Assembly: GCA_949524905.1 (NCBI GenBank) | Contig: CATINC010000007.1 | Location: forward strand, 62,001 to 126,000 | DNA: 64,000 nt | Source of the DNA: Opitutia bacterium UBA7350 | GTDB lineage: Bacteria; Verrucomicrobiota; Verrucomicrobiia; Opitutales; Coraliomargaritaceae | Direction: 5' to 3' | Shown: positions 1 through 64,000 of the stretch, piece after piece | How the letters are laid out: the number at the start of each line of letters is the position of its first letter | How positions within the stretch are numbered: the first letter of the stretch is position 1 | The notes under the pieces: generated by a model | The model's database searches: none | What the model was told of the DNA's origin: nothing | Seen by the model: the letters and a program-made list of their open reading frames with translations, nothing else | Made by a program: the position numbers and the translations under genes

Positions 1-1
1 C

Positions 2-94
2 GCCGTGGAACTTGATAAACGACTTCATGAACTTAAAGAAGTCACGGTCCTCATTCCACTCATCTTACCAGAAAATGTAGCCCATGCTAATTGA
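2..94 (+). CDS. mreC: Rod-shape protein MreC, C-terminal end (partial)
   Basis: Thirty codons are open from the left edge and end in LPENVAHAN. The fragment is too short for a domain match. The call rests on context: it overlaps the start of an MreD-like gene by 11 nt and is followed by a class B PBP, the usual mreC-mreD-mrdA order. MreC is a periplasmic, membrane-anchored scaffold of the elongasome. The family assignment is an inference from gene order, but the reading frame and its stop are seen directly. Confidence 0.55.
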   Translation, partial: AVELDKRLHELKEVTVLIPLILPENVAHAN

Positions 95-614
95 CGCCCG
101 TACCTTTATTTTCCTTGGAGCCAATATCCTCCTTTTCTACCTAAGTCAGTTGGTAAACCACGGCATTGTCGATGCAGGCATCTATCTATTCTTACTGGGA
201 CCGATGCCGGTTATGCCTGCCCTGTATCTTAGAGCACGCACCACCTTTATTTGCATGTTCCTAACTGGGCTATGGATTGATGCCGCCTGTCCCGTACCCT
301 TCGGGTTTTTCACCCTACTCTTTGTAGGTACCGGTACTTTTATAAGCCTCATGCGTCACCGACTTCGGGCAGAACACAGCCAGCATCCCTTTATCCTCAC
401 CCATTGCTTTAACTTGATCTGCATAATGCTCCTAAGTCTCACCAAAGGTGCCGGGCATTACCTTGTTCTGGAACTATGGATAGAAACTGCTCTTGTTGTT
501 CTAGCTTCAAGCCTCGCTCTATGGGCGACTACACCTTGGTTTTTTCGTCTCCAACGCATGCTGATCGCAATTTTCCGCTTAGATCCTGAACCACAAGGAA
601 TGCCCATTCGGTAA
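84..614 (+). CDS. mreD: Rod-shape-determining membrane protein MreD
   Basis: This 176-residue, strongly hydrophobic protein has about five or six membrane segments (near residues 5-25, 32-52, 60-90, 105-122 and 128-150) and a short charged C-terminus, which fits MreD (usually 160-180 aa). MreD is an inner-membrane part of the elongasome that links MreC to lateral peptidoglycan synthesis. The ATG overlaps the upstream reading frame by 11 nt and the PBP2 gene follows after 7 nt, so the three are probably cotranscribed and translationally coupled. MreD sequences are poorly conserved; topology and position carry the call. Confidence 0.75.
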
Positions 615-621
615 ACCCAAC

Positions 622-2580
622 ATGGAACCGCTTGACCATCACAAGGGCGAAAACCCAAGTATCCTATTCTTTCTCTGGTTAACCCTTGTCTTAATCGCCA
701 TCCTCGCCATCGGTCTCGCCTGGCGACAACTCATTGACCGCGATGCATTTGAGGTGATCGAGAAGCGGCAAACCGAGCGGCGCATCCTCAAACCCGGACC
801 ACGTGGTGATATTTACGATCGACGTGGTCGGCTGCTTGTTGGCAATCGCCCTCATTACTCTGCAGTTGTTTACTTAGACGACTTGCGCCCGGAATTCCGC
901 TCGCAGTACTCCAAAGAACTCAAAAAAGCCCGAGCAGAAATCGAAGCGACTTACCTCACCGCCTCACCCGAAGCACGGCCCCAAACCCCTCCGCTTCCTA
1001 ATTATTATAAACTTCAATGGAAAGCTCGGCAGGAGGTTATCCAAAAATATCTCGACCAAATAAACGCCATCACCGGACGTAATGACCGCCTCACCGAGAC
1101 TCGACTTATTCGTCATTTTAATGAAAACCTTCTCCTTCCCTTGCCGCTTGTTCGAGACCTGACCCCCGATCAATACGCCCGACTGGTTGAGCAAATTCCA
1201 CCACCACCGAATTCGCCGATTCAGATTCACACCGATACTGCCCGATATTACCCCTACCACGAACTTGCCGCCCATCTACTCGGATACGTGCAAAATAAAA
1301 ACCTCGCCCCAGATGAATTTCCAAGCGACGGCATCAAGACTTTTGCTTTTCAAAAAAAAGTCGGCCGCTCCGGCCTTGAGGCTTTCTTTAATGAAACCCT
1401 CACAGGCACGACCGGCAGCGAACTATGGCGCGTCGATCCCCTTGGCTTTCAAGATACCCGGCTAGAATTGCAAGCACCTAAACAAGGCCAAGCCCTTAAC
1501 ATCAGCATCGACATTGACTTACAACGTGCCGCTGAGACCACCCTTGGTAACCGAGCCGGCGCTGCCGTTGCGATCGACATCCGCACGGGCGAAATCCTCG
1601 CCCTAGCCAGTCATCCAAACTACAATCAAAACCACCTAAGCCCCTTTATCCCTCAAAAAACTTTTGATGCAATCAATGAAGCAGGTGCTTGGCTCAACCG
1701 CGCGCTCCAACTCTCCTACCCGCCAGGCTCTACCTTTAAAATTCTCACTGCGATTGCTGGTATGCGCAACGGCAGCATCACCCTCGATACGGCTCATAAT
1801 TGCCGAGGAGTCTATCGTGTAGGAAATCGCATCTTCCGTTGCCATGCTCGTAATGGACACGGCTCTGTTCAATTAACCGATGCGATTGAGGCTAGCTGTA
1901 ATGTTTTCTTTTACGCAGAAGGTCTCGATATGGGAATCGATACCCTCAGCACAGAAGCACAACGATTTGGGTTTCACGAGAAAACCGGCATCGAAGTCCC
2001 TTACGAAACCAGCCGAAATATTGTACCCACAAAATCTTGGAAGCGCGAAAAGATTGGCTCAGGCTGGGTGCCCGGAGACACCGCAAATACTTCCATTGGA
2101 CAAGGTTTTCTCCTCGCCACCCCCTTACAAATGGCTTGCTTCATGGCTTCTGTCGCGCGTGATGAAACGCGTACTCAACCGACCATACTTACCCGCTCCA
2201 CCCTCAACCCCAAACCCATTGAGCATGGTGGCGAACCGATCGGCCTTAATCCACGCCAACGCGCCCATTTATGGCAAGGAATGGAACAAGTCACGGGTCG
2301 CCAAGGCACCGGACGCTTAGTTGGAATAGATAACTTCCGCATTGCTGGAAAGACCGGCACTGCAGACTTTCGCGCCCACGGAAAAGAAGTGAATCTTGCA
2401 TGGTTCATCGGTTTTGCTCCCGTAGAAGATCCTCAGATCGCAGTTGCGATTATGGTTGAAGGAACCGAAGAAAGCCATGCATATCATGGTGGATCCACCG
2501 CCGGACCTATTGCAAAAGACATCTTTCTCGAATTCATCCGACAATACCCTGAACGCGCAGGACGCCTCCCTCCCCCTTAG
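622..2580 (+). CDS. mrdA: Penicillin-binding protein 2 (peptidoglycan transpeptidase)
   Basis: This 652-residue class B PBP has an N-terminal membrane anchor (about residues 13-34), a dimerisation segment beginning near [10 protein letters not shown] (61-70) and a C-terminal transpeptidase domain. The three active-site motifs are visible: STFK at 370-373 (catalytic Ser370), SCN at 425-427 and KTG at 577-579. It would cross-link septum-independent lateral wall peptidoglycan in the periplasm, with MreC, MreD and RodA. Length matches PBP2 (about 600-650 aa). It is the last gene of the mre cluster, and its stop codon overlaps the convergent ruvC stop by 2 nt. No rodA follows it here. Confidence 0.93.
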
Positions 2581-3167
2581 TCTGGCTTTCGCCAACTGAA
2601 GGCATGGCATAATGCCACGGCCGCGGCATCGGATTCATCGTAACGCTTACCAAAATCTGTCCCCGTCAAGCTCTGCACTGTCCGCGCGACTTGCTCCTTG
2701 CTGGCTCGCCCAGCCCCAACCACCGCTTGCTTGATCCGCAGAGGTGCGTATTCATATACGGGCAACCCACGCATCGCCGCGACTCCAATCACCACTCCGC
2801 GCGCCGCTCCTAAAATCTGCGCCGTTTGGAAATTTTGCACGTAGATGGTCTCCTCGATGGCGACATGATCAATTCTATGCTGGTCGATAAAATCCTCCAT
2901 CTGATTCCCGATCGCCCCCAAGCACTCCGGCTGCTTCAGCTTGGGTTTCAGCTTAAGCGTTACACTTTCGATTAAAGACGGCGTTTTCCCTGCACGGTAT
3001 TTAAGGACGGCAAATCCACTTCCGCGCAAACTTGGATCTACACCCAAAATTACCCCAGAAAATTGCTCCGGCAATTGCATTGAAACCTGCCCTATGGCCT
3101 GACTACCTGCGGTACCACCCTTAGCGATGTAATCCGCCCATAATTTACGTGTCGATTTGCGCCCCAT
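2577..3167 (-). CDS. ruvC: Crossover junction endodeoxyribonuclease RuvC
   Basis: This protein resolves Holliday junctions during recombination. The four acidic metal ligands of the RNase H-like fold are recognisable: Asp44 in [11 protein letters not shown], Glu105 in VAIEET, and Asp177 and Asp180 in [14 protein letters not shown] chose the ATG at 3167 (196 aa), which leaves a basic N-terminal extension of about 35 residues before the first strand; an upstream ATG at 3233 would run into truA. An internal start at MQLPEQ (Met30) would give a protein nearer the usual 160-180 aa. No ruvA or ruvB adjoins it. It is convergent with mrdA and divergent from truA. Confidence 0.93.
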
Positions 3168-3216
3168 CTTTTCATCACAGCCTTGCATCCCACGCAGCTT
3201 TGGCAAGCATCCATAC

Positions 3217-3954
3217 ATGCGATGGAAATGCATTTGTGCTTATGACGGTACCGACTTCGACGGCTGGCAACGACAGACCGAAGGTAACGGCATTCAAAAT
3301 GTCCTCGAAAATGCACTCAGCCAAATCTTTGATGCATCACTCAAAACCCATGGAAGCGGTCGCACAGATGCCGGCGTCCATGCACGTGGACAATGTTTTC
3401 ACTTTGATGCGGATTGGGAACACGATGCCGGTAAACTTATCCGTGCGCTTCATTCCATTCTGCCGACCACAATTCAAATACGTAGCGCGCAACTCGTTTC
3501 TCAATCATTTCACGCTCGACACTCTGTCATTGGAAAACGCTACATTTACCGCTCCTACCTCGGCCGCGCTAACCCGCTTGAGCAACGCTACCTATGGGCC
3601 TGCCGCGATGTCCCCCTCGACCTGCCCGCCATGCGCCAAGCGGCCCAACACCTAGTGGGCACTCATGATTTTTCTGCCTATGGCGCGACTCATGGCAAAG
3701 ACAATGACCCAAATCCTGTTAAAACCGTCCATCGCCTCGATCTCACTCAAAAAGGACGCTACCTCACCCTCACCACCGAAGGCAGCGGCTACCTTTACCG
3801 TATGGTTCGCAGTTTCGCAGGCGCCTTATATTCCGTTGGTCGCGGCCGTCTCACCCCCGCCGAGATACAGGAAATTTTAGCCTCCAAGAAACGTACGCAC
3901 CGAATCGTTACCGCACCCGGCACCGGCCTCTGCCTCGATCGCGTTTTTTATTGA
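3217..3954 (+). CDS. truA: tRNA pseudouridine(38-40) synthase TruA
   Basis: TruA isomerises uridine at tRNA positions 38-40. The conserved [11 protein letters not shown] motif holds the catalytic Asp51, and the N-terminus [20 protein letters not shown] is typical of the family. The C-terminal FLYRMVR-type signature appears as [11 protein letters not shown]. Starting at 3217 gives 245 aa, the normal length; the in-frame ATG at 3157 would add 20 atypical residues and overlap the divergent ruvC start. The 49-bp gap between the two starts should hold both promoters. It is a stand-alone housekeeping enzyme, with no odd residues noticed. Confidence 0.95.
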
Positions 3955-4094
3955 TCGATCCAGATGTCCATGAAATCGGCTCCGAAACGAAAGCAGATAG
4001 CCCCCGGCATAATGGAGGCACGAGCCATAACCCACCTTGAGTGGTTTCCATCTGCGGTCATCTCGCAAACGCTGAGAGCTGCTTAAAAGAACTC

Positions 4095-4826
4095 ATGCTG
4101 ACATTCATAAAAAATACCTATTGCGCTGCCATGGATTTACTTATCCCCCGCAGTTGCGTACACTGTGCGCAAGTAGTGGACGGAGGACCCTACCAGTACC
4201 TCTGCTCAAGCTGTGCTCGCCAAATTCATTTCTGCAATCCCCCAGCATGCAAAACCTGCGGCTACCCCTATTTCGGCAGCATCACCAGCACTCATAAATG
4301 TCCCCATTGTGCCGAATTAGATCCTGTCTTTGAAAACGGCAAAACCCTCTTTCTCGCTCGAGGCCCAGGGCGCAGTCTTTTGCACTCGCTCAAATACCAT
4401 CAGGGTTTTTACGTTCTAAAAGATCTCGCTCGAATGCTCCAAGAAATCCCGCATTTCCGGGCATTCCTTCGAGGTGCTATTTTAGTTCCAGTTCCTCTGC
4501 ATCCGACTAAAATAAGGGAAAGAAGTTTTAATCAAAGCGAATGTATCGCCCAAACGCTGCTCAAAAATAGCGAGGCGCTGGCCGTTCAATCGATCCTCGA
4601 ACGCCAAGAATTTACCGACTCCCAGACCCAACTTGACCGCCAAGAACGACTACAAAACGTTAAAAATGCTTTTGCCTTGTCTACAACTGCTCGTTTAATG
4701 AAAAACAAACACTACATAATCGTGGACGATGTCTTCACCACTGGTTCGACCCTCAACGCCTGCGCACGCACCCTTCGCGCCGCCGGCATAACCCACCTAA
4801 GGGCTGTCGCTATCGGTCACGGTTAA
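4095..4826 (+). CDS. ComF-family phosphoribosyltransferase-like protein
   Basis: A Cys-rich N-terminal part has paired cysteines (CVHC at 21-24, CSSC at 37-40, CKTC at 52-55, CPHC at 69-72), consistent with zinc ribbons. It is followed by a type I phosphoribosyltransferase domain ending in the PRPP loop [10 protein letters not shown] near residues 210-219. This is the ComF/GntX layout (about 240 aa). ComF acts in DNA uptake in competent bacteria; the biochemical substrate of the family is unsettled, so the process is an inference. The ATG at 4095 gives 243 aa; an upstream start at 4041 adds an unlikely tail. accD follows after 22 nt, so the two may be cotranscribed. Confidence 0.85.
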
Positions 4827-4848
4827 CTTAACTCCCTTACTTTCCATA

Positions 4849-5709
4849 ATGGCCATCTTCAGCAAACCAAACTATTCTACCGTCACGGTTAAGAAAAAAG
4901 ATATCCCTAAGGATCTTTGGACCAAGTGCCCAAAGACCGGCGAAATTATCTATAACCGGGTCCTTAAGGAGAACCTTATGGTCGTTCCAAGCAGCGGATA
5001 CCACTTCCCCATGGATGCTCGCGCCCGTATCGCTTCCTTGCTAGATGGAGATTCCTTCGTAGAAAAAGATTTAGGGGTTCGTTCACTCGATCCTCTTAAA
5101 TTTAACGCCACAGCAAAGTATACCGAAAAACTGAAGGCCAGTCAGGCCAAGACCAAAGAAACCGATGCCGTGGTGGATGGCCTTGGCACAATTGGGGAAA
5201 TCCCCGTCAGTATCGCGGTGATGGATTTTCGTTTCATGGGTGCTTCTCTGGGCTCCGCTGCAGGTGAAAAAATCACCCGTGCCATTGAGCGAGGACTCGA
5301 CAAGAAATGCGCCGTCATAATCGTCTCTGCCTCCGGTGGAGCGCGGATGCAAGAGGGAATTCTCAGCCTGATGCAGCTTGCCAAAACCAGTGCCGCACTT
5401 GCCCGCCTCAGCGAAGCTGGCATTCCTTTTATTTCAATCCTAACAAACCCGACGATGGCAGGCGTGATGGCCAGTTATGCCTCCCTCGGAGATGTCATCA
5501 TTGCTGAACCCGAAGCTCTTATTGGCTTTGCTGGCCCGCGGGTGATTAAAGAAACGACCCAACAAGATTTACCCGATGGTTTTCAAACTTCAGAATTCCT
5601 CCTTGAGCATGGCCTCGTCGATATGATCACCCCTCGAGTTGAATTACGCGACCGCCTCATACACCTCCTCAAGTGCTTTGGTAAAAATACCAGCGCCAAA
5701 GGTGCCTAG
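4849..5709 (+). CDS. accD: Acetyl-CoA carboxylase carboxyltransferase beta subunit AccD
   Basis: AccD pairs with AccA to move carboxyl from carboxybiotin to acetyl-CoA, the first step of fatty-acid synthesis. The crotonase-fold core is well conserved (SGGARMQEG at 162-170, then [14 protein letters not shown] and [10 protein letters not shown]). The N-terminal zinc ribbon is degraded: aligned without gaps to the E. coli protein, only Cys27 remains, and the other ligand positions are Thr30, Val46 and Ser49. At 286 aa it is close to normal length. accA is not in the window. folC follows after 28 nt, the common accD-folC order. Confidence 0.95.
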
Positions 5710-5737
5710 CTCCCATGAAACCGGCTCCGGCTAAGCC

Positions 5738-7024
5738 ATGAAAGAAGCCTCAGATTTGAAAGCCCCGCCCACAAGCTTTGCCGAGGCCTGCACATACCTT
5801 TACGCCCTCCGCGATCAAGGTTCTAAATACGGCCTTGAGCGCATCGAAGCACTCGTCAGAGCACTTAAAAACCCACATCATCGCTATCCTGTCATCCATG
5901 TCGCCGGCACCAATGGCAAGGGATCCGTTTGCGCGATGTTGGAGGCGCTCTATCGAGCCAATGGTTACCGAACCGGTCTCTTTACCTCCCCCCATTTAAT
6001 GCATCTGGGTGAACGCATTCAGGTAAACCGGCAAACGCTAAAGGAAAGCAGCATCTTGGAATACACCCAAAGGATGCAGTCGCTCGGTGATCCATCTAAA
6101 CCTACCCCTAGTTTTTTTGAATACATCACCGCAATGGCTTGGCTCCATTTTGCAAAGTTGGAAGTCGACCTCGCCATTATTGAAACAGGATTAGGAGGAC
6201 GATTAGATGCCACTAATGTGATCCTGCCAGAGCTGAGCATTATCACTTCTATCAGCCTCGATCATTGCGATCTCCTGGGAGATACTCTCGCCGACATCGC
6301 CTGTGAAAAAGGGGGCATCATCAAACCTGATAAACCCGTACTTCTAGGATGTCTTCCGCCTGAAGCAGAAAAGGAATTACGCCGCATTGCAACCGAACAG
6401 GGAAGCAAGCTTTACTGCGTTCGCGAGCGTTTCCCCGATGGTGCATCCCTGCCCGTCACAAATCTGAAAGGACAATTCCAGCGGTGGAATGCCGCCCTGG
6501 CGGTCTACGCCACTGAAATCCTTCAGGCCGAATTTCCCATTCAGCAAATCAATGCCTTGCAGAGCGTTGACTGGCCGGGTCGCTGGCAGCGGATTCAACT
6601 TTCAGATCGTGAGCTTATCCTCGACGCAACGCACAATCCTGAGGGCGCCAGCGCACTCGAGCAAAACCTCCGCGAGCTCAAAACCCCGCCAGTCATCATT
6701 GCAGGGACTCTAGGTGAAGATCGTGGACGCAATCTAATCCAAACCATCGCCCCCTTTGCTCGGGAGCTCATTCTCGTAGAGCCCAGCCAACCACGCGCCA
6801 CCCCTGCCACCAGTCTGCATGCCTACCTCCCTTCTGATTTTAAAAACCCAGTCTGCACCGACTCTCTAACTTCCCTCTTTCCAAAACCCCACACCTGTAC
6901 CGCCGGTCGTCCCCACGACATCATCCTTGTCACTGGTTCGATTTACCTTATCGGAGAAGTGCTTACCCGACTTCAAGCTGATGCGCCCGCCAAGCTAAAT
7001 TTTAAATTGCAGGATCGGATTTAA
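5738..7024 (+). CDS. folC: Bifunctional dihydrofolate/folylpolyglutamate synthase FolC
   Basis: This 428-residue Mur-ligase-fold enzyme adds glutamate to dihydropteroate or folates in the cytoplasm. The ATP-binding loop AGTNGKGS is at residues 56-63, followed by FTSPHL, and the second conserved block [13 protein letters not shown] lies near 149-161. The C-terminal Mur-ligase domain includes [10 protein letters not shown]. Length fits the family (410-440 aa). It lies directly downstream of accD on the same strand and is likely its operon partner. The C-terminus [14 protein letters not shown] is the expected FolC ending, and nothing suggests truncation. Confidence 0.94.
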
Positions 7025-7103
7025 ATCTGCCTCATAAAAAGTTTTGCCCCTAGCGGAAGCGCATGAGGTTGCATTATGAACCCATCTTCGCCTTCATTAA
7101 AAT

Positions 7104-8747
7104 GTGGATAGTTTTTCAGAAGTCACCCTGCTACTTGATCTAGGATATATCATTCTTGCGGCAACGGCTTTCGCCTTCTTAGGAAAACGAATCAAGATGC
7201 CCTCATTGGTGGGCTACCTCTTGGCGGGCCTGCTCCTTGGCCCAGTCCTTGGACTGGTTGCCATTGGGCATTCTTTAGAAATGATTGCGGAATTGGGCAT
7301 CGCCCTTCTTCTTTTCCTCGTTGGTCTCGAACTCAGCTTTGATAAAATCAAAGACCTAGGAAAAGCAGCTGTCTCCATCAGTAGCTTTCAGGTTTGCTTG
7401 ACTGCTATAGGTGGCTTTGCCGTGGCACAACTCCTGGGCTTTGGATTACTGCCGGCCATCTTCCTCGCCGCCACTGTGACTTTTAGCAGTACCGTTGTGG
7501 TCATTAAATTGCTCGACCAGAAAGGACATATGCATCGACGCTATGCCCGCCTAGCGGTGGGGCTCTTTCTCGGTCAGGACATTGTTATCATCCTCGCACT
7601 CACGATATTGAGCGGCCTTGGAGCAGGTTCTGACTTCGAGTTAGCCATCGTTCTCAAAAGCCTGGGAGTGGCCTTTGGCGGTATGGGCTTACTGTTGAGC
7701 GTGGTTCTAGTAGCGGCACGCTACATTCTGCCGCGTCCTTTTGCTTGGGCGGCAAATTCACCGGATACCGTCTTCATCTGGGCGCTTTGCTGGTGCTTCC
7801 TTATCGTGCTATTGGCGCACCAATTACATCTTTCGCTGGAAATCGGCGCCTTCCTTGCCGGAGTTGCCCTAGCTCAACTGCCCATGCACGAAGACCTGCA
7901 TCGGCGCCTGCACCCACTGATGACATTCTTCATCGCGATCTTTTTGGTCACCTTGGGTATCCGTATGGAGATTCAAGAATTTAGCACCGTCTGGGTCGCA
8001 GTACTCGTGCTCAGTACTTTTGTCCTATTGATAAAACCGCTCATAGTCTTTGTCATCCTTACCCGAATGCGTTTTGACGCGCATACCGCCTTTCACACAG
8101 CTGTCGCGACAGGGCAAGTCAGTGAATTCTCATTTATCCTACTCGCGATGGGTGCTAGCTCTGGGCTCATCAACGGAACCCTCGTTACGCTTGGTGGGTT
8201 GGTCGGACTCATCACGATAGCCTGCTCTTCTTACCTGATCATAAACGCAGATGCTCTTTACAAAACCTACAAAAGAACCGGACTCTTTCGTTTGCTCGGC
8301 AGCAAGCGTGACAGTAGTACCGAGGCCGAAGAAACCCGCGAAAGGCATTGCATAGTAGTTGGGATGAACGCCATGGGGCGCGCCATCACGCAAGCCTTGG
8401 CAAATCGTGGGCTCGAGGTCTTGGCAGTCGATACCGATCCTAAAAAACTGACCGGGCTGGGCTCAGCCGAAACCTTTATCGGGAGCGTCGAGTATGAATC
8501 CGTCATTGAGGAAATTGGTCTACGTCGAGCGAATATGGTGATTTCCGCACTTCAGATTGAAGATGCCAATCACCTTTTGGCTTATCGCTGTAAATCTTAT
8601 GGTGTTCGCTGCGCAATTCATGCCTTTGACCTCTCCATGGTAGAAGATTTGCTCGACCTTGAAACCGCCTATCTGCTCATGCCCTCCGCAGATGGCACCG
8701 TCGCCCAAAAAAATATTTTGATAAAGGAAGGACTGGTTAAAATATGA
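7104..8747 (+). CDS. CPA2-family cation/proton antiporter with C-terminal RCK domain
   Basis: About twelve membrane segments fill residues 8-395, with signatures of Kef/CPA2 antiporters ([48 protein letters not shown]). A cytosolic RCK/TrkA-N Rossmann domain follows from about residue 412. Such proteins exchange K+ or Na+ for H+ across the inner membrane. The nucleotide-binding loop reads GMNAMG rather than GxGxxG, so ligand binding may be weakened. Translation probably starts at the GTG at 7104, as no ATG lies in frame nearby. The stop overlaps the next antiporter start by 4 nt, so the two are translationally coupled. Confidence 0.9.
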
Positions 8748-10321
8748 GCGGCTATGCTATCTTGATGCTGGTAGCGGCAATCGCCTTTGGGCTTTCTAAA
8801 CTACTGCGTCTGCCGGCGATACCCCTTCTCATGCTGGGTGGAGTAGCTTTGCAAATCCTCGCTAACAAACTTCAAATCAAAATCGACCCTGCCCTCGTGC
8901 AGGAAACCATTGAACTCGGCCTGGCCGTCCTCGTCTTTACCGCCGGCGCCGACCTCAGCCCGCGCCGGGTTAAAAAGCGCATTCAACCCGTCCTCATCCT
9001 TTCTTGCGCTCAATTTCTTTTACTGGGTCTAGCAGGTGTGATGACCGCACGCTGGCTGGGCTATGAATGGATGGTGGCCTTCTATATCGGCTCCGCACTC
9101 TCTGCCAGTTCTACTCTTGTGGTCGTGCGCCACCTCCAACAACGCCGCCAATTCTTTGAACCTTACGGTCGCTTGGTAGTGGGCGTGCTCCTGATGCAGG
9201 ACATCTTTATCATCCTTTTGATTGTTGCGCTTCAGGCGATAGCAGGCGGTCCACTTGAATGTTCCCTTGCCCTGTTAAAAGCCCTTGCCCTTGGCGCGAT
9301 CGCCCTGCTGCTCCACCGACGCCTCGTGCCTTGGGTCTGTCGCCGATTCCGTGCCGATGAAGAAACCCTCATGCTCGGTGCGCTCGCCACCCTTTTCACT
9401 TTTTCTGCAGTCGCTTATCTCTTAGAATTACCCTTCCTTGTGGGCGCTTTCCTAGCAGGCTTCATCCTTTCGGCCTTCCCCATGAATGGCCTCGTGCGCG
9501 GGATGCTCGGCTCCATCACGAGTTTCTTTCTCGCCCTCTTTTTCATCAGTATCGGCTTTGTCCTGACCCTGCCAACGGGAGCAATGCTCCTGCACGGTCT
9601 TGTGCTTATTATCGTTCTTATTGTCGTTACCGTCCTCCTGGTCACAACCCTCGCCGAACGACTGGGATACTCCACGCGCGCTGCCCTTGAGGCAGGCATC
9701 CTCCTTTCTCAAACCAGCGAATTTTCCCTCCTTCTGGCATTTGCCGGCATGAGCGCTGGGCACTTAAGTGCCCAGCTATTTTCCATGATCGCACTGATCA
9801 CAGTCAGCACGATGACGCTGACTTCCTTAATTTCCAGAGATTCCATAATTTGGGGTCTCATGAAACTGCACCCCAAACAACGGCATAGCAAAACTGCCGG
9901 TTTCCAAAACCTAAGCGATCATGCCGTTCTCCTCGGCTATGGGCGCGCTGGTCGCCAAACGGTACAATTTTTAATTGAGCATGGCCTTGAGGTGGTGGTG
10001 GTTGATAGCGATGCCGCTACCGTTCGGCAACTCCGTGAAAAAGGACTGCATGCACTCCAAGGCGATGGATCTAATGCCCAAGTCTTAAATCAGGTAAATG
10101 CCCACCAAGCACGTGTCGTCCTTTGTTCCATGCGCTATAGTCGAGACGCCTTAGTAGCCCTACGAGCTCTTGAGGGGGCGACTGCCAAAGTCATTGCCCG
10201 AACTTTTGAACCGCACGAAGCTGAAAAAGTTCGCGCCCTGGGCGGACTCCCCGTCGATACCGCCCATGCAGCTACGGGCAATTTCCTAAGCTGGCTAGAG
10301 TCGAACGCTTTGATCAAGTGA
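8744..10321 (+). CDS. CPA2-family cation/proton antiporter with C-terminal RCK domain (second copy)
   Basis: A 525-residue paralogue of the upstream gene, sharing the overall layout: about twelve hydrophobic segments to residue 370, with [32 protein letters not shown] and [14 protein letters not shown], then an RCK domain from about 390 whose loop GYGRAG is intact. It would act in the inner membrane in K+/H+ or Na+/H+ exchange. The 4-nt overlap with the upstream antiporter suggests coordinated production and perhaps a heterodimer, since CPA2 transporters are dimers; that is inference. The ion is not deducible from sequence. Confidence 0.9.
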
Positions 10322-10388
10322 GCCGTATTATTTTCTCTGCTAAAAGCAGAAAAAAGCCTCATTCCCTTTTAGGATTAATCTTAAGCTA

Positions 10389-10987
10389 TCATTTATTTTT
10401 TCTGGAGGCTTTATGAGCTGCAATTTTCTCATCCACCTCCTCAATAAACTGATCCGTGTAAACCCGCTGCGGAAGCCATTTGGGATATGAAACTTTGTGA
10501 ATGCCGTAATAAGGATGCCGATGATGCACATCATACAAGACCATAAGGTTATCAGGACCATGATCGACCCAGTCTAAAATCTCCTGTTCCGTCATCTCCT
10601 TTTGGTAGAGTGGATTGTCAGGATTACTTTTCATGAAATCCAAACGAATGGTCTCATTAAATTTCACTGGATCCACCGCATTAGCGAGCGACCACTCCAC
10701 GATGGCGTGATGGAGTTCTATCTGACGAGCCGCATGTGGATTAAGCGTGCGATCTTGTTTTTTTGAGAATCGTCCAGCACGCTATGAGTCACCCCGCAGA
10801 TGAAACAAGGTTTGTTTTCCTCAACAACCAACTTTCGATGGATATCCTTATTGGCTCTGGTTTCCTTACGTTTTGAATGCTCCGGAAAATAGCTCGCCTC
10901 CTCAAGTATTTCAAAATCCCCATGAATTTGAAACGAAGGATCAGGACTAATCTCCAAATGCTGCCATTGATGGGTCTTATTGTTCAT
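10389..10987 (-). pseudogene. HNH-like protein gene split by a -1 frameshift
   Basis: Two overlapping frames make one recognisable protein. The 5' part (ATG at 10987, MNNKTHQWQHL) carries CFICGVTHSVLDD with a CxxC pair and stops at 10718. The 3' part, one base back, continues with RQIELHHAIVEWSLANAVD and ends with VLYDVHHRHPYYGIH and YPKW, stopping at 10389. The order Cys pair, LHH, later DVHHRH resembles a known conserved HNH-nuclease-like family, named from memory of family patterns. The frames join exactly at an A AAA AAC heptamer (10763-10757). It may be a true frameshift mutation, a homopolymer sequencing error, or programmed -1 frameshifting. Earlier in-frame Met codons up to 11116 exist but look noncoding. 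Confidence 0.6.
10757..10763 (-). other. In-frame A AAA AAC slippery heptamer
   Basis: Read on the minus strand, codons AAA (10762-10760) and AAC (10759-10757) are in the zero frame of the 5' half, preceded by A at 10763. This is the X XXY YYZ arrangement used for -1 frameshifting. Slipping back one base moves translation into the frame of the 3' half, giving Gln-Asp-Arg as the next residues. No stimulatory Shine-Dalgarno sequence was seen just upstream and no strong downstream hairpin is obvious by eye. Confidence 0.6.
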
Positions 10988-11557
10988 AATATTAACAATA
11001 CATGCTGTTATAGTAGGATATTTTGTCGATATATTAAAATATATACCGCCACAGGCCTCTCCTAAACGATAGATGTGCGTGCGACAGAATCTTTTGAAGC
11101 AGCACAAAACCAACAAAACCCTCTTTCCTATTACAGTAACAACCTAGGTATCTATTTTATCCATCCCTAAAAAGAGACAGCTCGAACAGACACGGATTCG
11201 CACTCTTAAGAAACTTAGAATCACGCCGCGCCGGTGCAATAATAACGCACGGTCGCCGCCAGACATCGCAAAAGCAGCCGAAGCTATGCCTTAAAAGGCG
11301 CTGTATTCGCGCCTATTCGTGCGCATTCATGGTTTAATAGGCATCACTGGCACACAGGCTATGAGTAGGCGCGTGGGTTACTTTTCAAGGCGCTACGAGG
11401 ACTTCCACAACCTTCTTTGTCATAGTTTCGATTTTTACCTTCAACTTCCAACTCCAAATGCCCAACCTTAATCTCCCTCAACGCTCTGTGTTCGGTGTTC
11501 CTAAAAATCTTTCCACTTTCCCACCTGTGCACTTTCCCACACCTAGCAACCCACACC
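10988..11557. other. Intergenic region of about 570 bp, no gene recognised
   Basis: No convincing coding sequence is seen between the HNH-like gene and the end of carA. A short palindrome GCCTTAAAAGGC lies at 11288-11299. It is followed by three imperfect 10-bp units (11304-11313, 11314-11323, 11324-11333) that share ATTCGTGCG-like cores. Longer frames on the minus strand run on from the carA antisense direction and look like composition artefacts. Confidence 0.5.
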
Positions 11558-12715
11558 CTAAACGTGTTGGGCGACGAGTTGGTGAAACTCGGTAAAGAGG
11601 GGGTCGGCGTCGTTGGGGCCGGGGGCGGCTTCTGGGTGGTACTGCACTGAGAAAACGGGGCGGTCTTTGAGTCGGAGTCCCTCGACGGTCTGGTCGTTGA
11701 GGTTGATCTCGGTGACGATGGCGCCGTGCTTTTCGAGTTCTTCCTGGGTGGAGGCGAAGCCGTGGTTTTGGGCGGTGATGGCAACTTTTCCGGTCTCAAG
11801 ATTTTTGACGGGTTGGTTGCCGCCGCGGTGTCCAAACTTGAGTTTAAAGGTTTCCGCGCCGAGTGCGTGGGTAATGATTTGGTGCCCGAGACAAATGCCA
11901 AAGGTGGGGTAATGCTCGATGAGCTTCTTGACGGTGGCATGGGCGTAGGTGACGGCAGCGGGATCGCCGGGTCCGTTGGAAAGGAAGAGTCCCTGGGGGT
12001 TAAATTCACGGATGGCTTCGGCCGAGGTATTTGCAGGGAAGACTTGGACGTCGAAACCGTGCTGTTGAAGGCGGCGGTAGATGGAATATTTCGCGCCGAA
12101 GTCGAGGGCTGCTATTTTGAAGCGTTGCTGAGGAATGGGCGCGGTGTTGATGTCGGTCCCGACAACGGTGAAGGGCTCACAGGGTTCCTTCCGAGCGGTC
12201 CAGTCGTAGGGAGCGGCGGCGGTGACTTCTTTGACAAAGTCGACCCCGACGAGTCCGCCGAAATCGCGGGCTTTGGCGACTGCTGCTTCGTCGCTGATTC
12301 CTTCGGTGCTGAGACAGGCATTTAGGGCGCCGGCAAGGCGAAGTTTTTTGGTGATGGCGCGGGTATCGACCCCTTCTAGACCGGGGATGCCAGCCTCTGC
12401 GAGGTAGTCTTGAATGGATTGATTGCTTCGCCAATTACTGGCGAGAGGGCTGACTTCGCGGACGACAAAGCCGCTCACTTTGGGGCCGTCAGATTCAACA
12501 TCTTCGGGGCAAATACCGTAGTTTCCGATCTGGACAGCGGTCATGGTGATGATCTGGGAAAAATAGGAAGGGTCCGTTAGGATTTCCTGGTATCCGGTCA
12601 TACTGGTGTTAAAGCAGGCTTCTCCAGTTTTAGTGGCGGCGGCTCCGAAAGATCGACCGCGGAAGATTGTTCCGTCTTCAAATGCGAGTACACCATCTAA
12701 TAAACCGTTTGCCAT
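11558..12715 (-). CDS. carA: Carbamoyl-phosphate synthase small subunit CarA
   Basis: CarA is the glutaminase subunit that supplies ammonia to CarB for carbamoyl phosphate, used in pyrimidine and arginine synthesis. The N-terminal domain has FEDGTIFRG and the [15 protein letters not shown] block. The C-terminal class I glutamine amidotransferase has GPGDP, the nucleophile Cys275 in FGICLGHQI, and His360 and Glu362 in YHPE. The start at 12715 (MANGLLDG) gives 385 aa; the upstream ATG at 12754 would add 13 residues with no family match. carB is not adjacent, so the subunits are encoded apart. No defects are visible. Confidence 0.95.
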
Positions 12716-12778
12716 TCTAGCGGAGGAGAAAAAAGAGAAATTGGCGGTATGCAAACATTTATGCCTATAGTCAGTATT

Positions 12779-13963
12779 TTATTCTCCGCTGAGGAGGCGG
12801 GTGCGACGATGCGGGAGGGGGAATTGGAGAGAAATGACGGTGCCGATGCCTTGACGGGATTCGATTCCGATCTGGCCACCGTGGTCACGCATGACGCGCT
12901 GCACGATCATCATACCCAACCCGTGCCCGTCTTCTTTGGTGGTATAATAAGCTTGTAGGACTTTGGCAAGGTCGGCTTCGGCGATACCGGAACCGGTGTC
13001 GATGAATTGTAGGTTTAGAAATTCGTCGTCGAGGGCGGTACGGATGCGGAGTTTTCCTCCCGGCTGCATGGCTTCCATGGCGTTTTTGATGACATTGAAA
13101 AAAACCTGCTTAATCTGTCCGTAGTCGCCGAGTATGGCCGGTGGTTTTTCGTTCACCTCGATGTTGATTTCAAGCTCACGGTCGACCAGTTCGGCTTCCT
13201 GTACGCGCAAAACTTCTTCGACAAGTTGAATGAGGTTGAGTTCATTGAGTTCAGGTTTTTGGGGACGTACGGCTTCGAGGAAATGTGTGATGATCCCGTC
13301 CAGACGGGTGACTTCGCCTTGGCAGATTTGAAGCGAATCGGCAATGGAATTTGCGGCGGGGGATTTGGCGTTGTTTTGCAGTTGATCAAGTTGGCGCTTG
13401 ATGAGCTGGAGGTGAATGGTCAGAGAATTCAGCGGGTTGCCGAGTTCATGGGCGACGCCGGCCGCGAGGCGCATAACGGAATCGATCCGCTCGCTCTCAA
13501 TCCGTTCTTCGAGGGTAACTTTATCCTCGGTGACATCGCTGAGAACAACGACATAACCGCCGCTGTCGGATGCGCCAACTTGTGCGGCGATAGGAACCAT
13601 GTAGAGACGCAGGAAGCGGCGCTCGGGATAAGTGAGCTCAACCTCGCGAGCGAGCACTGGCTTCGCGGCGCGGGAGGCGTCCACGCTTTGAGGGTCAATG
13701 GAGCGAGCGAGGTCGGGTACCATTTTCCACAACCGAGCACTGCCAATTTCATTTTCCTTGAGCCCGATGATATTGAGGGCGGCGTCGTTGGCGTACTGCA
13801 CAATGCCGTCGGTATCAATGACGAGAATACCATCCTGAATGGTGTTAAAGACGGTTTCCTGAAGTTTGCGTTCTCGGGCAAGGCGCTGAACAAGTATACC
13901 CAGATTCACGGAGTCGAGGTCTTCAAGTCGGCCTAGGATTTTATCAAGCCCGGTATTTTTCAT
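12779..13963 (-). CDS. PAS-domain sensor histidine kinase (cytosolic, orphan)
   Basis: The 394-residue protein has a PAS domain (about residues 33-150), a HisKA dimerisation helix with phosphoacceptor His172 in [15 protein letters not shown], and a HATPase domain with N-box [16 protein letters not shown] and GHGLGM. There is no membrane segment or signal peptide, so it would sense a cytoplasmic or redox cue and phosphorylate a separate response regulator. No regulator gene lies nearby: carA is downstream and coaB upstream, both on the same strand. The PAS ligand cannot be told from sequence. The HELGNPL H-box is typical of NtrB/AtoS-type kinases. Confidence 0.9.
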
Positions 13964-14020
13964 AAGGTCAAATTAGCTAAAGGGTTGAATCCCAGCATGA
14001 CAATACTTGAAGCAACTGCC

Positions 14021-14671
14021 TCAATGGTGCCGGGCGGCGAGGCGATCTATGATTTGAGTCGCAAGGTCGGTTTTAAGTGCTGGACCAAGGGTTTCATTTG
14101 AACCGTTGGCGGCGAGAAAGATGACTGTGTTGGTATCTGCAGCAAATCCAGCGCCGGGTTGGCTGAGGTCATTGGCAACGATGAAATCACAATTTTTTGC
14201 GACGAGCTTTGCGCGGGCGTTGGGTTCGAGATTTTCGGTCTCCGCGGCAAACCCAACCACTGTTTGGTTGAGTTTACGCTCGGCAAGGGTTGCCAGGATG
14301 TCGCGAGTCGGTTCGAGTTCGAGCCTTAAGGAAGCGACTGACTTCTTTTCTTTTTGCGGCAAATATTGACTCGGGCGGAAGTCGCTGACGGCTGCCGCCA
14401 TGATAAATAGATCGCATGCATCAAATAAGGCATCGACCTGATGGTACATCTCCTCTGCGCTAACAACTGGGTAAAAGATAGTGCCCTCAGGCTCAGGAAG
14501 GTTAACGGGGCCGGCGACGAGATCAACATTCCAACCGAGGCGGAGAGCGGCCTCTGCGAGGGCATAGCCCATCTTTCCGGTCGAAGGGTTACTGAGGAAC
14601 CGCACCGGATCGAGAAACTCACGGGTAGGGCCAGCGGTTATGAGACAGCGGATAGAGCTTGCATTTGACAT
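14021..14671 (-). CDS. coaB: Phosphopantothenate-cysteine ligase (CoaB domain alone)
   Basis: The 216 residues match the C-terminal half of bacterial CoaBC/Dfp: [17 protein letters not shown] near the start, the SNPSTGKMG nucleotide-binding segment, [10 protein letters not shown], and the FAAETE motif. This domain joins 4-phosphopantothenate and cysteine in coenzyme A synthesis. The decarboxylase (CoaC) half is missing and no separate coaC is seen in the window, so it must be encoded elsewhere. The start at 14671 (MSNASSIRC) is 25 bp from the divergent membrane-protein start. An upstream in-frame ATG (14827) would add 52 residues unlike the family and overlap that gene. Confidence 0.88.
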
Positions 14672-14696
14672 TACAGTGCGAAGCCTAGTGCGGTTT

Positions 14697-15494
14697 ATGG
14701 CAGCTTCGCAATACAGCACCTCGAAAAGTTCAGAAGTGGGAACCCCACCTCCGAAGAAGGAAAATATGTTTCTGAACCTAGGATTTAATATTCTTTTGCC
14801 GATCTTGATCCTGAATAAAGGGAGCAAATGGTTTAGTGCTCACCTGGAGCCTTACTTTGAGAATGTAGCTATCCCGATTTTACTCATGGCGCTAACGTTT
14901 CCCATTGCTTACTTTGTCTACGATTATTTTAAGCGGCAGAAATATAACTTTCTGTCGATTCTAGGACTTGTCAGCGTGCTGCTAACTGGAGGCATTGGCA
15001 TCCTGAATATCCCCACTGAATGGTTTGCGGTGAAGGAAGCGGCCATCCCGGCATTAATTGGCATAGCCGTAGTTGTTTCTTTAAAGACGCCCTACCCTTT
15101 AATCCGAACCTTGCTTTACTCACCTGAGATTATGGATGTTGATAAAGTGCAAGCCGCCTTGGAGCAAAATGACTCGGTGGCTGCTTTTGAAAAATTGCTG
15201 GAAAAATGCACCTGGATGCTGGCAGGTTCTTTTCTTTTAAGCGCCCTGCTAAATTTTTTCATGGCGCGTTGGATCGTGGTGAGCCCGAGTGGCTCAGATG
15301 CGTTTAACGCAGAAGTTGCCAAGATGATGGCCTGGAGTTGGCCGGTGATTGTCGTGCCGAGCTTGGTGATTATGTCGGTCACACTATGGATGCTCCTAAG
15401 TGGCATTCATCGATCCACAGGACTAAAGTTTGAGGAAGTGATTCGCGCCTCCGAAAATGAAACCTCAGCGCCTAAGGGTGGTGATTCCGATTAG
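14697..15494 (+). CDS. VC0807-like integral membrane protein
   Basis: This 265-residue protein has about six membrane segments (near 20-40, 60-80, 90-108, 118-140, 180-200 and 220-245). The segment [18 protein letters not shown] followed by [17 protein letters not shown] and [17 protein letters not shown] resembles the uncharacterised VC0807 family, recognised from memory. No catalytic motif is evident and no function is assigned. I chose Met at 14697 because the earlier ATG (14640) overlaps the divergent coaB. Its stop overlaps that of convergent gltA by 4 nt. A charged, disordered tail ([14 protein letters not shown]) ends the protein. Confidence 0.75.
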
Positions 15495-16783
15495 CGTTTC
15501 TCGAGCGCTTGGTAATCGCGCAAACCATGCCCGGTGTAAATCTGGCGTGGCCGGTGGATGCGTCCTTTAGGATTTTCCGCTATCTCCTTCCAATTTGCAA
15601 TCCAACCGGGCATCCGACCAATGGCAAACATTACCGTGAACATCTCGGGTGGAATTCCAATGGCACGAAGTAAAATCCCGCTGTAGAAATCCACATTGGG
15701 ATAAAGTTTGCGGCTGACAAAATATTCATCCTCCAGGGCGGACTGTTCTAACCTGCGAGCGATGTTGAGCAAGGGATCATCCACTCCAATCTGCGTCAGG
15801 ACTTGCTCGACGGTTTTTCCAAGGATCTTAGCACGAGGATCGTAATTCTTATAAACCCGGTGTCCAAAGCCCATAAGCTTGGCTTTACCTTCTTTAGCCG
15901 CCTCAATGAAACGAGTTCCATCATCACCACTGGCGTGAATGTCTTCCAGCATTTGCACAACGGCCATATTTGCTCCACCATGCGAAGGGCCCCAAAGGGC
16001 GCAGACGCCCGCAGAAACCGAGGCGAAAAGATTCGCTCCACCTGAAGCAACCATGCGGACAGTTGAGGTGGAACAGTTTTGTTCGTGGTCTGCATGCAAA
16101 CGAAGGAAAAGATCCAAAGCGTCTCCAGCCCCGACGCTATCAATGTAATCAAAATAGGGCTCGGTGAACATCATGTGCAGGAAATTTTCGCAATAACCGC
16201 GGGAATGGTTGGGCGCCACAAAGGGGAGTCCTTTTTTCATGCGGAAGGTCATGGCGGCAAGGGTGCGTACTTTTGAAATCAAAAGAGCGGCGGTTTCATC
16301 GAAATGCGCCAGATCTTGGTCACGATCATTGGAAGACATCTCTGGGTAGTAAGCCCCAAGTGCGTTGAGCATAGCCGATAGGATCGACATGGGGTGCGAA
16401 TTTCCAGGAAATCCCTCAAAGTGGTGATGCATGCTGGTATGCACACTGGCACTGCTGCTCACTCGCTTACGAAAAACGGCAAGGCTTTCTTCTGCGGGCA
16501 ACTCACCATAAATGATCAGCATAGCCGTCTCTAAAAAAGTAGACTTTGCCGCCAGTTGCTCGATGGGATAGCCACGATGGCGTAAAACCCCCTGCTCGCC
16601 ATCAATGAAAGTGATGTCGCTCAAGCAAGAACCTGTATTGCCGTAGCCTTCATCAAAGGCGATGAATTTAGATTTAGTTCGCAAACTACGAATATCAAAC
16701 GCCTTCTCCCCCTCCGTTCCTAAAATTAGGGGAAATTCATAGTTTATATCGTCGAGTCGAATGAGTGCGGTTTGCTCCTCCAT
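15491..16783 (-). CDS. gltA: Citrate synthase (type II)
   Basis: This enzyme condenses acetyl-CoA and oxaloacetate to citrate, the entry step of the TCA cycle. The catalytic residues line up with the E. coli enzyme: His268 in PSHGGAN, His308 in [13 protein letters not shown] and Asp365 in PNVDFYSG. The N-terminal beta domain characteristic of the NADH-sensitive hexameric type (residues about 1-50, with [17 protein letters not shown]) is present. Length (430 aa) is normal. hisH lies 64 bp upstream on the same strand, which is close enough to share a transcript though the functions are unrelated. Confidence 0.96.
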
Positions 16784-16847
16784 ATCTCAGAGTGTATTCA
16801 AGTAATTGGGTGATAGATCGTGTTTGCTTCTATTTAAGAACACGACT

Positions 16848-17486
16848 TCACAAGCATAACAAAAAATTAGCGTAAAGTTGCAATCCTTTTGACTGACTTT
16901 TTTCAGGGTGAAACTGAGTGGCAAAACAACGACCATGCTGCACCCCCGATGCAAACCTGACACCATAGTCGGTCTCAAACCAAATGATAGAAGGATTCGT
17001 TGGGACAATGTGATAACTGTGCACAAAGTAAAATTGATCGACCCCACTCTCAAAACCCTCCGTCAAAGGTGCCTCTCTAGAAAAAGTTACACTGTTCCAG
17101 CCCATGTGCGGAACCTTGAGCGTTGCATCGATATCAAATCGACGTACCGAACCTTCAAATATTCCCAGGCCGGCACAATCTCCCTCTTCCGAATGCTCAA
17201 AGAGTGCCTGCAGACCCAGACAGATCCCAAAAAATGGCTTATCTGCCGCAACCCAATCACGGATAACTCGATCAAATCCAGTTTCCTTTAAGCGACGCAT
17301 GGCATCCACCATTGCTCCTTGCCCCGGCAAGACCACCGCATCTGCGCTTGCGATGGCATCGGGCTCATTAGCAAGATAAGCGTCTGCACCCACTTGGTTC
17401 CAACCTTTGAGGACTGAGCGCAAATTACCCATGCCGTAGTCAATGACTGCGAGGCGAGGACGTTCTTTCTTCTTTGGAGCGGGCAT
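16848..17486 (-). CDS. hisH: Imidazole glycerol phosphate synthase subunit HisH
   Basis: HisH is the glutaminase half of the HisFH synthase and delivers ammonia to HisF in histidine and purine-intermediate synthesis. Its catalytic triad is visible: Cys89 in FFGICLGLQ, and His193 and Glu195 in [20 protein letters not shown] marks the N-terminus. At 212 aa it is a normal free-standing HisH. The short basic lead [11 protein letters not shown] precedes the first strand. The his genes are scattered: no hisF adjoins it, and hisA at 55.2-56.0 kb is of the eukaryotic type. Confidence 0.95.
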
Positions 17487-17567
17487 CTACTACAAGCGTG
17501 CGGATCTAGCCTCGCCTGGCAAGCGACAAGCTACACCCAGCCCGAAGTTTTGAGTATCTGTCAGCCG

Positions 17568-18125
17568 TTAATCGCTGGTCACATTTTGATTTTTGTACTT
17601 TCGCCATAGGTACAGAAAAGACCATGAAAATTCCCTTGGGCTCGCTTCGATCCATTCTTCAAGCGCTCGATCACTGAGCCATTTACCCTCGATAATTTCT
17701 TCAGGATTTAAATCAAAGGGTCCTTCGGCATGACAGTGATAGAGCCAGACAAATTCGTTGCCGGTTTCAGGACAAGCATCTACCTTAAAAACGCGTTTTA
17801 ATTCAGTCGGAACGGACAAACCGATTTCCTCATCCAACTCGCGCCTAGCAGCCATATCATAGCTCTCGCCACTATCCACATGACCTGAGCAGGCGCTCAC
17901 CCATTTCCCCGGTGCGGTATCCTTGGACATAGAGCGGCGTTGTAGAAAAATCTCTTTGGCGGAATTAAAAACAAAAATATGGATCGCCCGATGCCTTAAA
18001 CCTTCACGATGCACCACTGCGCGAGGTTTAACCTCTATGACCTGGTCCTCATCGTCAACGACATCAAACAGCTCATCTTGCAAATTCTTCTCATCATCCA
18101 TATCTTTCAAAAAAGTTGTGTTCAT
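17568..18125 (-). CDS. Nudix hydrolase
   Basis: The 185-residue protein has a full Nudix box, Gly81 to Leu103, with GHVDSGES followed by [10 protein letters not shown] (Glu87, Arg95, Glu96, Glu99, Glu100), so the Mg2+-binding catalytic site is intact. The N-terminal part ([27 protein letters not shown], given here as separate pieces [12 protein letters not shown] and [13 protein letters not shown]) is like the isopentenyl-diphosphate-isomerase-like/YfcD branch. The substrate is unknown; a nucleoside diphosphate derivative is the usual guess. The start could be 18125 or an internal Met at 18101; neither has a strong ribosome-binding site. It stands alone between hisH and folE2. Confidence 0.85.
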
Positions 18126-18236
18126 TTTTTATTCACAATGGGATTGCCTAAGTGAACCTCTCATTACACCCGGCCGTAAAAGTTGTTCCCAAAATTCACA
18201 CAACGCCGATTCAGTATGTGAATAACTTGGCCGTCC

Positions 18237-19217
18237 TTAGCGCAGCAAGCTCTTGAAATCATCAAATTGACCGCTGAAACCACCTTGCAAGCCTTTGTGA
18301 ATAACGGCTACGGCATCATGCGAATGAAGCGATTCAAGGTGTGCGCAAGCAACTTGAAAATCATGTACGCGTGGCTCCGCCTCCAACTCCTCGTAAAGCA
18401 ATCGGGCAGCGTCCTCCACAAATTTAGTGAAGGCACCGTTTAACTCTGCAAAAGCCTGCTCATCTTCGCGCTTAACCATCACTTGGGTTTCCGTCTTTAA
18501 AGCCTCCAGGCATATTGCCTGCAAGTCTTCCAGAGAAAGATGCTCTCCTGGCTCAACCTCTGCACTCACGCGAGCAGTGCTGCGTTGAGAATGAGGGATC
18601 CCATAGACATTTCGTTGACCGCGAGCATGCTCCGCCAGCTCCGAGGAGCAAGGACAGGCAGAAGAATAAACAAAGTCAAAGTGTAGATATTTTCGAAAAC
18701 GATTTAACTCATCAATCCGCCCCTCAAAAGCACTGCGATAATACTGCCAACCTTCGAGACCAGAGCGGAGACTTGATTTCAGGATCGGATATTCAAATTC
18801 CAATTTCAATTGCGCACGATGTGCTCGCAGCTCCTTTTTGTAGGCCAACAATATTTCCTCCAGCAAATCCGGCGTAAAAATACGCGCCTCGTATTCGTAA
18901 AAAACACGCATGATACGCGACATATTGATCCCCTTCTGCCCAGCCTCTAGAGAAACCGTACCCGAAACCGAGGTTTCCAAATTAACGGTGTCTGAGTTGG
19001 GACGGATGTAACGCAGCGGCAGGCGGAAATTAGAAATGCCAACATTTAAAATAGGTACATTTGCACCATAAATGGCACGGGCATCGGCATTCTGCATATC
19101 AGGCAAGCTCTCGCGATAGGCATCAGTGAGAACAAAATCCTTATCGTAAGCTCTCTCAGGCGCCGGTTTATCAGCCGGCAATGAGTCCTGTACGGGCTTA
19201 TTTTTATCGGTATGCAT
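18237..19217 (-). CDS. folE2: GTP cyclohydrolase IB (FolE2 type)
   Basis: FolE2 converts GTP to 7,8-dihydroneopterin triphosphate, the first step of folate synthesis (and of queuosine precursors). Family markers include [15 protein letters not shown] at 95-109, [12 protein letters not shown] with Cys188 and Cys190, and [11 protein letters not shown] with His209, a probable metal-site region. It is 326 aa, slightly long, with an extra charged N-terminus of about 25 residues. FolE2 works with various metals and in other bacteria is induced under zinc limitation; no Zur operator could be identified here. No folE1 is seen in the window. Confidence 0.93.
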
Positions 19218-19391
19218 TTATAAAAATCGTGGTGACTGCCCAAGGCTTACAAGTCTGCGAGCAAGAAAAGGCGCACGCTCCATGCTTAAGTAACTGAACA
19301 GCATAAAATTGAATACAAAAGCTATCCTTTTAAGGAGGCAAGCGTGTAAAAATGCTTTGCGGTAAGCTCAATTTTACATAACAAAAAACTC

Positions 19392-20168
19392 ATGCCAGTT
19401 AATTTTCAGATTCTTGGATCCAGTAGTTTGGGCAACTGCGCCCTGCTTAAAACTGCGGGAAGTAAGATTCTCATCGATGCTGGCTTTAGCGGAAAACGGA
19501 TTCAGATCATGCTCGAGGCCATTGGCGAATCGCTGGATCAAATAAACGCAGTTTTCCTAACCCATGAACACAGTGACCACTCGCAGGGTATTCGTGGACT
19601 CTCCAGTCGACCCGATCTTCCCATCTTTGCCAACCGAGATACCGCAGACGCTGTTCAGGCAAAGCTCACCAAACGCCCGAATTGGCAAGTTTTTGAAACC
19701 GGAACCACCTTCCACTTACGCGATCTGGAAATCCGTTCTTTTGCGCTCCCACATGATGCCTGCGACCCAGTGGGTTTTGTTTTTCGCTGGGGCGATGCAG
19801 CGAGTGCTCCCCGCCAAAGTCTAGCTTGGGTGACCGATTTAGGTTATGTCCCGGCCCACGTTCAGGAGCAGATGCGCTCTGTAGAAACGCTTGTCATAGA
19901 GGCCAACTACGACGAAGACCTCCTCGAAAAAGACACCAAGCGCCCCTGGTCGATTAAACAACGCATCCGAGGTCGCCACGGCCACCTCTCCAATGATGCG
20001 GCTTTTGAAGCCCTCAATAACATGAATGGCAGCTCACTTATTAAAAATGTTTATCTCGCACACCTGAGCAAAGACTGCAACAGTTTGGAATGCGTCACCC
20101 AGCGCTTTGCAGACTTGAAAGCTCACAAAAATTTTGCGATACACGTTGTTGACCCTGTAGCCCTGTAG
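19392..20168 (+). CDS. MBL-fold metallohydrolase, WalJ/YycJ type
   Basis: This cytoplasmic 258-residue metallo-beta-lactamase-fold protein has the metal motif THEHSDH at residues 57-63 (His58, His60, Asp62, His63) and an N-terminus [20 protein letters not shown], which matches the WalJ/YycJ group. In firmicutes that group is linked to cell-wall/division control and DNA-related activity, but the substrate is not firmly known. Further ligands include the His in [10 protein letters not shown]. It begins 174 bp from divergent folE2. The stop codon lies inside a five-fold 8-bp tandem repeat, so the C-terminal residues VDPVAL are coded by the repeat. Confidence 0.9.
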
Positions 20169-20192
20169 CCCTGTAGCCCTGTAGCCCTGTAG
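20153..20192. repeat. Five tandem copies of an 8-bp repeat across the walJ-like stop codon
   Basis: CCCTGTAG occurs five times in perfect tandem: 20153-20160, 20161-20168, 20169-20176, 20177-20184 and 20185-20192. The walJ-like stop codon (20166-20168) is formed inside the second copy. Because the unit is not a multiple of three, copies after the second are untranslated. It separates this gene from pyk, whose start is 17 bp further on. Confidence 0.95.
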
Positions 20193-20209
20193 CTTTTACA
20201 AAAACTCTT

Positions 20210-21649
20210 ATGAGAACCACTCAACGTAAAACAAAACTTATTTTTACCGTCGGCCCGGCAACACAAGAGGCCGAAATGCTAGAAGCACTCATTCGGCATG
20301 GGGTCGATATTTGCCGCATCAACATGGCACACGCCGATCACGATTGGACCCGAAAAATTATCCATAATGTTCGCGCTGCAGGTGAAAGCGTTGGACGCCA
20401 CATCGCGATCCTGATGGATGTGAAGGGGCCCGAAATACGTACCGGCGACGTTCCAGAAACCTTTGAATTACAAAAGGGCGAACACTTCGACTTCACCCAT
20501 GGCGAAGGCATTGGCGGGGTTGGCGAGGACGGCGTGCGACGAGTCGATGTCAATTACAAGGATTTTGCAAATGACATCCGCGTAGGCGATACCGTACAAG
20601 TAGACAGCGGCCTCTTGCGACTGGAGGTGAAGGAAATCAAAGACCAGCGTGTACGCTGCGAAGTCTGTATCCCAGGCCCTCTTGGTAATCGTCGCCACAT
20701 CAATTTACCCGGTGTGCGCGTCAACTTGCCCGCTCTAACAGAAAAAGACCAAAGCGACATCGATGTTGGGATTGAAGAAAATATTGATTTTTTTGCCCTC
20801 TCTTTTGTTCGTGAACCCGCAGACCTCGACACCTTTCACGATTACCTCCGCAAGCGTGCCAGCCCAGCAAAAGTTATTGCCAAAATTGAAGATCAACAAG
20901 CTATTAGTAATCTTGATGAAATCATCCTCGCAGCAGACGGGCTCATGATCGCCCGCGGCGATTTGGGAGTAGAATGCCCCTTTGAAGACCTACCTGTGAT
21001 TCAATCTCGTGCGATCAATACCTGTATCCGACAGCTTAAGCCCGTCATTGTCGCGACTCATATGCTGGAATCTATGATAGATTCCCCCATACCAACACGA
21101 GCAGAAGTCACCGACATCGCCAACGCCATCCGAGAGCAGGCCGACTGCGTTATGCTCTCCGGCGAGACCACTATTGGCAAATACCCGGTAGAATGCGTCG
21201 ATACCGTCAACCGTATCGCCGTTCGCATGGAGCAAGAACAGACTCAACCGCTTCGCAAAGATTTGATTCTCAACTTGCCAAAAAGTAAAATGCTTCGCTC
21301 GGCAGCCCATCTAGCCACTGAGATGGATGCTCCGATTTTGGTATTTACGCGACGTGGTATTTTCACCCAAAAACTCTCTTCGCTACGGCCAAATGTTCCA
21401 GTCTATGCATTTACCGATAACCCTGTTCTCTTCAAACAACTTCTCCTACTACATGGTATCGAGCCATTCTTCATGGAATTTGTTCACGAACTCGAAGATA
21501 ATATCCAGAGCGCTTTCAGTCGCTTGCTCAAAGGAGGTTGGTGCGAAGCTGGAAAACCTCTGGTTGTGGTTACAAAAATGTATGCCGGGGAAACCCTTAT
21601 TGATAGCACTCAAATACGAGAAGTGAGCGGCGAAAATACTGAATCCTAA
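20210..21649 (+). CDS. pyk: Pyruvate kinase
   Basis: This 479-residue enzyme makes pyruvate and ATP from phosphoenolpyruvate. The TIM-barrel motifs are present: KGPEIRTGD at 72-80, [10 protein letters not shown], the [16 protein letters not shown] segment, and [13 protein letters not shown] with [11 protein letters not shown]. Two usually strict motifs differ: the family NFSHG is NMAHA here (Asn38-Ala42), so the monovalent-cation ligand Ser is Ala40, and the following D-T-K-G reads D-V-K-G at 70-73. The C-terminal regulatory domain is present. Start at ATG 20210, 17 nt after the tandem repeat. The substitutions suggest an altered K+ site but do not change the call. Confidence 0.92.
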
Positions 21650-21696
21650 ATTTCATCACTTCACCCTTCCGCTTAGGCATTAGAATTTACTGAAAC

Positions 21697-22263
21697 ATGA
21701 ACAAAATATCGAATGCACTCCTCCTTGCGGCCCTTTTCTGCGGCACGCTTGCGACATTTTTTGCAGGCGCGGCTTATGAAAACAGAAGTCAACAGACTCT
21801 GGTAATTGCGCAGCAATTGGATCACTCCGTAGCATTAGCTACTGAATCATATGTGATGCTTAGCCCCCCGCAACGCATTTCAAATGATCACTACGTAGAC
21901 CAATTGATCATCATGGCGGCCAACCAACGTTTAAAATGGTGGGTCAAGCCCTGCTCTCTCAAAACTCTAAATCTATCATTACTCAAAGCCTTTCAATACC
22001 GTGGCCTTGAGCCCGCGCTGGCACACCTTCAAGGTGAAATCAAAAAGCCAAATCTAGATACCCTTGCTAAAGTCAAACATGAGACTTCCGTTGAATCCGT
22101 TGAAATTGCCTACGCTTTTCTAACTCAAGATCCGGCTTACGATCCACTCATTCGCGATCTGATCTGCAATCAAGCCGGCTTGGTGCGTTCAAATGCTGCA
22201 TCAACACCTAAAGCGTCATACCTTCCTCCGCTGCCAGAGGACCTAAAAGTGCCCAGCGATTAA
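21697..22263 (+). CDS. Uncharacterised secreted or membrane-anchored protein
   Basis: The 188-residue protein starts with a hydrophobic segment (about residues 7-25, LLLAALFCGTLATFFAGAA), consistent with a signal peptide or single membrane anchor. The remainder is mostly helical and hydrophilic, ending PPLPEDLKVPSD. I recognise no domain. It follows pyk by 47 bp on the same strand and may be cotranscribed. Its stop overlaps the stop of the convergent metal-binding membrane protein by 4 nt. No function is assigned; an envelope location is the only reasonable inference. Confidence 0.65.
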   Translation: MNKISNALLLAALFCGTLATFFAGAAYENRSQQTLVIAQQLDHSVALATESYVMLSPPQRISNDHYVDQLIIMAANQRLKWWVKPCSLKTLNLSLLKAFQYRGLEPALAHLQGEIKKPNLDTLAKVKHETSVESVEIAYAFLTQDPAYDPLIRDLICNQAGLVRSNAASTPKASYLPPLPEDLKVPSD

Positions 22264-22955
22264 GCCTCGATTTTCTTGCTAGCACGCGATGTTCGCAAAC
22301 TTGGCAATAGCTTTGCCCAACAAACCAAAGCTCCAAACAGACTCAACACGAGGAAACAATGAATCCACCCTTGCAAAGAATGTACCGTGTTTTCTTCAGG
22401 GTAACTAAGCAAGCTCAGCCAAGCTAACATGCCTGTATTCAGCATGAAAATAAGCCCCATGGCAAAATATCCAAGCGGCGCTGGCACAGCTCTTAACCAA
22501 CCTCCTGATCCAGCTTTAGTGCGATAACCATAGACTGAAATTGTTTCAACAAACTCGGCTAAGTTAAACCCCGCTTCGCTTTTCCACCACAGATCCAAGT
22601 AGCCTCCCGACAGGGAAACTGCACAGCGTGTGCCTCCATCTAATCGCTCAAAGAGCGATTCAATTAACCAAGCACAGCCAGCACAGGTCATGCCCGAAAC
22701 CTCAAGTCGCAGGCGTCCCCCTCCCATAATTTTATTATTCAACTCTGCTTTTGCCTGCGCACCTTTTGCCCAAGCGGATCGTACTTTAGGTAATTCACCC
22801 ACCGGTTGCCCCGGAGCATCTCGGCGCGCATAAAATTCCTCCAAACCTTCGTGAGACAACAAAGTCGCCACCGCACGACACCCGCCACAGCAATAACTTG
22901 CCTCAGACGCAGACGGCAAAAAATCTACCCCACAATGCTTACATGGACATTTCAT
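22260..22955 (-). CDS. Short CcoI/FixI-like metal-binding membrane protein without ATPase domain
   Basis: The 231-residue protein matches the front of Cu+-exporting P-type ATPases of the CcoI/FixI kind: a Cys-rich N-terminal domain (CPCKHCG at 3-9; YCCGGCRAV near 21-29), then a heavy-metal-associated domain with GMTCAGCAWLIE near 88-99, then two or three membrane segments (about 165-185, 195-215). It ends there with a basic tail. The phosphorylation (DKTGT), actuator and nucleotide-binding domains are absent, and no frame downstream supplies them. It may be a stand-alone copper-binding partner or an intact relic; the clean stop favours a real short gene. Confidence 0.8.
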   Translation of the reverse strand: MKCPCKHCGVDFLPSASEASYCCGGCRAVATLLSHEGLEEFYARRDAPGQPVGELPKVRSAWAKGAQAKAELNNKIMGGGRLRLEVSGMTCAGCAWLIESLFERLDGGTRCAVSLSGGYLDLWWKSEAGFNLAEFVETISVYGYRTKAGSGGWLRAVPAPLGYFAMGLIFMLNTGMLAWLSLLSYPEENTVHSLQGWIHCFLVLSLFGALVCWAKLLPSLRTSRASKKIEA

Positions 22956-22994
22956 TAACTATACCAGTAAGCAGGTACAACGAGTCCTGACAAC

Positions 22995-25900
22995 TCAGAC
23001 CAAATCAAATTGCTCAACCCCTTTGCGCACCTTTGAGAGAAAAGCAGCCGCACCCACACCATTGATCCATCGATGATCAAAGGTGAGCACCAACGAGACC
23101 GCTTCCATAAAGCCACCTTTCTCAGACTTTGGATCCGGCAAATGGTGAGGTGCTCCCACGAAGAGCGTTGCCACTGCAGGCGGAACGACCACTGGGATGG
23201 CAGAACGTACCGAGTAAGTTCCTAAACTGGAAATGATCAAAGAAACGCGACTCTTCGAAACCGCCTCGCCCTGACGCACTTTTTTCATCGCCAGATTCAC
23301 GGCTTCTGGAAATGCCTCCCAACTTAATTTATCTGCCCCTGAAACAACCGCCGTTTCCAAAATATCGCCCGGTAGGGCAACTGCGATCCCCAAATCAAAA
23401 TCTTCATCTACTTCTTGCAGTTTACCACCGCTTACATAACTGGCAAAACGGGAATTGGATTTCATCGACTGCACCGCTACCCATGCCGACATAGTCACGG
23501 GCGAGATGGTCCCCCCTCCGAGCTCCTTGCTGCGGAGTCGTGCTGCACTTACCGCATCCCAACGACAGGTCATATCGATAGTCGCAGGAACAATTCCTTG
23601 AAGTTGTAGAATTGCTTCTGGAGAAAGCCCGGTGCTGACAGGCGCAGCCTCTGCTGCATCTGAAGTCACCCTAGGACTGACTCCGTCTGAGGAATCCGTC
23701 ACCTCTAGCTCTAGTAATTCCTGCCCGACCTTTACCTCATCATCTAGGGCAACTTTCCATTCCAGCACACGTCCATCTACATCGCATTCGATCGGGAAAA
23801 CTGCCTTATCCGTTTCCACTTCGCAGAGAGCTTCATCTGCCGCGACCGCTTCACCTGAGGTCTTGTGCACTGCCACAATACGAGCAACACGTATGCCTTC
23901 GCCTAAAATGGGCACGGTAATGGTTTTAATGGGATTGCCCGAATTCATGGTTAAGTTCGCTTCCGTTTCTGTGCTTGGCGTGCCTGCATCTGCCACAGGA
24001 TCGTCATTATTGTAACTTACCGCCTCCAAAGAAGACTTCAAGGCGGATCCTAGTAACTCGTCAATGGCAGCAACGACCCGTTCACCATCCGGCAAAGCAT
24101 CATATTCATAAATTGGATTAAATCCAATATGCACATCCCCTTTTGAAACAATCGCGGGCGGACTCTTCAAGGCCTCCAAAACTCGACGCTCGCTGCAAAG
24201 TTCTGCCACCAACATCTGACCAATACTCGCGCTGATATTATCCTCCTGTAAGACGAGCAGTCGCCCTGTCTTACAAACGGATTCCATAACTGCAGCTCGA
24301 TCCCAAGGGGCAATGGAGCGAAGATCGATCAGCTCGACCGATAAGTCCGAGTCCATCCCTTCGAGACTTTCCTCTGCAAGCTCAACGCAGTTGCCCCATG
24401 TTACCATGGTCAAAACATCCCCCTCTCGGATAATGCGAGCCTTGCCAAGCTCTACTAGAGGCAAGGGCGCTGGGGCTGCTTGTGCTGCCCACATTAAATG
24501 CTTTGGTAAAAGAATGATAGTGGGGTCACTTCCTTTCAGAGCGGACCAAAAAAGCCCTGCGGCATCATTGGGTGTCGAAGGCACCGCCACTCGTAAGCCT
24601 GGAATACGTGCAAAATTTGCCTCTCCGGATTGGCTATGCCAAAGTGCTCCACCTGGAAGATAACCTCCGCAAGGCGCATAAATAACCAAAGGGCATTGCC
24701 ACTGCCCAAAACTTCGCCAACGCAAAGTTGCCATATTACTGACCAACTGATTCCAACCAGGATAAATGAAATCTACAAATTGAATTTCAAAACATGGACG
24801 CTTGCCATAAGAAGCCAATCCCACCGCAACACCCATAATCGTAGATTCTGCCAGTGGTGAATTCACCGCACGTACCGAATCCTTACTGGAAAGCCCTTTA
24901 GTTAAATTAAAGACGCCACCCTTTGGATCTGCAATGTCTTCACCAAAGAAAACCACTTCCGGCATATTTTCGAGCGCAGCGTGAAAAGTGCGGTTCACCG
25001 CATCTAAAATACGGCACTCCGAGTCCAACTCAATCGGCGCCTCTTCTACTTTACCGGCGGGTCCGTAAAGGTGCTTAGCCTGCTCTTCCGCACGCGGATC
25101 TTCCGCTGATTCTGCCGCTTTATAGGCTGCCCGGACCTCTGATTTTATTTTTTCTTCCAGTACCTCTGCCTCAGCTTGGGTCATCAAACGAGAGGCAATC
25201 AACTGTGCTTGGTAGCGCGCTACCGGATCACGGCTTTGCAAAGCTTCCATTTCATCAGAATCGCGATACATGCGTTGGTCATCTGCGCTAGAATGGTTTG
25301 AAAAACGCTCGACATCACACCAGACAAAAGCCGGTCCCTTGCCAGAGCGCGCATCGTCAACTGCTTCCTTCATCACCGCATCCACTGCATCTACGTCTAC
25401 TCCATCCACCCTTCGCCATTCCGACTCAGACAGGACACCTAAAGCCAAGGGATTCGTATGTTGCGTATCCGTGCTGATCGCGATGCGGTTATCTTCTACG
25501 ACAAAGACTATGGGCAACTGTCGTTCTTTGGCAAAACATACCGCTTCATAAAAATCTCCCTGTCGTGATGCCGCTTCACCGAGCGAGGCATATACCACCT
25601 GCTTATTTCCATCTATCTGAATACCCCAAGCTGCCCCACAAGCGGGCAAAAGATGCGCCCCCACCGGAGATGGGTGACTCCATATGTTTAAGTTACGGTC
25701 GCTAAAATGCCCTGTCAACTGACGCCCGCCACTGGAAGAATCGCGCTTGGCATAAAACGCCAAAGCGAGCGAGCTATCGCTGAGCCCGCGCTGAACACAA
25801 AATGCGCGATCACGATAATACGGAAATGTATAGTCGCCTGCCTCAAGATGAAGCGCGGCTGCGGCCAATGCTTCATGCCCCATCCCCGATATATGAAACC

Positions 25901-26030
25901 ATCCCTTCCCTTGCCGAATAAGGCTTTGTTCTCGAAGATCTCCCAAGCGACTGCGCCATAAGGCGCACATTAAATCCAGACGCGGGTCTGCTCCGTCCGT
26001 TAGAGAGGCACTTTTTAAATTTTTTGACAT
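22995..26030 (-). CDS. Single-chain 2-oxoacid dehydrogenase: E1alpha-E1beta-lipoyl-E2 fusion
   Basis: A 1011-residue protein fuses normally separate subunits. Residues about 15-330 are thiamine-diphosphate E1alpha ([10 protein letters not shown], then [14 protein letters not shown] and [11 protein letters not shown]). Residues about 335-665 are E1beta ([32 protein letters not shown]). A linker leads to a lipoyl domain at about 700-778 with lipoyl Lys742 in [10 protein letters not shown], and a short E2 acyltransferase domain at about 804-1011 ends in DHRWING. The usual DHRxxDG has Asn990 in place of Asp. No peripheral subunit-binding domain is seen between lipoyl and E2. Branched-chain-type E1 is most similar, but the substrate is unproven. 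No E3 gene adjoins. Confidence 0.88.
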
Positions 26031-26129
26031 ATCGAGTCTTTTAACTTTTGGGCTCTTATCCTAAATAACTCAGCGAGAATACAAACAGCCTGCGTTTTCT
26101 CTAGCAAGGCTTAACCCTTTTCTGTGCGC

Positions 26130-27104
26130 CTAGAAAAATAGGGCTTCTGCTAAGGCTTGTTCTGGGGCGAGTGGCTTCAGCTGCGTCATGAACGCTTTCG
26201 ACTCCGATCCTAATTTGTAGTCAAAGCGAGCTCGGTCTCCCTCTTGATAAAATTCCCACTTGAAATAATAATCATTTTGGTAAGTCCAAACCATGTCTAA
26301 AATAAGCGGATTCTCTTGATCGGAAGCGGGTTCTCTTGGCTCAATCGGCAAGGTCTCCACAACCAAATCTAAGCTTAAACAAGACTTTATCCACTCCGCT
26401 AAGCGTTTTGCCTCGCCGCGCTTACCTGCAGCATAGTTGAGGGAAATTGCCTGCAGCCCGTCCTGGATTAATTCCATCGGGAAACCACTGAAAAACTGCC
26501 CTAAGGATTGCCGAATCGGTAGCAGGCGCGCCTGTGCAAGATCTCGCACGCCCTCAGGTCGCGGCCAATCCAAATCAGCAATATCGCTTTCCTCTCGGCT
26601 ACTATCGTACACCATGCGGCGCACTCCTTTTAAGAGGTTATCAAAATATTTACGGATGCGGATTTCTGGAACGCCCATGAACCAATGATAGGTCGGGAGA
26701 TCCGACTCTAGCCAAACCGATACTTGATTTGAAAGGTAGCCGCAATCGTCTGGCTCAAAACTCAACATAAGGGCTTCACAACAACACATTTCTCGTTGCG
26801 ATGGTCCAATGTAGCACTGACTGAAAAGCTTGGCACTCATTGAACCATCCCGTTGAGCCTCATTAGGGCACAGCACAATGATACGCCCAGGGTATCGCTG
26901 CACAAAAAGTAAGAGAGAATTAAAAGCTGCCAAAGCCTCCTCTGGCGTTATCTGGAAACCAAAATGCAGCACGATGTTCATCTGAGATGCCCGAAAATGT
27001 GAAGGCGATTCCTCGCCATCATTATCCCACATCTGACGCAGGCGATTGCCGACCTCACTGACCGGCAGTTCCTGCCCCGGAAAATGTGTGATTAATTCCG
27101 TCAT
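26130..27104 (-). CDS. opcA: OpcA-like glucose-6-phosphate dehydrogenase assembly protein
   Basis: OpcA-family proteins activate or assemble glucose-6-phosphate dehydrogenase at the entry of the oxidative pentose phosphate pathway. This protein is directly downstream of zwf, and contains the OpcA-like region with ESDLPTYHWFMGVPEI and DSSREESDIADL. The start at 27104 (MTELITHFPGQ) has AGGTGA at 27115-27120 in the right place and gives 324 aa; Met at 27137 would overlap zwf by 11 nt. I place it with OpcA by gene position plus remembered sequence features. Cytoplasmic, no membrane segments. Confidence 0.78.
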   Translation of the reverse strand: MTELITHFPGQELPVSEVGNRLRQMWDNDGEESPSHFRASQMNIVLHFGFQITPEEALAAFNSLLLFVQRYPGRIIVLCPNEAQRDGSMSAKLFSQCYIGPSQREMCCCEALMLSFEPDDCGYLSNQVSVWLESDLPTYHWFMGVPEIRIRKYFDNLLKGVRRMVYDSSREESDIADLDWPRPEGVRDLAQARLLPIRQSLGQFFSGFPMELIQDGLQAISLNYAAGKRGEAKRLAEWIKSCLSLDLVVETLPIEPREPASDQENPLILDMVWTYQNDYYFKWEFYQEGDRARFDYKLGSESKAFMTQLKPLAPEQALAEALFF

Positions 27105-27126
27105 CGCAAATGAGTCACCTGATCCA

Positions 27127-28686
27127 TTAGCCGGCATTTCGCCAAGTATTACTCGCTTGAGCGAGCATAGCATCACTCGCCGCAGGTCCCCATGAACCGG
27201 CAGCATAATGCTCCATGCCCTTCTCTCCATTAGCCTGCCAATGCTTGAGGATAGGAGTGATTAATTTCCAAGAAGCCTCGGTCTCGTCACCGCGAATAAA
27301 GAGCGTGCCGTCTCCCACCATCGCATCGAGTATCAAGCGCTCGTAAGCTTCCGGCGTGTTAGAACCATAAGTGGCTGCGTAGCGAAAATGCATCTTTACC
27401 GGTTGAGTTCTCGTTTCTAATCCTGGCACCTTTGAATTAAGCACTAAAGTTACCCCCTCATCCGGTTGGATACGAATGACCATGGTGTTAGGGGAGACAT
27501 CAAACTTTTCATCCTCTGAAAAAAGTATTCCAGGTGGCCGCTTAAACTGAACGGCAATTTCACTTGCCTGGCGTGCCATTCGCTTGCCGGAGCGAATATA
27601 AAATGGAACGCCTTTCCAGCGCCAATTATTTATGGATAAGCGCAAAGCAGCGTAGGTCTCCGTGTTGGAATCGGCTGGAATACCAGACTCCTCCATATAA
27701 CCGACAACAGGATCACCGTTGACAATTCCATCGACGTAGCGTGCGCGCACGACATCCCCACCCATACCTGAGGCTTCAAGGTTTAAAGGTTGAATGGCTT
27801 TGAGTACTTTTACTTTTTCGTCCCGAATAGATTCAGGATCGAGAGAAACGGGTGGCTCCATCGCAGTGAGTGCAAGTAGCTGCATGGTATGGTTTTGAAT
27901 CATGTCTCGCAGAGCCCCACTGGTATCATAATAACCACCGCGTGTCCCTACCCCAAGATTTTCGGCCACGGTAATCTGTACATTATTTACGTGCTCTCGA
28001 TTCCACATCGGCTCAAAAATAGAATTAGCAAATCGTTGCACCAACAAATCCTGCACCGTCTCTTTGCCCAAGTAATGGTCAATCCGAAATACCTGCGATT
28101 CTTCAAAGACTTCCTGAATGGTTGCATTCAAGGCACACGCTGATTTAAGGTCGTGCCCAAAAGGCTTTTCTATAATTACCTTAGAGGCTAGAGGCGTTTG
28201 CAAATGCGCCTGCGCTAAGCCTGAGCGTCCAAGGTTTTGAATGATCGGCTCAAAGACACTCGGAGGCGTCGAAATATAAAATAAGCGCTGCACCTCTCGT
28301 CCAAGTTTTGATTCAATCGCCGCAATTCTTTTTGCTAAGACTTCAAAGGAACTGAGGTCGTCGTATGCCCCAGGCAGATAACTCATCCCTTCCCGAACGC
28401 GCTCCCATATAGCAGGATCCAACGCGCGACGTGAATGGGACTCAATGGCGGCATCCATGTCCGAGCGAAAGTCCTCATCACTTATCTTGCGGCGTCCGTA
28501 ACCCATAAGATGAAATTCTCCCGGAAGCAGGTTGTCCACCCCAAGGTTAAAAATTGCAGGTATCAATTTACGCGCAGCCAAGTCACCAGATGCGCCAAAA
28601 ATGACCATTACAGTCGGGGGCGCACCTCGGTGCTTACTGAGGCCTTCCAGAAATGGATGGCGAGTAGCTTCACTGGGATCAGTCAT
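27127..28686 (-). CDS. zwf: Glucose-6-phosphate 1-dehydrogenase
   Basis: Zwf oxidises glucose 6-phosphate to 6-phosphogluconolactone with NADP+. The Rossmann motif GASGDLAARK begins at residue 31, and the substrate-binding signature RIDHYLGKE is at residues 201-209. The length of 519 aa is normal. The opcA gene follows immediately; together they form a typical zwf-opcA unit. No pgl (6-phosphogluconolactonase) or gnd gene adjoins. It begins 19 bp from the end of the yraN gene on the same strand, so those genes may share a transcript. Confidence 0.96.
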   Translation of the reverse strand: MTDPSEATRHPFLEGLSKHRGAPPTVMVIFGASGDLAARKLIPAIFNLGVDNLLPGEFHLMGYGRRKISDEDFRSDMDAAIESHSRRALDPAIWERVREGMSYLPGAYDDLSSFEVLAKRIAAIESKLGREVQRLFYISTPPSVFEPIIQNLGRSGLAQAHLQTPLASKVIIEKPFGHDLKSACALNATIQEVFEESQVFRIDHYLGKETVQDLLVQRFANSIFEPMWNREHVNNVQITVAENLGVGTRGGYYDTSGALRDMIQNHTMQLLALTAMEPPVSLDPESIRDEKVKVLKAIQPLNLEASGMGGDVVRARYVDGIVNGDPVVGYMEESGIPADSNTETYAALRLSINNWRWKGVPFYIRSGKRMARQASEIAVQFKRPPGILFSEDEKFDVSPNTMVIRIQPDEGVTLVLNSKVPGLETRTQPVKMHFRYAATYGSNTPEAYERLILDAMVGDGTLFIRGDETEASWKLITPILKHWQANGEKGMEHYAAGSWGPAASDAMLAQASNTWRNAG

Positions 28687-28704
28687 TTTGTGGCATTAGG
28701 AACA

Positions 28705-29142
28705 CTAAAGTGCTTTGAGAAAAGGGGAACATTTGCGAAATGGCGAATTTTTCCTTCTCCTTTTTTTGGTGAGGGCAATATCGATAATGTCAAAGCGGAA
28801 ATGAGGGGCGGGATTCTCCAAGCGAAAGAGGTAGTTACGACAGGCTCGCCTTAATTTACGGAGTTTGCGCTTATCCACTGACTGCACGCCTTGAGTGCGT
28901 GCCCCCGATTTTCGGGTACGCACTTCAATAAAAACCAAGACCTTACCGTCACGGCAAATGAGGTCCACCTCATCGTGCCCGCAACGCCAATTACATGTGA
29001 TGATACGATATTTTAACTCTTTTCTACAGAAAGTTTGAGCCAGCCATTCCCCATATCGTCCTTTTTCCAAGTGGGTAGCCTCCTTACCCAAAGGATGTTT
29101 TCTTCTCTTAAGAAGGCGGCTAATTTTTTGAAGAAGCTTCAC
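28705..29142 (-). CDS. YraN/UPF0102-family nuclease-like protein
   Basis: The 145-residue protein matches the UPF0102 (YraN) family: KGRYGEWLAQTF, then GHDEVDLICRDGKVLVFIEVRTR, which has the Asp and Glu-x-Lys/Arg layout of a restriction-endonuclease-like fold (Asp in EVDLI, Glu-Val-Arg in FIEVRTR; the usual Lys is Arg). The family is found near ruvC-like or rnhB genes in many bacteria but has no firmly known function. The C-terminus is strongly basic, KKRRRKNSPFRK, suggesting nucleic-acid binding. It starts 5 bp from a divergent GTG codon of the next gene. Located between zwf and an oxidoreductase. Confidence 0.85.
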   Translation of the reverse strand: MKLLQKISRLLKRRKHPLGKEATHLEKGRYGEWLAQTFCRKELKYRIITCNWRCGHDEVDLICRDGKVLVFIEVRTRKSGARTQGVQSVDKRKLRKLRRACRNYLFRLENPAPHFRFDIIDIALTKKRRRKNSPFRKCSPFLKAL

Positions 29143-29147
29143 AAGAA

Positions 29148-30287
29148 GTGTTTGCGGCTAGAGGCGAAGAAGTTGAGGATGCTAGTTTGAAAAAAATTAA
29201 AAAAAGAGGCAACCTCAAGAATCCCGTCCGCAAGCTAGACACCCTCATCATTGGCGCTGGACTTGCGGGGTGTCTGCTGGCTTGGCGTTTACGAGCTGCA
29301 GGTCAGGGCGTACAAGTATTTGGCGATGCGGCTCAATCCTGCGCCACATCGGTTGCCGCTGGCGTTATCAATCCCGTCACCGGACGCTGGGCTGTCAAAA
29401 GTTGGCAAATCGACGCCCTGCTTCCTGAAGCAGAGCAATGCTATCGCACCATTGAGGCTGAGTTGGGTATTGAAATTTATCACCCGATTCCCCTGCGACG
29501 TTTTTGCCAGAATGAGGACGATTTAAAACGCATTGGGCGCCGGTCACGTAACCCTCGCTATGCCAATGTACTCGGCAAGCTCAGCCCGCAGGGCAATGCC
29601 CCTAGTACCTTGTGCGATCCTTGTGGCAGTTTCGAAATCTTTGGGGCTGCCTATGTTGATCTTCCCCAACTTATGAAAGCCATGCGCGCTGAACTACAGA
29701 CCCATCATAGCTATCAGGAAGCCCGCTTTGAGCATCGCCTCCTCGAGCAGGACTCGAACAATCTCTGGCGATATGGGGACTTCGCTGCTGAACGTGTCCT
29801 ATTTTGCGAAGGTGCCGCCGTTGTCCATAACCCTTTCTTTCCGAATTTGCCGATGAAGCCTGTAAAAGGAGAAACCCTTGCTTTTCGTTGCCCCGAGCTG
29901 CCGCTTCCGCGCTCCATTTATCACAACGGAAAATGGTTGCTGCCCTATGGTGAAAACCGATTTCGGATTGGAGCTACCTACGATGAAGAGGATTTAAGCC
30001 CGTCACCAACCCCTGAGGCTAAGTCCTCGCTTCTGGAAGCTCTGGCTAAAATCTTAAAGGAGGTTCCGGAGTTGGAAATTGAGCAACAACTCGCCGGACT
30101 GCGGCCCAGTACCATCGATGCTCGCCCCATACTCGGACAACACCCTGAAAAACCGGGCCTTTATCTCCTCAACGGCCTTGGTTCAAAAGGAGCCTCGCTC
30201 GCACCACTCATGACTCGGCAATTTGTTGAGCATCTCCTTCAAGATCATCCCTTAGATCCTGAAATTGACCTCGCCCGATTTCAATAA
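29148..30287 (+). CDS. FAD-dependent oxidase, MnmC2/MnmL-like (tRNA cmnm5U oxidase candidate)
   Basis: This 379-residue DAO-type FAD oxidoreductase has the dinucleotide motif GAGLAG at 36-41 and a C-terminal GLYLLNGLGSKGASLAPL, a pattern close to the FAD domain of MnmC. MnmC2 removes the carboxymethyl group from cmnm5(s2)U34 of tRNA. It sits upstream of an MnmM-like methyltransferase with which it would complete the MnmC pathway; that role is inferred from context. Substrate oxidation by a related glycine oxidase is an alternative. The GTG at 29148 is only 5 bp from divergent yraN; a downstream start such as the TTG near Leu14 is possible. Confidence 0.75.
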   Translation: MFAARGEEVEDASLKKIKKRGNLKNPVRKLDTLIIGAGLAGCLLAWRLRAAGQGVQVFGDAAQSCATSVAAGVINPVTGRWAVKSWQIDALLPEAEQCYRTIEAELGIEIYHPIPLRRFCQNEDDLKRIGRRSRNPRYANVLGKLSPQGNAPSTLCDPCGSFEIFGAAYVDLPQLMKAMRAELQTHHSYQEARFEHRLLEQDSNNLWRYGDFAAERVLFCEGAAVVHNPFFPNLPMKPVKGETLAFRCPELPLPRSIYHNGKWLLPYGENRFRIGATYDEEDLSPSPTPEAKSSLLEALAKILKEVPELEIEQQLAGLRPSTIDARPILGQHPEKPGLYLLNGLGSKGASLAPLMTRQFVEHLLQDHPLDPEIDLARFQ

Positions 30288-30321
30288 ACTTCCATCTAAC
30301 AAGAATTTTCATTCTCATCCC

Positions 30322-30900
30322 ATGCGCCTGACTCAACGCGTCCACGACCAACTTAAAGCACACCTTCGCCCGGGTGACTTTGCCGTCGACGCAACCGCAG
30401 GTAACGGTCACGACAGCCTGCTTTTAGCCGAATTAGTCGGCAGCTCGGGTCGCGTGAGCATTATTGATGTGCAAGCTGCCGCTATTGATGCGACTCAAAA
30501 ACGCCTTCACGCAGCAGGCTATCTTGAGCAAGCACAATTTCATCAAGACAACCACGCCACCGTCCTAGCAGCGCTTGCAAAGCAATCTCCGGGAAAAGCG
30601 AGCGCCATCGTTTTCAACCTCGGCTACCTTCCCGGCAGTGATAAGCTTGTCCAAACAAAGGCTCATCATACCCTCTCAGCTTTAAATGCCAGCACCCAAT
30701 TGCTCGCTCCGAATGGATTGCTTATGGTTACGGCATATCGCGGACATTCCGGCGGCGCTGATGAAGCTGAATCGATTGCCACCTGGGCAGGCGAGCAAGA
30801 GGCTCTGGGTTGGGTCATTAAATGCTACGACCCCGGATGCGATAAAGTCCCCCTGCCGCCCGTGCTATGGATTCTTACTCCACCAACGACAGCACCTTGA
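30322..30900 (+). CDS. Class I SAM methyltransferase, MnmM (YtqB)-like
   Basis: The 192-residue protein (start MRLTQRVHDQ at 30322) has a Rossmann SAM-binding motif VDATAGNGHDSLLL at 22-35, an acidic strand end SIIDVQAAAI and a catalytic-region NLGYLPGSDK, as in the rRNA/tRNA methylase family that includes B. subtilis YtqB, now known as MnmM, which methylates nm5(s2)U34 to mnm5(s2)U34. It follows the MnmC2-like oxidase by 34 bp on the same strand and its product would use that enzyme's product as substrate. An earlier in-frame start (30265) would overlap the oxidase and adds 19 unmatched residues. Confidence 0.8.
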   Translation: MRLTQRVHDQLKAHLRPGDFAVDATAGNGHDSLLLAELVGSSGRVSIIDVQAAAIDATQKRLHAAGYLEQAQFHQDNHATVLAALAKQSPGKASAIVFNLGYLPGSDKLVQTKAHHTLSALNASTQLLAPNGLLMVTAYRGHSGGADEAESIATWAGEQEALGWVIKCYDPGCDKVPLPPVLWILTPPTTAP

Positions 30901-33325
30901 CACCAGCATGCAATTGCGCGCGAGAGATCTTTAAATAATCTGCCTGGTACTGCCGCTCTGTCTTGATGCGGATGCGCAAATACTTGGCTGCTTCAGGCGA
31001 ACGCACTGGAATCATAATACGGCAACTGCGCTCATCCAGTCCATTAGGCAGACGCAGGAGCATTTCATTATGAATCATTTCATTATCCGTATCTTTCCAA
31101 ATGGCTTGCAGGAAAACTCGGTTGTCGGGACTGCTCCGGTATTCAAGTTCGAAATCTACAACAAAATCACGCACAGATTTTGACCTCACATCCGTATGCA
31201 GAGTTAAGTAGTCTGCATGCTCGACAAAAAGACCGGAGTTGTTTTTCAGGGGCGCGATACGCATCGCCTCTGATGCTCGCAATCCAAGGGTCCAGTGATA
31301 AATTTTAGGAACACTTGGCTCATAAAAACTACGAGGACTGCCGCCACCGACTTCATGACGGAGGTATTCATTCCAAATTACTTCCACAAATTCTTCTGGA
31401 TGCTCCGTCCATCGTTTTGCCACTTCAAGATTTGCGGCATAGTCCCCCAAATCTAATCCCTCTAAGGAATCTCCACGACGCATCGCCGCTCCCAAGGCCA
31501 TCGGCACCGGGTCTGATTGATTTAAGCGCATAAAATATTCCAGCCGTGCATGCATAGGATCCTGTAAAAGATGCTCGGCATACTCCTCAAACCTTGCTCT
31601 TGCTTCAAGAAATACTCCAATTTTTTGCCTAATTGGGGTACTTCCGGCGAGGCTTGCCTCCACCAAAACACGTCGCGCCGCCTGCATTTCGGCATAATAT
31701 TCGGTAAACTGAAAGGCCTCCGATACCACTTCGATCCGTTGAGCATAAATCGAACCCTCAGTCACCATTGCGTGTGCACTCTCTATGTATCCACGCAATT
31801 CCTTCAGTAACGACTGCGGGAAAAGCTCAATTCCCGCCTCGTCTAAATAAAACTTAATCCAAAACCATTTCCCCTCATTGGCATTACGATGCTCCTCAGC
31901 TGATTCATAAAAAGCCCGAATCGATTCCGCTGCCGGGCCAAAAAAAGTAGTATAATATTCCTCAAGCAATGCCTCCGCATCCTGTCGTGGATTCCAAAGT
32001 AAGCGTGCGGCCAACCATGCCTTACCACCATCCATTCCCCAGGCAGACGGTAACTGCGAGAAAAACACCGTCACGTTATTTCTAGAAAGGTGACGCAGAC
32101 TCTCAGCAATCCAACGATTAAATTGACGTGGGTAAGGATATGGCGCCCCAAAGTAATAATCCCATGTGCCGATTCGTTCGGCCCCACTGCGTGACCAACG
32201 CTGAATCAGGGCTCGATCATCTGCGCGGTAATTTGGATCATGCCATTGGGCGCGGTCTGAAGTCAGCACCGGCATCACTCGTGGGTGGAGCTTAAAACTC
32301 GGCGATTGCTCCGTCCAATAATAGGCCAGTGCGGTCAGGTAGCGGTCCTCGCCCTCAGGCGTTTTCCATGCACCCCCTTCATTGAAAACTTTTTTTGCCA
32401 CCGCATTCATAAAGCTAAAAACATAATCGGTGAAATTAGGACGCCCACGATAATACTCCAGCGCCTCAAAAAATTCACGAGTATGCGCCTGTCCATCAAA
32501 ACTCGTATTGTCATTAATCGAGAGCGAGAAACTGACACTCTCGGGATTTAACTCAAAATGCCGCAGTGCCGTCTCTGCTGCGATCTCCACCGCCCGTGGA
32601 TGCAACAGATCTGGCATAGCATCCAAACGACCACTGCCCTTTGGAATTTTTTTGAAGCCCCGCACCAATGGAAAAATTTCCGGATCACTAGCGTAAACTT
32701 CCGGCGTGAAAATTTTCGCCATATTATGATTAAAGCTATAGCCTCCAATCAAACGATTGCGCTGTCCAAAATCCGTATTCATGGGGTGCAACCTGCGCTG
32801 AACAAAAGCGGGCCTTTCCCACCAGCGATGCTCCGGGAAAAAGCGCGGCACCTCACCCACGTAAGCCTTGCCCAGATCGCCCGCCCAGTACCAACGCGCC
32901 CCCAGCACATCATGGCACAGAGCGTAGATCCCGTTTAACAAACCAAGCTCCGCCTCCGCTCGGATGAAAATACGCGTGCGTTCCCGCTCAATTGTGAAAC
33001 TACCCACCGGCCAGGGTCGCCATAAACGCGCCCAATCCGGTTCATTGCGATACTCCAAGACAATGGCAAATTTCCGCGGCGCACCCGTCGCCAACTTAAG
33101 CCCGCTCGAACCCGGCACCCGCACCGCCCAAACCGCGTGCAGATCCGCCACCGCTGCTTCCAATTTTTCCGAAGCCCCCACCGGCAGCACCACCTCCTGC
33201 ACCGCCGCCAGTTCCAGCCGCGAGCTGTTGGGAATCGCTTGCGGTTTCCATACTTCCGCCAATAGCGTTGAGTTTACCAAAAACGCCAGCGATATAATAA
33301 AGTTTAGACGCTCTACATGCATCAA
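30875..33325 (-). CDS. Secreted DUF4838-domain protein, glycoside-hydrolase-like
   Basis: An 816-residue protein with an N-terminal signal-like hydrophobic stretch (about residues 6-22). The middle part resembles DUF4838 proteins, with an alpha-glucuronidase-like N-terminal region and a beta/alpha-barrel-type core; recognisable stretches are GIYALCHDVLGARWYWAGD, RRLHPMNTDFGQRN and the SLSINDNTSFD segment. These proteins are common in Verrucomicrobia and Planctomycetes and are presumed to bind or cleave polysaccharides, but the activity is unknown. The C-terminus looks like a beta-sandwich module. Its end overlaps the mnmM-like gene by 26 bp, and it lies beside the polysaccharide locus. Confidence 0.8.
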   Translation of the reverse strand: MMHVERLNFIISLAFLVNSTLLAEVWKPQAIPNSSRLELAAVQEVVLPVGASEKLEAAVADLHAVWAVRVPGSSGLKLATGAPRKFAIVLEYRNEPDWARLWRPWPVGSFTIERERTRIFIRAEAELGLLNGIYALCHDVLGARWYWAGDLGKAYVGEVPRFFPEHRWWERPAFVQRRLHPMNTDFGQRNRLIGGYSFNHNMAKIFTPEVYASDPEIFPLVRGFKKIPKGSGRLDAMPDLLHPRAVEIAAETALRHFELNPESVSFSLSINDNTSFDGQAHTREFFEALEYYRGRPNFTDYVFSFMNAVAKKVFNEGGAWKTPEGEDRYLTALAYYWTEQSPSFKLHPRVMPVLTSDRAQWHDPNYRADDRALIQRWSRSGAERIGTWDYYFGAPYPYPRQFNRWIAESLRHLSRNNVTVFFSQLPSAWGMDGGKAWLAARLLWNPRQDAEALLEEYYTTFFGPAAESIRAFYESAEEHRNANEGKWFWIKFYLDEAGIELFPQSLLKELRGYIESAHAMVTEGSIYAQRIEVVSEAFQFTEYYAEMQAARRVLVEASLAGSTPIRQKIGVFLEARARFEEYAEHLLQDPMHARLEYFMRLNQSDPVPMALGAAMRRGDSLEGLDLGDYAANLEVAKRWTEHPEEFVEVIWNEYLRHEVGGGSPRSFYEPSVPKIYHWTLGLRASEAMRIAPLKNNSGLFVEHADYLTLHTDVRSKSVRDFVVDFELEYRSSPDNRVFLQAIWKDTDNEMIHNEMLLRLPNGLDERSCRIMIPVRSPEAAKYLRIRIKTERQYQADYLKISRAQLHAGVKVLSLVE

Positions 33326-33336
33326 TTAAGTAGGAT

Positions 33337-34305
33337 TTAGTCCTTCTTTTTTGTACCAAACTCTGCACTTAAAGTGAGCTGTAAACTCTCTTTAAAACCA
33401 ATAGGTCGCACAAAACCAGAATTTTCCAGCTTGTCTGAATTGATTTCGGTTGAAGCACAAAACTTCTTTACTCGGATTGAACTAATCGGAAGAGCTCTGC
33501 CAATGACTTTTGCCAATAAATCAAAGCAGTATCCACCAAGAAGCCCAATGGAGTAAGGAATACGAAGCTGAGGGACTGCCTGTCCCTTATGTCGGTAAAT
33601 CTCGGAGACCAAAGTATTCATATCGAAATCCGGCTTATCCACATAATTGAAGACTTCCAAGTCAGAGAATCCATTCTCTAACTTATGCTCAATGAAAGCC
33701 ACCACATTCCCGACATAAGCCATCGACTTTCTGTTCTTCCCATTGCCAATCATCAAAAATTTTCCCGTATAAATCTGCTTCAAAAGATTATAAACATTAC
33801 CTCGATTTTTCTCCCCAAAAATCACGGTCGGACGAATTACCAATGCACTGCGGCCTGCACCTTTCGCAATCCACTCCTGTAGAACTTCCTCTGCGTCCCA
33901 CTTGCTTTGTCCGTAGTGATTAAAAGGCGCCTCTTTGGAGGTTTCCTTCGGCGGTTTCGGTTGGTTCATCCCATAAATCGCCACCGATGAGGTAAACACG
34001 ATCTGCTTCACTCCTGCCGCATCCATTGCTACCAACACGTTGCGCATCCCCTGCACGTTTACATCGTAGTAGAGTGAGGTCGGCGAGACATCATCACGGT
34101 GCTCAGCGGCGAGAAGAACAACCGCATCCTGCCCAGACAACTTTGCCGCATAAGACTCCGGATCGCGTACATCGGCAAGCTTCGTTATGGGCGCATGCGC
34201 ATCACTCGGCGCTTTGTCTAAATTCAAAACCTCATGCGTGCCCTGTAATAAAGTAATCAAACGAGTTCCGACAAAACCGGAACCTCCAATAGTGCAGATA
34301 TTCAT
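33337..34305 (-). CDS. NAD-dependent nucleotide-sugar epimerase/dehydratase
   Basis: A 322-residue extended SDR. The NAD-binding motif GGSGFVGTR starts at residue 7, and catalytic YGQSKWDAEEVL (Tyr-x3-Lys) sits in the middle with a TSSVAIYG serine region upstream. It would modify a UDP- or dTDP-sugar in the cytoplasm. Similar enzymes often lie beside WbuB-type glycosyltransferases, as here. The precise substrate cannot be told; RfbD-, WcaG- or galE-like activities are possible. It begins 42 bp after the end of the next gene upstream on the minus strand and marks the right-hand end of the polysaccharide locus. Confidence 0.85.
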   Translation of the reverse strand: MNICTIGGSGFVGTRLITLLQGTHEVLNLDKAPSDAHAPITKLADVRDPESYAAKLSGQDAVVLLAAEHRDDVSPTSLYYDVNVQGMRNVLVAMDAAGVKQIVFTSSVAIYGMNQPKPPKETSKEAPFNHYGQSKWDAEEVLQEWIAKGAGRSALVIRPTVIFGEKNRGNVYNLLKQIYTGKFLMIGNGKNRKSMAYVGNVVAFIEHKLENGFSDLEVFNYVDKPDFDMNTLVSEIYRHKGQAVPQLRIPYSIGLLGGYCFDLLAKVIGRALPISSIRVKKFCASTEINSDKLENSGFVRPIGFKESLQLTLSAEFGTKKKD

Positions 34306-34347
34306 AGAGTAATAGGTATAAAAGTCTAAAGTTAGGAAAGTTAGCCC

Positions 34348-35556
34348 CTACAATGCATCAAAAAGCTGACGATATTGCTGCTTAATTGTAGCATAGGAAT
34401 ATTTTAAACCCGCTTCCTTTCTAGAATTCTCGGACATCTTAACCCGTAATTCACCTTCATTTTTCAAACTTATGATTTGTTCAGCCAGATCTCTCGGCGA
34501 CTCCGGCGAAACCGCGACACCGAGCTTTGCTTCACGAATCACATCTGCAACTTCGGAATTATTATCGACAACTCCGAGGATCGGCTTGCCCGCTGCCATT
34601 AGATTATAAAGTCGCGACGGTACACTGATGCCAGCCATACCCTTTTTAAAGGCAAGCACCGACACATCTGCTGCATTCAGCGATGTGTTTAATTCCGCCC
34701 GATCTACAAAAGTACAAAAAGTTACATTTTCTAATTCGAGCTTACCTGCTCGCGCAACTACCTCCGCTTTACCACTGCCCTCCCCGATGAATAAAAAATG
34801 AACATCCCTTTCGTCTTCCAGTAGTTTCGCTGCTTCAATTATACTAAGAAGATCGTGTGTGCGACCGTGGTTGCCAGAATAATGCACAACGAACTTGTCG
34901 GTAAGATTCAGTTTTTGCAGCAACGCGTTCTCCGCTTTAGGCATTGGAATAATCTCATCGGTATCGCCCCAATTCGAGATGACTATCACTTGTGCCAATC
35001 CCATAGATTTACCCTCAACCAAGCGTGCCATATCGCGACCGAGCACGACTACACGATCCGCGGACGCATACAACTTACCACTCGCCCGCGAAAGCATCCG
35101 GTAGAACGGGTGGCTTGATTGCATCAATCCCAACGGCACAAAGACATCGGGGTAGACATCGTGTACTAGCAAAACGAATTTCGCGCCCTTCAACCAACAC
35201 ACCCAGCGAATCAGGAAAGGCAGTAGCGGGGGGTTCGTAACCACCAACACCTTATCATCTTTTTTAATCGAGAAGAACGCGCGCCATCCGATTGAAAGAC
35301 TCGTCGTGGCAAAATTCAACAAGCGCCCCCATATCTTACGCGGATCACAGGTCGTCGACCAGCATCGTCGAATATCAACACCATTATGCTTCTCCCACTT
35401 AGGAGCCTCGATACCACGCTGATTATAGCACGGTTGTGCACAGAGCACATTCACTGAATCTTTTTCCGCAAGTCCTTCGGCAATACCCGTTAAAATATGG
35501 CCCGTTGCATTCTGCTCGGGGTAATAGAGTTCCGAAACAATAATGATTTTATCCAT
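34348..35556 (-). CDS. Glycosyltransferase family 4, WbuB-like
   Basis: A 402-residue GT-B glycosyltransferase. The N-terminus has SELYYPEQNATGHIL, the family's acceptor-side signature. The donor-side motifs include NWGDTDEIIPMP and AGISVPSRLYNLMAAGKPI, the E-x7-E-like segment typical of GT4. WbuB in E. coli O26 transfers L-FucNAc; the sugar here is not known. It would work on the cytoplasmic face of the membrane on undecaprenyl-linked intermediates. A degraded second copy of its 5' end lies at 36312-36470, along with the upstream neighbour's tail. It starts directly after the C-terminal remnant at 35579. Confidence 0.88.
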   Translation of the reverse strand: MDKIIIVSELYYPEQNATGHILTGIAEGLAEKDSVNVLCAQPCYNQRGIEAPKWEKHNGVDIRRCWSTTCDPRKIWGRLLNFATTSLSIGWRAFFSIKKDDKVLVVTNPPLLPFLIRWVCWLKGAKFVLLVHDVYPDVFVPLGLMQSSHPFYRMLSRASGKLYASADRVVVLGRDMARLVEGKSMGLAQVIVISNWGDTDEIIPMPKAENALLQKLNLTDKFVVHYSGNHGRTHDLLSIIEAAKLLEDERDVHFLFIGEGSGKAEVVARAGKLELENVTFCTFVDRAELNTSLNAADVSVLAFKKGMAGISVPSRLYNLMAAGKPILGVVDNNSEVADVIREAKLGVAVSPESPRDLAEQIISLKNEGELRVKMSENSRKEAGLKYSYATIKQQYRQLFDAL

Positions 35557-35578
35557 CGGTAATTTGAATCAATTTTTC

Positions 35579-35735
35579 TTAATGGACCTCTCGCTTAAAG
35601 CGAGCCTCATAATGCGCACGTGCCGCATGACTCATTGATTGATACCGCTCAGCGTTAGCAGCTAGTCTCCCCGCTGTATCTGCTACTGTTTGGGATACTT
35701 GTGGCCAAATGTCTCCTGCGCCAATACTATTCGGT
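35579..35735 (-). pseudogene. C-terminal remnant of a glycosyltransferase
   Basis: On the minus strand, about 50 codons read SIGAGDIWPQVSQTVADTA through SHAARAHYEARFKREVH and stop at 35579, 22 nt before the WbuB-like start. The helix-rich, basic tail is typical of glycosyltransferase family 4 C-termini. The frame is blocked by a stop just upstream near 35741, so only the 3' end of the gene remains. A partly matching tail and spacer recur at 36471-36520. Confidence 0.5.
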
Positions 35736-35858
35736 AAGCTCTAGAATGCTATTAATCAAGCAACTAGGGACAGTATTAAAAAAGAACTGATAGTCAATAA
35801 ATTGCGACATTACCATATGATAGAGATCAACTAGCTAAAAAATTCCTAAATGCAGTAT

Positions 35859-36293
35859 TTAGACAGTTAATGGCCTTATCCCAATTTTACGAGCAGGAAT
35901 TCCAGCCCAAATCTCATTATCTCCGATAGAAGATAAAACCACTGCATTTGCGCCGACTATTGCATTCTCACCGATCACAAGAGTCCCTCTTGTCCCAATA
36001 ATTTTAGCTCCCGCAGATATAATCGCTCCCTTTCGTATAATGAAACCCTTTAAGTCCTCACTTTTAATGTGAATATCGCCCCTCCCAATAGTCACGCCAT
36101 GGTAAATCCTCACACCATCCTCAATCTGAGTTTTTGTATGAATCACAGTGCCCATACCATAGTGCTCAAAGAGAACTCCCCTCCCCAACTTGACCGATTT
36201 CGGTATTTGCAGACCTATGCACAACAGTATCCCACGAAAAAAAATACCCAGAATCGGGATGCGTGATAGCTCAATCAACAAACGTATTTTCAT
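35859..36293 (-). CDS. Left-handed beta-helix (hexapeptide) acyltransferase, CysE/WcaB-like
   Basis: This 144-residue protein has hexapeptide-repeat character from about residue 35 (KLGRGVLFEHYGMGTVIH, GVRIYHGVTIGRGDIH, GAIISAGAKIIG, VIGENAIVGANAVVL) and ends IWAGIPARKIG, which is the serine acetyltransferase-like family used for sugar O- or N-acetylation in polysaccharide loci. An N-terminal hydrophobic stretch (about 10-29) may bind the membrane. A polysaccharide acetyltransferase is the natural reading; the acceptor is unknown. It lies between two stretches of glycosyltransferase gene debris and is the only intact gene in that interval. Confidence 0.8.
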   Translation of the reverse strand: MKIRLLIELSRIPILGIFFRGILLCIGLQIPKSVKLGRGVLFEHYGMGTVIHTKTQIEDGVRIYHGVTIGRGDIHIKSEDLKGFIIRKGAIISAGAKIIGTRGTLVIGENAIVGANAVVLSSIGDNEIWAGIPARKIGIRPLTV

Positions 36294-36311
36294 AATATTT
36301 AGTGTCCTATT

Positions 36312-36470
36312 TTAGCCAGATAGGCTCCTGTGTTTACTTTTGTAAGATAATGCTCTCTGTTGTGCATTATTAAACTGGGATCCCTCAGCCAACCCTTTCG
36401 AAATCCTAGTTAAAAAAACCTTTGCATTCTCCTCTGGATAGTAAAGCCCTGAGATAATAATTTTATCCAT
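36312..36470 (-). pseudogene. 5' remnant of a second WbuB-like glycosyltransferase
   Basis: A 52-codon frame, ATG at 36470 and stop at 36312, begins MDKIIISGLYYPEENA and includes ISKGLAEGS, clearly similar to the first residues of the intact WbuB-like gene at 35556. One codon is missing relative to that gene and similarity fades near the end. The rest of the enzyme is absent. The intergenic spacer and preceding C-terminal codons (YKAQLAIQREDH, stop near 36484) also match those at the intact locus. Confidence 0.65.
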
Positions 36471-36563
36471 AGATAAATTGAATCAACTTTTTCCTAATGG
36501 TCTTCTCGCTGGATGGCTAATTGTGCTTTATAACTGAGGAATTTTTTTGAGATCATCAAACTA

Positions 36564-37736
36564 CTAATCTAATATCTGCCGCTTAAACATCAAATGCTCC
36601 CAACGCTCTAGATAACGTTCACGATTGAAATCACGCGTAAAGCGACTTAACCCTCCGAGGGCAATTTTTGCCCTCAATTCGTGATCATCGCACAAGGTAG
36701 CAATAGCCTGAGTAACGTTTAAAGTGTTCGGGTCTTCTAAAATAATTGCACTTTTATCATCTACAGTCGAGGGCAGTTCTCCAACAGTTGAAGTTACCAC
36801 TGCGCAACCAAAGGCCATTGCTTCAATGACGACTAATGGCTGGGCTTCTACTTTGTAACGACTGGGTAGTACAAATATGTGTGCCTTTTCATATAAGGCT
36901 TGTTTTTCTATGCCTTTAGCTTGCTCCATTCTTTCAAGATGAACACTTGGAGATCCATTTATAAGACTGATTTTTTTATTCACCCATTGTTGCGCCTCAT
37001 CAAAAGATTTAAATCTTTCTGAATAAGGAGTAATCGTAATTGGACCGCAAAGAGTAGCGTGAATTTTGAAGCCCTCCGGCGGGGATAACCCATGAATTGC
37101 TTCTAGGTATTCTGGAAAGCCTTTAGTATCAATTAAACTACTAAGAAATAAAATACGAATAACCTTATCTCCTAGTTCATGCTTCGTTTGAACAAATTCG
37201 GCGTTTGCCCCACTATATTCACTTACATTAGGAACGATGACAACCTTGCTGCGGGGGATTCCCAATTCCACCAAAATTTCTTTATGCTTAGCACCTAGGC
37301 AAGTCACATAATTACACCGCTTAATTATCCAACGGAATAATCGCGCCTCCAAACAACCATGGTGCCACTCACTAAATAAGCTGCCGTTGAGAGCTACTAC
37401 ACATACAAAGCTTGAGGGGCGGCGCCCTAATGTAGAGAGAAATAAACAAATCCCATCTCGTAACATTGCTACAGGCGTTTGCCCAAGCGTAACGTGTATT
37501 GCAGCTAGATTGAAAAACCTCAAAAATCCGGCAGATAAAAAGCACTTTGTAAGGCTGAGGAGATAGAACAAGTAAACCAATAAGCTGATTTTGCTGGCAG
37601 TTCGATCTAAAGCCGGGGTCAGTAACTTAATTCTAGAATAGCCCCTATCGCTAAGACCCTCTACTATAAGTTCGGTTGCAGCTGCTTGACCCGAAAATCC
37701 TTTCTTAGGTTTTGAATAAATAAAGAGCGCTTTCAT
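36564..37736 (-). CDS. Glycosyltransferase family 4
   Basis: A 390-residue GT-B fold protein. FSGQAAATELIVEGL forms the acceptor-side N-terminal loop; the donor domain has LFLSSLIDTKGFPEYLEAI, then HIFVLPSRYKVEAQPLVVIE with AMAFGCAVV, the GT4 nucleotide-sugar-binding stretch with its E-x7-E layout. It would add one sugar of the repeat unit at the cytoplasmic membrane. The acceptor and sugar are not deducible. Length is normal and no stop or frameshift is seen. It is separated from the remnants at 36.3-36.5 kb by about 90 bp and from the next gene by an AT-rich 133-bp gap. Confidence 0.88.
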   Translation of the reverse strand: MKALFIYSKPKKGFSGQAAATELIVEGLSDRGYSRIKLLTPALDRTASKISLLVYLFYLLSLTKCFLSAGFLRFFNLAAIHVTLGQTPVAMLRDGICLFLSTLGRRPSSFVCVVALNGSLFSEWHHGCLEARLFRWIIKRCNYVTCLGAKHKEILVELGIPRSKVVIVPNVSEYSGANAEFVQTKHELGDKVIRILFLSSLIDTKGFPEYLEAIHGLSPPEGFKIHATLCGPITITPYSERFKSFDEAQQWVNKKISLINGSPSVHLERMEQAKGIEKQALYEKAHIFVLPSRYKVEAQPLVVIEAMAFGCAVVTSTVGELPSTVDDKSAIILEDPNTLNVTQAIATLCDDHELRAKIALGGLSRFTRDFNRERYLERWEHLMFKRQILD

Positions 37737-37869
37737 TAAAATTTAGCATTATTAACGGCAACTGAATTTAAGATAGCATAATACAAATAAGAAATAGGGC
37801 GTATATTAAATTGAAATTACGCATTGTATGCATATTTTATAAATATAATACTATAAACGTACTTTCATA

Positions 37870-38967
37870 TCAACCCCCTTCGACAGCATTCACAACCCCA
37901 TCCTGCATCGCCTCAAAAGAATAGTGTGAAGCCGTCCATGCAGACACTTTTTTTCGCCTCGAAAGTGATGCCTCTGTTGTCGCCGCCATGCGCTGTAAAT
38001 GTTCTGCTAAGGACTGCGGGTCATTAGACTCAAAGAACTCTGCATTAAAGCCCTCTTTACAGGTTTCAATTTCGGGTGAATGAAACTCATCACGCGCAAC
38101 TAACATCGGGACACCAAAACTAAATGACTGCGTGGCCGAGAGACCAACATATCCAGGTGATACCGAACAGATTGCTCGCTGATAATAAGCCCGAAGTTCT
38201 GCAATGCCGGATACATGTCCTGCAAAATTCACCTTATCTGCCACTCCAGCCTCTTCAGCGAGGGTCTCAAGATGTTGACGCTCCGCGCCGGCTCCAACAA
38301 AAACTAAGCGTATGTGCTCTGCCAATAATGAATCTTGTTGAGCGCGAATGTAGCCTTCGAGTAAAAGTCGCACCTTCTTCTTTTCAACAAGACGACCTAC
38401 GTAAAGTATTGAATCTACCTCATCGTGTGCAGCCTCAACAGGCATACAATCGGCAGCAGATACGCAAGAATTGGCCGCTACCCAGACTTTTAGGCTAGGG
38501 TGACGCGCCCGAAGCATCTTAGCCTGACTTTCTGTATAGGCGATGAACCCATCACAAAAAAATAAATACACCCCGCGCAAGCTTGTAGCCAAACCACTCC
38601 GTCCTTCTGCGTGCCCCCACAATATAGTGCGACGCCCAAGCCACTTCCGCCTGAGTTGTATCCACAGATTTGAAAGAATACGCATATTACCATTTAAGAT
38701 CGCGACATCCGCATCAATTAATTTGCGAACACACCCAACTTGCCATAAGAAACAATCGCCCAAAAGGTAAATATTCTGAACTCGCTCAAAATGATTCCAT
38801 GCCCTTGGAGTTGAAACTGGAGATCCTCCAAAATCCGCACCCCCAGCAAAAACCTGAAATCGTGTGCCCCATTTTTGGCGCAATAATAAAAACAATCCCA
38901 TGCGGTAGTCAGGTATGATCGCCTGCTGCAAGCGCACGACTTTGTCTTTTTTTATGCATCTATCCAT
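37870..38967 (-). CDS. Glycosyltransferase family 4-like
   Basis: A 365-residue GT-B type enzyme. Recognisable parts are VRLQQAIIPDYRMGLFLLL near the start, a central SILYVGRLVEKKKVRLLLE that starts the donor domain, and SVSPGYVGLSATQSFSFGVP, which corresponds to the GT4 donor-binding region though the second Glu is not obvious. It is likely to extend the polysaccharide repeat unit. It stands 133 bp from the glycosyltransferase downstream and 226 bp from the gene upstream, both AT-rich gaps. Which sugar it transfers is unknown. Confidence 0.85.
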   Translation of the reverse strand: MDRCIKKDKVVRLQQAIIPDYRMGLFLLLRQKWGTRFQVFAGGADFGGSPVSTPRAWNHFERVQNIYLLGDCFLWQVGCVRKLIDADVAILNGNMRILSNLWIQLRRKWLGRRTILWGHAEGRSGLATSLRGVYLFFCDGFIAYTESQAKMLRARHPSLKVWVAANSCVSAADCMPVEAAHDEVDSILYVGRLVEKKKVRLLLEGYIRAQQDSLLAEHIRLVFVGAGAERQHLETLAEEAGVADKVNFAGHVSGIAELRAYYQRAICSVSPGYVGLSATQSFSFGVPMLVARDEFHSPEIETCKEGFNAEFFESNDPQSLAEHLQRMAATTEASLSRRKKVSAWTASHYSFEAMQDGVVNAVEGG

Positions 38968-39193
38968 ATCTACAAAGTATCACAACCCAAAACCAGCCAC
39001 GTTAAACAAACCATCAGCATACAGACAGATACTATTTCATGTAATGAAATACGATTTAGTGAGAGCACGCCATACTTCATTTATAGAATCGCTATGGTTG
39101 ATCTCGTAACACAAAACTAATTAACTCTATTCTTAGAAAATTCATCCCAAACTACATCAATGTTTCCCATCGAGAATCCTTCATCGTTGGCAT

Positions 39194-39928
39194 TTAACGC
39201 CGTAACGCTTCTTCGCAAAGACGCCGCGCGTCGTCCCGCTTGCCTTCAATTAATAGATCGCACACGCGACGAGTTGTCGCGAAACATTTTTCGAGGTTCG
39301 CGCGGTAGTGGTCCGAAATTTGCATACTTGTAGTTTTTCTTACCTTTCGAGAAGGCAAAGCAAATTTGCCCCCTTCTCGCAGTCCGACAAAGGCGAGCAC
39401 CTCGGATTCCTTTGACCAAAAATCGTTATAATCAATAAAATAGACTTCTTCACTCTTTTGATCGGCCTTTAGCCATCGGTAGAGCTGAGGAAGAAATAGG
39501 AAGTCGCTGCCACCTTTACTAAATTGCGACAAGTCCATCTCCGGACTCAGCTTCGAGGCGCCGCACATCCAGATGTGATAAGCGAAGTATCCCCGGCGAT
39601 CCAGCGACAATGCGGCTTCTACGGGATCACCGAGAACAAAGATGATCTTCGGTCTACGAGCTCCCCAGAAGCGCGGCTTCACAGACAGGTGCTTTAAACC
39701 ATCTTCATTACCAGGTTCGTTTGTCTCGAGAAATTGCGACAAGTGCTTAATAAAAAATGTCGTAGCAACCCCTCCAGCGGACACGATTAAAACATCGCGT
39801 TTCTTTAGGGAATACAAACCAGTCCTCGCCAGCAGAATCCGGAAAGCCGAAAGAGCTGTCCACTTGACTGGCCGGAACAGGTTCTTAATTTTTATTATCA
39901 ACTTCATGCTATAAAGATATAGCCCCAC
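39194..39928 (-). CDS. Divergent sulfotransferase-like protein
   Basis: The 244-residue protein has two elements like the PAPS-binding loops of sulfotransferases: VLIVSAGGVATTFFIKHL near residues 46-63 (5'-phosphosulfate-loop position) and IIFVLGDPVEAALSLDRRG near 94-112 (3'-phosphate-loop position). The rest is unlike well-known subfamilies. With two clearer sulfotransferases in the same locus, a role in polysaccharide sulfation is plausible, but this is inference. The start may be 39928 or Met8 at 39907. It overlaps none of its neighbours and follows the adjacent glycosyltransferase after 6 bp. Confidence 0.55.
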   Translation of the reverse strand: MGLYLYSMKLIIKIKNLFRPVKWTALSAFRILLARTGLYSLKKRDVLIVSAGGVATTFFIKHLSQFLETNEPGNEDGLKHLSVKPRFWGARRPKIIFVLGDPVEAALSLDRRGYFAYHIWMCGASKLSPEMDLSQFSKGGSDFLFLPQLYRWLKADQKSEEVYFIDYNDFWSKESEVLAFVGLREGGKFALPSRKVRKTTSMQISDHYRANLEKCFATTRRVCDLLIEGKRDDARRLCEEALRR

Positions 39929-39934
39929 AAGGGC

Positions 39935-40879
39935 TCAAGCTCGAATACAGCGAATCCAGTCGTTTTTCAGAGTCGCCCATGAATAACGTGCTCTAGCTCT
40001 TTCAAATGCTCCGACATTCAGTGCTGCACTCTGATAATACGCATTAATTGCCGATTCCATTTCTACCCTGCTCTCAGTTATTTGACCTAAAGAGAATTCA
40101 CTTATGTAATCGCATCCTGTTTTCTCCGAATCAGTGACGACTGGAACACCCGAAGCAAGACTTTGAAGAAGACAGGTCAATCCCGCGGGCTCATTTTTTT
40201 TGGAAATTGGAAGCAGTGTGACAGATGCACCTTTGTAAACGTCAGGAAGCCTACTATGGGGTATACGATATTCCAATCTAATGCGATCTGGATACTTACG
40301 CTTGAGACATTCCCAACGTGCGCAAACATCCTCTCGACGGGTCAATCGACAAAATTTATAATTAGTGCGCTCTATCAAATCTTCCAAATATTCATCATCA
40401 CGAAAGGCGTCACCAGGCACTAAGACATAGCCGTCACTTTTTTCACGCAGCCCGAAAAAATCGGCATCAACGCCATAACAAATATTATGGACACGTCCTT
40501 TGCCAAAGATCAGCGCCCGCCGCACCTCCTTTTGCGTAATGGAATCGTTGACGATAATTGTGCGACAGAGGTTGGCAAAAATTAGCCATAGCAAATATCG
40601 CATCCGTGATTGGGGGACAGACCAACATAAGTAGCGAAGTCCACCTATAGCAGCCGCAAAATATGAGACTAGTGAGGGTTCCAGTGTAAAAATTAATTTA
40701 CGGCGAACTGCGGCGCATAACACATCAAAATATACCGCTACTCCATTCATTATGTAACGCGGACTAGACTCATCGACTTCTCCCAACACCTGGAAAAGAC
40801 AAAAATAAACCGACGAGGTTTTCTTTTGAGACAGAGAAGCGTGTAATCGTGTCTCCCTATATTTTTTCAATATCAACAT
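39935..40879 (-). CDS. Glycosyltransferase family 4-like
   Basis: A 314-residue protein, short for a GT4 enzyme. It has a donor-type domain with YVLVPGDAFRDDEYLEDLI, RIPHSRLPDVYKGASVTLLP, and PAGLTCLLQSLASGVPVV, a reasonable match to the GT4 nucleotide-sugar motif. The N-terminal half is shortened but begins sensibly with MLILKKYRETRL. It lies 7 bp from the glycosyltransferase upstream and 6 bp from the sulfotransferase-like gene downstream, so it is part of the same minus-strand operon. The donor is unknown. Confidence 0.8.
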   Translation of the reverse strand: MLILKKYRETRLHASLSQKKTSSVYFCLFQVLGEVDESSPRYIMNGVAVYFDVLCAAVRRKLIFTLEPSLVSYFAAAIGGLRYLCWSVPQSRMRYLLWLIFANLCRTIIVNDSITQKEVRRALIFGKGRVHNICYGVDADFFGLREKSDGYVLVPGDAFRDDEYLEDLIERTNYKFCRLTRREDVCARWECLKRKYPDRIRLEYRIPHSRLPDVYKGASVTLLPISKKNEPAGLTCLLQSLASGVPVVTDSEKTGCDYISEFSLGQITESRVEMESAINAYYQSAALNVGAFERARARYSWATLKNDWIRCIRA

Positions 40880-40885
40880 AAATAA

Positions 40886-42016
40886 TCACTCCCTAATCTC
40901 CGTTAACATAAAATCATAATACTCCTTGCGAGACAAATGATTCCGAAGACAAGTAACCCCTTCATGATCGTTCAATTCATACATATCACCGCTTGCTCGA
41001 TTCCTCATTTCAGCCAGAAGGTCAACAAAACTAGGAGGTATTAAAACAACGAGTGTTGACAACTGAGCAAGCTCGTTAACGCCACGCGTGCTAAATGCAA
41101 GCACTGGCATCCCCATAGACAGCGCCTCCATCACGCAAACAGGCATGCCCTCTCGTTTACTAGGAAAGAGCATGGTATTTGAAATTGCAAAATAAGGTGC
41201 TGGATCATCCTGCCACCCGACATGGGACACACTTTCAAGAGAATTCAGATCTGAAGTATCAGTCGGATGCTGTGGATCGGGTTCGCCCAATAATATGAAA
41301 TGAACATCATTGCGTTCCTCACGTAATTTCTTGAAGGCCTTTATGGCTAAGGGAAAGCCCTTAAAATCAGTGAAACGACCTATAAAAATAAAGACATGAT
41401 GATCACTTGGAATTCCTAATTCTGAACGCAACTGCGCTTTATCTGAATCAGAAAACCGTGCATGATTAAAATGTTCAACATCACAACCAAAGCCGTAGCC
41501 TTTCTGGATCGCCAACTTCTGCTGTATGAATCGAGGCACGGCATCATAATCATCTGCTGTTAAAACCCAGCTCTTATCTAAACGTAGAATAGAAAAACAT
41601 TCCGCTAACATAAAAAAATATCTCGTAACCCCAGTGGTCATGGGAAATCGCATTCCTTGAAACGTTCCCAATCTACGAATGCCTATTACCTGATTCGCGA
41701 GGGCGAGGCAAAGCATTCCAACAGAAAAATGCGCATGCACCACAGTTGGCTGGATTTGCTGGATCAGTTTTGTTAAAGACCGCCCAGCTTGAAGTAGCAT
41801 AAGTGGATTCGCCCCGCGAGGTATAGCAATGTCATGTAAGGTCGCCACATCTGATTCCACCTTCCCACCTGACAAATTGGTCGCGACATGCACCTCCCAG
41901 TCACGATCGACAAGCCAGGCAGATAGTCCCTTGAGGAAAGCCCGATAGCTAGCGTAAATCGGCACGACTATCAACAAACGTTTAGTTACTATTGCGTTAT
42001 TTGTTGTGGATTGCAC
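40886..42016 (-). CDS. Glycosyltransferase family 4
   Basis: A 376-residue GT-B enzyme. The N-terminal half includes LLIVVPIYASYRAFLKG and HAHFSVGMLCLALAN, a region also found in WcaA/RfaB-like proteins. The donor half has HVFIFIGRFTDFKGFPLAI and PSKREGMPVCVMEALSMGMP, with the classic E-x7-E pattern of retaining GT4 transferases. It overlaps the upstream family 2 transferase by 28 nt if it starts at 42016, so translation may be coupled; a later start is possible. One sugar of the repeat unit is its probable product. Confidence 0.9.
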   Translation of the reverse strand: MQSTTNNAIVTKRLLIVVPIYASYRAFLKGLSAWLVDRDWEVHVATNLSGGKVESDVATLHDIAIPRGANPLMLLQAGRSLTKLIQQIQPTVVHAHFSVGMLCLALANQVIGIRRLGTFQGMRFPMTTGVTRYFFMLAECFSILRLDKSWVLTADDYDAVPRFIQQKLAIQKGYGFGCDVEHFNHARFSDSDKAQLRSELGIPSDHHVFIFIGRFTDFKGFPLAIKAFKKLREERNDVHFILLGEPDPQHPTDTSDLNSLESVSHVGWQDDPAPYFAISNTMLFPSKREGMPVCVMEALSMGMPVLAFSTRGVNELAQLSTLVVLIPPSFVDLLAEMRNRASGDMYELNDHEGVTCLRNHLSRKEYYDFMLTEIRE

Positions 42017-42846
42017 AAATTATATGTATATCTGTTACTTCGAAATTTATACCATTTTAAATAATAAATGGTAGCCTTTGGCCAAGTTAGTATCCGCATG
42101 ATGCATGTAAATAAGCGTGGACCTGATGGTTCCAACAACTGACGCAATGCCCACACCCGAACCAGATGCTGACGACGCACTGACTGAGTCCGTGCATCAA
42201 AATGTTTAAAATATAGCCGACGCAAGCCTCGATACTTTGCCTTTAAATTGTGAGTGATTTTTTTAGTTGAATCAGAATCATAAACAACTCCTTCAACACC
42301 TGAATAATACAAAGCCTGCCGCTCGATGAGTCGTATCCATAAATCCCAGTCTTGCATGGCGGGAAGCCTCTCGTCAAAACCACTTATCTCCGAAAACAGC
42401 GAGGCTCGAATCAACAATCCAGAACACCCCCCGACCGTATTCCTTACGCACACATCCTTGAGCGGCACTGGCGCTAGTATCCTAGACTTCTCTTTTTGAA
42501 AATTTGGTATCCAGACTTGCACCAGGGGATGTGCGGCTACCAAAGGCCGCATTGCTGCTAAATAACCCTGCGATAATTGATCGTCATCATCCAAGAATAG
42601 GAGCCAGTTAGTCTTGGCGCGAGAGGCTCCTTGATTCCGGCAATGAGCTGCTCCTTGCCAAGTGTCATTTAATATCAGTTTGGCACGGGAATCGAAGCGA
42701 GAAATTACCTCAAGCTCAGCTTTCACAGCCTTCGAAGATCCATCGTCAACAATGTAGATTGACTTTACTAAAGGACACACAGAAGCCAAAGCCCTACGTA
42801 ATAACTGAGGCCGGTTTCGTGTCGGAACGATAAGGGAAACTTCCAA
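41989..42846 (-). CDS. Glycosyltransferase family 2
   Basis: This inverting GT-A transferase has the family 2 signature VSLIVPTRNRPQLLRRALAS at its start, the DDGS metal/nucleotide segment (YIVDDGSSKA) and LFLDDDDQLSQGYL with the DxD motif. It would add a sugar to an undecaprenyl-linked acceptor. I place the start at the TTG at 42846, just 2 nt after the wzy stop, giving 285 aa. An ATG at 42927 would overlap wzy by 79 nt and adds a nonhomologous lead. Its end overlaps the next glycosyltransferase. Confidence 0.85.
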   Translation of the reverse strand: MEVSLIVPTRNRPQLLRRALASVCPLVKSIYIVDDGSSKAVKAELEVISRFDSRAKLILNDTWQGAAHCRNQGASRAKTNWLLFLDDDDQLSQGYLAAMRPLVAAHPLVQVWIPNFQKEKSRILAPVPLKDVCVRNTVGGCSGLLIRASLFSEISGFDERLPAMQDWDLWIRLIERQALYYSGVEGVVYDSDSTKKITHNLKAKYRGLRRLYFKHFDARTQSVRRQHLVRVWALRQLLEPSGPRLFTCIMRILTWPKATIYYLKWYKFRSNRYTYNLCNPQQITQ

Positions 42847-42848
42847 AA

Positions 42849-44120
42849 TTAATAGACGGGCTGTGCACGTTTCTGTCGTTTGGAGCGGCCCATATAGTAA
42901 CCTAATAGATAACCAAAGCCGAGCCAAAGCACACGGTTCACTTGTAAACTCAAGCTAGTCATTGAAGAGAGGTAACCAAACATGAAAAGTGTGGTGATCA
43001 TAGAAAATTCAATATCTGGATGTAATTTTTCGCGTAAAGCACTCCAAGATATTTTAAATAATAGGATGATGGACATGATAAACATTGGAAGCCCAAGTAG
43101 GCCAAATTTAACAAAAATCTCTAACCATTGGTTGTGCGGATAACCATCCTGCCCTTCCTCACCAAAGATGATCCACTGATCGATAGTCGATAAATAGCTA
43201 GTCCAATAATACTGACGCTGAGTTACCGAGGCATCGTCACTTCCATACTTATTAAAGAGGTCTAAAATCTGCAAAAACCGGTCAATTAAGATGTCAACGC
43301 GCTCGGCGATCGCATAATTCGTCTGATAAAGAACTGCTAATACTGGCAACAACAATACCATACTTAAAGCTGCAACTAGGATGCTGCGAACATTTAAGTA
43401 ATTCCGATGGCGATTAAGTATAAAAAAGAAAATTATCGCTCCTGAACTCCAAAGGATAGCACCCCGTGAGGCCGAAGAAAGCACCACAAAAAATGCGGCA
43501 CAAGCGACCAATAGAAAAAGTGTTTTGCGCAAAGGGTTTTTATTGAGGATCCCCAATACCAAAAATATCAAGCCTAAGCAAGAGTTTGCAAATGCTACTC
43601 CCACAGCATTTAATGAGACATCACCATAACCACGTGCGCTACCCTCGAAAGAGATGAGCTTCACAAACTGCAAGAAGCGCATCAAACAAAGTAAAGCTAG
43701 AAGACTCACCCCAATAAGGCTCCACTGATTAGCGGAAACAAAGTCATGGCGTTTCTCTCTTGCTAAAATATAGCCCGACCAAAAAAGAAAAAGGCAGACC
43801 AACGTGAAGGTCTGTTGTAGATTATCATACCAAATTACGTGCTCCTGAATCTTAGTCAACATGGCCAAGAGTATAAAATAAGATCCCGTTATAAAGACAA
43901 AGGGCAGGTACTTTACAATCTGTCCTCGCGCACGAAGAAGAGCAGCACCTACAATTAGCCCAAAGCCGACAGCGAGACTCCCCAATCTGGCCGGTTGGCC
44001 ACCAAGAAAATACATCGCCTGGCTCCAATGAAGCATTGCCAAGCCTATGATAACAAACAGCCCAGTATACTTATAAAGCTTGGGAAGCTCGAAATCTAGA
44101 TATTGGGGGCTATCTCTCAT
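42849..44120 (-). CDS. O-antigen polymerase/ligase-like membrane protein (Wzy type)
   Basis: A 423-residue protein with about eleven or twelve membrane segments and a periplasmic loop containing GEEGQDGYPHNQWLEIFVKF before GLLGLPMFIMSIILLF. This is the arrangement of the PF04932-type (Wzy/WaaL) family, in which the His-rich HN motif lies in the large loop. In a locus with Wzx and a WecA-like transferase, polymerisation of repeat units in the periplasm is the natural role; ligation to lipid A core is the alternative. It overlaps no neighbour and is 3 nt from the glycosyltransferase upstream. Confidence 0.83.
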   Translation of the reverse strand: MRDSPQYLDFELPKLYKYTGLFVIIGLAMLHWSQAMYFLGGQPARLGSLAVGFGLIVGAALLRARGQIVKYLPFVFITGSYFILLAMLTKIQEHVIWYDNLQQTFTLVCLFLFWSGYILAREKRHDFVSANQWSLIGVSLLALLCLMRFLQFVKLISFEGSARGYGDVSLNAVGVAFANSCLGLIFLVLGILNKNPLRKTLFLLVACAAFFVVLSSASRGAILWSSGAIIFFFILNRHRNYLNVRSILVAALSMVLLLPVLAVLYQTNYAIAERVDILIDRFLQILDLFNKYGSDDASVTQRQYYWTSYLSTIDQWIIFGEEGQDGYPHNQWLEIFVKFGLLGLPMFIMSIILLFKISWSALREKLHPDIEFSMITTLFMFGYLSSMTSLSLQVNRVLWLGFGYLLGYYMGRSKRQKRAQPVY

Positions 44121-44123
44121 TTT

Positions 44124-45320
44124 CTATAGACCTCTAATGAGTGTGGAGGCAAATACAACATGATTTGAAGAACGACAGTATTCACGGGCAGTCTCAACAT
44201 TATACAAAAACTCATCCTTGATAACCCGGTGTATTGCTTTCGCAAATGCGAGGGCATCACTGGGTTCCACCGTAAGACCAATTCCCATGCCAGTGACAAG
44301 TTCGCCTATAAGGCCATTGCGACAAGTGATCATTGGCTTCTCATGGCGACAAGCATGCCCCATGACTCCGCTACTTCCGTAAAAATTAAGGTATGGGGCT
44401 AAAATACAATCAGCCCTGTTAAATTCACGATCAAGGGTCTCAAAACTAACATGTTCGTCAACAAGTTCGATCATCAATTGGGGATATTCCTTATTCAAAA
44501 TATCAATTTGCTCTGTCACCTTAACTTTGTAACCCTGTGAATCAGGTCGGAATCGTCCCACTAATCGCAGCTTTACTGGTTGCGCACACTGAGGCATCAA
44601 AGTTCGGAATGCTTCTAGCGCCTCAAGGCATCCTTTTCGCACCGCCATAGACCCTGCCAAAAGAAAAGTAAAATACTGATCATCTTTGTTGATAACAGGC
44701 AATGCTTCTCCCAAAGCGGCGGGGAGTGGGTCAACTAAAGTCTCGAAAACTCGACGACCAGAAAACCAATGTTTGAGCAAATTATTTATCCGCTCATCAT
44801 TCAATAAATAAATCTTATAAATTGAAGCATTGCGCAGCATCAACCAAAATTGAATCCGTTTCCGCAATCCTGTAATGACGGCTAGCGCTTTAGCTTTTAT
44901 TCCAAAAGAACGCCAGCTAGGTGTATAAGGGTTAAAAAGGATGCCCACGATTTTAACGGCTCGCGGCGGTTGCCACCCACCTAGCGCATATTGATACAAA
45001 TTTAAATGCATCAAGCAGACTGAGCATGCCTCAAACTTTTCAATATAGCGCTCAAGGATCTCAAGCTGGCGGCGTCCGACCTGTACAATATTTCTGGCTG
45101 ATACCATATAATGAATTTCTGCAGAAGTCATGCATTGGATAGAAATTGGTGAATTGCCCACTTGTTTCCATATGGCGAGTCTCTCTTCCAGTGCAGGATG
45201 AACAATTAAAATAGAGCGCTCAGCTTGCTTTACCGTAAAGCCAGCAATCAAGTTCTCGAAATATTCTCCGTGATGCCCACTGGCAGCAGTGTCAAAAAAT
45301 AGTACTTTTTGGCTACTCAT
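44124..45320 (-). CDS. Glycosyltransferase family 4-like
   Basis: This 398-residue GT-B protein has N-terminal VLFFDTAASGHHGEYFENLI, a common start of family 4 transferases, and a donor domain with FTFLLAGSMAVRKGCLEAL, then CILAPYLNFYGSSGVMGHA with CRHEKPMI, the nucleotide-sugar-binding region. The exact E-x7-E pattern is not obvious. It overlaps the upstream sulfotransferase by 8 nt, implying coupling. Likely adds a sugar to the repeat unit; the sugar is unknown. Confidence 0.82.
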   Translation of the reverse strand: MSSQKVLFFDTAASGHHGEYFENLIAGFTVKQAERSILIVHPALEERLAIWKQVGNSPISIQCMTSAEIHYMVSARNIVQVGRRQLEILERYIEKFEACSVCLMHLNLYQYALGGWQPPRAVKIVGILFNPYTPSWRSFGIKAKALAVITGLRKRIQFWLMLRNASIYKIYLLNDERINNLLKHWFSGRRVFETLVDPLPAALGEALPVINKDDQYFTFLLAGSMAVRKGCLEALEAFRTLMPQCAQPVKLRLVGRFRPDSQGYKVKVTEQIDILNKEYPQLMIELVDEHVSFETLDREFNRADCILAPYLNFYGSSGVMGHACRHEKPMITCRNGLIGELVTGMGIGLTVEPSDALAFAKAIHRVIKDEFLYNVETAREYCRSSNHVVFASTLIRGL

Positions 45321-46059
45321 GATGCAAATCCGATAGCAACTCGGTAAACTTCATCCGTTCTTTATCGGTTAACTCCGTTTTCCATGCACCAGGTTTACCT
45401 CCAGTCTTTGAGCGATGATCTGGATGAATTTGCGACATGGGATCAATAGAAAGTTTTAATATTCTTGATACAAAAAATTTCTTAATCAGTAGTTCTCCGC
45501 GGGAAATAGGCAGCGGGAGATGCTTGCGACAACGAGCAACCTTCCTTAAAGCAAGAAAGACCTTTGAAAACACACTGCGCACCACGGACGGCACCATTAT
45601 ATCTTGGTCGGACGCGTAAATGCACTCTAATTCTAAAAACTTCGCAATTTGGTCTAAAGCCGTGCTTTGATTAGTATAAACCTCCTCATAGCGCTGAATC
45701 ATAAAGCCATGACTTTTTGCATAGTTACATGCGTTCTGATGTGACACAACAAGATTAGAAATAGAATCGATGCCAACCCCCCACATTTCACGTAACGATA
45801 CATACGTGTCGCGTATATCTCTGTGGATGAAAAAAAAATATTTCTCATTTCTATCAAAACATTGCAAGTCATATGCATGGCACTTAACTAGTAAAAAATC
45901 TGCTCTATGTGACTTGATATCAATTTCGCCAATTTCCTCCTCACTCTTATAGCCTAAGTTGACGTAGGAGCATTGGTTTCCTTCTAAAACCCGACGGACT
46001 AAATTGTATTGAAGCGTCGACCCGGAACGTTTCATCCCTAGACAAAGTATTATTTTCAT
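45313..46059 (-). CDS. Sulfotransferase
   Basis: The 248-residue protein starts MKIILCLGMKRSGSTLQ, whose GMKRSGST loop fits the 5'-phosphosulfate-binding loop of PAPS-dependent sulfotransferases, and has FFIHRDIRDTYVSL (about residues 76-89) at the 3'-phosphate loop position. Its C-terminal TGGKPGAWKTEL resembles the PAPS-contacting loop of type I enzymes. It would transfer sulfate to a sugar hydroxyl of the polysaccharide in the cytoplasm. It overlaps wzx (4 nt) and the next glycosyltransferase (8 nt), so it is embedded in the operon. No PAPS-synthesis genes occur in the window. Confidence 0.85.
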   Translation of the reverse strand: MKIILCLGMKRSGSTLQYNLVRRVLEGNQCSYVNLGYKSEEEIGEIDIKSHRADFLLVKCHAYDLQCFDRNEKYFFFIHRDIRDTYVSLREMWGVGIDSISNLVVSHQNACNYAKSHGFMIQRYEEVYTNQSTALDQIAKFLELECIYASDQDIMVPSVVRSVFSKVFLALRKVARCRKHLPLPISRGELLIKKFFVSRILKLSIDPMSQIHPDHRSKTGGKPGAWKTELTDKERMKFTELLSDLHHE

Positions 46060-47561
46060 AGAACTGGTTTTTTTAGCTTTTTAACAAAAAACCATGCTTG
46101 GTGAAGTGACGAATTCGATCGGTTAAAAATTGAATCGAAACAAATATAGCACAAAGAATAAACCGAGCTTAATGCAATTAACCGAAATAGAAACAAATCG
46201 AGGACCAATATCATATTGGCCTGAGCAGTTAATAGCATTGAAATGAACACTGGTAGAAAGGCTCGCCCAATAATCGAAAAGACACGATTTAGTGATAAAT
46301 TTGTATTTTTAAATGTCGATTTTATATACGGAACTAGGAGCACGCACATTGAAAAGCTTACAGAAAAAGCTACTCCACCCACTCCACCATAAAACAAACC
46401 AATAACCATACAAATCAAGGTAAATGGCACTCGAAACAACGCCCATTTGAACATTCGATTCGTTTCACCTCTTGCCAAATAGACCCAATCCGTTGCAACA
46501 TTCAAGGAAGTTACAAACGCTGCAGGCGCTAATATTTGGAATAAATAAGCAGATCCGATCCACTCGACTCCCAAAACAAAAGTAAAAACAGAAGGCGCAA
46601 TTGCGTAGGCAAGTCCGATAAAAGGAAATGTCACTGCAATCATCATACTCAATGTTTTATAATATGTCACCGCAAAGCGATCTGGTTCATCTTGCAGTCG
46701 ACTAAAAGTAGGCAACATAACATTTAGCATCGGGCTGTTCAACTGCTGCATTGGAAACATCAATAGTCTATACGCATATGAATATAAACCTACCGTCTCT
46801 GCTCCCAAAAAACGCCCTATTAAAATACTATCGGTACTGCGCGAAAAGTAATTCAATAGATTATAACCAAACAAATTACTGCCGAAGGATAAATAACTTC
46901 GCGTGTCCCCATGATTACTAACCATCGAAGGAATCCAACGCGTGAACCATAAAATAAGGGATAGTCGAGTTACTGATAAAGCGATCGGCATCAATACTAA
47001 CGCCCAATATCCGAGCCCGTAAAAGGCACTAATCAAACCCACCAAGACCGACAGACATTGAGCCACAACATCACAAAGCGCCAATTTACCGAACTCCATC
47101 CCACGCATCATTAACGCGCGGTGCTGCAATCCAAGGCCTTCAATAATAAGACCACCAGCCAATACCATCGCAATTTGAGTCAGCTCTTCGCGACCATAAA
47201 ATGATGCAATCAGTGGTGCACACGCCATCAAAAGAACGCCAAGCATCAGGCTGATACCTGCATTAATCCAAAATAGATTACTAATCTCTGGCCTTGAAAT
47301 AACCGCCCGTTGCATCGTCGCCTTAGTTAGGCCAAATTCTCTAAAGAAACGAATGAGCAGCATTAACACCGTGACCATTCCCACCAGTCCAAAATCACTA
47401 GGTGATAGCATCCTAGCCAATATAATAATGCCTGAAAATTGAACTGCAAAAACGATTGCTTGCCCAGAAATAGCAACAGCACCTCGCCGTGCAGTCTTTG
47501 AACCTAAATTTTTTAAATCTATGTCCGCTGTAAAATATTTATCAGAATAACGCAGCATCAT
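46056..47561 (-). CDS. Polysaccharide repeat-unit flippase (Wzx/MATE-like)
   Basis: A 501-residue protein of about 12-14 membrane segments that starts with MLRYSDKYFTADIDLKNLGS and SKTARRGAVAISGQAIVFA and includes RMLSPSDFGLVGMVTVLMLL, the signature of the polysaccharide biosynthesis (PF13440/PF01943) family. Wzx moves lipid-linked repeat units across the inner membrane. With wzy and a WecA-like gene it completes a Wzx/Wzy pathway. The 4-nt overlap with the sulfotransferase shows it heads the operon running to the minus strand's left. Its own upstream region is AT-rich. Confidence 0.9.
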   Translation of the reverse strand: MMLRYSDKYFTADIDLKNLGSKTARRGAVAISGQAIVFAVQFSGIIILARMLSPSDFGLVGMVTVLMLLIRFFREFGLTKATMQRAVISRPEISNLFWINAGISLMLGVLLMACAPLIASFYGREELTQIAMVLAGGLIIEGLGLQHRALMMRGMEFGKLALCDVVAQCLSVLVGLISAFYGLGYWALVLMPIALSVTRLSLILWFTRWIPSMVSNHGDTRSYLSFGSNLFGYNLLNYFSRSTDSILIGRFLGAETVGLYSYAYRLLMFPMQQLNSPMLNVMLPTFSRLQDEPDRFAVTYYKTLSMMIAVTFPFIGLAYAIAPSVFTFVLGVEWIGSAYLFQILAPAAFVTSLNVATDWVYLARGETNRMFKWALFRVPFTLICMVIGLFYGGVGGVAFSVSFSMCVLLVPYIKSTFKNTNLSLNRVFSIIGRAFLPVFISMLLTAQANMILVLDLFLFRLIALSSVYSLCYICFDSIFNRSNSSLHQAWFFVKKLKKPVL

Positions 47562-47564
47562 TAA

Positions 47565-47757
47565 TTACAAAGAAACGACTAATAAGGGCACACGTAAGAT
47601 ATAAAAATACGCGTTGAGGTGTAAACTATTGCTAAATTGGTGGTCGAGTGCGAATACCCCGATGAATTTAGCGCAGTCAATTAAGAGTCTTTTATGGGAA
47701 CCTGTTATCTCTTCCTTACTTGGAGCTGGATAACTACGCTTATAGCGCGTCTGATCT
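47565..47757 (-). pseudogene. Possible C-terminal remnant of a sulfotransferase
   Basis: An open stretch on the minus strand encodes TRYKRSYPAPSKEEI, then LLIDCAKFIGVFALDHQFSN, and stops at 47565. The spacing of Tyr-Pro-x-Pro-Ser and the later Leu/Asp pattern is reminiscent of C-terminal tails of bacterial sulfotransferases (an S-Y-P helix followed by a D-F-S-x-W-like end). Without a 5' half it would be debris. The resemblance is weak, and random coding-like sequence is possible. It extends upstream to 47816, overlapping the sulfotransferase. Confidence 0.3.
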
Positions 47758-48420
47758 TTAATTACATGGAAATTGGTAATCTCCAAATTTAATTTCCTTA
47801 CGAAATTGATACGCAACCAAATCGATCAACTCCTGATCATAATAATCCGTAATATTACGCCCCTTAGCTTTAGATTCATTACGCTTGGGCAATACTAAAT
47901 CACCAAGATTCAGATGCTGACATAATTTCATAAAATCATCCTCAAGGTACTCAAAACGAAGCAAGATATCAACATCATTATCCAGAGGCACAGATGTCTC
48001 AAAATAAATCCCTTTCCGCTTTAATGCATGGGCAATTAAACCTCGATTCTGTATGTAGTATGAGAGTGGAGGCATTTTTTTAATCATTCGATAAAAATCC
48101 ACTCGATCCCACTCCGTGACATTCCGGTGTGGCGAAAAATAATGCGAAACCATCAATTCCCATGGATTACGAATCACTGAAAACTTAAATAATTTCTGAT
48201 AGGTATCCCGATCCATTTCACGGCAATACCGTGTCAACGAAGAATGTTTCTTTAACTTAGTATATTTCAAATGTTTCAGCTCGAAACGGTCAATACCATC
48301 CTGCCTTTTCGCATCCACGACTTTTTCATCATCAGAATATTCCATCAAGACACTCTGAATGCTATTACCTGCTGTTTTCGGGCGATGTATAAATAGAAAT
48401 TTTTTCTCTGTTGATATCAT
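47758..48420 (-). CDS. Sulfotransferase family 2-like protein
   Basis: The 220-residue protein has FIHRPKTAGNSIQSVL at residues 10-25, the 5'-phosphosulfate loop of the PF03567-type sulfotransferases (HIPKTAGxS pattern), and FSVIRNPWELMVSHYF (about 80-95), the 3'-phosphate loop. The C-terminus KRNESKAKGRNITDYYDQE includes the conserved Lys-rich N-x-S segment. Its likely role is sulfation of the cell-surface polysaccharide. It begins near a 377-bp gap and is followed by possible remnants of another sulfotransferase. Confidence 0.87.
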   Translation of the reverse strand: MISTEKKFLFIHRPKTAGNSIQSVLMEYSDDEKVVDAKRQDGIDRFELKHLKYTKLKKHSSLTRYCREMDRDTYQKLFKFSVIRNPWELMVSHYFSPHRNVTEWDRVDFYRMIKKMPPLSYYIQNRGLIAHALKRKGIYFETSVPLDNDVDILLRFEYLEDDFMKLCQHLNLGDLVLPKRNESKAKGRNITDYYDQELIDLVAYQFRKEIKFGDYQFPCN

Positions 48421-48797
48421 AAAATACGCTGCTATTTTCTATATTGTTTGAAGAAACATAAAGAATGAAAATACACATATTAGCGCTAAAACTGACAACA
48501 ATTGAACTGCTGTCCCAAAAAGAAGATTCTTTTTTTAAGATTTAGAGACATTGCGTAGATCTCGCATTAACAATTAATTTTAATGTTTTTAAACCTTTGC
48601 AGGATTTTTTTTAGCGATGGTGTTTTTAGGTATATCTGAAGTCATAATAAGCCAACCCCGACGACCACGCCACTTTAAAGCGACACACCCTTCAATAGAA
48701 CTGAATTCGTACTGATCTACACAGCCTTACTATTATGTAGATATTCGGTTCTATGAGAGAGCTTAAAGCATATTAGGGATGCAATAAGTGTCATCTA
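48421..48797. other. AT-rich gap with a possible orphan reading-frame tail
   Basis: No intact gene is present. On the minus strand a frame of about 46 codons (near 48730 to 48589) reads VDQYEFSSIEGCVALKWRG, then RRGWLIM and IPKNTIAKKNPAKV, and stops. Its composition looks protein-like but the upstream frame is closed. It may be the 3' end of a lost gene. No terminator or promoter is evident in the rest. Confidence 0.35.
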
Positions 48798-49203
48798 TTA
48801 CGCTCTACGCCCAGCTTCCTGCTGCAAGAGCTTGCTGGATGCAGTTAGTAGAGCGAGGAAGGCCATCCAGTAGGCGGGGCTGTTAAAGATAAAATCAAAA
48901 AAGGCGTGCCTCATACTCGTAGCGAAGCCGACAAGTAGTAAAAAGGCTGAAAAACTAAAAATGCGGAAAGCGGAAAAAAGAATCCAGAGAAGTGTTAGGA
49001 GCAGCAAGCCGCTGCCGATGTCACCATACTCGGCGAGGAACTGGACAATGTCATTGTGCGCGTAATGATACATCTTCCGGCCCACCCATCCATTTTTCTT
49101 GTGGTAGCGCGCATAGTGTATCTCTGGATAATTACGCTGATACATGGGGAAGATATAGCGAAAAGAACCGCCACCCATCCCAGCGCTAGACGGCCCTGTG
49201 CCA
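48798..49203 (-). pseudogene. C-terminal remnant of an O-antigen ligase/polymerase
   Basis: On the minus strand the frame runs from GPSSAGMGGGSFRYIF through PMYQRNYPEI, GWVGRKMYHYAHNDIVQFLA and EYGDIGSGLLLLTLL to the stop at 48798. This is the C-terminal loop and membrane segments of PF04932-type ligases or polymerases. The eight or more N-terminal membrane segments are missing. The remnant overlaps the last codons of rfbB on the same strand: the two frames share bases 49186-49203. Confidence 0.7.
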
Positions 49204-50310
49204 TGTCCCAGGTCGCCTGACTAGAAAGCGCTCCCACCAATTAGGATAATTAAGATACCACTGCACGGTTTTGCGGAAGCCGGATTCGAAATCTTCTTTG
49301 GGTTCCCATCCAAGTTCGTCGCGGGTCTTAGAAGCGTCGATGGCGTAGCGGAGATCGTGACCGGGGCGGTCGGTTACGAAAGTGATCAAACTTTCATGAC
49401 TTTTTCCGGGTCGTTGTTGCTCTTTTGCGGCCCAAAGGGCACCCTGCGCAGTCGTCCCTTCGGGACAAACACCTTCGTGTTTGCCATCTTCATTCTGTCG
49501 AACTGCGTCATCCATAAGCTTACAAAGCATTCGAACCAGCTCGATATTTTGTCGCTCGTTGTTGCCACCGATGTTGTAGGTCTCCCCTACCCGGCCCTTG
49601 GTCAGAACGGTGTAGAGGGCTTCGGTGTGATCCTCTACATGAATCCAATCGCGAATATTGAAACCGTCTCCGTAAATCGGAATGAGTTCTTGTTCATGAC
49701 AACAGAGGATTACTTTTGGAATCAACTTTTCGGGATGTTGGTTCGGTCCGTAATTATTGCCGCAGCAGGTTATAATGGTGGGCAGGCCATAGGTACTGTG
49801 CCAAGCGCGAACGAGATGATCGGCGGCAGCTTTACTAGCGGCATAGGGCGAATTGGGTCGATAGGGAGATGCTTCAGTAAAGGCAGGGGCATCGGGTTCG
49901 AGCGAACCATAAACTTCATCCGTTGAAATCTGAATGAAACGGAATCCTTCTTTGTTTTCTTTTTGATAATAGTCGAGGGTTACCTGTAGTAAGGTGTACG
50001 TTCCGTTGACATTGGTCTCTAAAAAGACGTCAGAACCTTCAATGGAGCGATCGACATGGCTCTCTGCCGCAAGGTGCAAGACCGCGTCGGGCTTATGGGT
50101 ATCAAATAATTCTTCGAGTGCCGCTTGATCACAAATGTTTCCTTTAACAAAGGTATAATCGGGATGCCTCTCAAGATCTGCCAGCGCCTGTAAATTGGCG
50201 GCATAGGTCAAGGCATCGTAGTTGATTACAGATTCACCTTTTTCCAGAATCAGGAAGCGTATGAGGTTGGAACCGATAAATCCACAACCTCCCGTAACTA
50301 GAATTTTCAC
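49186..50310 (-). CDS. rfbB: dTDP-glucose 4,6-dehydratase
   Basis: A 374-residue extended SDR. The NAD motif GGCGFIGSNL starts at residue 7; the dehydratase triad region includes ISTDEVYGSL (Asp-Glu) and YAASKAAADHLV (Tyr-x3-Lys). It turns dTDP-glucose into dTDP-4-keto-6-deoxyglucose, precursor of rhamnose and other deoxysugars. rfbA, rfbC and rfbD are not seen. Its C-terminus RRPGTWHRAV is unlike normal RfbB ends and coincides with the start of the ligase remnant, so the tail was probably recoded by recombination. The upstream neighbour is galE. Confidence 0.93.
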   Translation of the reverse strand: MKILVTGGCGFIGSNLIRFLILEKGESVINYDALTYAANLQALADLERHPDYTFVKGNICDQAALEELFDTHKPDAVLHLAAESHVDRSIEGSDVFLETNVNGTYTLLQVTLDYYQKENKEGFRFIQISTDEVYGSLEPDAPAFTEASPYRPNSPYAASKAAADHLVRAWHSTYGLPTIITCCGNNYGPNQHPEKLIPKVILCCHEQELIPIYGDGFNIRDWIHVEDHTEALYTVLTKGRVGETYNIGGNNERQNIELVRMLCKLMDDAVRQNEDGKHEGVCPEGTTAQGALWAAKEQQRPGKSHESLITFVTDRPGHDLRYAIDASKTRDELGWEPKEDFESGFRKTVQWYLNYPNWWERFLVRRPGTWHRAV

Positions 50311-50422
50311 AACTTAATCTTTACGCAAGGCGGTCGAATCTTGGATGCCTTGATGCGAATGGTTTCAAAGTGTTTTGAAAATTTGACTGCCCGCGTGTTC
50401 ACTTTGAGTTTTTGGCGGTTAC

Positions 50423-51412
50423 TTACACCCCAATCCCTTTGGGATTCGCCTGATGCCATTTCCAGGCGGTGGCAATGATGGCTTCGATTTCGGTGTATTG
50501 AATTTCCCAGCCGAGTTCTTCCTGGGCCTTGGTGGAATCGGCGTAAAGCGCGGGCGGGTCGCCGGCGCGGCGTTCGGATTCTACTACGGGAACTTTGAGG
50601 CCGGTGACTTTTTCAACCGCGGTGATGATTTCGCGAACGGAGTTGGGGGTGCCGGTGCCGAGGTTGTAGAAATAGGCGGCGCCGGGTTCCTTGAGTTTAT
50701 CAAAGACCGCAATATGGGCACGGGAAAGGTCGTCCACGTGCACGTAGTCGCGCAGACAGGTGCCGTCCGGGGTCGGATAATCGGTGCCGAAAATTTGGAT
50801 ATTTTCGCGGCGTCCGGTGGCAGCGTCGATCACAAGGGGAATGAGGTGGGTCTCGGGGTGGTGGTCTTCACCGATTGAGCCATCTTCTGCCGCTCCTGCG
50901 GCGTTGAAATAACGGAAGGCCGCAAAACTGAGCCCGTAAGCATGGGCAAACGATTTGAGGCAGTTCTCGACATCAAGCTTGGTCTGACCGTAGGGATTGA
51001 TGGGGGCCTGCGGTAGAGACTCCACCATGGGGAGTGTTTCCGGTTCGCCGTAAGTCGCGCAGGTGGAGGAGAAAACGAATTTCTTTACCCCATTGTCGAG
51101 CATCGTCTCGAGGAGGCGAAGGGTGGCGACAAAGTTGTTCTCGTAATATTTGCGGGGTTCGGTCACAGACTCCCCCACATACGCAAAGGCCGCAAAGTGC
51201 ATGACCAACTCGATGGATTCTTCCCGCAGGATTTTGCCAACCGCTTCGGGGTCGCCAAGGTCGCAGTCGTAGAAAGGAATGGACTCATGGACTGCTGCTC
51301 GATGCCCGAAGACTAGATTGTCCAACACCACGGGTTCGTGACCCGAGGCCTGCAATTGACGCACGCAATGGCTACCAATGTAGCCAGCTCCTCCTACAAC
51401 GAGAACTTTCAT
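50423..51412 (-). CDS. galE: UDP-glucose 4-epimerase
   Basis: A 329-residue GalE. GGAGYIGSH at residues 7-15 is the NAD loop, the Ser region is SSTCATYGEP, the catalytic pair lies in YGQTKLDVE (Tyr-x3-Lys), and RYFNAAGA is a GalE signature. It interconverts UDP-glucose and UDP-galactose (or the N-acetyl sugars) and would supply the polysaccharide. It is 7 bp from the UDP-xylose synthase gene and 113 bp from rfbB, all on the minus strand. The base composition around here appears more GC-rich than the glycosyltransferase genes. Confidence 0.94.
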   Translation of the reverse strand: MKVLVVGGAGYIGSHCVRQLQASGHEPVVLDNLVFGHRAAVHESIPFYDCDLGDPEAVGKILREESIELVMHFAAFAYVGESVTEPRKYYENNFVATLRLLETMLDNGVKKFVFSSTCATYGEPETLPMVESLPQAPINPYGQTKLDVENCLKSFAHAYGLSFAAFRYFNAAGAAEDGSIGEDHHPETHLIPLVIDAATGRRENIQIFGTDYPTPDGTCLRDYVHVDDLSRAHIAVFDKLKEPGAAYFYNLGTGTPNSVREIITAVEKVTGLKVPVVESERRAGDPPALYADSTKAQEELGWEIQYTEIEAIIATAWKWHQANPKGIGV

Positions 51413-51418
51413 ATCAAT

Positions 51419-52360
51419 TTAGTATTTTGCTTTGTTAATCTGCTCTTTAAAGTACGTGATAGTCTTTTTAAGACCTTCTTCTAGCGGCACTTTTGGCTGC
51501 CACCCTAAAATTTCCTGTGCCTGAGTGATGTCGGGCTGGCGTTGCTTGGGATCATCTTCTGGCATGGGCTCATGTATGATTTTTGAGGAACTTCCGGTGA
51601 TTTGCAGGACTTTTTCCGCAAGCTCAAGGATCGTGAATTCGCTTGGGTTGCCAATGTTCACAGGACCGACGACTTGTTCTTGGTTCATGAGGCGCACAAA
51701 GCCCTCGATGAGATCATCCACGTAGCAGAAGGAGCGGGTCTGCTGGCCTTCGCCGTAAACGGTGATGTCTTTACCCTGCAAGGCTTGTACGATGAAGTTG
51801 GAAACCACGCGCCCATCGTCCGCCAGCATTCGGGGCCCGTAGGTATTGAAGATGCGCACCACCCGGATATCGACGCCGTTCTGGCGGTGGTAATCAAAAA
51901 AGAGGGTCTCAGCGCAGCGCTTTCCTTCGTCGTAGCAAGAGCGGATTCCAATGGGGTTGACGTTACCCCAGTAGGCTTCGGGCTGTGGGTGAACAGAAGG
52001 GTCTCCATAAACTTCCGAGGTGGAGGCTTGAAAAACGCGTGCATCAACGCGCTTAGCGAGACCAAGGCAATTGATCGCCCCCATTACGGAAGTCTTGGTG
52101 GTCTTAATGGGATTGTATTGGTAATGTACGGGCGAAGCTGGGCAGGCGAGATTGTAAATTTGATCCACTTCAAGCTTGAAGGGATCCACAACATCATGAC
52201 GCATGAGCTCAAAATAAGGATTCTCTAGAAGATGTGCCACGTTGACCCTGCGGCCGGTGAAAAAGTTATCCATACAGACAACTTCATTACCCTCAGAAAG
52301 CAGCCGCTCACAAAGGTGACTACCCAGAAATCCAGCTCCTCCAGTGATTAATATGCGCAT
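51419..52360 (-). CDS. UDP-glucuronate decarboxylase (UDP-xylose synthase)
   Basis: This 313-residue extended SDR has [15 protein letters not shown] at residues 7-21, then [10 protein letters not shown] and [11 protein letters not shown] with the catalytic Tyr-x3-Lys, and NTYGPRM. The pattern, in particular SCYDEGKR and the terminal region [12 protein letters not shown], is that of UDP-xylose synthase, which makes UDP-xylose from UDP-glucuronate. It implies xylose (or a derived pentose) in the polymer. UDP-glucose dehydrogenase is not in the window. It is adjacent to galE (6 bp gap). Confidence 0.9.
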
Positions 52361-52690
52361 AGTTCAGTTCGTTTATTTAAGTTAGCGGCCAAAGGGTTAA
52401 AGCATTTTACGCTTACTGGATGGGGTCGTTATTTTTCGCGCATCCTTGGCTTTAGAGATGCTACCGCCCTTGGTCTCGAAGACCGGAGCAAACTATTTGT
52501 TCCTGTATATGGGCATAGCATGCCGGATGAACGCTTAGATAGAAAAGGATTTATTTACTTTGTTCAATAAAAAATGAACATATTGACTGATACATTCAGT
52601 TCTCACATTTCCTGACATTTCCATAAGCACTATAAAGCGGCTCCGCAATCGTATCGTTCTTGAGAACATCCAGACAAGTATTTGCATGCT
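52361..52690. other. Intergenic region with a possible plus-strand remnant
   Basis: No intact gene. On the plus strand an open frame of about 70 codons ends near 52570 with TGWGRYFSRILGFRDATA, SKLFVPVYGHSMPDERLD and RKGFIYFVQ, which looks protein-like but begins only after a stop near 52345 and has no clear start codon or homology I recognise. It could be the 3' end of a lost gene, or chance. The rest is AT-rich. Confidence 0.35.
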
Positions 52691-54196
52691 TTAATTGGGT
52701 GGGCGGTAGAGATTTCTCGCCTTTTGGGCATTATAATTTTGGGGCCTAGAAGCCTCCGTATCGAAGGTTAAAATACTGCCGTGCAGCTCTTTCCATCGAG
52801 CCGACGCCTTGTTCCAGCTCTCTGTAACTATATCACAAAGAAGTTCAAATTGTGCCTGCGAAAAGTTGTCCTTCTCGCCATACACAACAAGCGAGGCGCC
52901 ATTTACCAAGTTCTGCCTCCCAACCCAAAGCAACTCGTCTTGATTGTAGGGGGTGCCTTCGATAAAAAAACTTCGGGACTCTCCGCTAACTTCCATCTCA
53001 GCTCGACAAAATCCAAGTTTCTTAAGAAAAAAATGGTAGTCTTCCCACGCATTTTGTCCCGAATCTACTCGCTCAATCTCCAGCAAAAACCAATGCTGCA
53101 GTGAAATAGCATTACGTGTTTCCTTACGCCCTTGGAGTGAGCTTTCAACAGCCGCACGCAGACCTGCAAGAGACATTTTTTGGCCACGCAGTACTAGCAA
53201 CAAAAGCGCAACTGCAAAACCGAAGAAAAGCGGTAAATAACGCCCCTGCCAGGTGAAAACCAAGATGCCTCCAAAAAAAGCCAGTAATGAAAAGCAATAA
53301 AGAACCAACACCGCATTCCGACTTGATAGCCCTGATCGCAACAAACGGTGATGGATGTGCTCCCGATCTGGACGAAATATAGGCAATCCCTGGAACGACC
53401 GCCTGAGCATCGCAAAGCCGACATCCGCTATGGGCAGCGCCAGCGCCAACACAGGAGCCATCAAGGCAGCCAAAACAGTTCCTTTTTCTGCATTCATCAA
53501 AGCAAGTGCCGCAATAACATATCCTATCAAGTATGCCCCGGAATCTCCCATATATACTCTGGCAGGCGGGAAGTTATGAAAGAGAAAACCGACTAAAGCG
53601 CCTGTCATTCCCAGCGCCAAAATCCCAGATATTTGTGAGCCCTTTTGATAACTTAAATACACCAATAGCAACATGAGCATAAGCCCGATGCCACCAGCCA
53701 AACCGTCTAGGCCATCAATAAGGTTCATAATGTTCATGATCGCAACAAACCAAAAAACCGTTATCAATACTCCAAAAATTCCTAGATGAATTTGGATTTC
53801 AGTAAAAGGGATGCCCACGCGTTCAATTGACAACCCACTGTAGTAAGCAAGCAGTGCCAGTACAATTTGTCCCGCAAATTTCGTCCTAGCTTTAAGCGGC
53901 CGAAAATCATCTATAAATCCTAAAATAAATGCGCCTACGGCTCCAGCTGCGACCGCATAGTTTATCAGAGAGGTATTATCGCGGTCATCTAAAAAAATGA
54001 AGCAAAGAAGATAAACGATTCCAAATGCAGTCACGATACCAATGCCGCCAATCCGAGGCATCGAACCGCTATGCGTATGATGGTGTTGTTTCTCACAAGT
54101 TTCATTTTCAGCAAAACGTGCGCTCAGCAAAAGATGCGTTACCAACCACGAAGCAAAACAACCCAGCAAAATGAAAAACAGAAAAGATAAAATCAT
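52691..54196 (-). CDS. WecA/MraY-family undecaprenyl-phosphate sugar-1-phosphate transferase with C-terminal extension
   Basis: A 501-residue membrane protein of about eleven segments. It has the family motifs GFIDDFRPL (Asp96-Asp97), NLIDGLDGLAGG (Asp161, Asp164), GDSGAYLIG (217-225) and REHIHHRLL (278-286), the PF00953 set with the histidine loop of WecA-like enzymes. It would put the first sugar phosphate, probably GlcNAc- or a related sugar-1-P, on undecaprenyl phosphate and so start the repeat unit. After about residue 345, a further 150 residues form a soluble region of no known domain. It is the last gene of the locus on this strand. Confidence 0.9.
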   Translation of the reverse strand: MILSFLFFILLGCFASWLVTHLLLSARFAENETCEKQHHHTHSGSMPRIGGIGIVTAFGIVYLLCFIFLDDRDNTSLINYAVAAGAVGAFILGFIDDFRPLKARTKFAGQIVLALLAYYSGLSIERVGIPFTEIQIHLGIFGVLITVFWFVAIMNIMNLIDGLDGLAGGIGLMLMLLLVYLSYQKGSQISGILALGMTGALVGFLFHNFPPARVYMGDSGAYLIGYVIAALALMNAEKGTVLAALMAPVLALALPIADVGFAMLRRSFQGLPIFRPDREHIHHRLLRSGLSSRNAVLVLYCFSLLAFFGGILVFTWQGRYLPLFFGFAVALLLLVLRGQKMSLAGLRAAVESSLQGRKETRNAISLQHWFLLEIERVDSGQNAWEDYHFFLKKLGFCRAEMEVSGESRSFFIEGTPYNQDELLWVGRQNLVNGASLVVYGEKDNFSQAQFELLCDIVTESWNKASARWKELHGSILTFDTEASRPQNYNAQKARNLYRPPN

Positions 54197-54297
54197 ATCA
54201 CTTTTTAGCCTCCTAAGTTATTTACAAGCATCCCAAATGGCAAGATCAACAGATGCGCCTCCCCACTTTAATTAAAGAGACATGACCGCGGATAAAT

Positions 54298-54843
54298 TTA
54301 AATTATTCTGTTAGCGGACCCTTGATCGCTATCCAGTAATTTATTTCCACCTAAAACCGTCATCACCAAGGGCAGCAATTTCTGCCCCCTACCCTGCCAT
54401 GATAATAATGTACGTAAGCGTTGTTTCGCATGCGCTCGAATCGAGGCATCCGGTTCATTTTGGATCAAAGTCTCCACTTCCTTAAGTCGCACACTACCCG
54501 AATCCAAGTGCGGTACCAATTGATCCCTTACAAAACCTTGTACTAATTGTAAAATAGAAAGCTCTGCAATGTAATGATCCTTTCGGCTACCCGCCACATA
54601 TTGGACTTTAACCGCTCCAAGCTGGCGTAAGACCTTTAGGCCTTGGCTGATTGAGCCGCGACTTATCTGCAATCGAATCTCAAGACGATCAAAGCTTAAG
54701 GGTGTTTTGGCGCAAAAAAGACACCCGTAAATTTCTCCAACTGAACGAGGCAAACCAACTAAGTTGGCTCCACGCACAAAAAGCTCGATCACGCCGGCTT
54801 CCCAATCGGGCATACTGGTTTTGCTACTTTGAACTTCAGGCAT
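54298..54843 (-). CDS. GbsR/MarR-type transcriptional regulator
   Basis: A 181-residue protein with a winged-helix region: GLPRSVGEIYGCLFCAKTPL at residues 34-53, then RLQISRGSISQGLKVLRQLG (recognition-helix area) and AVKVQYVAGSRKDHYI. This is the GbsR branch of the MarR family, which in other bacteria controls osmoprotectant and membrane genes. Here its target is unknown. It stands upstream of the polysaccharide locus, so control of the locus is possible. It is separated from WecA by 101 bp. The operator is not identifiable. Confidence 0.82.
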   Translation of the reverse strand: MPEVQSSKTSMPDWEAGVIELFVRGANLVGLPRSVGEIYGCLFCAKTPLSFDRLEIRLQISRGSISQGLKVLRQLGAVKVQYVAGSRKDHYIAELSILQLVQGFVRDQLVPHLDSGSVRLKEVETLIQNEPDASIRAHAKQRLRTLLSWQGRGQKLLPLVMTVLGGNKLLDSDQGSANRII

Positions 54844-54926
54844 TTTATTCGTTTAGTTTGTTCAAGAATTATTGAAAATTCAAACTCAATTCACCGCGTT
54901 TGCAAGACCGATGCAACCAGACTCGT

Positions 54927-55193
54927 TTATTTAAAAAATGGCAATAGCACCAAAAACCAACCCGCCAATAATCCAAAAAATACCACTAGGCCACCCACCC
55001 AACGAAGCAAGTGGTTAAAATCACGCATCGGTATGGCGTTATTTATATTAAATAATGACCGACATACAAAAGTTCGCATCTCTCGCTTGGCTTCGTCTGT
55101 CGCAAATAACAAGTAACATCCCCCTACAATCGGAAGCACGCTAATACAAAGTTTCACCAGCAAGATCGCAAAAGAGATATTTAACAGTTCCAT
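54927..55193 (-). CDS. Small inner-membrane protein of unknown function
   Basis: This 88-residue protein has two membrane segments, about residues 8-30 (AILLVKLCISVLPIVGGCYLLF) shown here only by ends AILLV and YLLF, and 62-86 (WVGGLVVFFGLLAGWFLVLLPFF by ends WVGGL and LPFF), separated by a charged, loop-like middle. I do not recognise the family. It lies between the GbsR-type regulator and hisA, on the same strand as both. A short conserved membrane protein is likely, but the gene is short enough that its reality should be checked by conservation. Confidence 0.55.
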   Translation of the reverse strand: MELLNISFAILLVKLCISVLPIVGGCYLLFATDEAKREMRTFVCRSLFNINNAIPMRDFNHLLRWVGGLVVFFGLLAGWFLVLLPFFK

Positions 55194-55251
55194 TCATCGT
55201 TACATGAGCACTTTGGGCTCTTCTTTTGCAAGACAAAAGCATGACAATTGC

Positions 55252-56031
55252 TTAAGCCTTTTTTTTCTGTGTCCGATTCCATGCGAGACAGTCAGCGTAT
55301 TTCACCCCGGTTCCCCCAAAGATATCCAAGGCACTTCCTATGCACAAATCCACTGCTCCAATGCTCAATTCTTTTACTAATTCCAAATCCTCAAGATGCC
55401 TTGCGCCGCCTGCATAAGTGGTTGGAATCTTTGTATAAAGCCCTAAAAACTCCACCAAAGCTTCATCTATACCGGCACATTTACCCTCTACATCCACAGC
55501 ATGCACCAAAAATTCCGCACAATAGCCCGATAACTCCTCTAAAACCGGTGCCGCTATTTTAAGATCCGTTAAAGTCTGCCAACGATTCATTGCAACCGTC
55601 CAATTCCCCCCCTTGCCACGGCAACTCAAGTCCATAACCAAATGCTCTGAGCCGACTTCTCTTTTTAAAGCATCGAGCTTGGCCAAATCAAAATGCCCCG
55701 CAGGCGTAAAGACCTCACTTGTCACAATGACATGGGAAGCTCCTTCATAAAGCCAACCAGCAGCGGTTTCTTTAGAGATTCCGCCTCCGATCTGCAGCCC
55801 CCCTTGGTAGGCTTTAAGGGCTGCTTTAGCTGCCAATTCATTGCCCGCACCCAGTTGGATGATATGCCCGCCCAATAATTTATCGTTCGCGAAGCGTGCG
55901 GCATAGCTATCCGGCGAGGACTCGCTCACAAAATTGGTCTCTAAACCCACGCCATCCTCACGCAAACTGCCCCCGACAATCTGCTTTACCTTGCCCTCAT
56001 GCAAGTCGATACAAGGTCTGAATTGTGTCAT
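55252..56031 (-). CDS. hisA: Histidine biosynthesis isomerase HisA, eukaryote type (HIS6-like)
   Basis: HisA converts ProFAR to PRFAR, the fourth step of histidine synthesis. The protein (259 aa) is much like yeast His6: CIDLHEGKVKQIVGG, then ETNFVSESSPDSYAARF, HIIQLGAGNELAAKAAL, HVIVTSEVFTPAGHF, VMDLSCRGKGGNWTVAMN and FGGTGVKYADCLAWN. Ordinary bacterial HisA lacks these stretches. The catalytic Asp is in CIDLH and in LVHAVDVEG. It acts with HisH (16.8-17.5 kb), which is a normal bacterial type. No other his genes adjoin. It may reflect old horizontal transfer or a bacterial origin of the eukaryotic form. Confidence 0.92.
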   Translation of the reverse strand: MTQFRPCIDLHEGKVKQIVGGSLREDGVGLETNFVSESSPDSYAARFANDKLLGGHIIQLGAGNELAAKAALKAYQGGLQIGGGISKETAAGWLYEGASHVIVTSEVFTPAGHFDLAKLDALKREVGSEHLVMDLSCRGKGGNWTVAMNRWQTLTDLKIAAPVLEELSGYCAEFLVHAVDVEGKCAGIDEALVEFLGLYTKIPTTYAGGARHLEDLELVKELSIGAVDLCIGSALDIFGGTGVKYADCLAWNRTQKKKA

Positions 56032-56268
56032 GTATTAATCCAAAATGGGATTGTGCTTTTAGCCTCTAAGTTAAACAAGGCATTTAAGTGCCTTGGCAAT
56101 CCTTTTCAGCTGCTCAATCAGCCAGCACCATAATTTAGATCCATTGGAATAAAAGCTAAGATATTGACTTGCTTAGACGGAACAAATATTCATTTTTATG
56201 TACGTATTATTAGCGTTAGTAACGATAACGCATCGCCCTTCCCGAGCATTACATTCCAATCTTCTCCT

Positions 56269-57249
56269 ATGAAAAATTTTAGCCTTCCCCAATTATTCTG
56301 CAATTTTCTAGTTGCAGCAGCACTAACACTAGTACCCGCACAAGTTTCATTTTCTCAAGAAATAGACACAGGGGTGATTGAACTCATTGCCAAAGGTGAC
56401 GTCCAAGCCGCCAAAAAACTACTGCTTGCCTCCGGTGTAAATACCAGTGATCCCAAAAGCGTCTCAGATACTACAAACAGCATTATACAATCCGTTCTTG
56501 CAGGTTCAAACAGTGCACAACTAAGTGCCACCATCGAGCAAGCCGTTGCCTCACTCACCCAAGCGGTATACGAATTATCAATCGAGTCCAATTTATCACC
56601 TGAAGCTACCAGTATTGCAGTGGAAGCAACTGCCCGAGGTGCCGTAACTGCAGTGATCACGGCTCCCGCCATCACTGAAATTGCGCTGGCAAGTGCTTTA
56701 AAATCATCTGCTTCTGGCGCGACCGCAGGTGCAATGGAAGCTGCCGCGAGCGCACAAATCGCTGGATCTGTTAGCATAAACGTCGAAAAAGCGGCAGAAT
56801 CTGCCGCCAAAGGCTCAATCGTCGCTCTTTCAGTCATGTCAAGTGAGGGCAAATCAAACTCGGCCATTGCCAGTGCCGCACAAGCGATCTCTGCTGGAGT
56901 TGTACAAGCCAGTGTTGAGTCTGCCGCTGAGACAGGCATTGAGCCCGCTGAGATAGCTAGTTCAGTTGCCGCGAGTATAGAAACTGCCGCCAGTACAATC
57001 TCCTCAGACAGCAGCCTTGCAAGCAGCATCAGCGATGCGGTCAGCAATGGCATTCAACAAGGCGCCTTAACTGGCGCAAACAATGCAGGCATCACCGGCG
57101 AGGCTGCTACCGATCTAGCAGCCGATGCCCAAGAAGCAGCCGAAGAAGCTGAATCTGATGATAGTGGTTCTGGCGATATACCCGATATCGTCATCACGGA
57201 TCCCGAAGATGTCACTGAAGTTGAAGTTAGTCCCTCCACTGAGGCTTAA
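56269..57249 (+). CDS. Ala/Ser-rich secreted protein of unknown function
   Basis: The 326-residue protein starts at 56269 with MKNFSLPQLFCNFLVAAALT, a plausible signal peptide ending near QVSFSQ. The rest is strongly biased to Ala, Ser, Ile, Glu and Val, with irregular repeats of the form SxxAxxAAxA that suggest a helical or coiled structure, and an acidic tail (SDDSGSGDIPDIVITDPED). No domain is recognised. The 35-residue upstream extension (start 56164) looks noncoding. A strong terminator follows. Function unknown; an extracellular or periplasmic helical protein is inferred. Confidence 0.7.
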   Translation: MKNFSLPQLFCNFLVAAALTLVPAQVSFSQEIDTGVIELIAKGDVQAAKKLLLASGVNTSDPKSVSDTTNSIIQSVLAGSNSAQLSATIEQAVASLTQAVYELSIESNLSPEATSIAVEATARGAVTAVITAPAITEIALASALKSSASGATAGAMEAAASAQIAGSVSINVEKAAESAAKGSIVALSVMSSEGKSNSAIASAAQAISAGVVQASVESAAETGIEPAEIASSVAASIETAASTISSDSSLASSISDAVSNGIQQGALTGANNAGITGEAATDLAADAQEAAEEAESDDSGSGDIPDIVITDPEDVTEVEVSPSTEA

Positions 57250-57273
57250 AAGGAAAACTTCTACGTATACTTC

Positions 57274-57301
57274 AACCCTGGGAATACCCCCAGGGTTTTT
57301 T
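57274..57301 (+). terminator. Rho-independent terminator
   Basis: Inverted repeat AACCCTGGG (57274-57282) and CCCAGGGTT (57289-57297) with a six-base loop, followed by T residues to 57301. It lies 25 bp after the stop of the Ala/Ser-rich gene. Confidence 0.9.
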
Positions 57302-57529
57302 CGTACCCGTGCCAAGACCTTACCGAAACCGAGGGCTCATATCTTACAGTATATGCCTATCTCTGACGAATTGGAAGGCTCCCTAAATTAAATGCAGACG
57401 ATACAGGTTTTAAAAAATTTCCCAAATCCTTATTTCAGCGGATAAAACAGTATATTTAATTTATTACAAAATATATCCATGCAAATAACCTATAATTATA
57501 TACTTTGCCTAAAAAGCCTATTTTTGTCA

Positions 57530-57558
57530 TTGCAATATTCACTTTTGTAAATTTATAT
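57530..57558 (+). promoter_or_regulatory. Putative sigma70-type promoter before the FecR-domain gene
   Basis: TTGCAA at 57530-57535 and TTATAT at 57553-57558 are separated by 17 bp. The gene has an AGGA ribosome-binding site at 57571-57574 before its start at 57580. The region is AT-rich, so similar hexamers occur by chance. Confidence 0.3.
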
Positions 57559-57579
57559 GCATTATAAATAAGGAATATA

Positions 57580-58344
57580 ATGAAGTATATAATTATGAAA
57601 AAATCACTCGTTCTCATTGTTTCGGGAATCTTGGCACTCATCGTTAACGCGATACAGGCAGCGCCTCATGCAGATGCCAAAATTATAAATCTCGATGGCA
57701 TCGTCAGTATATATCCGGCTGGGGATAAAGCCTCTGTAAAACCGCTCAAAGTTGGAGAGGCTCTCATGCAGGGCGATGTTGTCACTACAGATGGGAAAAG
57801 TACCGCTAAAATTGTTTTTGCCAACGGTGCAACAATCGACCTTAAACCAGATACCCAAGTTCTGATGGAGATGCTTTCGCAAGAACTTGATGAAGTTCGC
57901 GATCCCGACCCTTCCGTCGTCATTTTGAGCCTCCGCTACGGTTCCTTAGATGGAGAAATCAAGAAACTCAGCGACCGGTCAAAGTTTTATATAAAAACAC
58001 CACAATGTATAGCTATTCCATCCGATGAAAGTCGCTTCAGCGCGTCTAACGACTACAATCCTATTTCGAATAGTTTTGATTTCTTCGTTAACAATGTCGC
58101 TGGATCTATAGACATTCTTACTCATTACGAGGATGGTAATGTCTACTATAATAGTGCCAAGAGCGCCAAAAACATGATCAGTACTAACGTAAATTCCAAG
58201 ATTGTTAAGATTCCGGTGCCTGAAGGACGTACCATTATCTTCACTGCGCTTAGAGACACCGCAGTCGATTACTGGGATAAGTTGCATATTACCACCCCAG
58301 ACAGATCCGAAGTTGTAATTGTTAGCCCGTTAACGCATACCTGA
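57580..58344 (+). CDS. FecR-domain secreted or periplasmic protein
   Basis: The 254-residue protein has a signal peptide (about residues 6-27, KKSLVLIVSGILALIVNAIQ) and a FecR-like domain (IINLDGIVSIYPAGDK, VGEALMQGDVVTTDGKSTA, VFANGATIDLKPDTQVLM). FecR domains in ferric-citrate signalling are periplasmic and coupled to an anti-sigma factor, but this protein has no cytoplasmic anti-sigma part and no sigma factor or TonB receptor adjoins. The role is therefore unknown. The start at 57580 is supported by AGGA 5 nt upstream. A strong terminator follows. Confidence 0.8.
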   Translation: MKYIIMKKSLVLIVSGILALIVNAIQAAPHADAKIINLDGIVSIYPAGDKASVKPLKVGEALMQGDVVTTDGKSTAKIVFANGATIDLKPDTQVLMEMLSQELDEVRDPDPSVVILSLRYGSLDGEIKKLSDRSKFYIKTPQCIAIPSDESRFSASNDYNPISNSFDFFVNNVAGSIDILTHYEDGNVYYNSAKSAKNMISTNVNSKIVKIPVPEGRTIIFTALRDTAVDYWDKLHITTPDRSEVVIVSPLTHT

Positions 58345-58367
58345 ATTCTAAATAAACTTTCCTCTCC

Positions 58368-58400
58368 AAGCCTCGAAACTTCGCATTTCGAGGCTTTTTT
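58368..58400 (+). terminator. Rho-independent terminator
   Basis: AAGCCTCGAAA (58368-58378) pairs with TTTCGAGGCTT (58386-58396) across a seven-base loop, and T residues follow to 58400. It ends the FecR-domain gene and lies just 10 bp from the end of convergent valS. Confidence 0.9.
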
Positions 58401-58409
58401 ATGATTCAC

Positions 58410-61148
58410 TCAAAGGCTCGCCAAAATCTGCCGCGTTTCGTCACGCTTAGCACAGGTTTCCGCTAATTGTTTGCGCGCACCGGCAACCACATTTTCTGGA
58501 GCACTTTCCACAAATTTTGAATTCTGAAGTTTATTTTCTCCCAAAGCGACGAGTTTATCCAATCTTTGCAACTCCTTCTCAAGGCGCGCTTTTTCTGCGG
58601 TCACATCAATACTACTAATCAAGTCTAAATAGAGTGGTCCAAGTGGGGTGACCGCTGCGGGCAGGCCCTCCACGCTCTTTTCTCCTAATGCATCAAGTCG
58701 CCCCAAGCCAGCAAGCGAGCTAATTAATTCAGAATTTTCAGCGATCAATGAGCCAGCCGAACCCTCTGCCCCATAAAAAACTGACACATCTCGCTTACTT
58801 GCTAAGTTGTATTTCGCTTTAAGCGCACGTGCTTCCGAAATAAACCCTTGTAATTGTTCAACTCGTTCAGCAGCACCTTGATCAAGTGGTATATCTCCAA
58901 TCAAAATTTCCGCACTTGAGAGCGGGCTTTCGTGTATAAAGGGTCTTTCGCCCGCGTAACCCAAGCTCAACCAGAGTTCCTCAGTGATATGCGGCATTAC
59001 TGGATGTGCCAACTGCAGCACTTGCCGCAAAATTAAGTCCTGAATCGCAAGGCAGTTATTTTGCACTTCCGCAGACCCCTTTAACTTACCCTTGGAGGCT
59101 TCAACATACCAATCACAGAAATCGCTCCAGAAAAAGGCGTATAATTTATGTGTATAAGGCGCTAAATCATAATCCCTAAAACAACGCTCTACTTCCAGAG
59201 TAAGCTCTGCCAAACGTGCCAAAATCCAGTGATCATAATCATCAAATAAATTTACCTCAATGCGGCTGTGTATTGCAGCCTGACTAGAGTTATCCCCCAT
59301 TGGTCCGCTCATCTGACGAAAACGTGCGGCGTTCCATAATTTGTTGCAGAAATTGCGCCCGATCTGAATGCGCTCCTCCGAAAACAAAATATCCGATCCC
59401 GTAGGTGCGATATTACAAATCCCAAAGCGCAGGCCATCTGCACCAAATTTTTCGATCAAGTCCAGTGGATCCGGCGAATTACCGAGCGACTTCGACATCT
59501 TGCGTCCCTTCTCATCGCGAATCAGACCATGAATAAAAATATTTTTAAACGGGATACGAGCCGCTATTTCTTCATCACTTAATTCGGCTTTGTCCTCTCC
59601 ATAAAGCTCTAGGCCTGCCATTATCATGCGGGCGACCCAAAAGAAAATAATATCAAAGCCTGTAACCAAGGTCGACGTGGGGTACCAATGCGCTAATTCC
59701 TTTTGGGCAGTTGAATCTAGCTCTGGCCAGCCTAAATTTGCCATCGGCCAGAGATATGAGGAAGCCCAGGTATCGAGCACATCTTCTTCTTGTTCCCAGT
59801 TCTCTGGATCCGGCGGTCCCGCCACCGAAACATGAACCTGCTGAGGGTCAGAGAAATCAAGCTCCATACGAGTGATCCCTTTTTTATACCAAACAGGGAT
59901 GCGATGCCCCCACCACAACTGGCGACTGATGCACCAATCCTGTATTCCATTCAGCCAGTGTAGGTACGTTTTCTTCCAACGATCCGGATGAAATTTTATA
60001 ATCCCTGCATCCACTGCACGCTTAGCAGCTTCCACTTTTGGGTACTTCAAAAACCACTGCTCTGATAAGCGAGGCTCAATGGGTACATCGCCTCGCTCAG
60101 AAAAGCCCACGGTATTTTCGTAAGGTTCGCGCTCAATTAACAAGCCCATCGATTCAAGTTTTTCAGCCGCTAATTTGCGTGCCTCGAAACGATCGATCCC
60201 CTCAAATGCCTCGCCTGCCAACGCATTCATGCAGCCGTTTTGGTCAATCACCTCAATCAGTTCCAGATGGTGACGTTGCCCAATCTCAAAGTCATTTTTA
60301 TCGTGAGCTGGGGTAACTTTCAGGCAACCCGTACCAAACTCACCATCAACATAAGGATCTCCGATAATAGGGATTTCCGCACGCGGAAAAGGTCGCCAAA
60401 CGGTCTTTCCAATCAAATGTTTATAGCGCTCATCTTCTGGATGGACCGCTACTGCAGTATCGCCCATTAGGGTCTCCGGGCGCGTCGTTGAAATTTCCAA
60501 ATGCGTCTGTGTACCGTTGGCTTCCACTAATTCATAACGCATTTTATAAAAAACCCCTTTCTGAGGCTTCATATTTACCTCTTCATCCGAAATGGCAGTA
60601 TGCGTTGACGGGCACCAGTTCACCATTCGTTTGCCACGATAAACATAACCTCGCTGATACAAACGAACGAAAGCCTCTAACACTGCTTTTGAGTAATCTT
60701 CATCCAGCGTAAAACTTGTACGCTCCCAGTCACAAGAAGCTCCAAGCTTCTGCAATTGTTTTAAAATCACCCCACCGGACTCCTCGCGAAAAGACCAAAC
60801 TTTTTTTAGAAAGGCCTCCCGTCCCAGGTCATATTTGCTCTCCCCGGTAGACTCCCTCAACTGCCGCTCGACTTTTGTTTGAGTCGCGATTCCTGCATGA
60901 TCCGTTCCCGGTTGCCAAAGAACAGATTTTCCCTCGAGTCGCGCTCGGCGGACAAATATATCCTGCAAGGTATTATCCAGCACGTGCCCCATGTGCAACA
61001 TCCCCGTCACATTTGGTGGCGGGATCATGATTGCATATGGTTCACGGTCGGTATCTACGGAGGCTTTGAAGCAGCCGGATTTCAGCCATTCGGCATACCA
61101 GCGGGCTTCAACCTCTTGCGGCTCGTAGGCTTTTGCGATTTCAGACAT
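58410..61148 (-). CDS. valS: Valyl-tRNA synthetase
   Basis: A 912-residue class I aminoacyl-tRNA synthetase. The start MSEIAKAYEPQEVEARWY at 61148 is typical, and HMGH (52-55, HIGH motif) and KMSKS (550-554) are present, with PPPNVTGMLH and GTDHAGIATQ nearby. The connective peptide holds the editing domain with TTRPETLMGD. The last 65 residues form a coiled coil (AEKARLEKELQRLDK). It charges tRNA-Val in the cytoplasm. A longer start at 61193 adds 15 residues with a secretion-like look and is unlikely. It is divergent from the SDR gene. Confidence 0.96.
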   Translation of the reverse strand: MSEIAKAYEPQEVEARWYAEWLKSGCFKASVDTDREPYAIMIPPPNVTGMLHMGHVLDNTLQDIFVRRARLEGKSVLWQPGTDHAGIATQTKVERQLRESTGESKYDLGREAFLKKVWSFREESGGVILKQLQKLGASCDWERTSFTLDEDYSKAVLEAFVRLYQRGYVYRGKRMVNWCPSTHTAISDEEVNMKPQKGVFYKMRYELVEANGTQTHLEISTTRPETLMGDTAVAVHPEDERYKHLIGKTVWRPFPRAEIPIIGDPYVDGEFGTGCLKVTPAHDKNDFEIGQRHHLELIEVIDQNGCMNALAGEAFEGIDRFEARKLAAEKLESMGLLIEREPYENTVGFSERGDVPIEPRLSEQWFLKYPKVEAAKRAVDAGIIKFHPDRWKKTYLHWLNGIQDWCISRQLWWGHRIPVWYKKGITRMELDFSDPQQVHVSVAGPPDPENWEQEEDVLDTWASSYLWPMANLGWPELDSTAQKELAHWYPTSTLVTGFDIIFFWVARMIMAGLELYGEDKAELSDEEIAARIPFKNIFIHGLIRDEKGRKMSKSLGNSPDPLDLIEKFGADGLRFGICNIAPTGSDILFSEERIQIGRNFCNKLWNAARFRQMSGPMGDNSSQAAIHSRIEVNLFDDYDHWILARLAELTLEVERCFRDYDLAPYTHKLYAFFWSDFCDWYVEASKGKLKGSAEVQNNCLAIQDLILRQVLQLAHPVMPHITEELWLSLGYAGERPFIHESPLSSAEILIGDIPLDQGAAERVEQLQGFISEARALKAKYNLASKRDVSVFYGAEGSAGSLIAENSELISSLAGLGRLDALGEKSVEGLPAAVTPLGPLYLDLISSIDVTAEKARLEKELQRLDKLVALGENKLQNSKFVESAPENVVAGARKQLAETCAKRDETRQILASL

Positions 61149-61235
61149 CTCGGCTATGCATAAAGGCACAGCTCGCCATGGCAAGCCATTCATCCCTTTC
61201 TCGTAATGATCTTGTCACTTTTGCGATATAACAAG

Positions 61236-61970
61236 ATGCAATCATTTAAAGGAAAAACTATTGTCATCGGTGGTATCACCGGCGGTATCGGCTCAAAACT
61301 TGCCGCTCAGCTTGCCGCAAACGAAGCGACTGTGACTGGATTTAACCGCAATGGCGGTACCGGAGACTTTGGCGAAATTGCTGCCTGCGATGCTACCGAC
61401 CCCGCCCAAATGGAATCTTACCTAGATCAAATCATAGCAGATCATGGCAAAATAGATGGTTATGCGCATGCCATTGGATCGATCTATCTGAAACCTGCCC
61501 ATCTGACCCCGCCAGATGACTGGTCGGCGACCCTGCTACAAAATCTAGGCTCCGCCTTCTACGCACTCCGTGCTTGTGCTAAGCGCATGCAGGGAAATAA
61601 CTACGGAAATCTCCTTTTTTTTAGTTCCGCAGCCGCACAAATTGGCATCGCAAACCATGAAGCCATTGCTGCTGCCAAAGGGGGCATTGAGGCGATGGTT
61701 CGTTCCGCTGCCGCCACCTACGCAAGCCGAGGGCTTCGCATCAATGCCATTGCCCCATCCCTCACAGATACTCCGCTAGCCCAACCGCTCCTTGCCAGCG
61801 AACAAGCCCGACAAATGTCCGAAAAAATGCACCCTCTCGGAGCCATCGGAAAGCCCGACGAAGTAGCCAATCTGGCTCTTTGGCTCCTCAGTGATGCCGC
61901 CAAAATGATCACCGGGCAGACCTTTGTGAGCGATGGCGGGCTCTCTGCCATTCTCCCAAAACCTCGCTAA
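61236..61970 (+). CDS. Short-chain dehydrogenase-like protein without catalytic Tyr
   Basis: This 244-residue protein (start MQSFKGKTIVIGGITGGIG at 61236) has the Rossmann loop GGITGGIG at 12-19 and a serine region LLFFSSAAAQ at 127-136. At the YxxxK site the sequence is NHEAIAAAKGG: Lys148 is present but the expected Tyr is Ile144. This NHE-x-IAAAK pattern recurs in a subfamily I have seen before. So it may bind NAD(P) without standard reduction chemistry, or use another residue. The upstream ATG at 61206 adds ten residues not typical of SDRs. Confidence 0.85.
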   Translation: MQSFKGKTIVIGGITGGIGSKLAAQLAANEATVTGFNRNGGTGDFGEIAACDATDPAQMESYLDQIIADHGKIDGYAHAIGSIYLKPAHLTPPDDWSATLLQNLGSAFYALRACAKRMQGNNYGNLLFFSSAAAQIGIANHEAIAAAKGGIEAMVRSAAATYASRGLRINAIAPSLTDTPLAQPLLASEQARQMSEKMHPLGAIGKPDEVANLALWLLSDAAKMITGQTFVSDGGLSAILPKPR

Positions 61971-62069
61971 GAAAGCGTTAAAGTACCAGAAACTGCCGCC
62001 CCTAGGCAGCAACGATTAGCTTAGGACTTTCGTGTATTTACTTGTCTTCACGCAGAAATAAGCAAACTT

Positions 62070-63200
62070 ATGACTTTCGATCTTATGTCAGCCGCCAAGA
62101 AAAAATCTAACGCTACCGCCACAAAAGCTCCCTCCGCAGGAGACGCTATTGATGACTTCCAGCAAACGCCTATCAATGCCGGCCTGTCTCGCGAAGACAA
62201 ATGTAAGCTCTACCGTACAATTTTAGGGATTCGTCGCTTTGAAGAACGCTCCCTTCAAGCCTACAACCAAGGCAAAATCGGCGGCTTTTTACACCTATAC
62301 ATCGGGCAGGAAGCAGTCGCCGCTGGAGTCGTTTCTTTAATGGAAGAAAATGATCATATCATCACTGCTTATCGCGACCATGGACATGCTCTGGCCGTAG
62401 GGATGTCGATGAATGAATGTATGGCAGAAATGTTCGGCAAGCACACAGGTTGCTCAAAAGGCAAAGGCGGCTCCATGCACTTTTTTGCTCCAGAAAAAAA
62501 TTACTGGGGTGGTCATGGCATTGTTGCTGGACAAACCCCTTTGGGCGCTGGACTTGCCTTCGCTCTCAAATACAAGGGGCTTAAGGGTTGTTGCATATGT
62601 TTCCTTGGCGATGGTGCTGTAAATCAAGGTTCTTTCATGGAGACGCTGAACTTAGTCTCCCTTTGGGGTATCCCGGTTGTTTTTGTCATTGAAAACAACG
62701 GGTATTCAATGGGCACCAGCCTCGCCCGCTCCTCGGCTGAGGAAAACCTCGCTCACCGTGCGGATGGTTTCGATATCGAATGGGATGTCTGCGAAGGCCA
62801 CGATGTCTTTGAAGTACGCGAGTACGCGAATCGTGCGATGAGTCGTGCCCGCGAAGAAATGAAACCCTTTCTGCTTGAAATTAGAACCTATCGCTATCGC
62901 GGCCATTCCGTGGCTGATGCAAATCACGAAAAATATCGGACCAAGGAGGAAATCGAGGAGTATAAGAAAAATAAAGATCCCATCAACGTGCTCAAAGAAC
63001 AACTGGTTGCCGATGGCAGTTTAACCGAAGAGAGCGCTAGTAAAATCAACCTTGAGGTCAAAACAGAGGCCGATGCTGCTGCCAAATTTGCTGAACAGAG
63101 CCCCGTTGCACCTCGCTCAGAGATTCAAACCGACGTCTATTGGGAAGTTGATAACGACACCAACAATTCCCTCAAGGGCACTTATTTCTTTAACGACTAG
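62070..63200 (+). CDS. pdhA: Pyruvate dehydrogenase E1 component subunit alpha
   Basis: The 376-residue E1alpha has the thiamine-diphosphate motif GDGAVNQGSF at 180-189 and ENN at 208-210, with the phosphorylation-loop-like YRGHSVADANHEKYRTKEE near 270-288. It has a Lys-rich, Ala/Ser-rich N-terminal extension (about 30 residues). With PdhB it decarboxylates pyruvate and passes acetyl to the lipoyl group of E2. It begins the pdhA-pdhB pair, with pdhB 18 bp downstream. It is separate from the E1-E2 fusion at 23-26 kb. Confidence 0.95.
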   Translation: MTFDLMSAAKKKSNATATKAPSAGDAIDDFQQTPINAGLSREDKCKLYRTILGIRRFEERSLQAYNQGKIGGFLHLYIGQEAVAAGVVSLMEENDHIITAYRDHGHALAVGMSMNECMAEMFGKHTGCSKGKGGSMHFFAPEKNYWGGHGIVAGQTPLGAGLAFALKYKGLKGCCICFLGDGAVNQGSFMETLNLVSLWGIPVVFVIENNGYSMGTSLARSSAEENLAHRADGFDIEWDVCEGHDVFEVREYANRAMSRAREEMKPFLLEIRTYRYRGHSVADANHEKYRTKEEIEEYKKNKDPINVLKEQLVADGSLTEESASKINLEVKTEADAAAKFAEQSPVAPRSEIQTDVYWEVDNDTNNSLKGTYFFND

Positions 63201-63218
63201 TCAAAACCTTTTTCGAAT

Positions 63219-64000
63219 ATGCCACTCATCACTTACCGCGAAGCGATCAAGCAAGCACTTGACGAGGAAATCCAGCATGATGAAAATGTCTGCATCATGG
63301 GTGAAGAAGTTGCCCAGTATAACGGTGCCTATAAAGTGACGGAAGGACTTTGGGAGAAATATGGCGACAAGCGCGTAATAGACACCCCTATTTCAGAAGC
63401 CGCATTTTCCGGTCTGGCAATTGGCGCTTCCTGCCTCGGCATACGCCCCGTTGTAGAAATGATGTTTATGTCATTCAGTTACGTTGCCATTGACCAACTT
63501 TTTAATAACGCCTCCTTCTGCCGCTACATGTCTGGCGGCTTGATGAACGTCCCTATCGTTGTACGCGGTCCCGCTAATGGCGGCACAAACGTCGGAGCCA
63601 CGCACTCACATACCCCCGAAAATATGGTCGCAAACCATCCTGGCTTAAAGGTGGTCTGTCCCTCGAATGCATACGATGCCAAGGGTCTTATGAAAACCGC
63701 TATCCGCGACAATGATCCTGTCTTTGTCATGGAAAACACCCTTCTCTATGGAGAAAAATGGGAGGTGCCCGAAGAAGAATACCTCATTGAATTAGGCGTC
63801 GCTAACATTCTGCGAGAAGGCAGTGACCTCACCATTGTTGCACACGGTCGTTGCGCCATGATTGCCCTTAAGGCCGCAAAAATGCTTGAGGAACAGCACG
63901 AAATCAGTGTGGATTTAGTGGACCTCCGTTCCATACGCCCCCTCGACGAAACGACGATCCTTGAATCCGTCAAAAAGACCGGACGCGCCTTATTAGTTGA
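63219..64000 (+). CDS. pdhB: Pyruvate dehydrogenase E1 component subunit beta (partial)
   Basis: Reading starts at ATG 63219 (MPLITYREAIKQALDEEIQ) and stays open through the right edge, with 260 codons seen of the usual ~325. Matching stretches include MGEEVAQYNGAYKVTEGL, DTPISEAAFSGLAIGAS, VVEMMFMSFSYVAIDQL and RGPANGG, all of PdhB. The E2 and E3 genes should follow outside the window. It is 18 bp from pdhA. Confidence 0.95.
   Translation, partial: MPLITYREAIKQALDEEIQHDENVCIMGEEVAQYNGAYKVTEGLWEKYGDKRVIDTPISEAAFSGLAIGASCLGIRPVVEMMFMSFSYVAIDQLFNNASFCRYMSGGLMNVPIVVRGPANGGTNVGATHSHTPENMVANHPGLKVVCPSNAYDAKGLMKTAIRDNDPVFVMENTLLYGEKWEVPEEEYLIELGVANILREGSDLTIVAHGRCAMIALKAAKMLEEQHEISVDLVDLRSIRPLDETTILESVKKTGRALLV

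Follow-up and report, generated by a model that had tools for sequence, protein, structure and literature searches.

A single-chain E1alpha-E1beta-lipoyl-E2 protein of Opitutales is a probable branched-chain 2-oxoacid dehydrogenase supplying fatty acid starters

The window analysed in this study is a 64,000-nucleotide stretch from Opitutia bacterium UBA7350 (positions 62,001 to 126,000 of contig CATINC010000007.1). On its minus strand, at 22995-26030, it carries a single open frame that runs from ATG to stop and encodes a protein of 1011 amino acids. The frame, which is conserved in the order, joins E1alpha, E1beta, lipoyl, and E2 domains that in most organisms are distributed over two or three proteins, and all five Pfam matches exceeded the curated cut-offs. 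The E1alpha domain (residues 31-313, 25092-25940; PF00676 (E1_dh), 2.5e-53) contains the ThDP motif GEA...N181 and the pocket residues F45, Y72, L105, and S121, which were assigned from conservation and an alignment with T. thermophilus E1. The E1beta half consists of a pyrimidine-binding domain (residues 343-512, 24495-25004; PF02779 (Transket_pyr), 3.5e-29) with the catalytic residues E395 and H465 and a C-terminal domain (residues 529-629, 24144-24446; PF02780 (Transketolase_C), 6.5e-17). In the lipoyl domain (residues 703-775, 23706-23924; PF00364 (Biotin_lipoyl), 2e-14), the lipoyl-lysine K742 (codon at 23805-23807) sits in ETDKA. A linker (residues 776-813, 23592-23705) leads to the E2 acyltransferase catalytic domain (residues 814-1009, 23004-23591; PF00198 (2-oxoacid_dh), 1.5e-20), whose N-terminal arm and C-terminal tail are shortened in the alignment. 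The catalytic H986 (codon at 23073-23075) lies in DHRWING, an HxxxNG motif with the same Asn as A. vinelandii E2p (Asn614). The chain thus contains E1_dh, Transket_pyr, and Transketolase_C with a ThDP/Mg motif and a catalytic Glu, as expected of a ThDP-dependent E1, and a PF00198 fold with the HxxxDG/NG motif and a lipoyl-lysine-bearing domain in the same chain, as expected of an E2.

Promoter and terminator scans at the fusion gene gave scores barely above chance. Next to it, a short ORF (22260-22955, minus strand) encodes part of a CcoI/FixI-type copper ATPase, namely its N-terminal metal-binding and HMA domains, and has no catalytic domain. Homologues of 231-408 amino acids have the same place beside the fusion in about 10 related loci. 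On the other side (26130-28686, minus strand), an OpcA-like gene and a glucose-6-phosphate dehydrogenase gene overlap at the 3' end of the latter, in different frames, and many loci of the family keep the two as a pair close to the fusion gene.

In an NCBIfam scan, all 20 matches of the fused protein were below their cut-offs and none was an equivalog; the best partial matches were the PDH E1 alpha and beta models. The nearest solved structures by sequence were the alpha and beta subunits of T. thermophilus 2-oxo acid dehydrogenase E1. An AlphaFold model of the single full-length chain showed folded domains (mean pLDDT 80) and disordered linkers at residues 663-698 and 780-807. When the lipoyl and E2 part was modelled alone, the pLDDT was 87.6, and the Foldseek matches were solved E2 cores, including 8p5t and 8p5r. 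A preliminary description of this DNA had placed E1alpha, E1beta, lipoyl, and E2 domains in one 1011-residue protein with the lysine of ETDK at Lys742, and the open frame, the domain matches, and the alignment described below bear this out. It had also proposed profile searches of each segment, which recovered all the Pfam domains and a family widespread in the order, and had not known the fourfold arrangement as a characterised enzyme. In agreement with the latter, no characterised E1alpha-E1beta-lipoyl-E2 or E1-lipoyl-KAS III protein was found in the open-access literature searched.

A fusion with the same domain order in one frame was found in about 60 of the 273 sampled genomes of the order, as read by eye from the match list, at roughly 47-83% identity; within the aligned set the range was 45-83%. 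A separate species-level collection, which shares some genomes with this sample, yielded 32 fusion loci, mostly Opitutia or Puniceicoccaceae by name; Coraliomargarita sp. has the fusion as well (L046). In an alignment of 35 members, E395 and H465 of E1beta, H986 and N990 of E2, and P70, Y72, R73, N181, and other residues of E1alpha were invariant, and the position of K742 was lysine wherever it was readable (34/34). The linker between the lipoyl and E2 domains varied from 28 to 74 residues across the aligned members. In the genomes G196 (L087, 1-1440) and G202, the frame counted stop-to-stop extends some 480 residues ahead of the fusion domains, and the added stretch could be a further N-terminal domain or a chance extension. 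Within its own family, roughly one in three sampled genomes had no fusion; all of these are 2 Mb or smaller, suggesting loss during genome streamlining.

An artefact of sequencing or assembly, or a pseudogene, that joins separate genes would be in line with an in-frame TAG in one sister assembly and with the existence of two-gene homologues. However, the frame is free of internal stops in dozens of independent genomes, and the catalytic residues of all domains are invariant, leaving this explanation virtually no probability; an artefact or split gene is refuted by the comparative data. Since the same-order fusion and its catalytic residues recur in so many independent genomes, the fusion is, on comparative sequence evidence, a genuine conserved gene. 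The TAG occurs in the 82% identical copy of the sister species G133 (L062, also L011), at about position 11060 of L062 and 14 codons into E1beta. Since this position is not at a domain boundary, the TAG appears to be either a nonsense mutation or a fault in the assembly of that genome. Of the two objections raised in the preliminary description, a hidden stop, frame change, or sequencing error is thus contradicted. The other, that the E1beta-lipoyl junction is really two genes, holds insofar as two-gene homologues exist (L145 and L146), but these are outgroups to the fused clade and do not undermine the fusion. Since they fall outside this clade, two adjacent genes are likely to be the ancestral state.

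The subunit-binding domain normally tethers E1 and E3 in 2-oxoacid dehydrogenase complexes. No peripheral subunit-binding domain (PSBD; PF02817) was detected in any of the 27 fusion members scanned, while the PDH E2 of the same genome was positive as a control; the site of the missing domain is the linker at residues 776-813. We propose that the PSBD was lost because E1 is covalently attached. In addition, the E2 C-terminus of the fused protein stops shortly past the last helix, whereas the PDH and OGDH E2 proteins of the genome run on to ...ENPALMLI and ...EDPSRLLFGI, respectively. The hydrophobic C-terminal tail for trimer-trimer contact is therefore not present in this alignment, and the tail was shortened in every fusion member inspected. 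In canonical E2 proteins, trimers contact each other through a hydrophobic C-terminal 3-10 helix, and the disturbed helix of actinobacterial E2p leaves trimers only (PMC10415282, PMC10581250). Since its tail is short, the E2 of the fused chain presumably stays trimeric and does not form a cubic core.

The closest precedent for such an assembly is the actinobacterial OdhA/KGD, an E2o-E1o fusion with an E2 trimer and an E1 dimer (PMC10415282). Like OdhA/KGD, the fused protein combines the catalytic domains of E1 and E2 in a single polypeptide, with an E2 fold matched by Foldseek to 8p5t and 8p5r, and by analogy an E2 trimer and an E1 dimer would be expected. As both would belong to the same chain, as in OdhA, we predict by analogy that they close into an OdhA-like hexamer (3 x 2). 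The two proteins differ in several respects: OdhA has an N-terminal E2, a homodimeric E1o, an actinobacterial insertion in the E2 tail, and no lipoyl domain, which is supplied in trans by E2p, whereas the fused protein has an alpha/beta E1, the order E1-lipoyl-E2, a lipoyl domain in the chain, and a shortened E2 tail. With the branched-chain 2-oxoacid dehydrogenase (BCKDH) complexes (T. thermophilus E1b, 1um9; human; P. putida, 1qs0), it shares the E1alpha/E1beta fold, the ThDP and pocket residues, the lipoyl domain, and the E2 motif. Those complexes consist of separate E1alpha, E1beta, and E2 chains, with a PSBD in the E2 and a cubic core built from it; the fused protein is one chain without a PSBD and with a short E2 tail. 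The 1:1 ratio of E1 to E2 anticipated in the preliminary description follows directly from the four-domain fusion, and its suggestion of an altered core assembly gains sequence support from the missing PSBD and the short tail.

An E1 tree inferred by maximum likelihood (48 rows; support given as ultrafast bootstrap/SH-aLRT) recovered the fused clade together (100/99) next to two-gene forms. In L145, an E1alphabeta gene is followed by a two-lipoyl E2, and in L146 it adjoins a lipoyl-E2 gene in another frame; both loci have a segment resembling a PSBD, which is not called by Pfam but aligns with the PSBD of the window genome's own PDH. The E1alphabeta proteins of about 680-700 amino acids (L145, L146, L154, L155) have their E1 halves joined in the same way as the fused protein, but their lipoyl and E2 domains are on another chain. 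In L068, E1alphabeta is followed by a lipoyl protein of 84-89 amino acids. A further group of E1-lipoyl-E2 fusions (L147-L151) belongs to the phylum represented by a Blastopirellula (Planctomycetota) genome. It was placed apart from the first fused clade, its sister group (99/97) being the KAS III fusions treated below, and neither this group nor the first clade has a PSBD. Since L147-L151 group in this way, the complete fusion had two or more origins, or a single one with subsequent splits, two origins being the probable course. The separate chains and giant E2 cores of these textbook complexes are regarded as necessary for active-site coupling. A single-chain version without the tethering domain, whose fusion probably evolved twice, is therefore an experiment of nature on what remains indispensable when E1 and E2 are covalently linked.

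The KAS III (FabH) fusions were found in 15 Verrucomicrobiota loci of other families (L085, L086, L092-L103, and L107), where E1alpha-E1beta-lipoyl is followed by ACP_syn_III and ACP_syn_III_C and no E2 is present. Their frames are about 1110-1170 amino acids, one being longer when counted stop-to-stop, and both members scanned with the NCBIfam beta-ketoacyl-ACP synthase 3 subfamily model scored above the cut-off of 249 bits (264 and 272 bits). The Cys, His, and Asn motifs are retained (AACSGY, PHQAN, and GNTSS). Genomes with a KAS III fusion also have an ordinary FabH, and in several of them E2 proteins are no more numerous than PDH and OGDH require. No special kinship of the fused KAS III with the stand-alone FabH of the window genome was seen. 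Read most simply, these sequences suggest that the KAS III active site would receive the acyl group from the lipoyl arm and start a fatty acid with it.

The best plasmid matches were Streptomyces loci in which, by annotation, a thiamine-pyrophosphate enzyme adjoins a giant non-ribosomal peptide synthetase, and their E1 proteins fell within the same larger clade as the fused clade (100/99). The PKS/NRPS regions with an E1alphabeta gene ahead lie at L156 14998-31843, L157 11959-26208, and L158 11905-27182. In common with the other plasmid records (five in all), the synthetase starts with a lipoyl domain, a PSBD-like segment, an E2, a phosphopantetheine carrier (ACP), and a ketosynthase (KS). Around two of the loci are genes for pabB, chorismate mutase, prephenate dehydrogenase, ornithine cyclodeaminase, and an AMP-binding protein, a set which we take to be that of streptogramin clusters. 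A review gives isobutyryl-CoA as the starter of pristinamycin II (PMC6963833), and isobutyryl-CoA has been suggested as the starter of virginiamycin M (PMC9636800). Given the streptogramin-type cluster and the isobutyryl starter, the Streptomyces relative of the E1/lipoyl/E2 set appears to occupy the position at which the ACP has to receive a starter derived from valine, suggesting direct loading from the keto acid rather than from free isobutyryl-CoA. The loading region of streptogramin A (pristinamycin II/virginiamycin M) resembles the fused protein in its homologous E1alphabeta (about 43% identity) accompanied by lipoyl-E2, but differs in that lipoyl-E2 is joined to the ACP and KS of the megasynthase, E1 is a separate gene, and the PSBD-like segment is retained.

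Besides the fused chain, the host genome (1.67 Mb, 99.97% complete) encodes ordinary PDH and OGDH complexes, which account for its two further E2 proteins and two further strong E1 loci; the fused chain is the third complex. Three E3-like proteins are present, one of which adjoins OGDH. In the E1alpha alignment, F45/Y72/L105/S121 fell on F66/Y95/M128/S144 of T. thermophilus E1, which presumably line the branched-chain substrate pocket, and HSSADD was identical. The SP(V/I) and HSSADD motifs differ in both B. stearothermophilus PDH and the host's own PDH (SPVGA vs GIVAG, GRQL vs GKGG, and HSSADD vs HSVADA in the latter), a comparison based on few residues. No acyl-CoA dehydrogenase (PF02771) was detected in the host genome or in five of the seven other genomes tested (G065, G079, G010, G020, and G597), while 10 of 14 control genomes were positive; the usual degradation of branched acyl groups therefore appears closed. 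A POR-family (ferredoxin-type) keto acid oxidoreductase was likewise absent from the host genome, ruling it out as an alternative route. The iso-C14:0 and anteiso-C15:0 fatty acids require isobutyryl and 2-methylbutyryl starters. Both are made by cultured Coraliomargarita (PMC10288369, PMC11165907), relatives of UBA7350 in which they account for 10-23% and 2-11% of the fatty acids, respectively (PMC10288369).

Since the pocket match, the lack of acyl-CoA dehydrogenase and POR, and the iso and anteiso acids of cultured Coraliomargarita point in the same direction, the fused protein probably acts as a branched-chain 2-oxoacid dehydrogenase in a single chain, providing the acyl starters of iso/anteiso fatty acid synthesis. 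The branched-chain substrate guessed in the preliminary description gains backing from the pocket residues and the genome context. The KAS III fusion of the related clade and the pairing of Streptomyces E1 with a lipoyl-E2-ACP-KS polyketide synthase also support the starter role; several streamlined genomes of the family without the fusion count against it, as does the neighbourhood, in which no conserved lipid, fatty-acid-synthesis, lipoate, or E3 gene was seen beside the fusion at the loci of either clade. From the domain content, catalytic residues, distribution, missing parts, and tree, we infer the following substrate, acceptor, and E3 sharing. The ThDP-bound E1alpha and E1beta halves would decarboxylate the 2-oxo acids derived from valine, isoleucine, and leucine, and the acyl group would pass across the flexible linkers to the K742 lipoyl arm of the same chain. 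The fused E2 (H986, N990, and S934) would then hand it to CoA, or possibly to ACP, as the starter. Because the chain has no subunit-binding domain, E3 would have to act as a free enzyme, common to the other complexes, in reoxidising the lipoyl group.

Identical chemistry and the same pocket type would also fit a catabolic branched-chain 2-oxoacid dehydrogenase feeding acyl-CoA into amino acid degradation for energy, but this is very unlikely, as the absence of PF02771 from the host and the five genomes named above removes the next step of each branched-chain pathway. A second pyruvate or short-chain (2-oxobutyrate) dehydrogenase giving acetyl- or propionyl-CoA deserves somewhat more weight, although it is still unlikely. 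E1 enzymes can be promiscuous, and the E1beta of the fused protein also has high similarity to PDH E1beta (173 bits against 1w85_B, compared with 207 bits against T. thermophilus); against this stand the separate PDH in the genome, the several pocket motifs unlike those of that PDH, and the FabH fusion in the related clade. The streptogramin-type setting of the nearest Streptomyces relatives raises the alternative of polyketide or peptide starter loading in specialised metabolism instead of housekeeping lipid synthesis. This is quite improbable for the Verrucomicrobiota gene, which stands alone without conserved neighbours and is retained in a genome of only 1.67 Mb.

Beyond the lipid-starter role favoured here, the three architectures raise the tentative possibility that an E1alpha-E1beta-lipoyl chassis with an exchangeable acceptor (E2, KAS III, or E2-ACP-KS) starts branched fatty acid or polyketide chains from 2-oxo acids without free acyl-CoA. 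In the FabH fusions, the cysteine of KAS III would take the acyl group from the lipoyl arm; in Streptomyces, and perhaps also in the window protein, ACP would take it from lipoyl-E2. What surprises most is that one chassis carries KAS III in place of E2. Such priming by keto acids, a route that could be useful for making branched lipids, is suggested both by the clade fused to FabH and by the way in which the streptogramin-type synthases begin with lipoyl-E2-ACP. In the Blastopirellula assembly G600, a 1111-amino-acid open frame with 36% E1 similarity accompanies an E2-type fusion (L064/L144), and one genome thus possibly has both fusion types.
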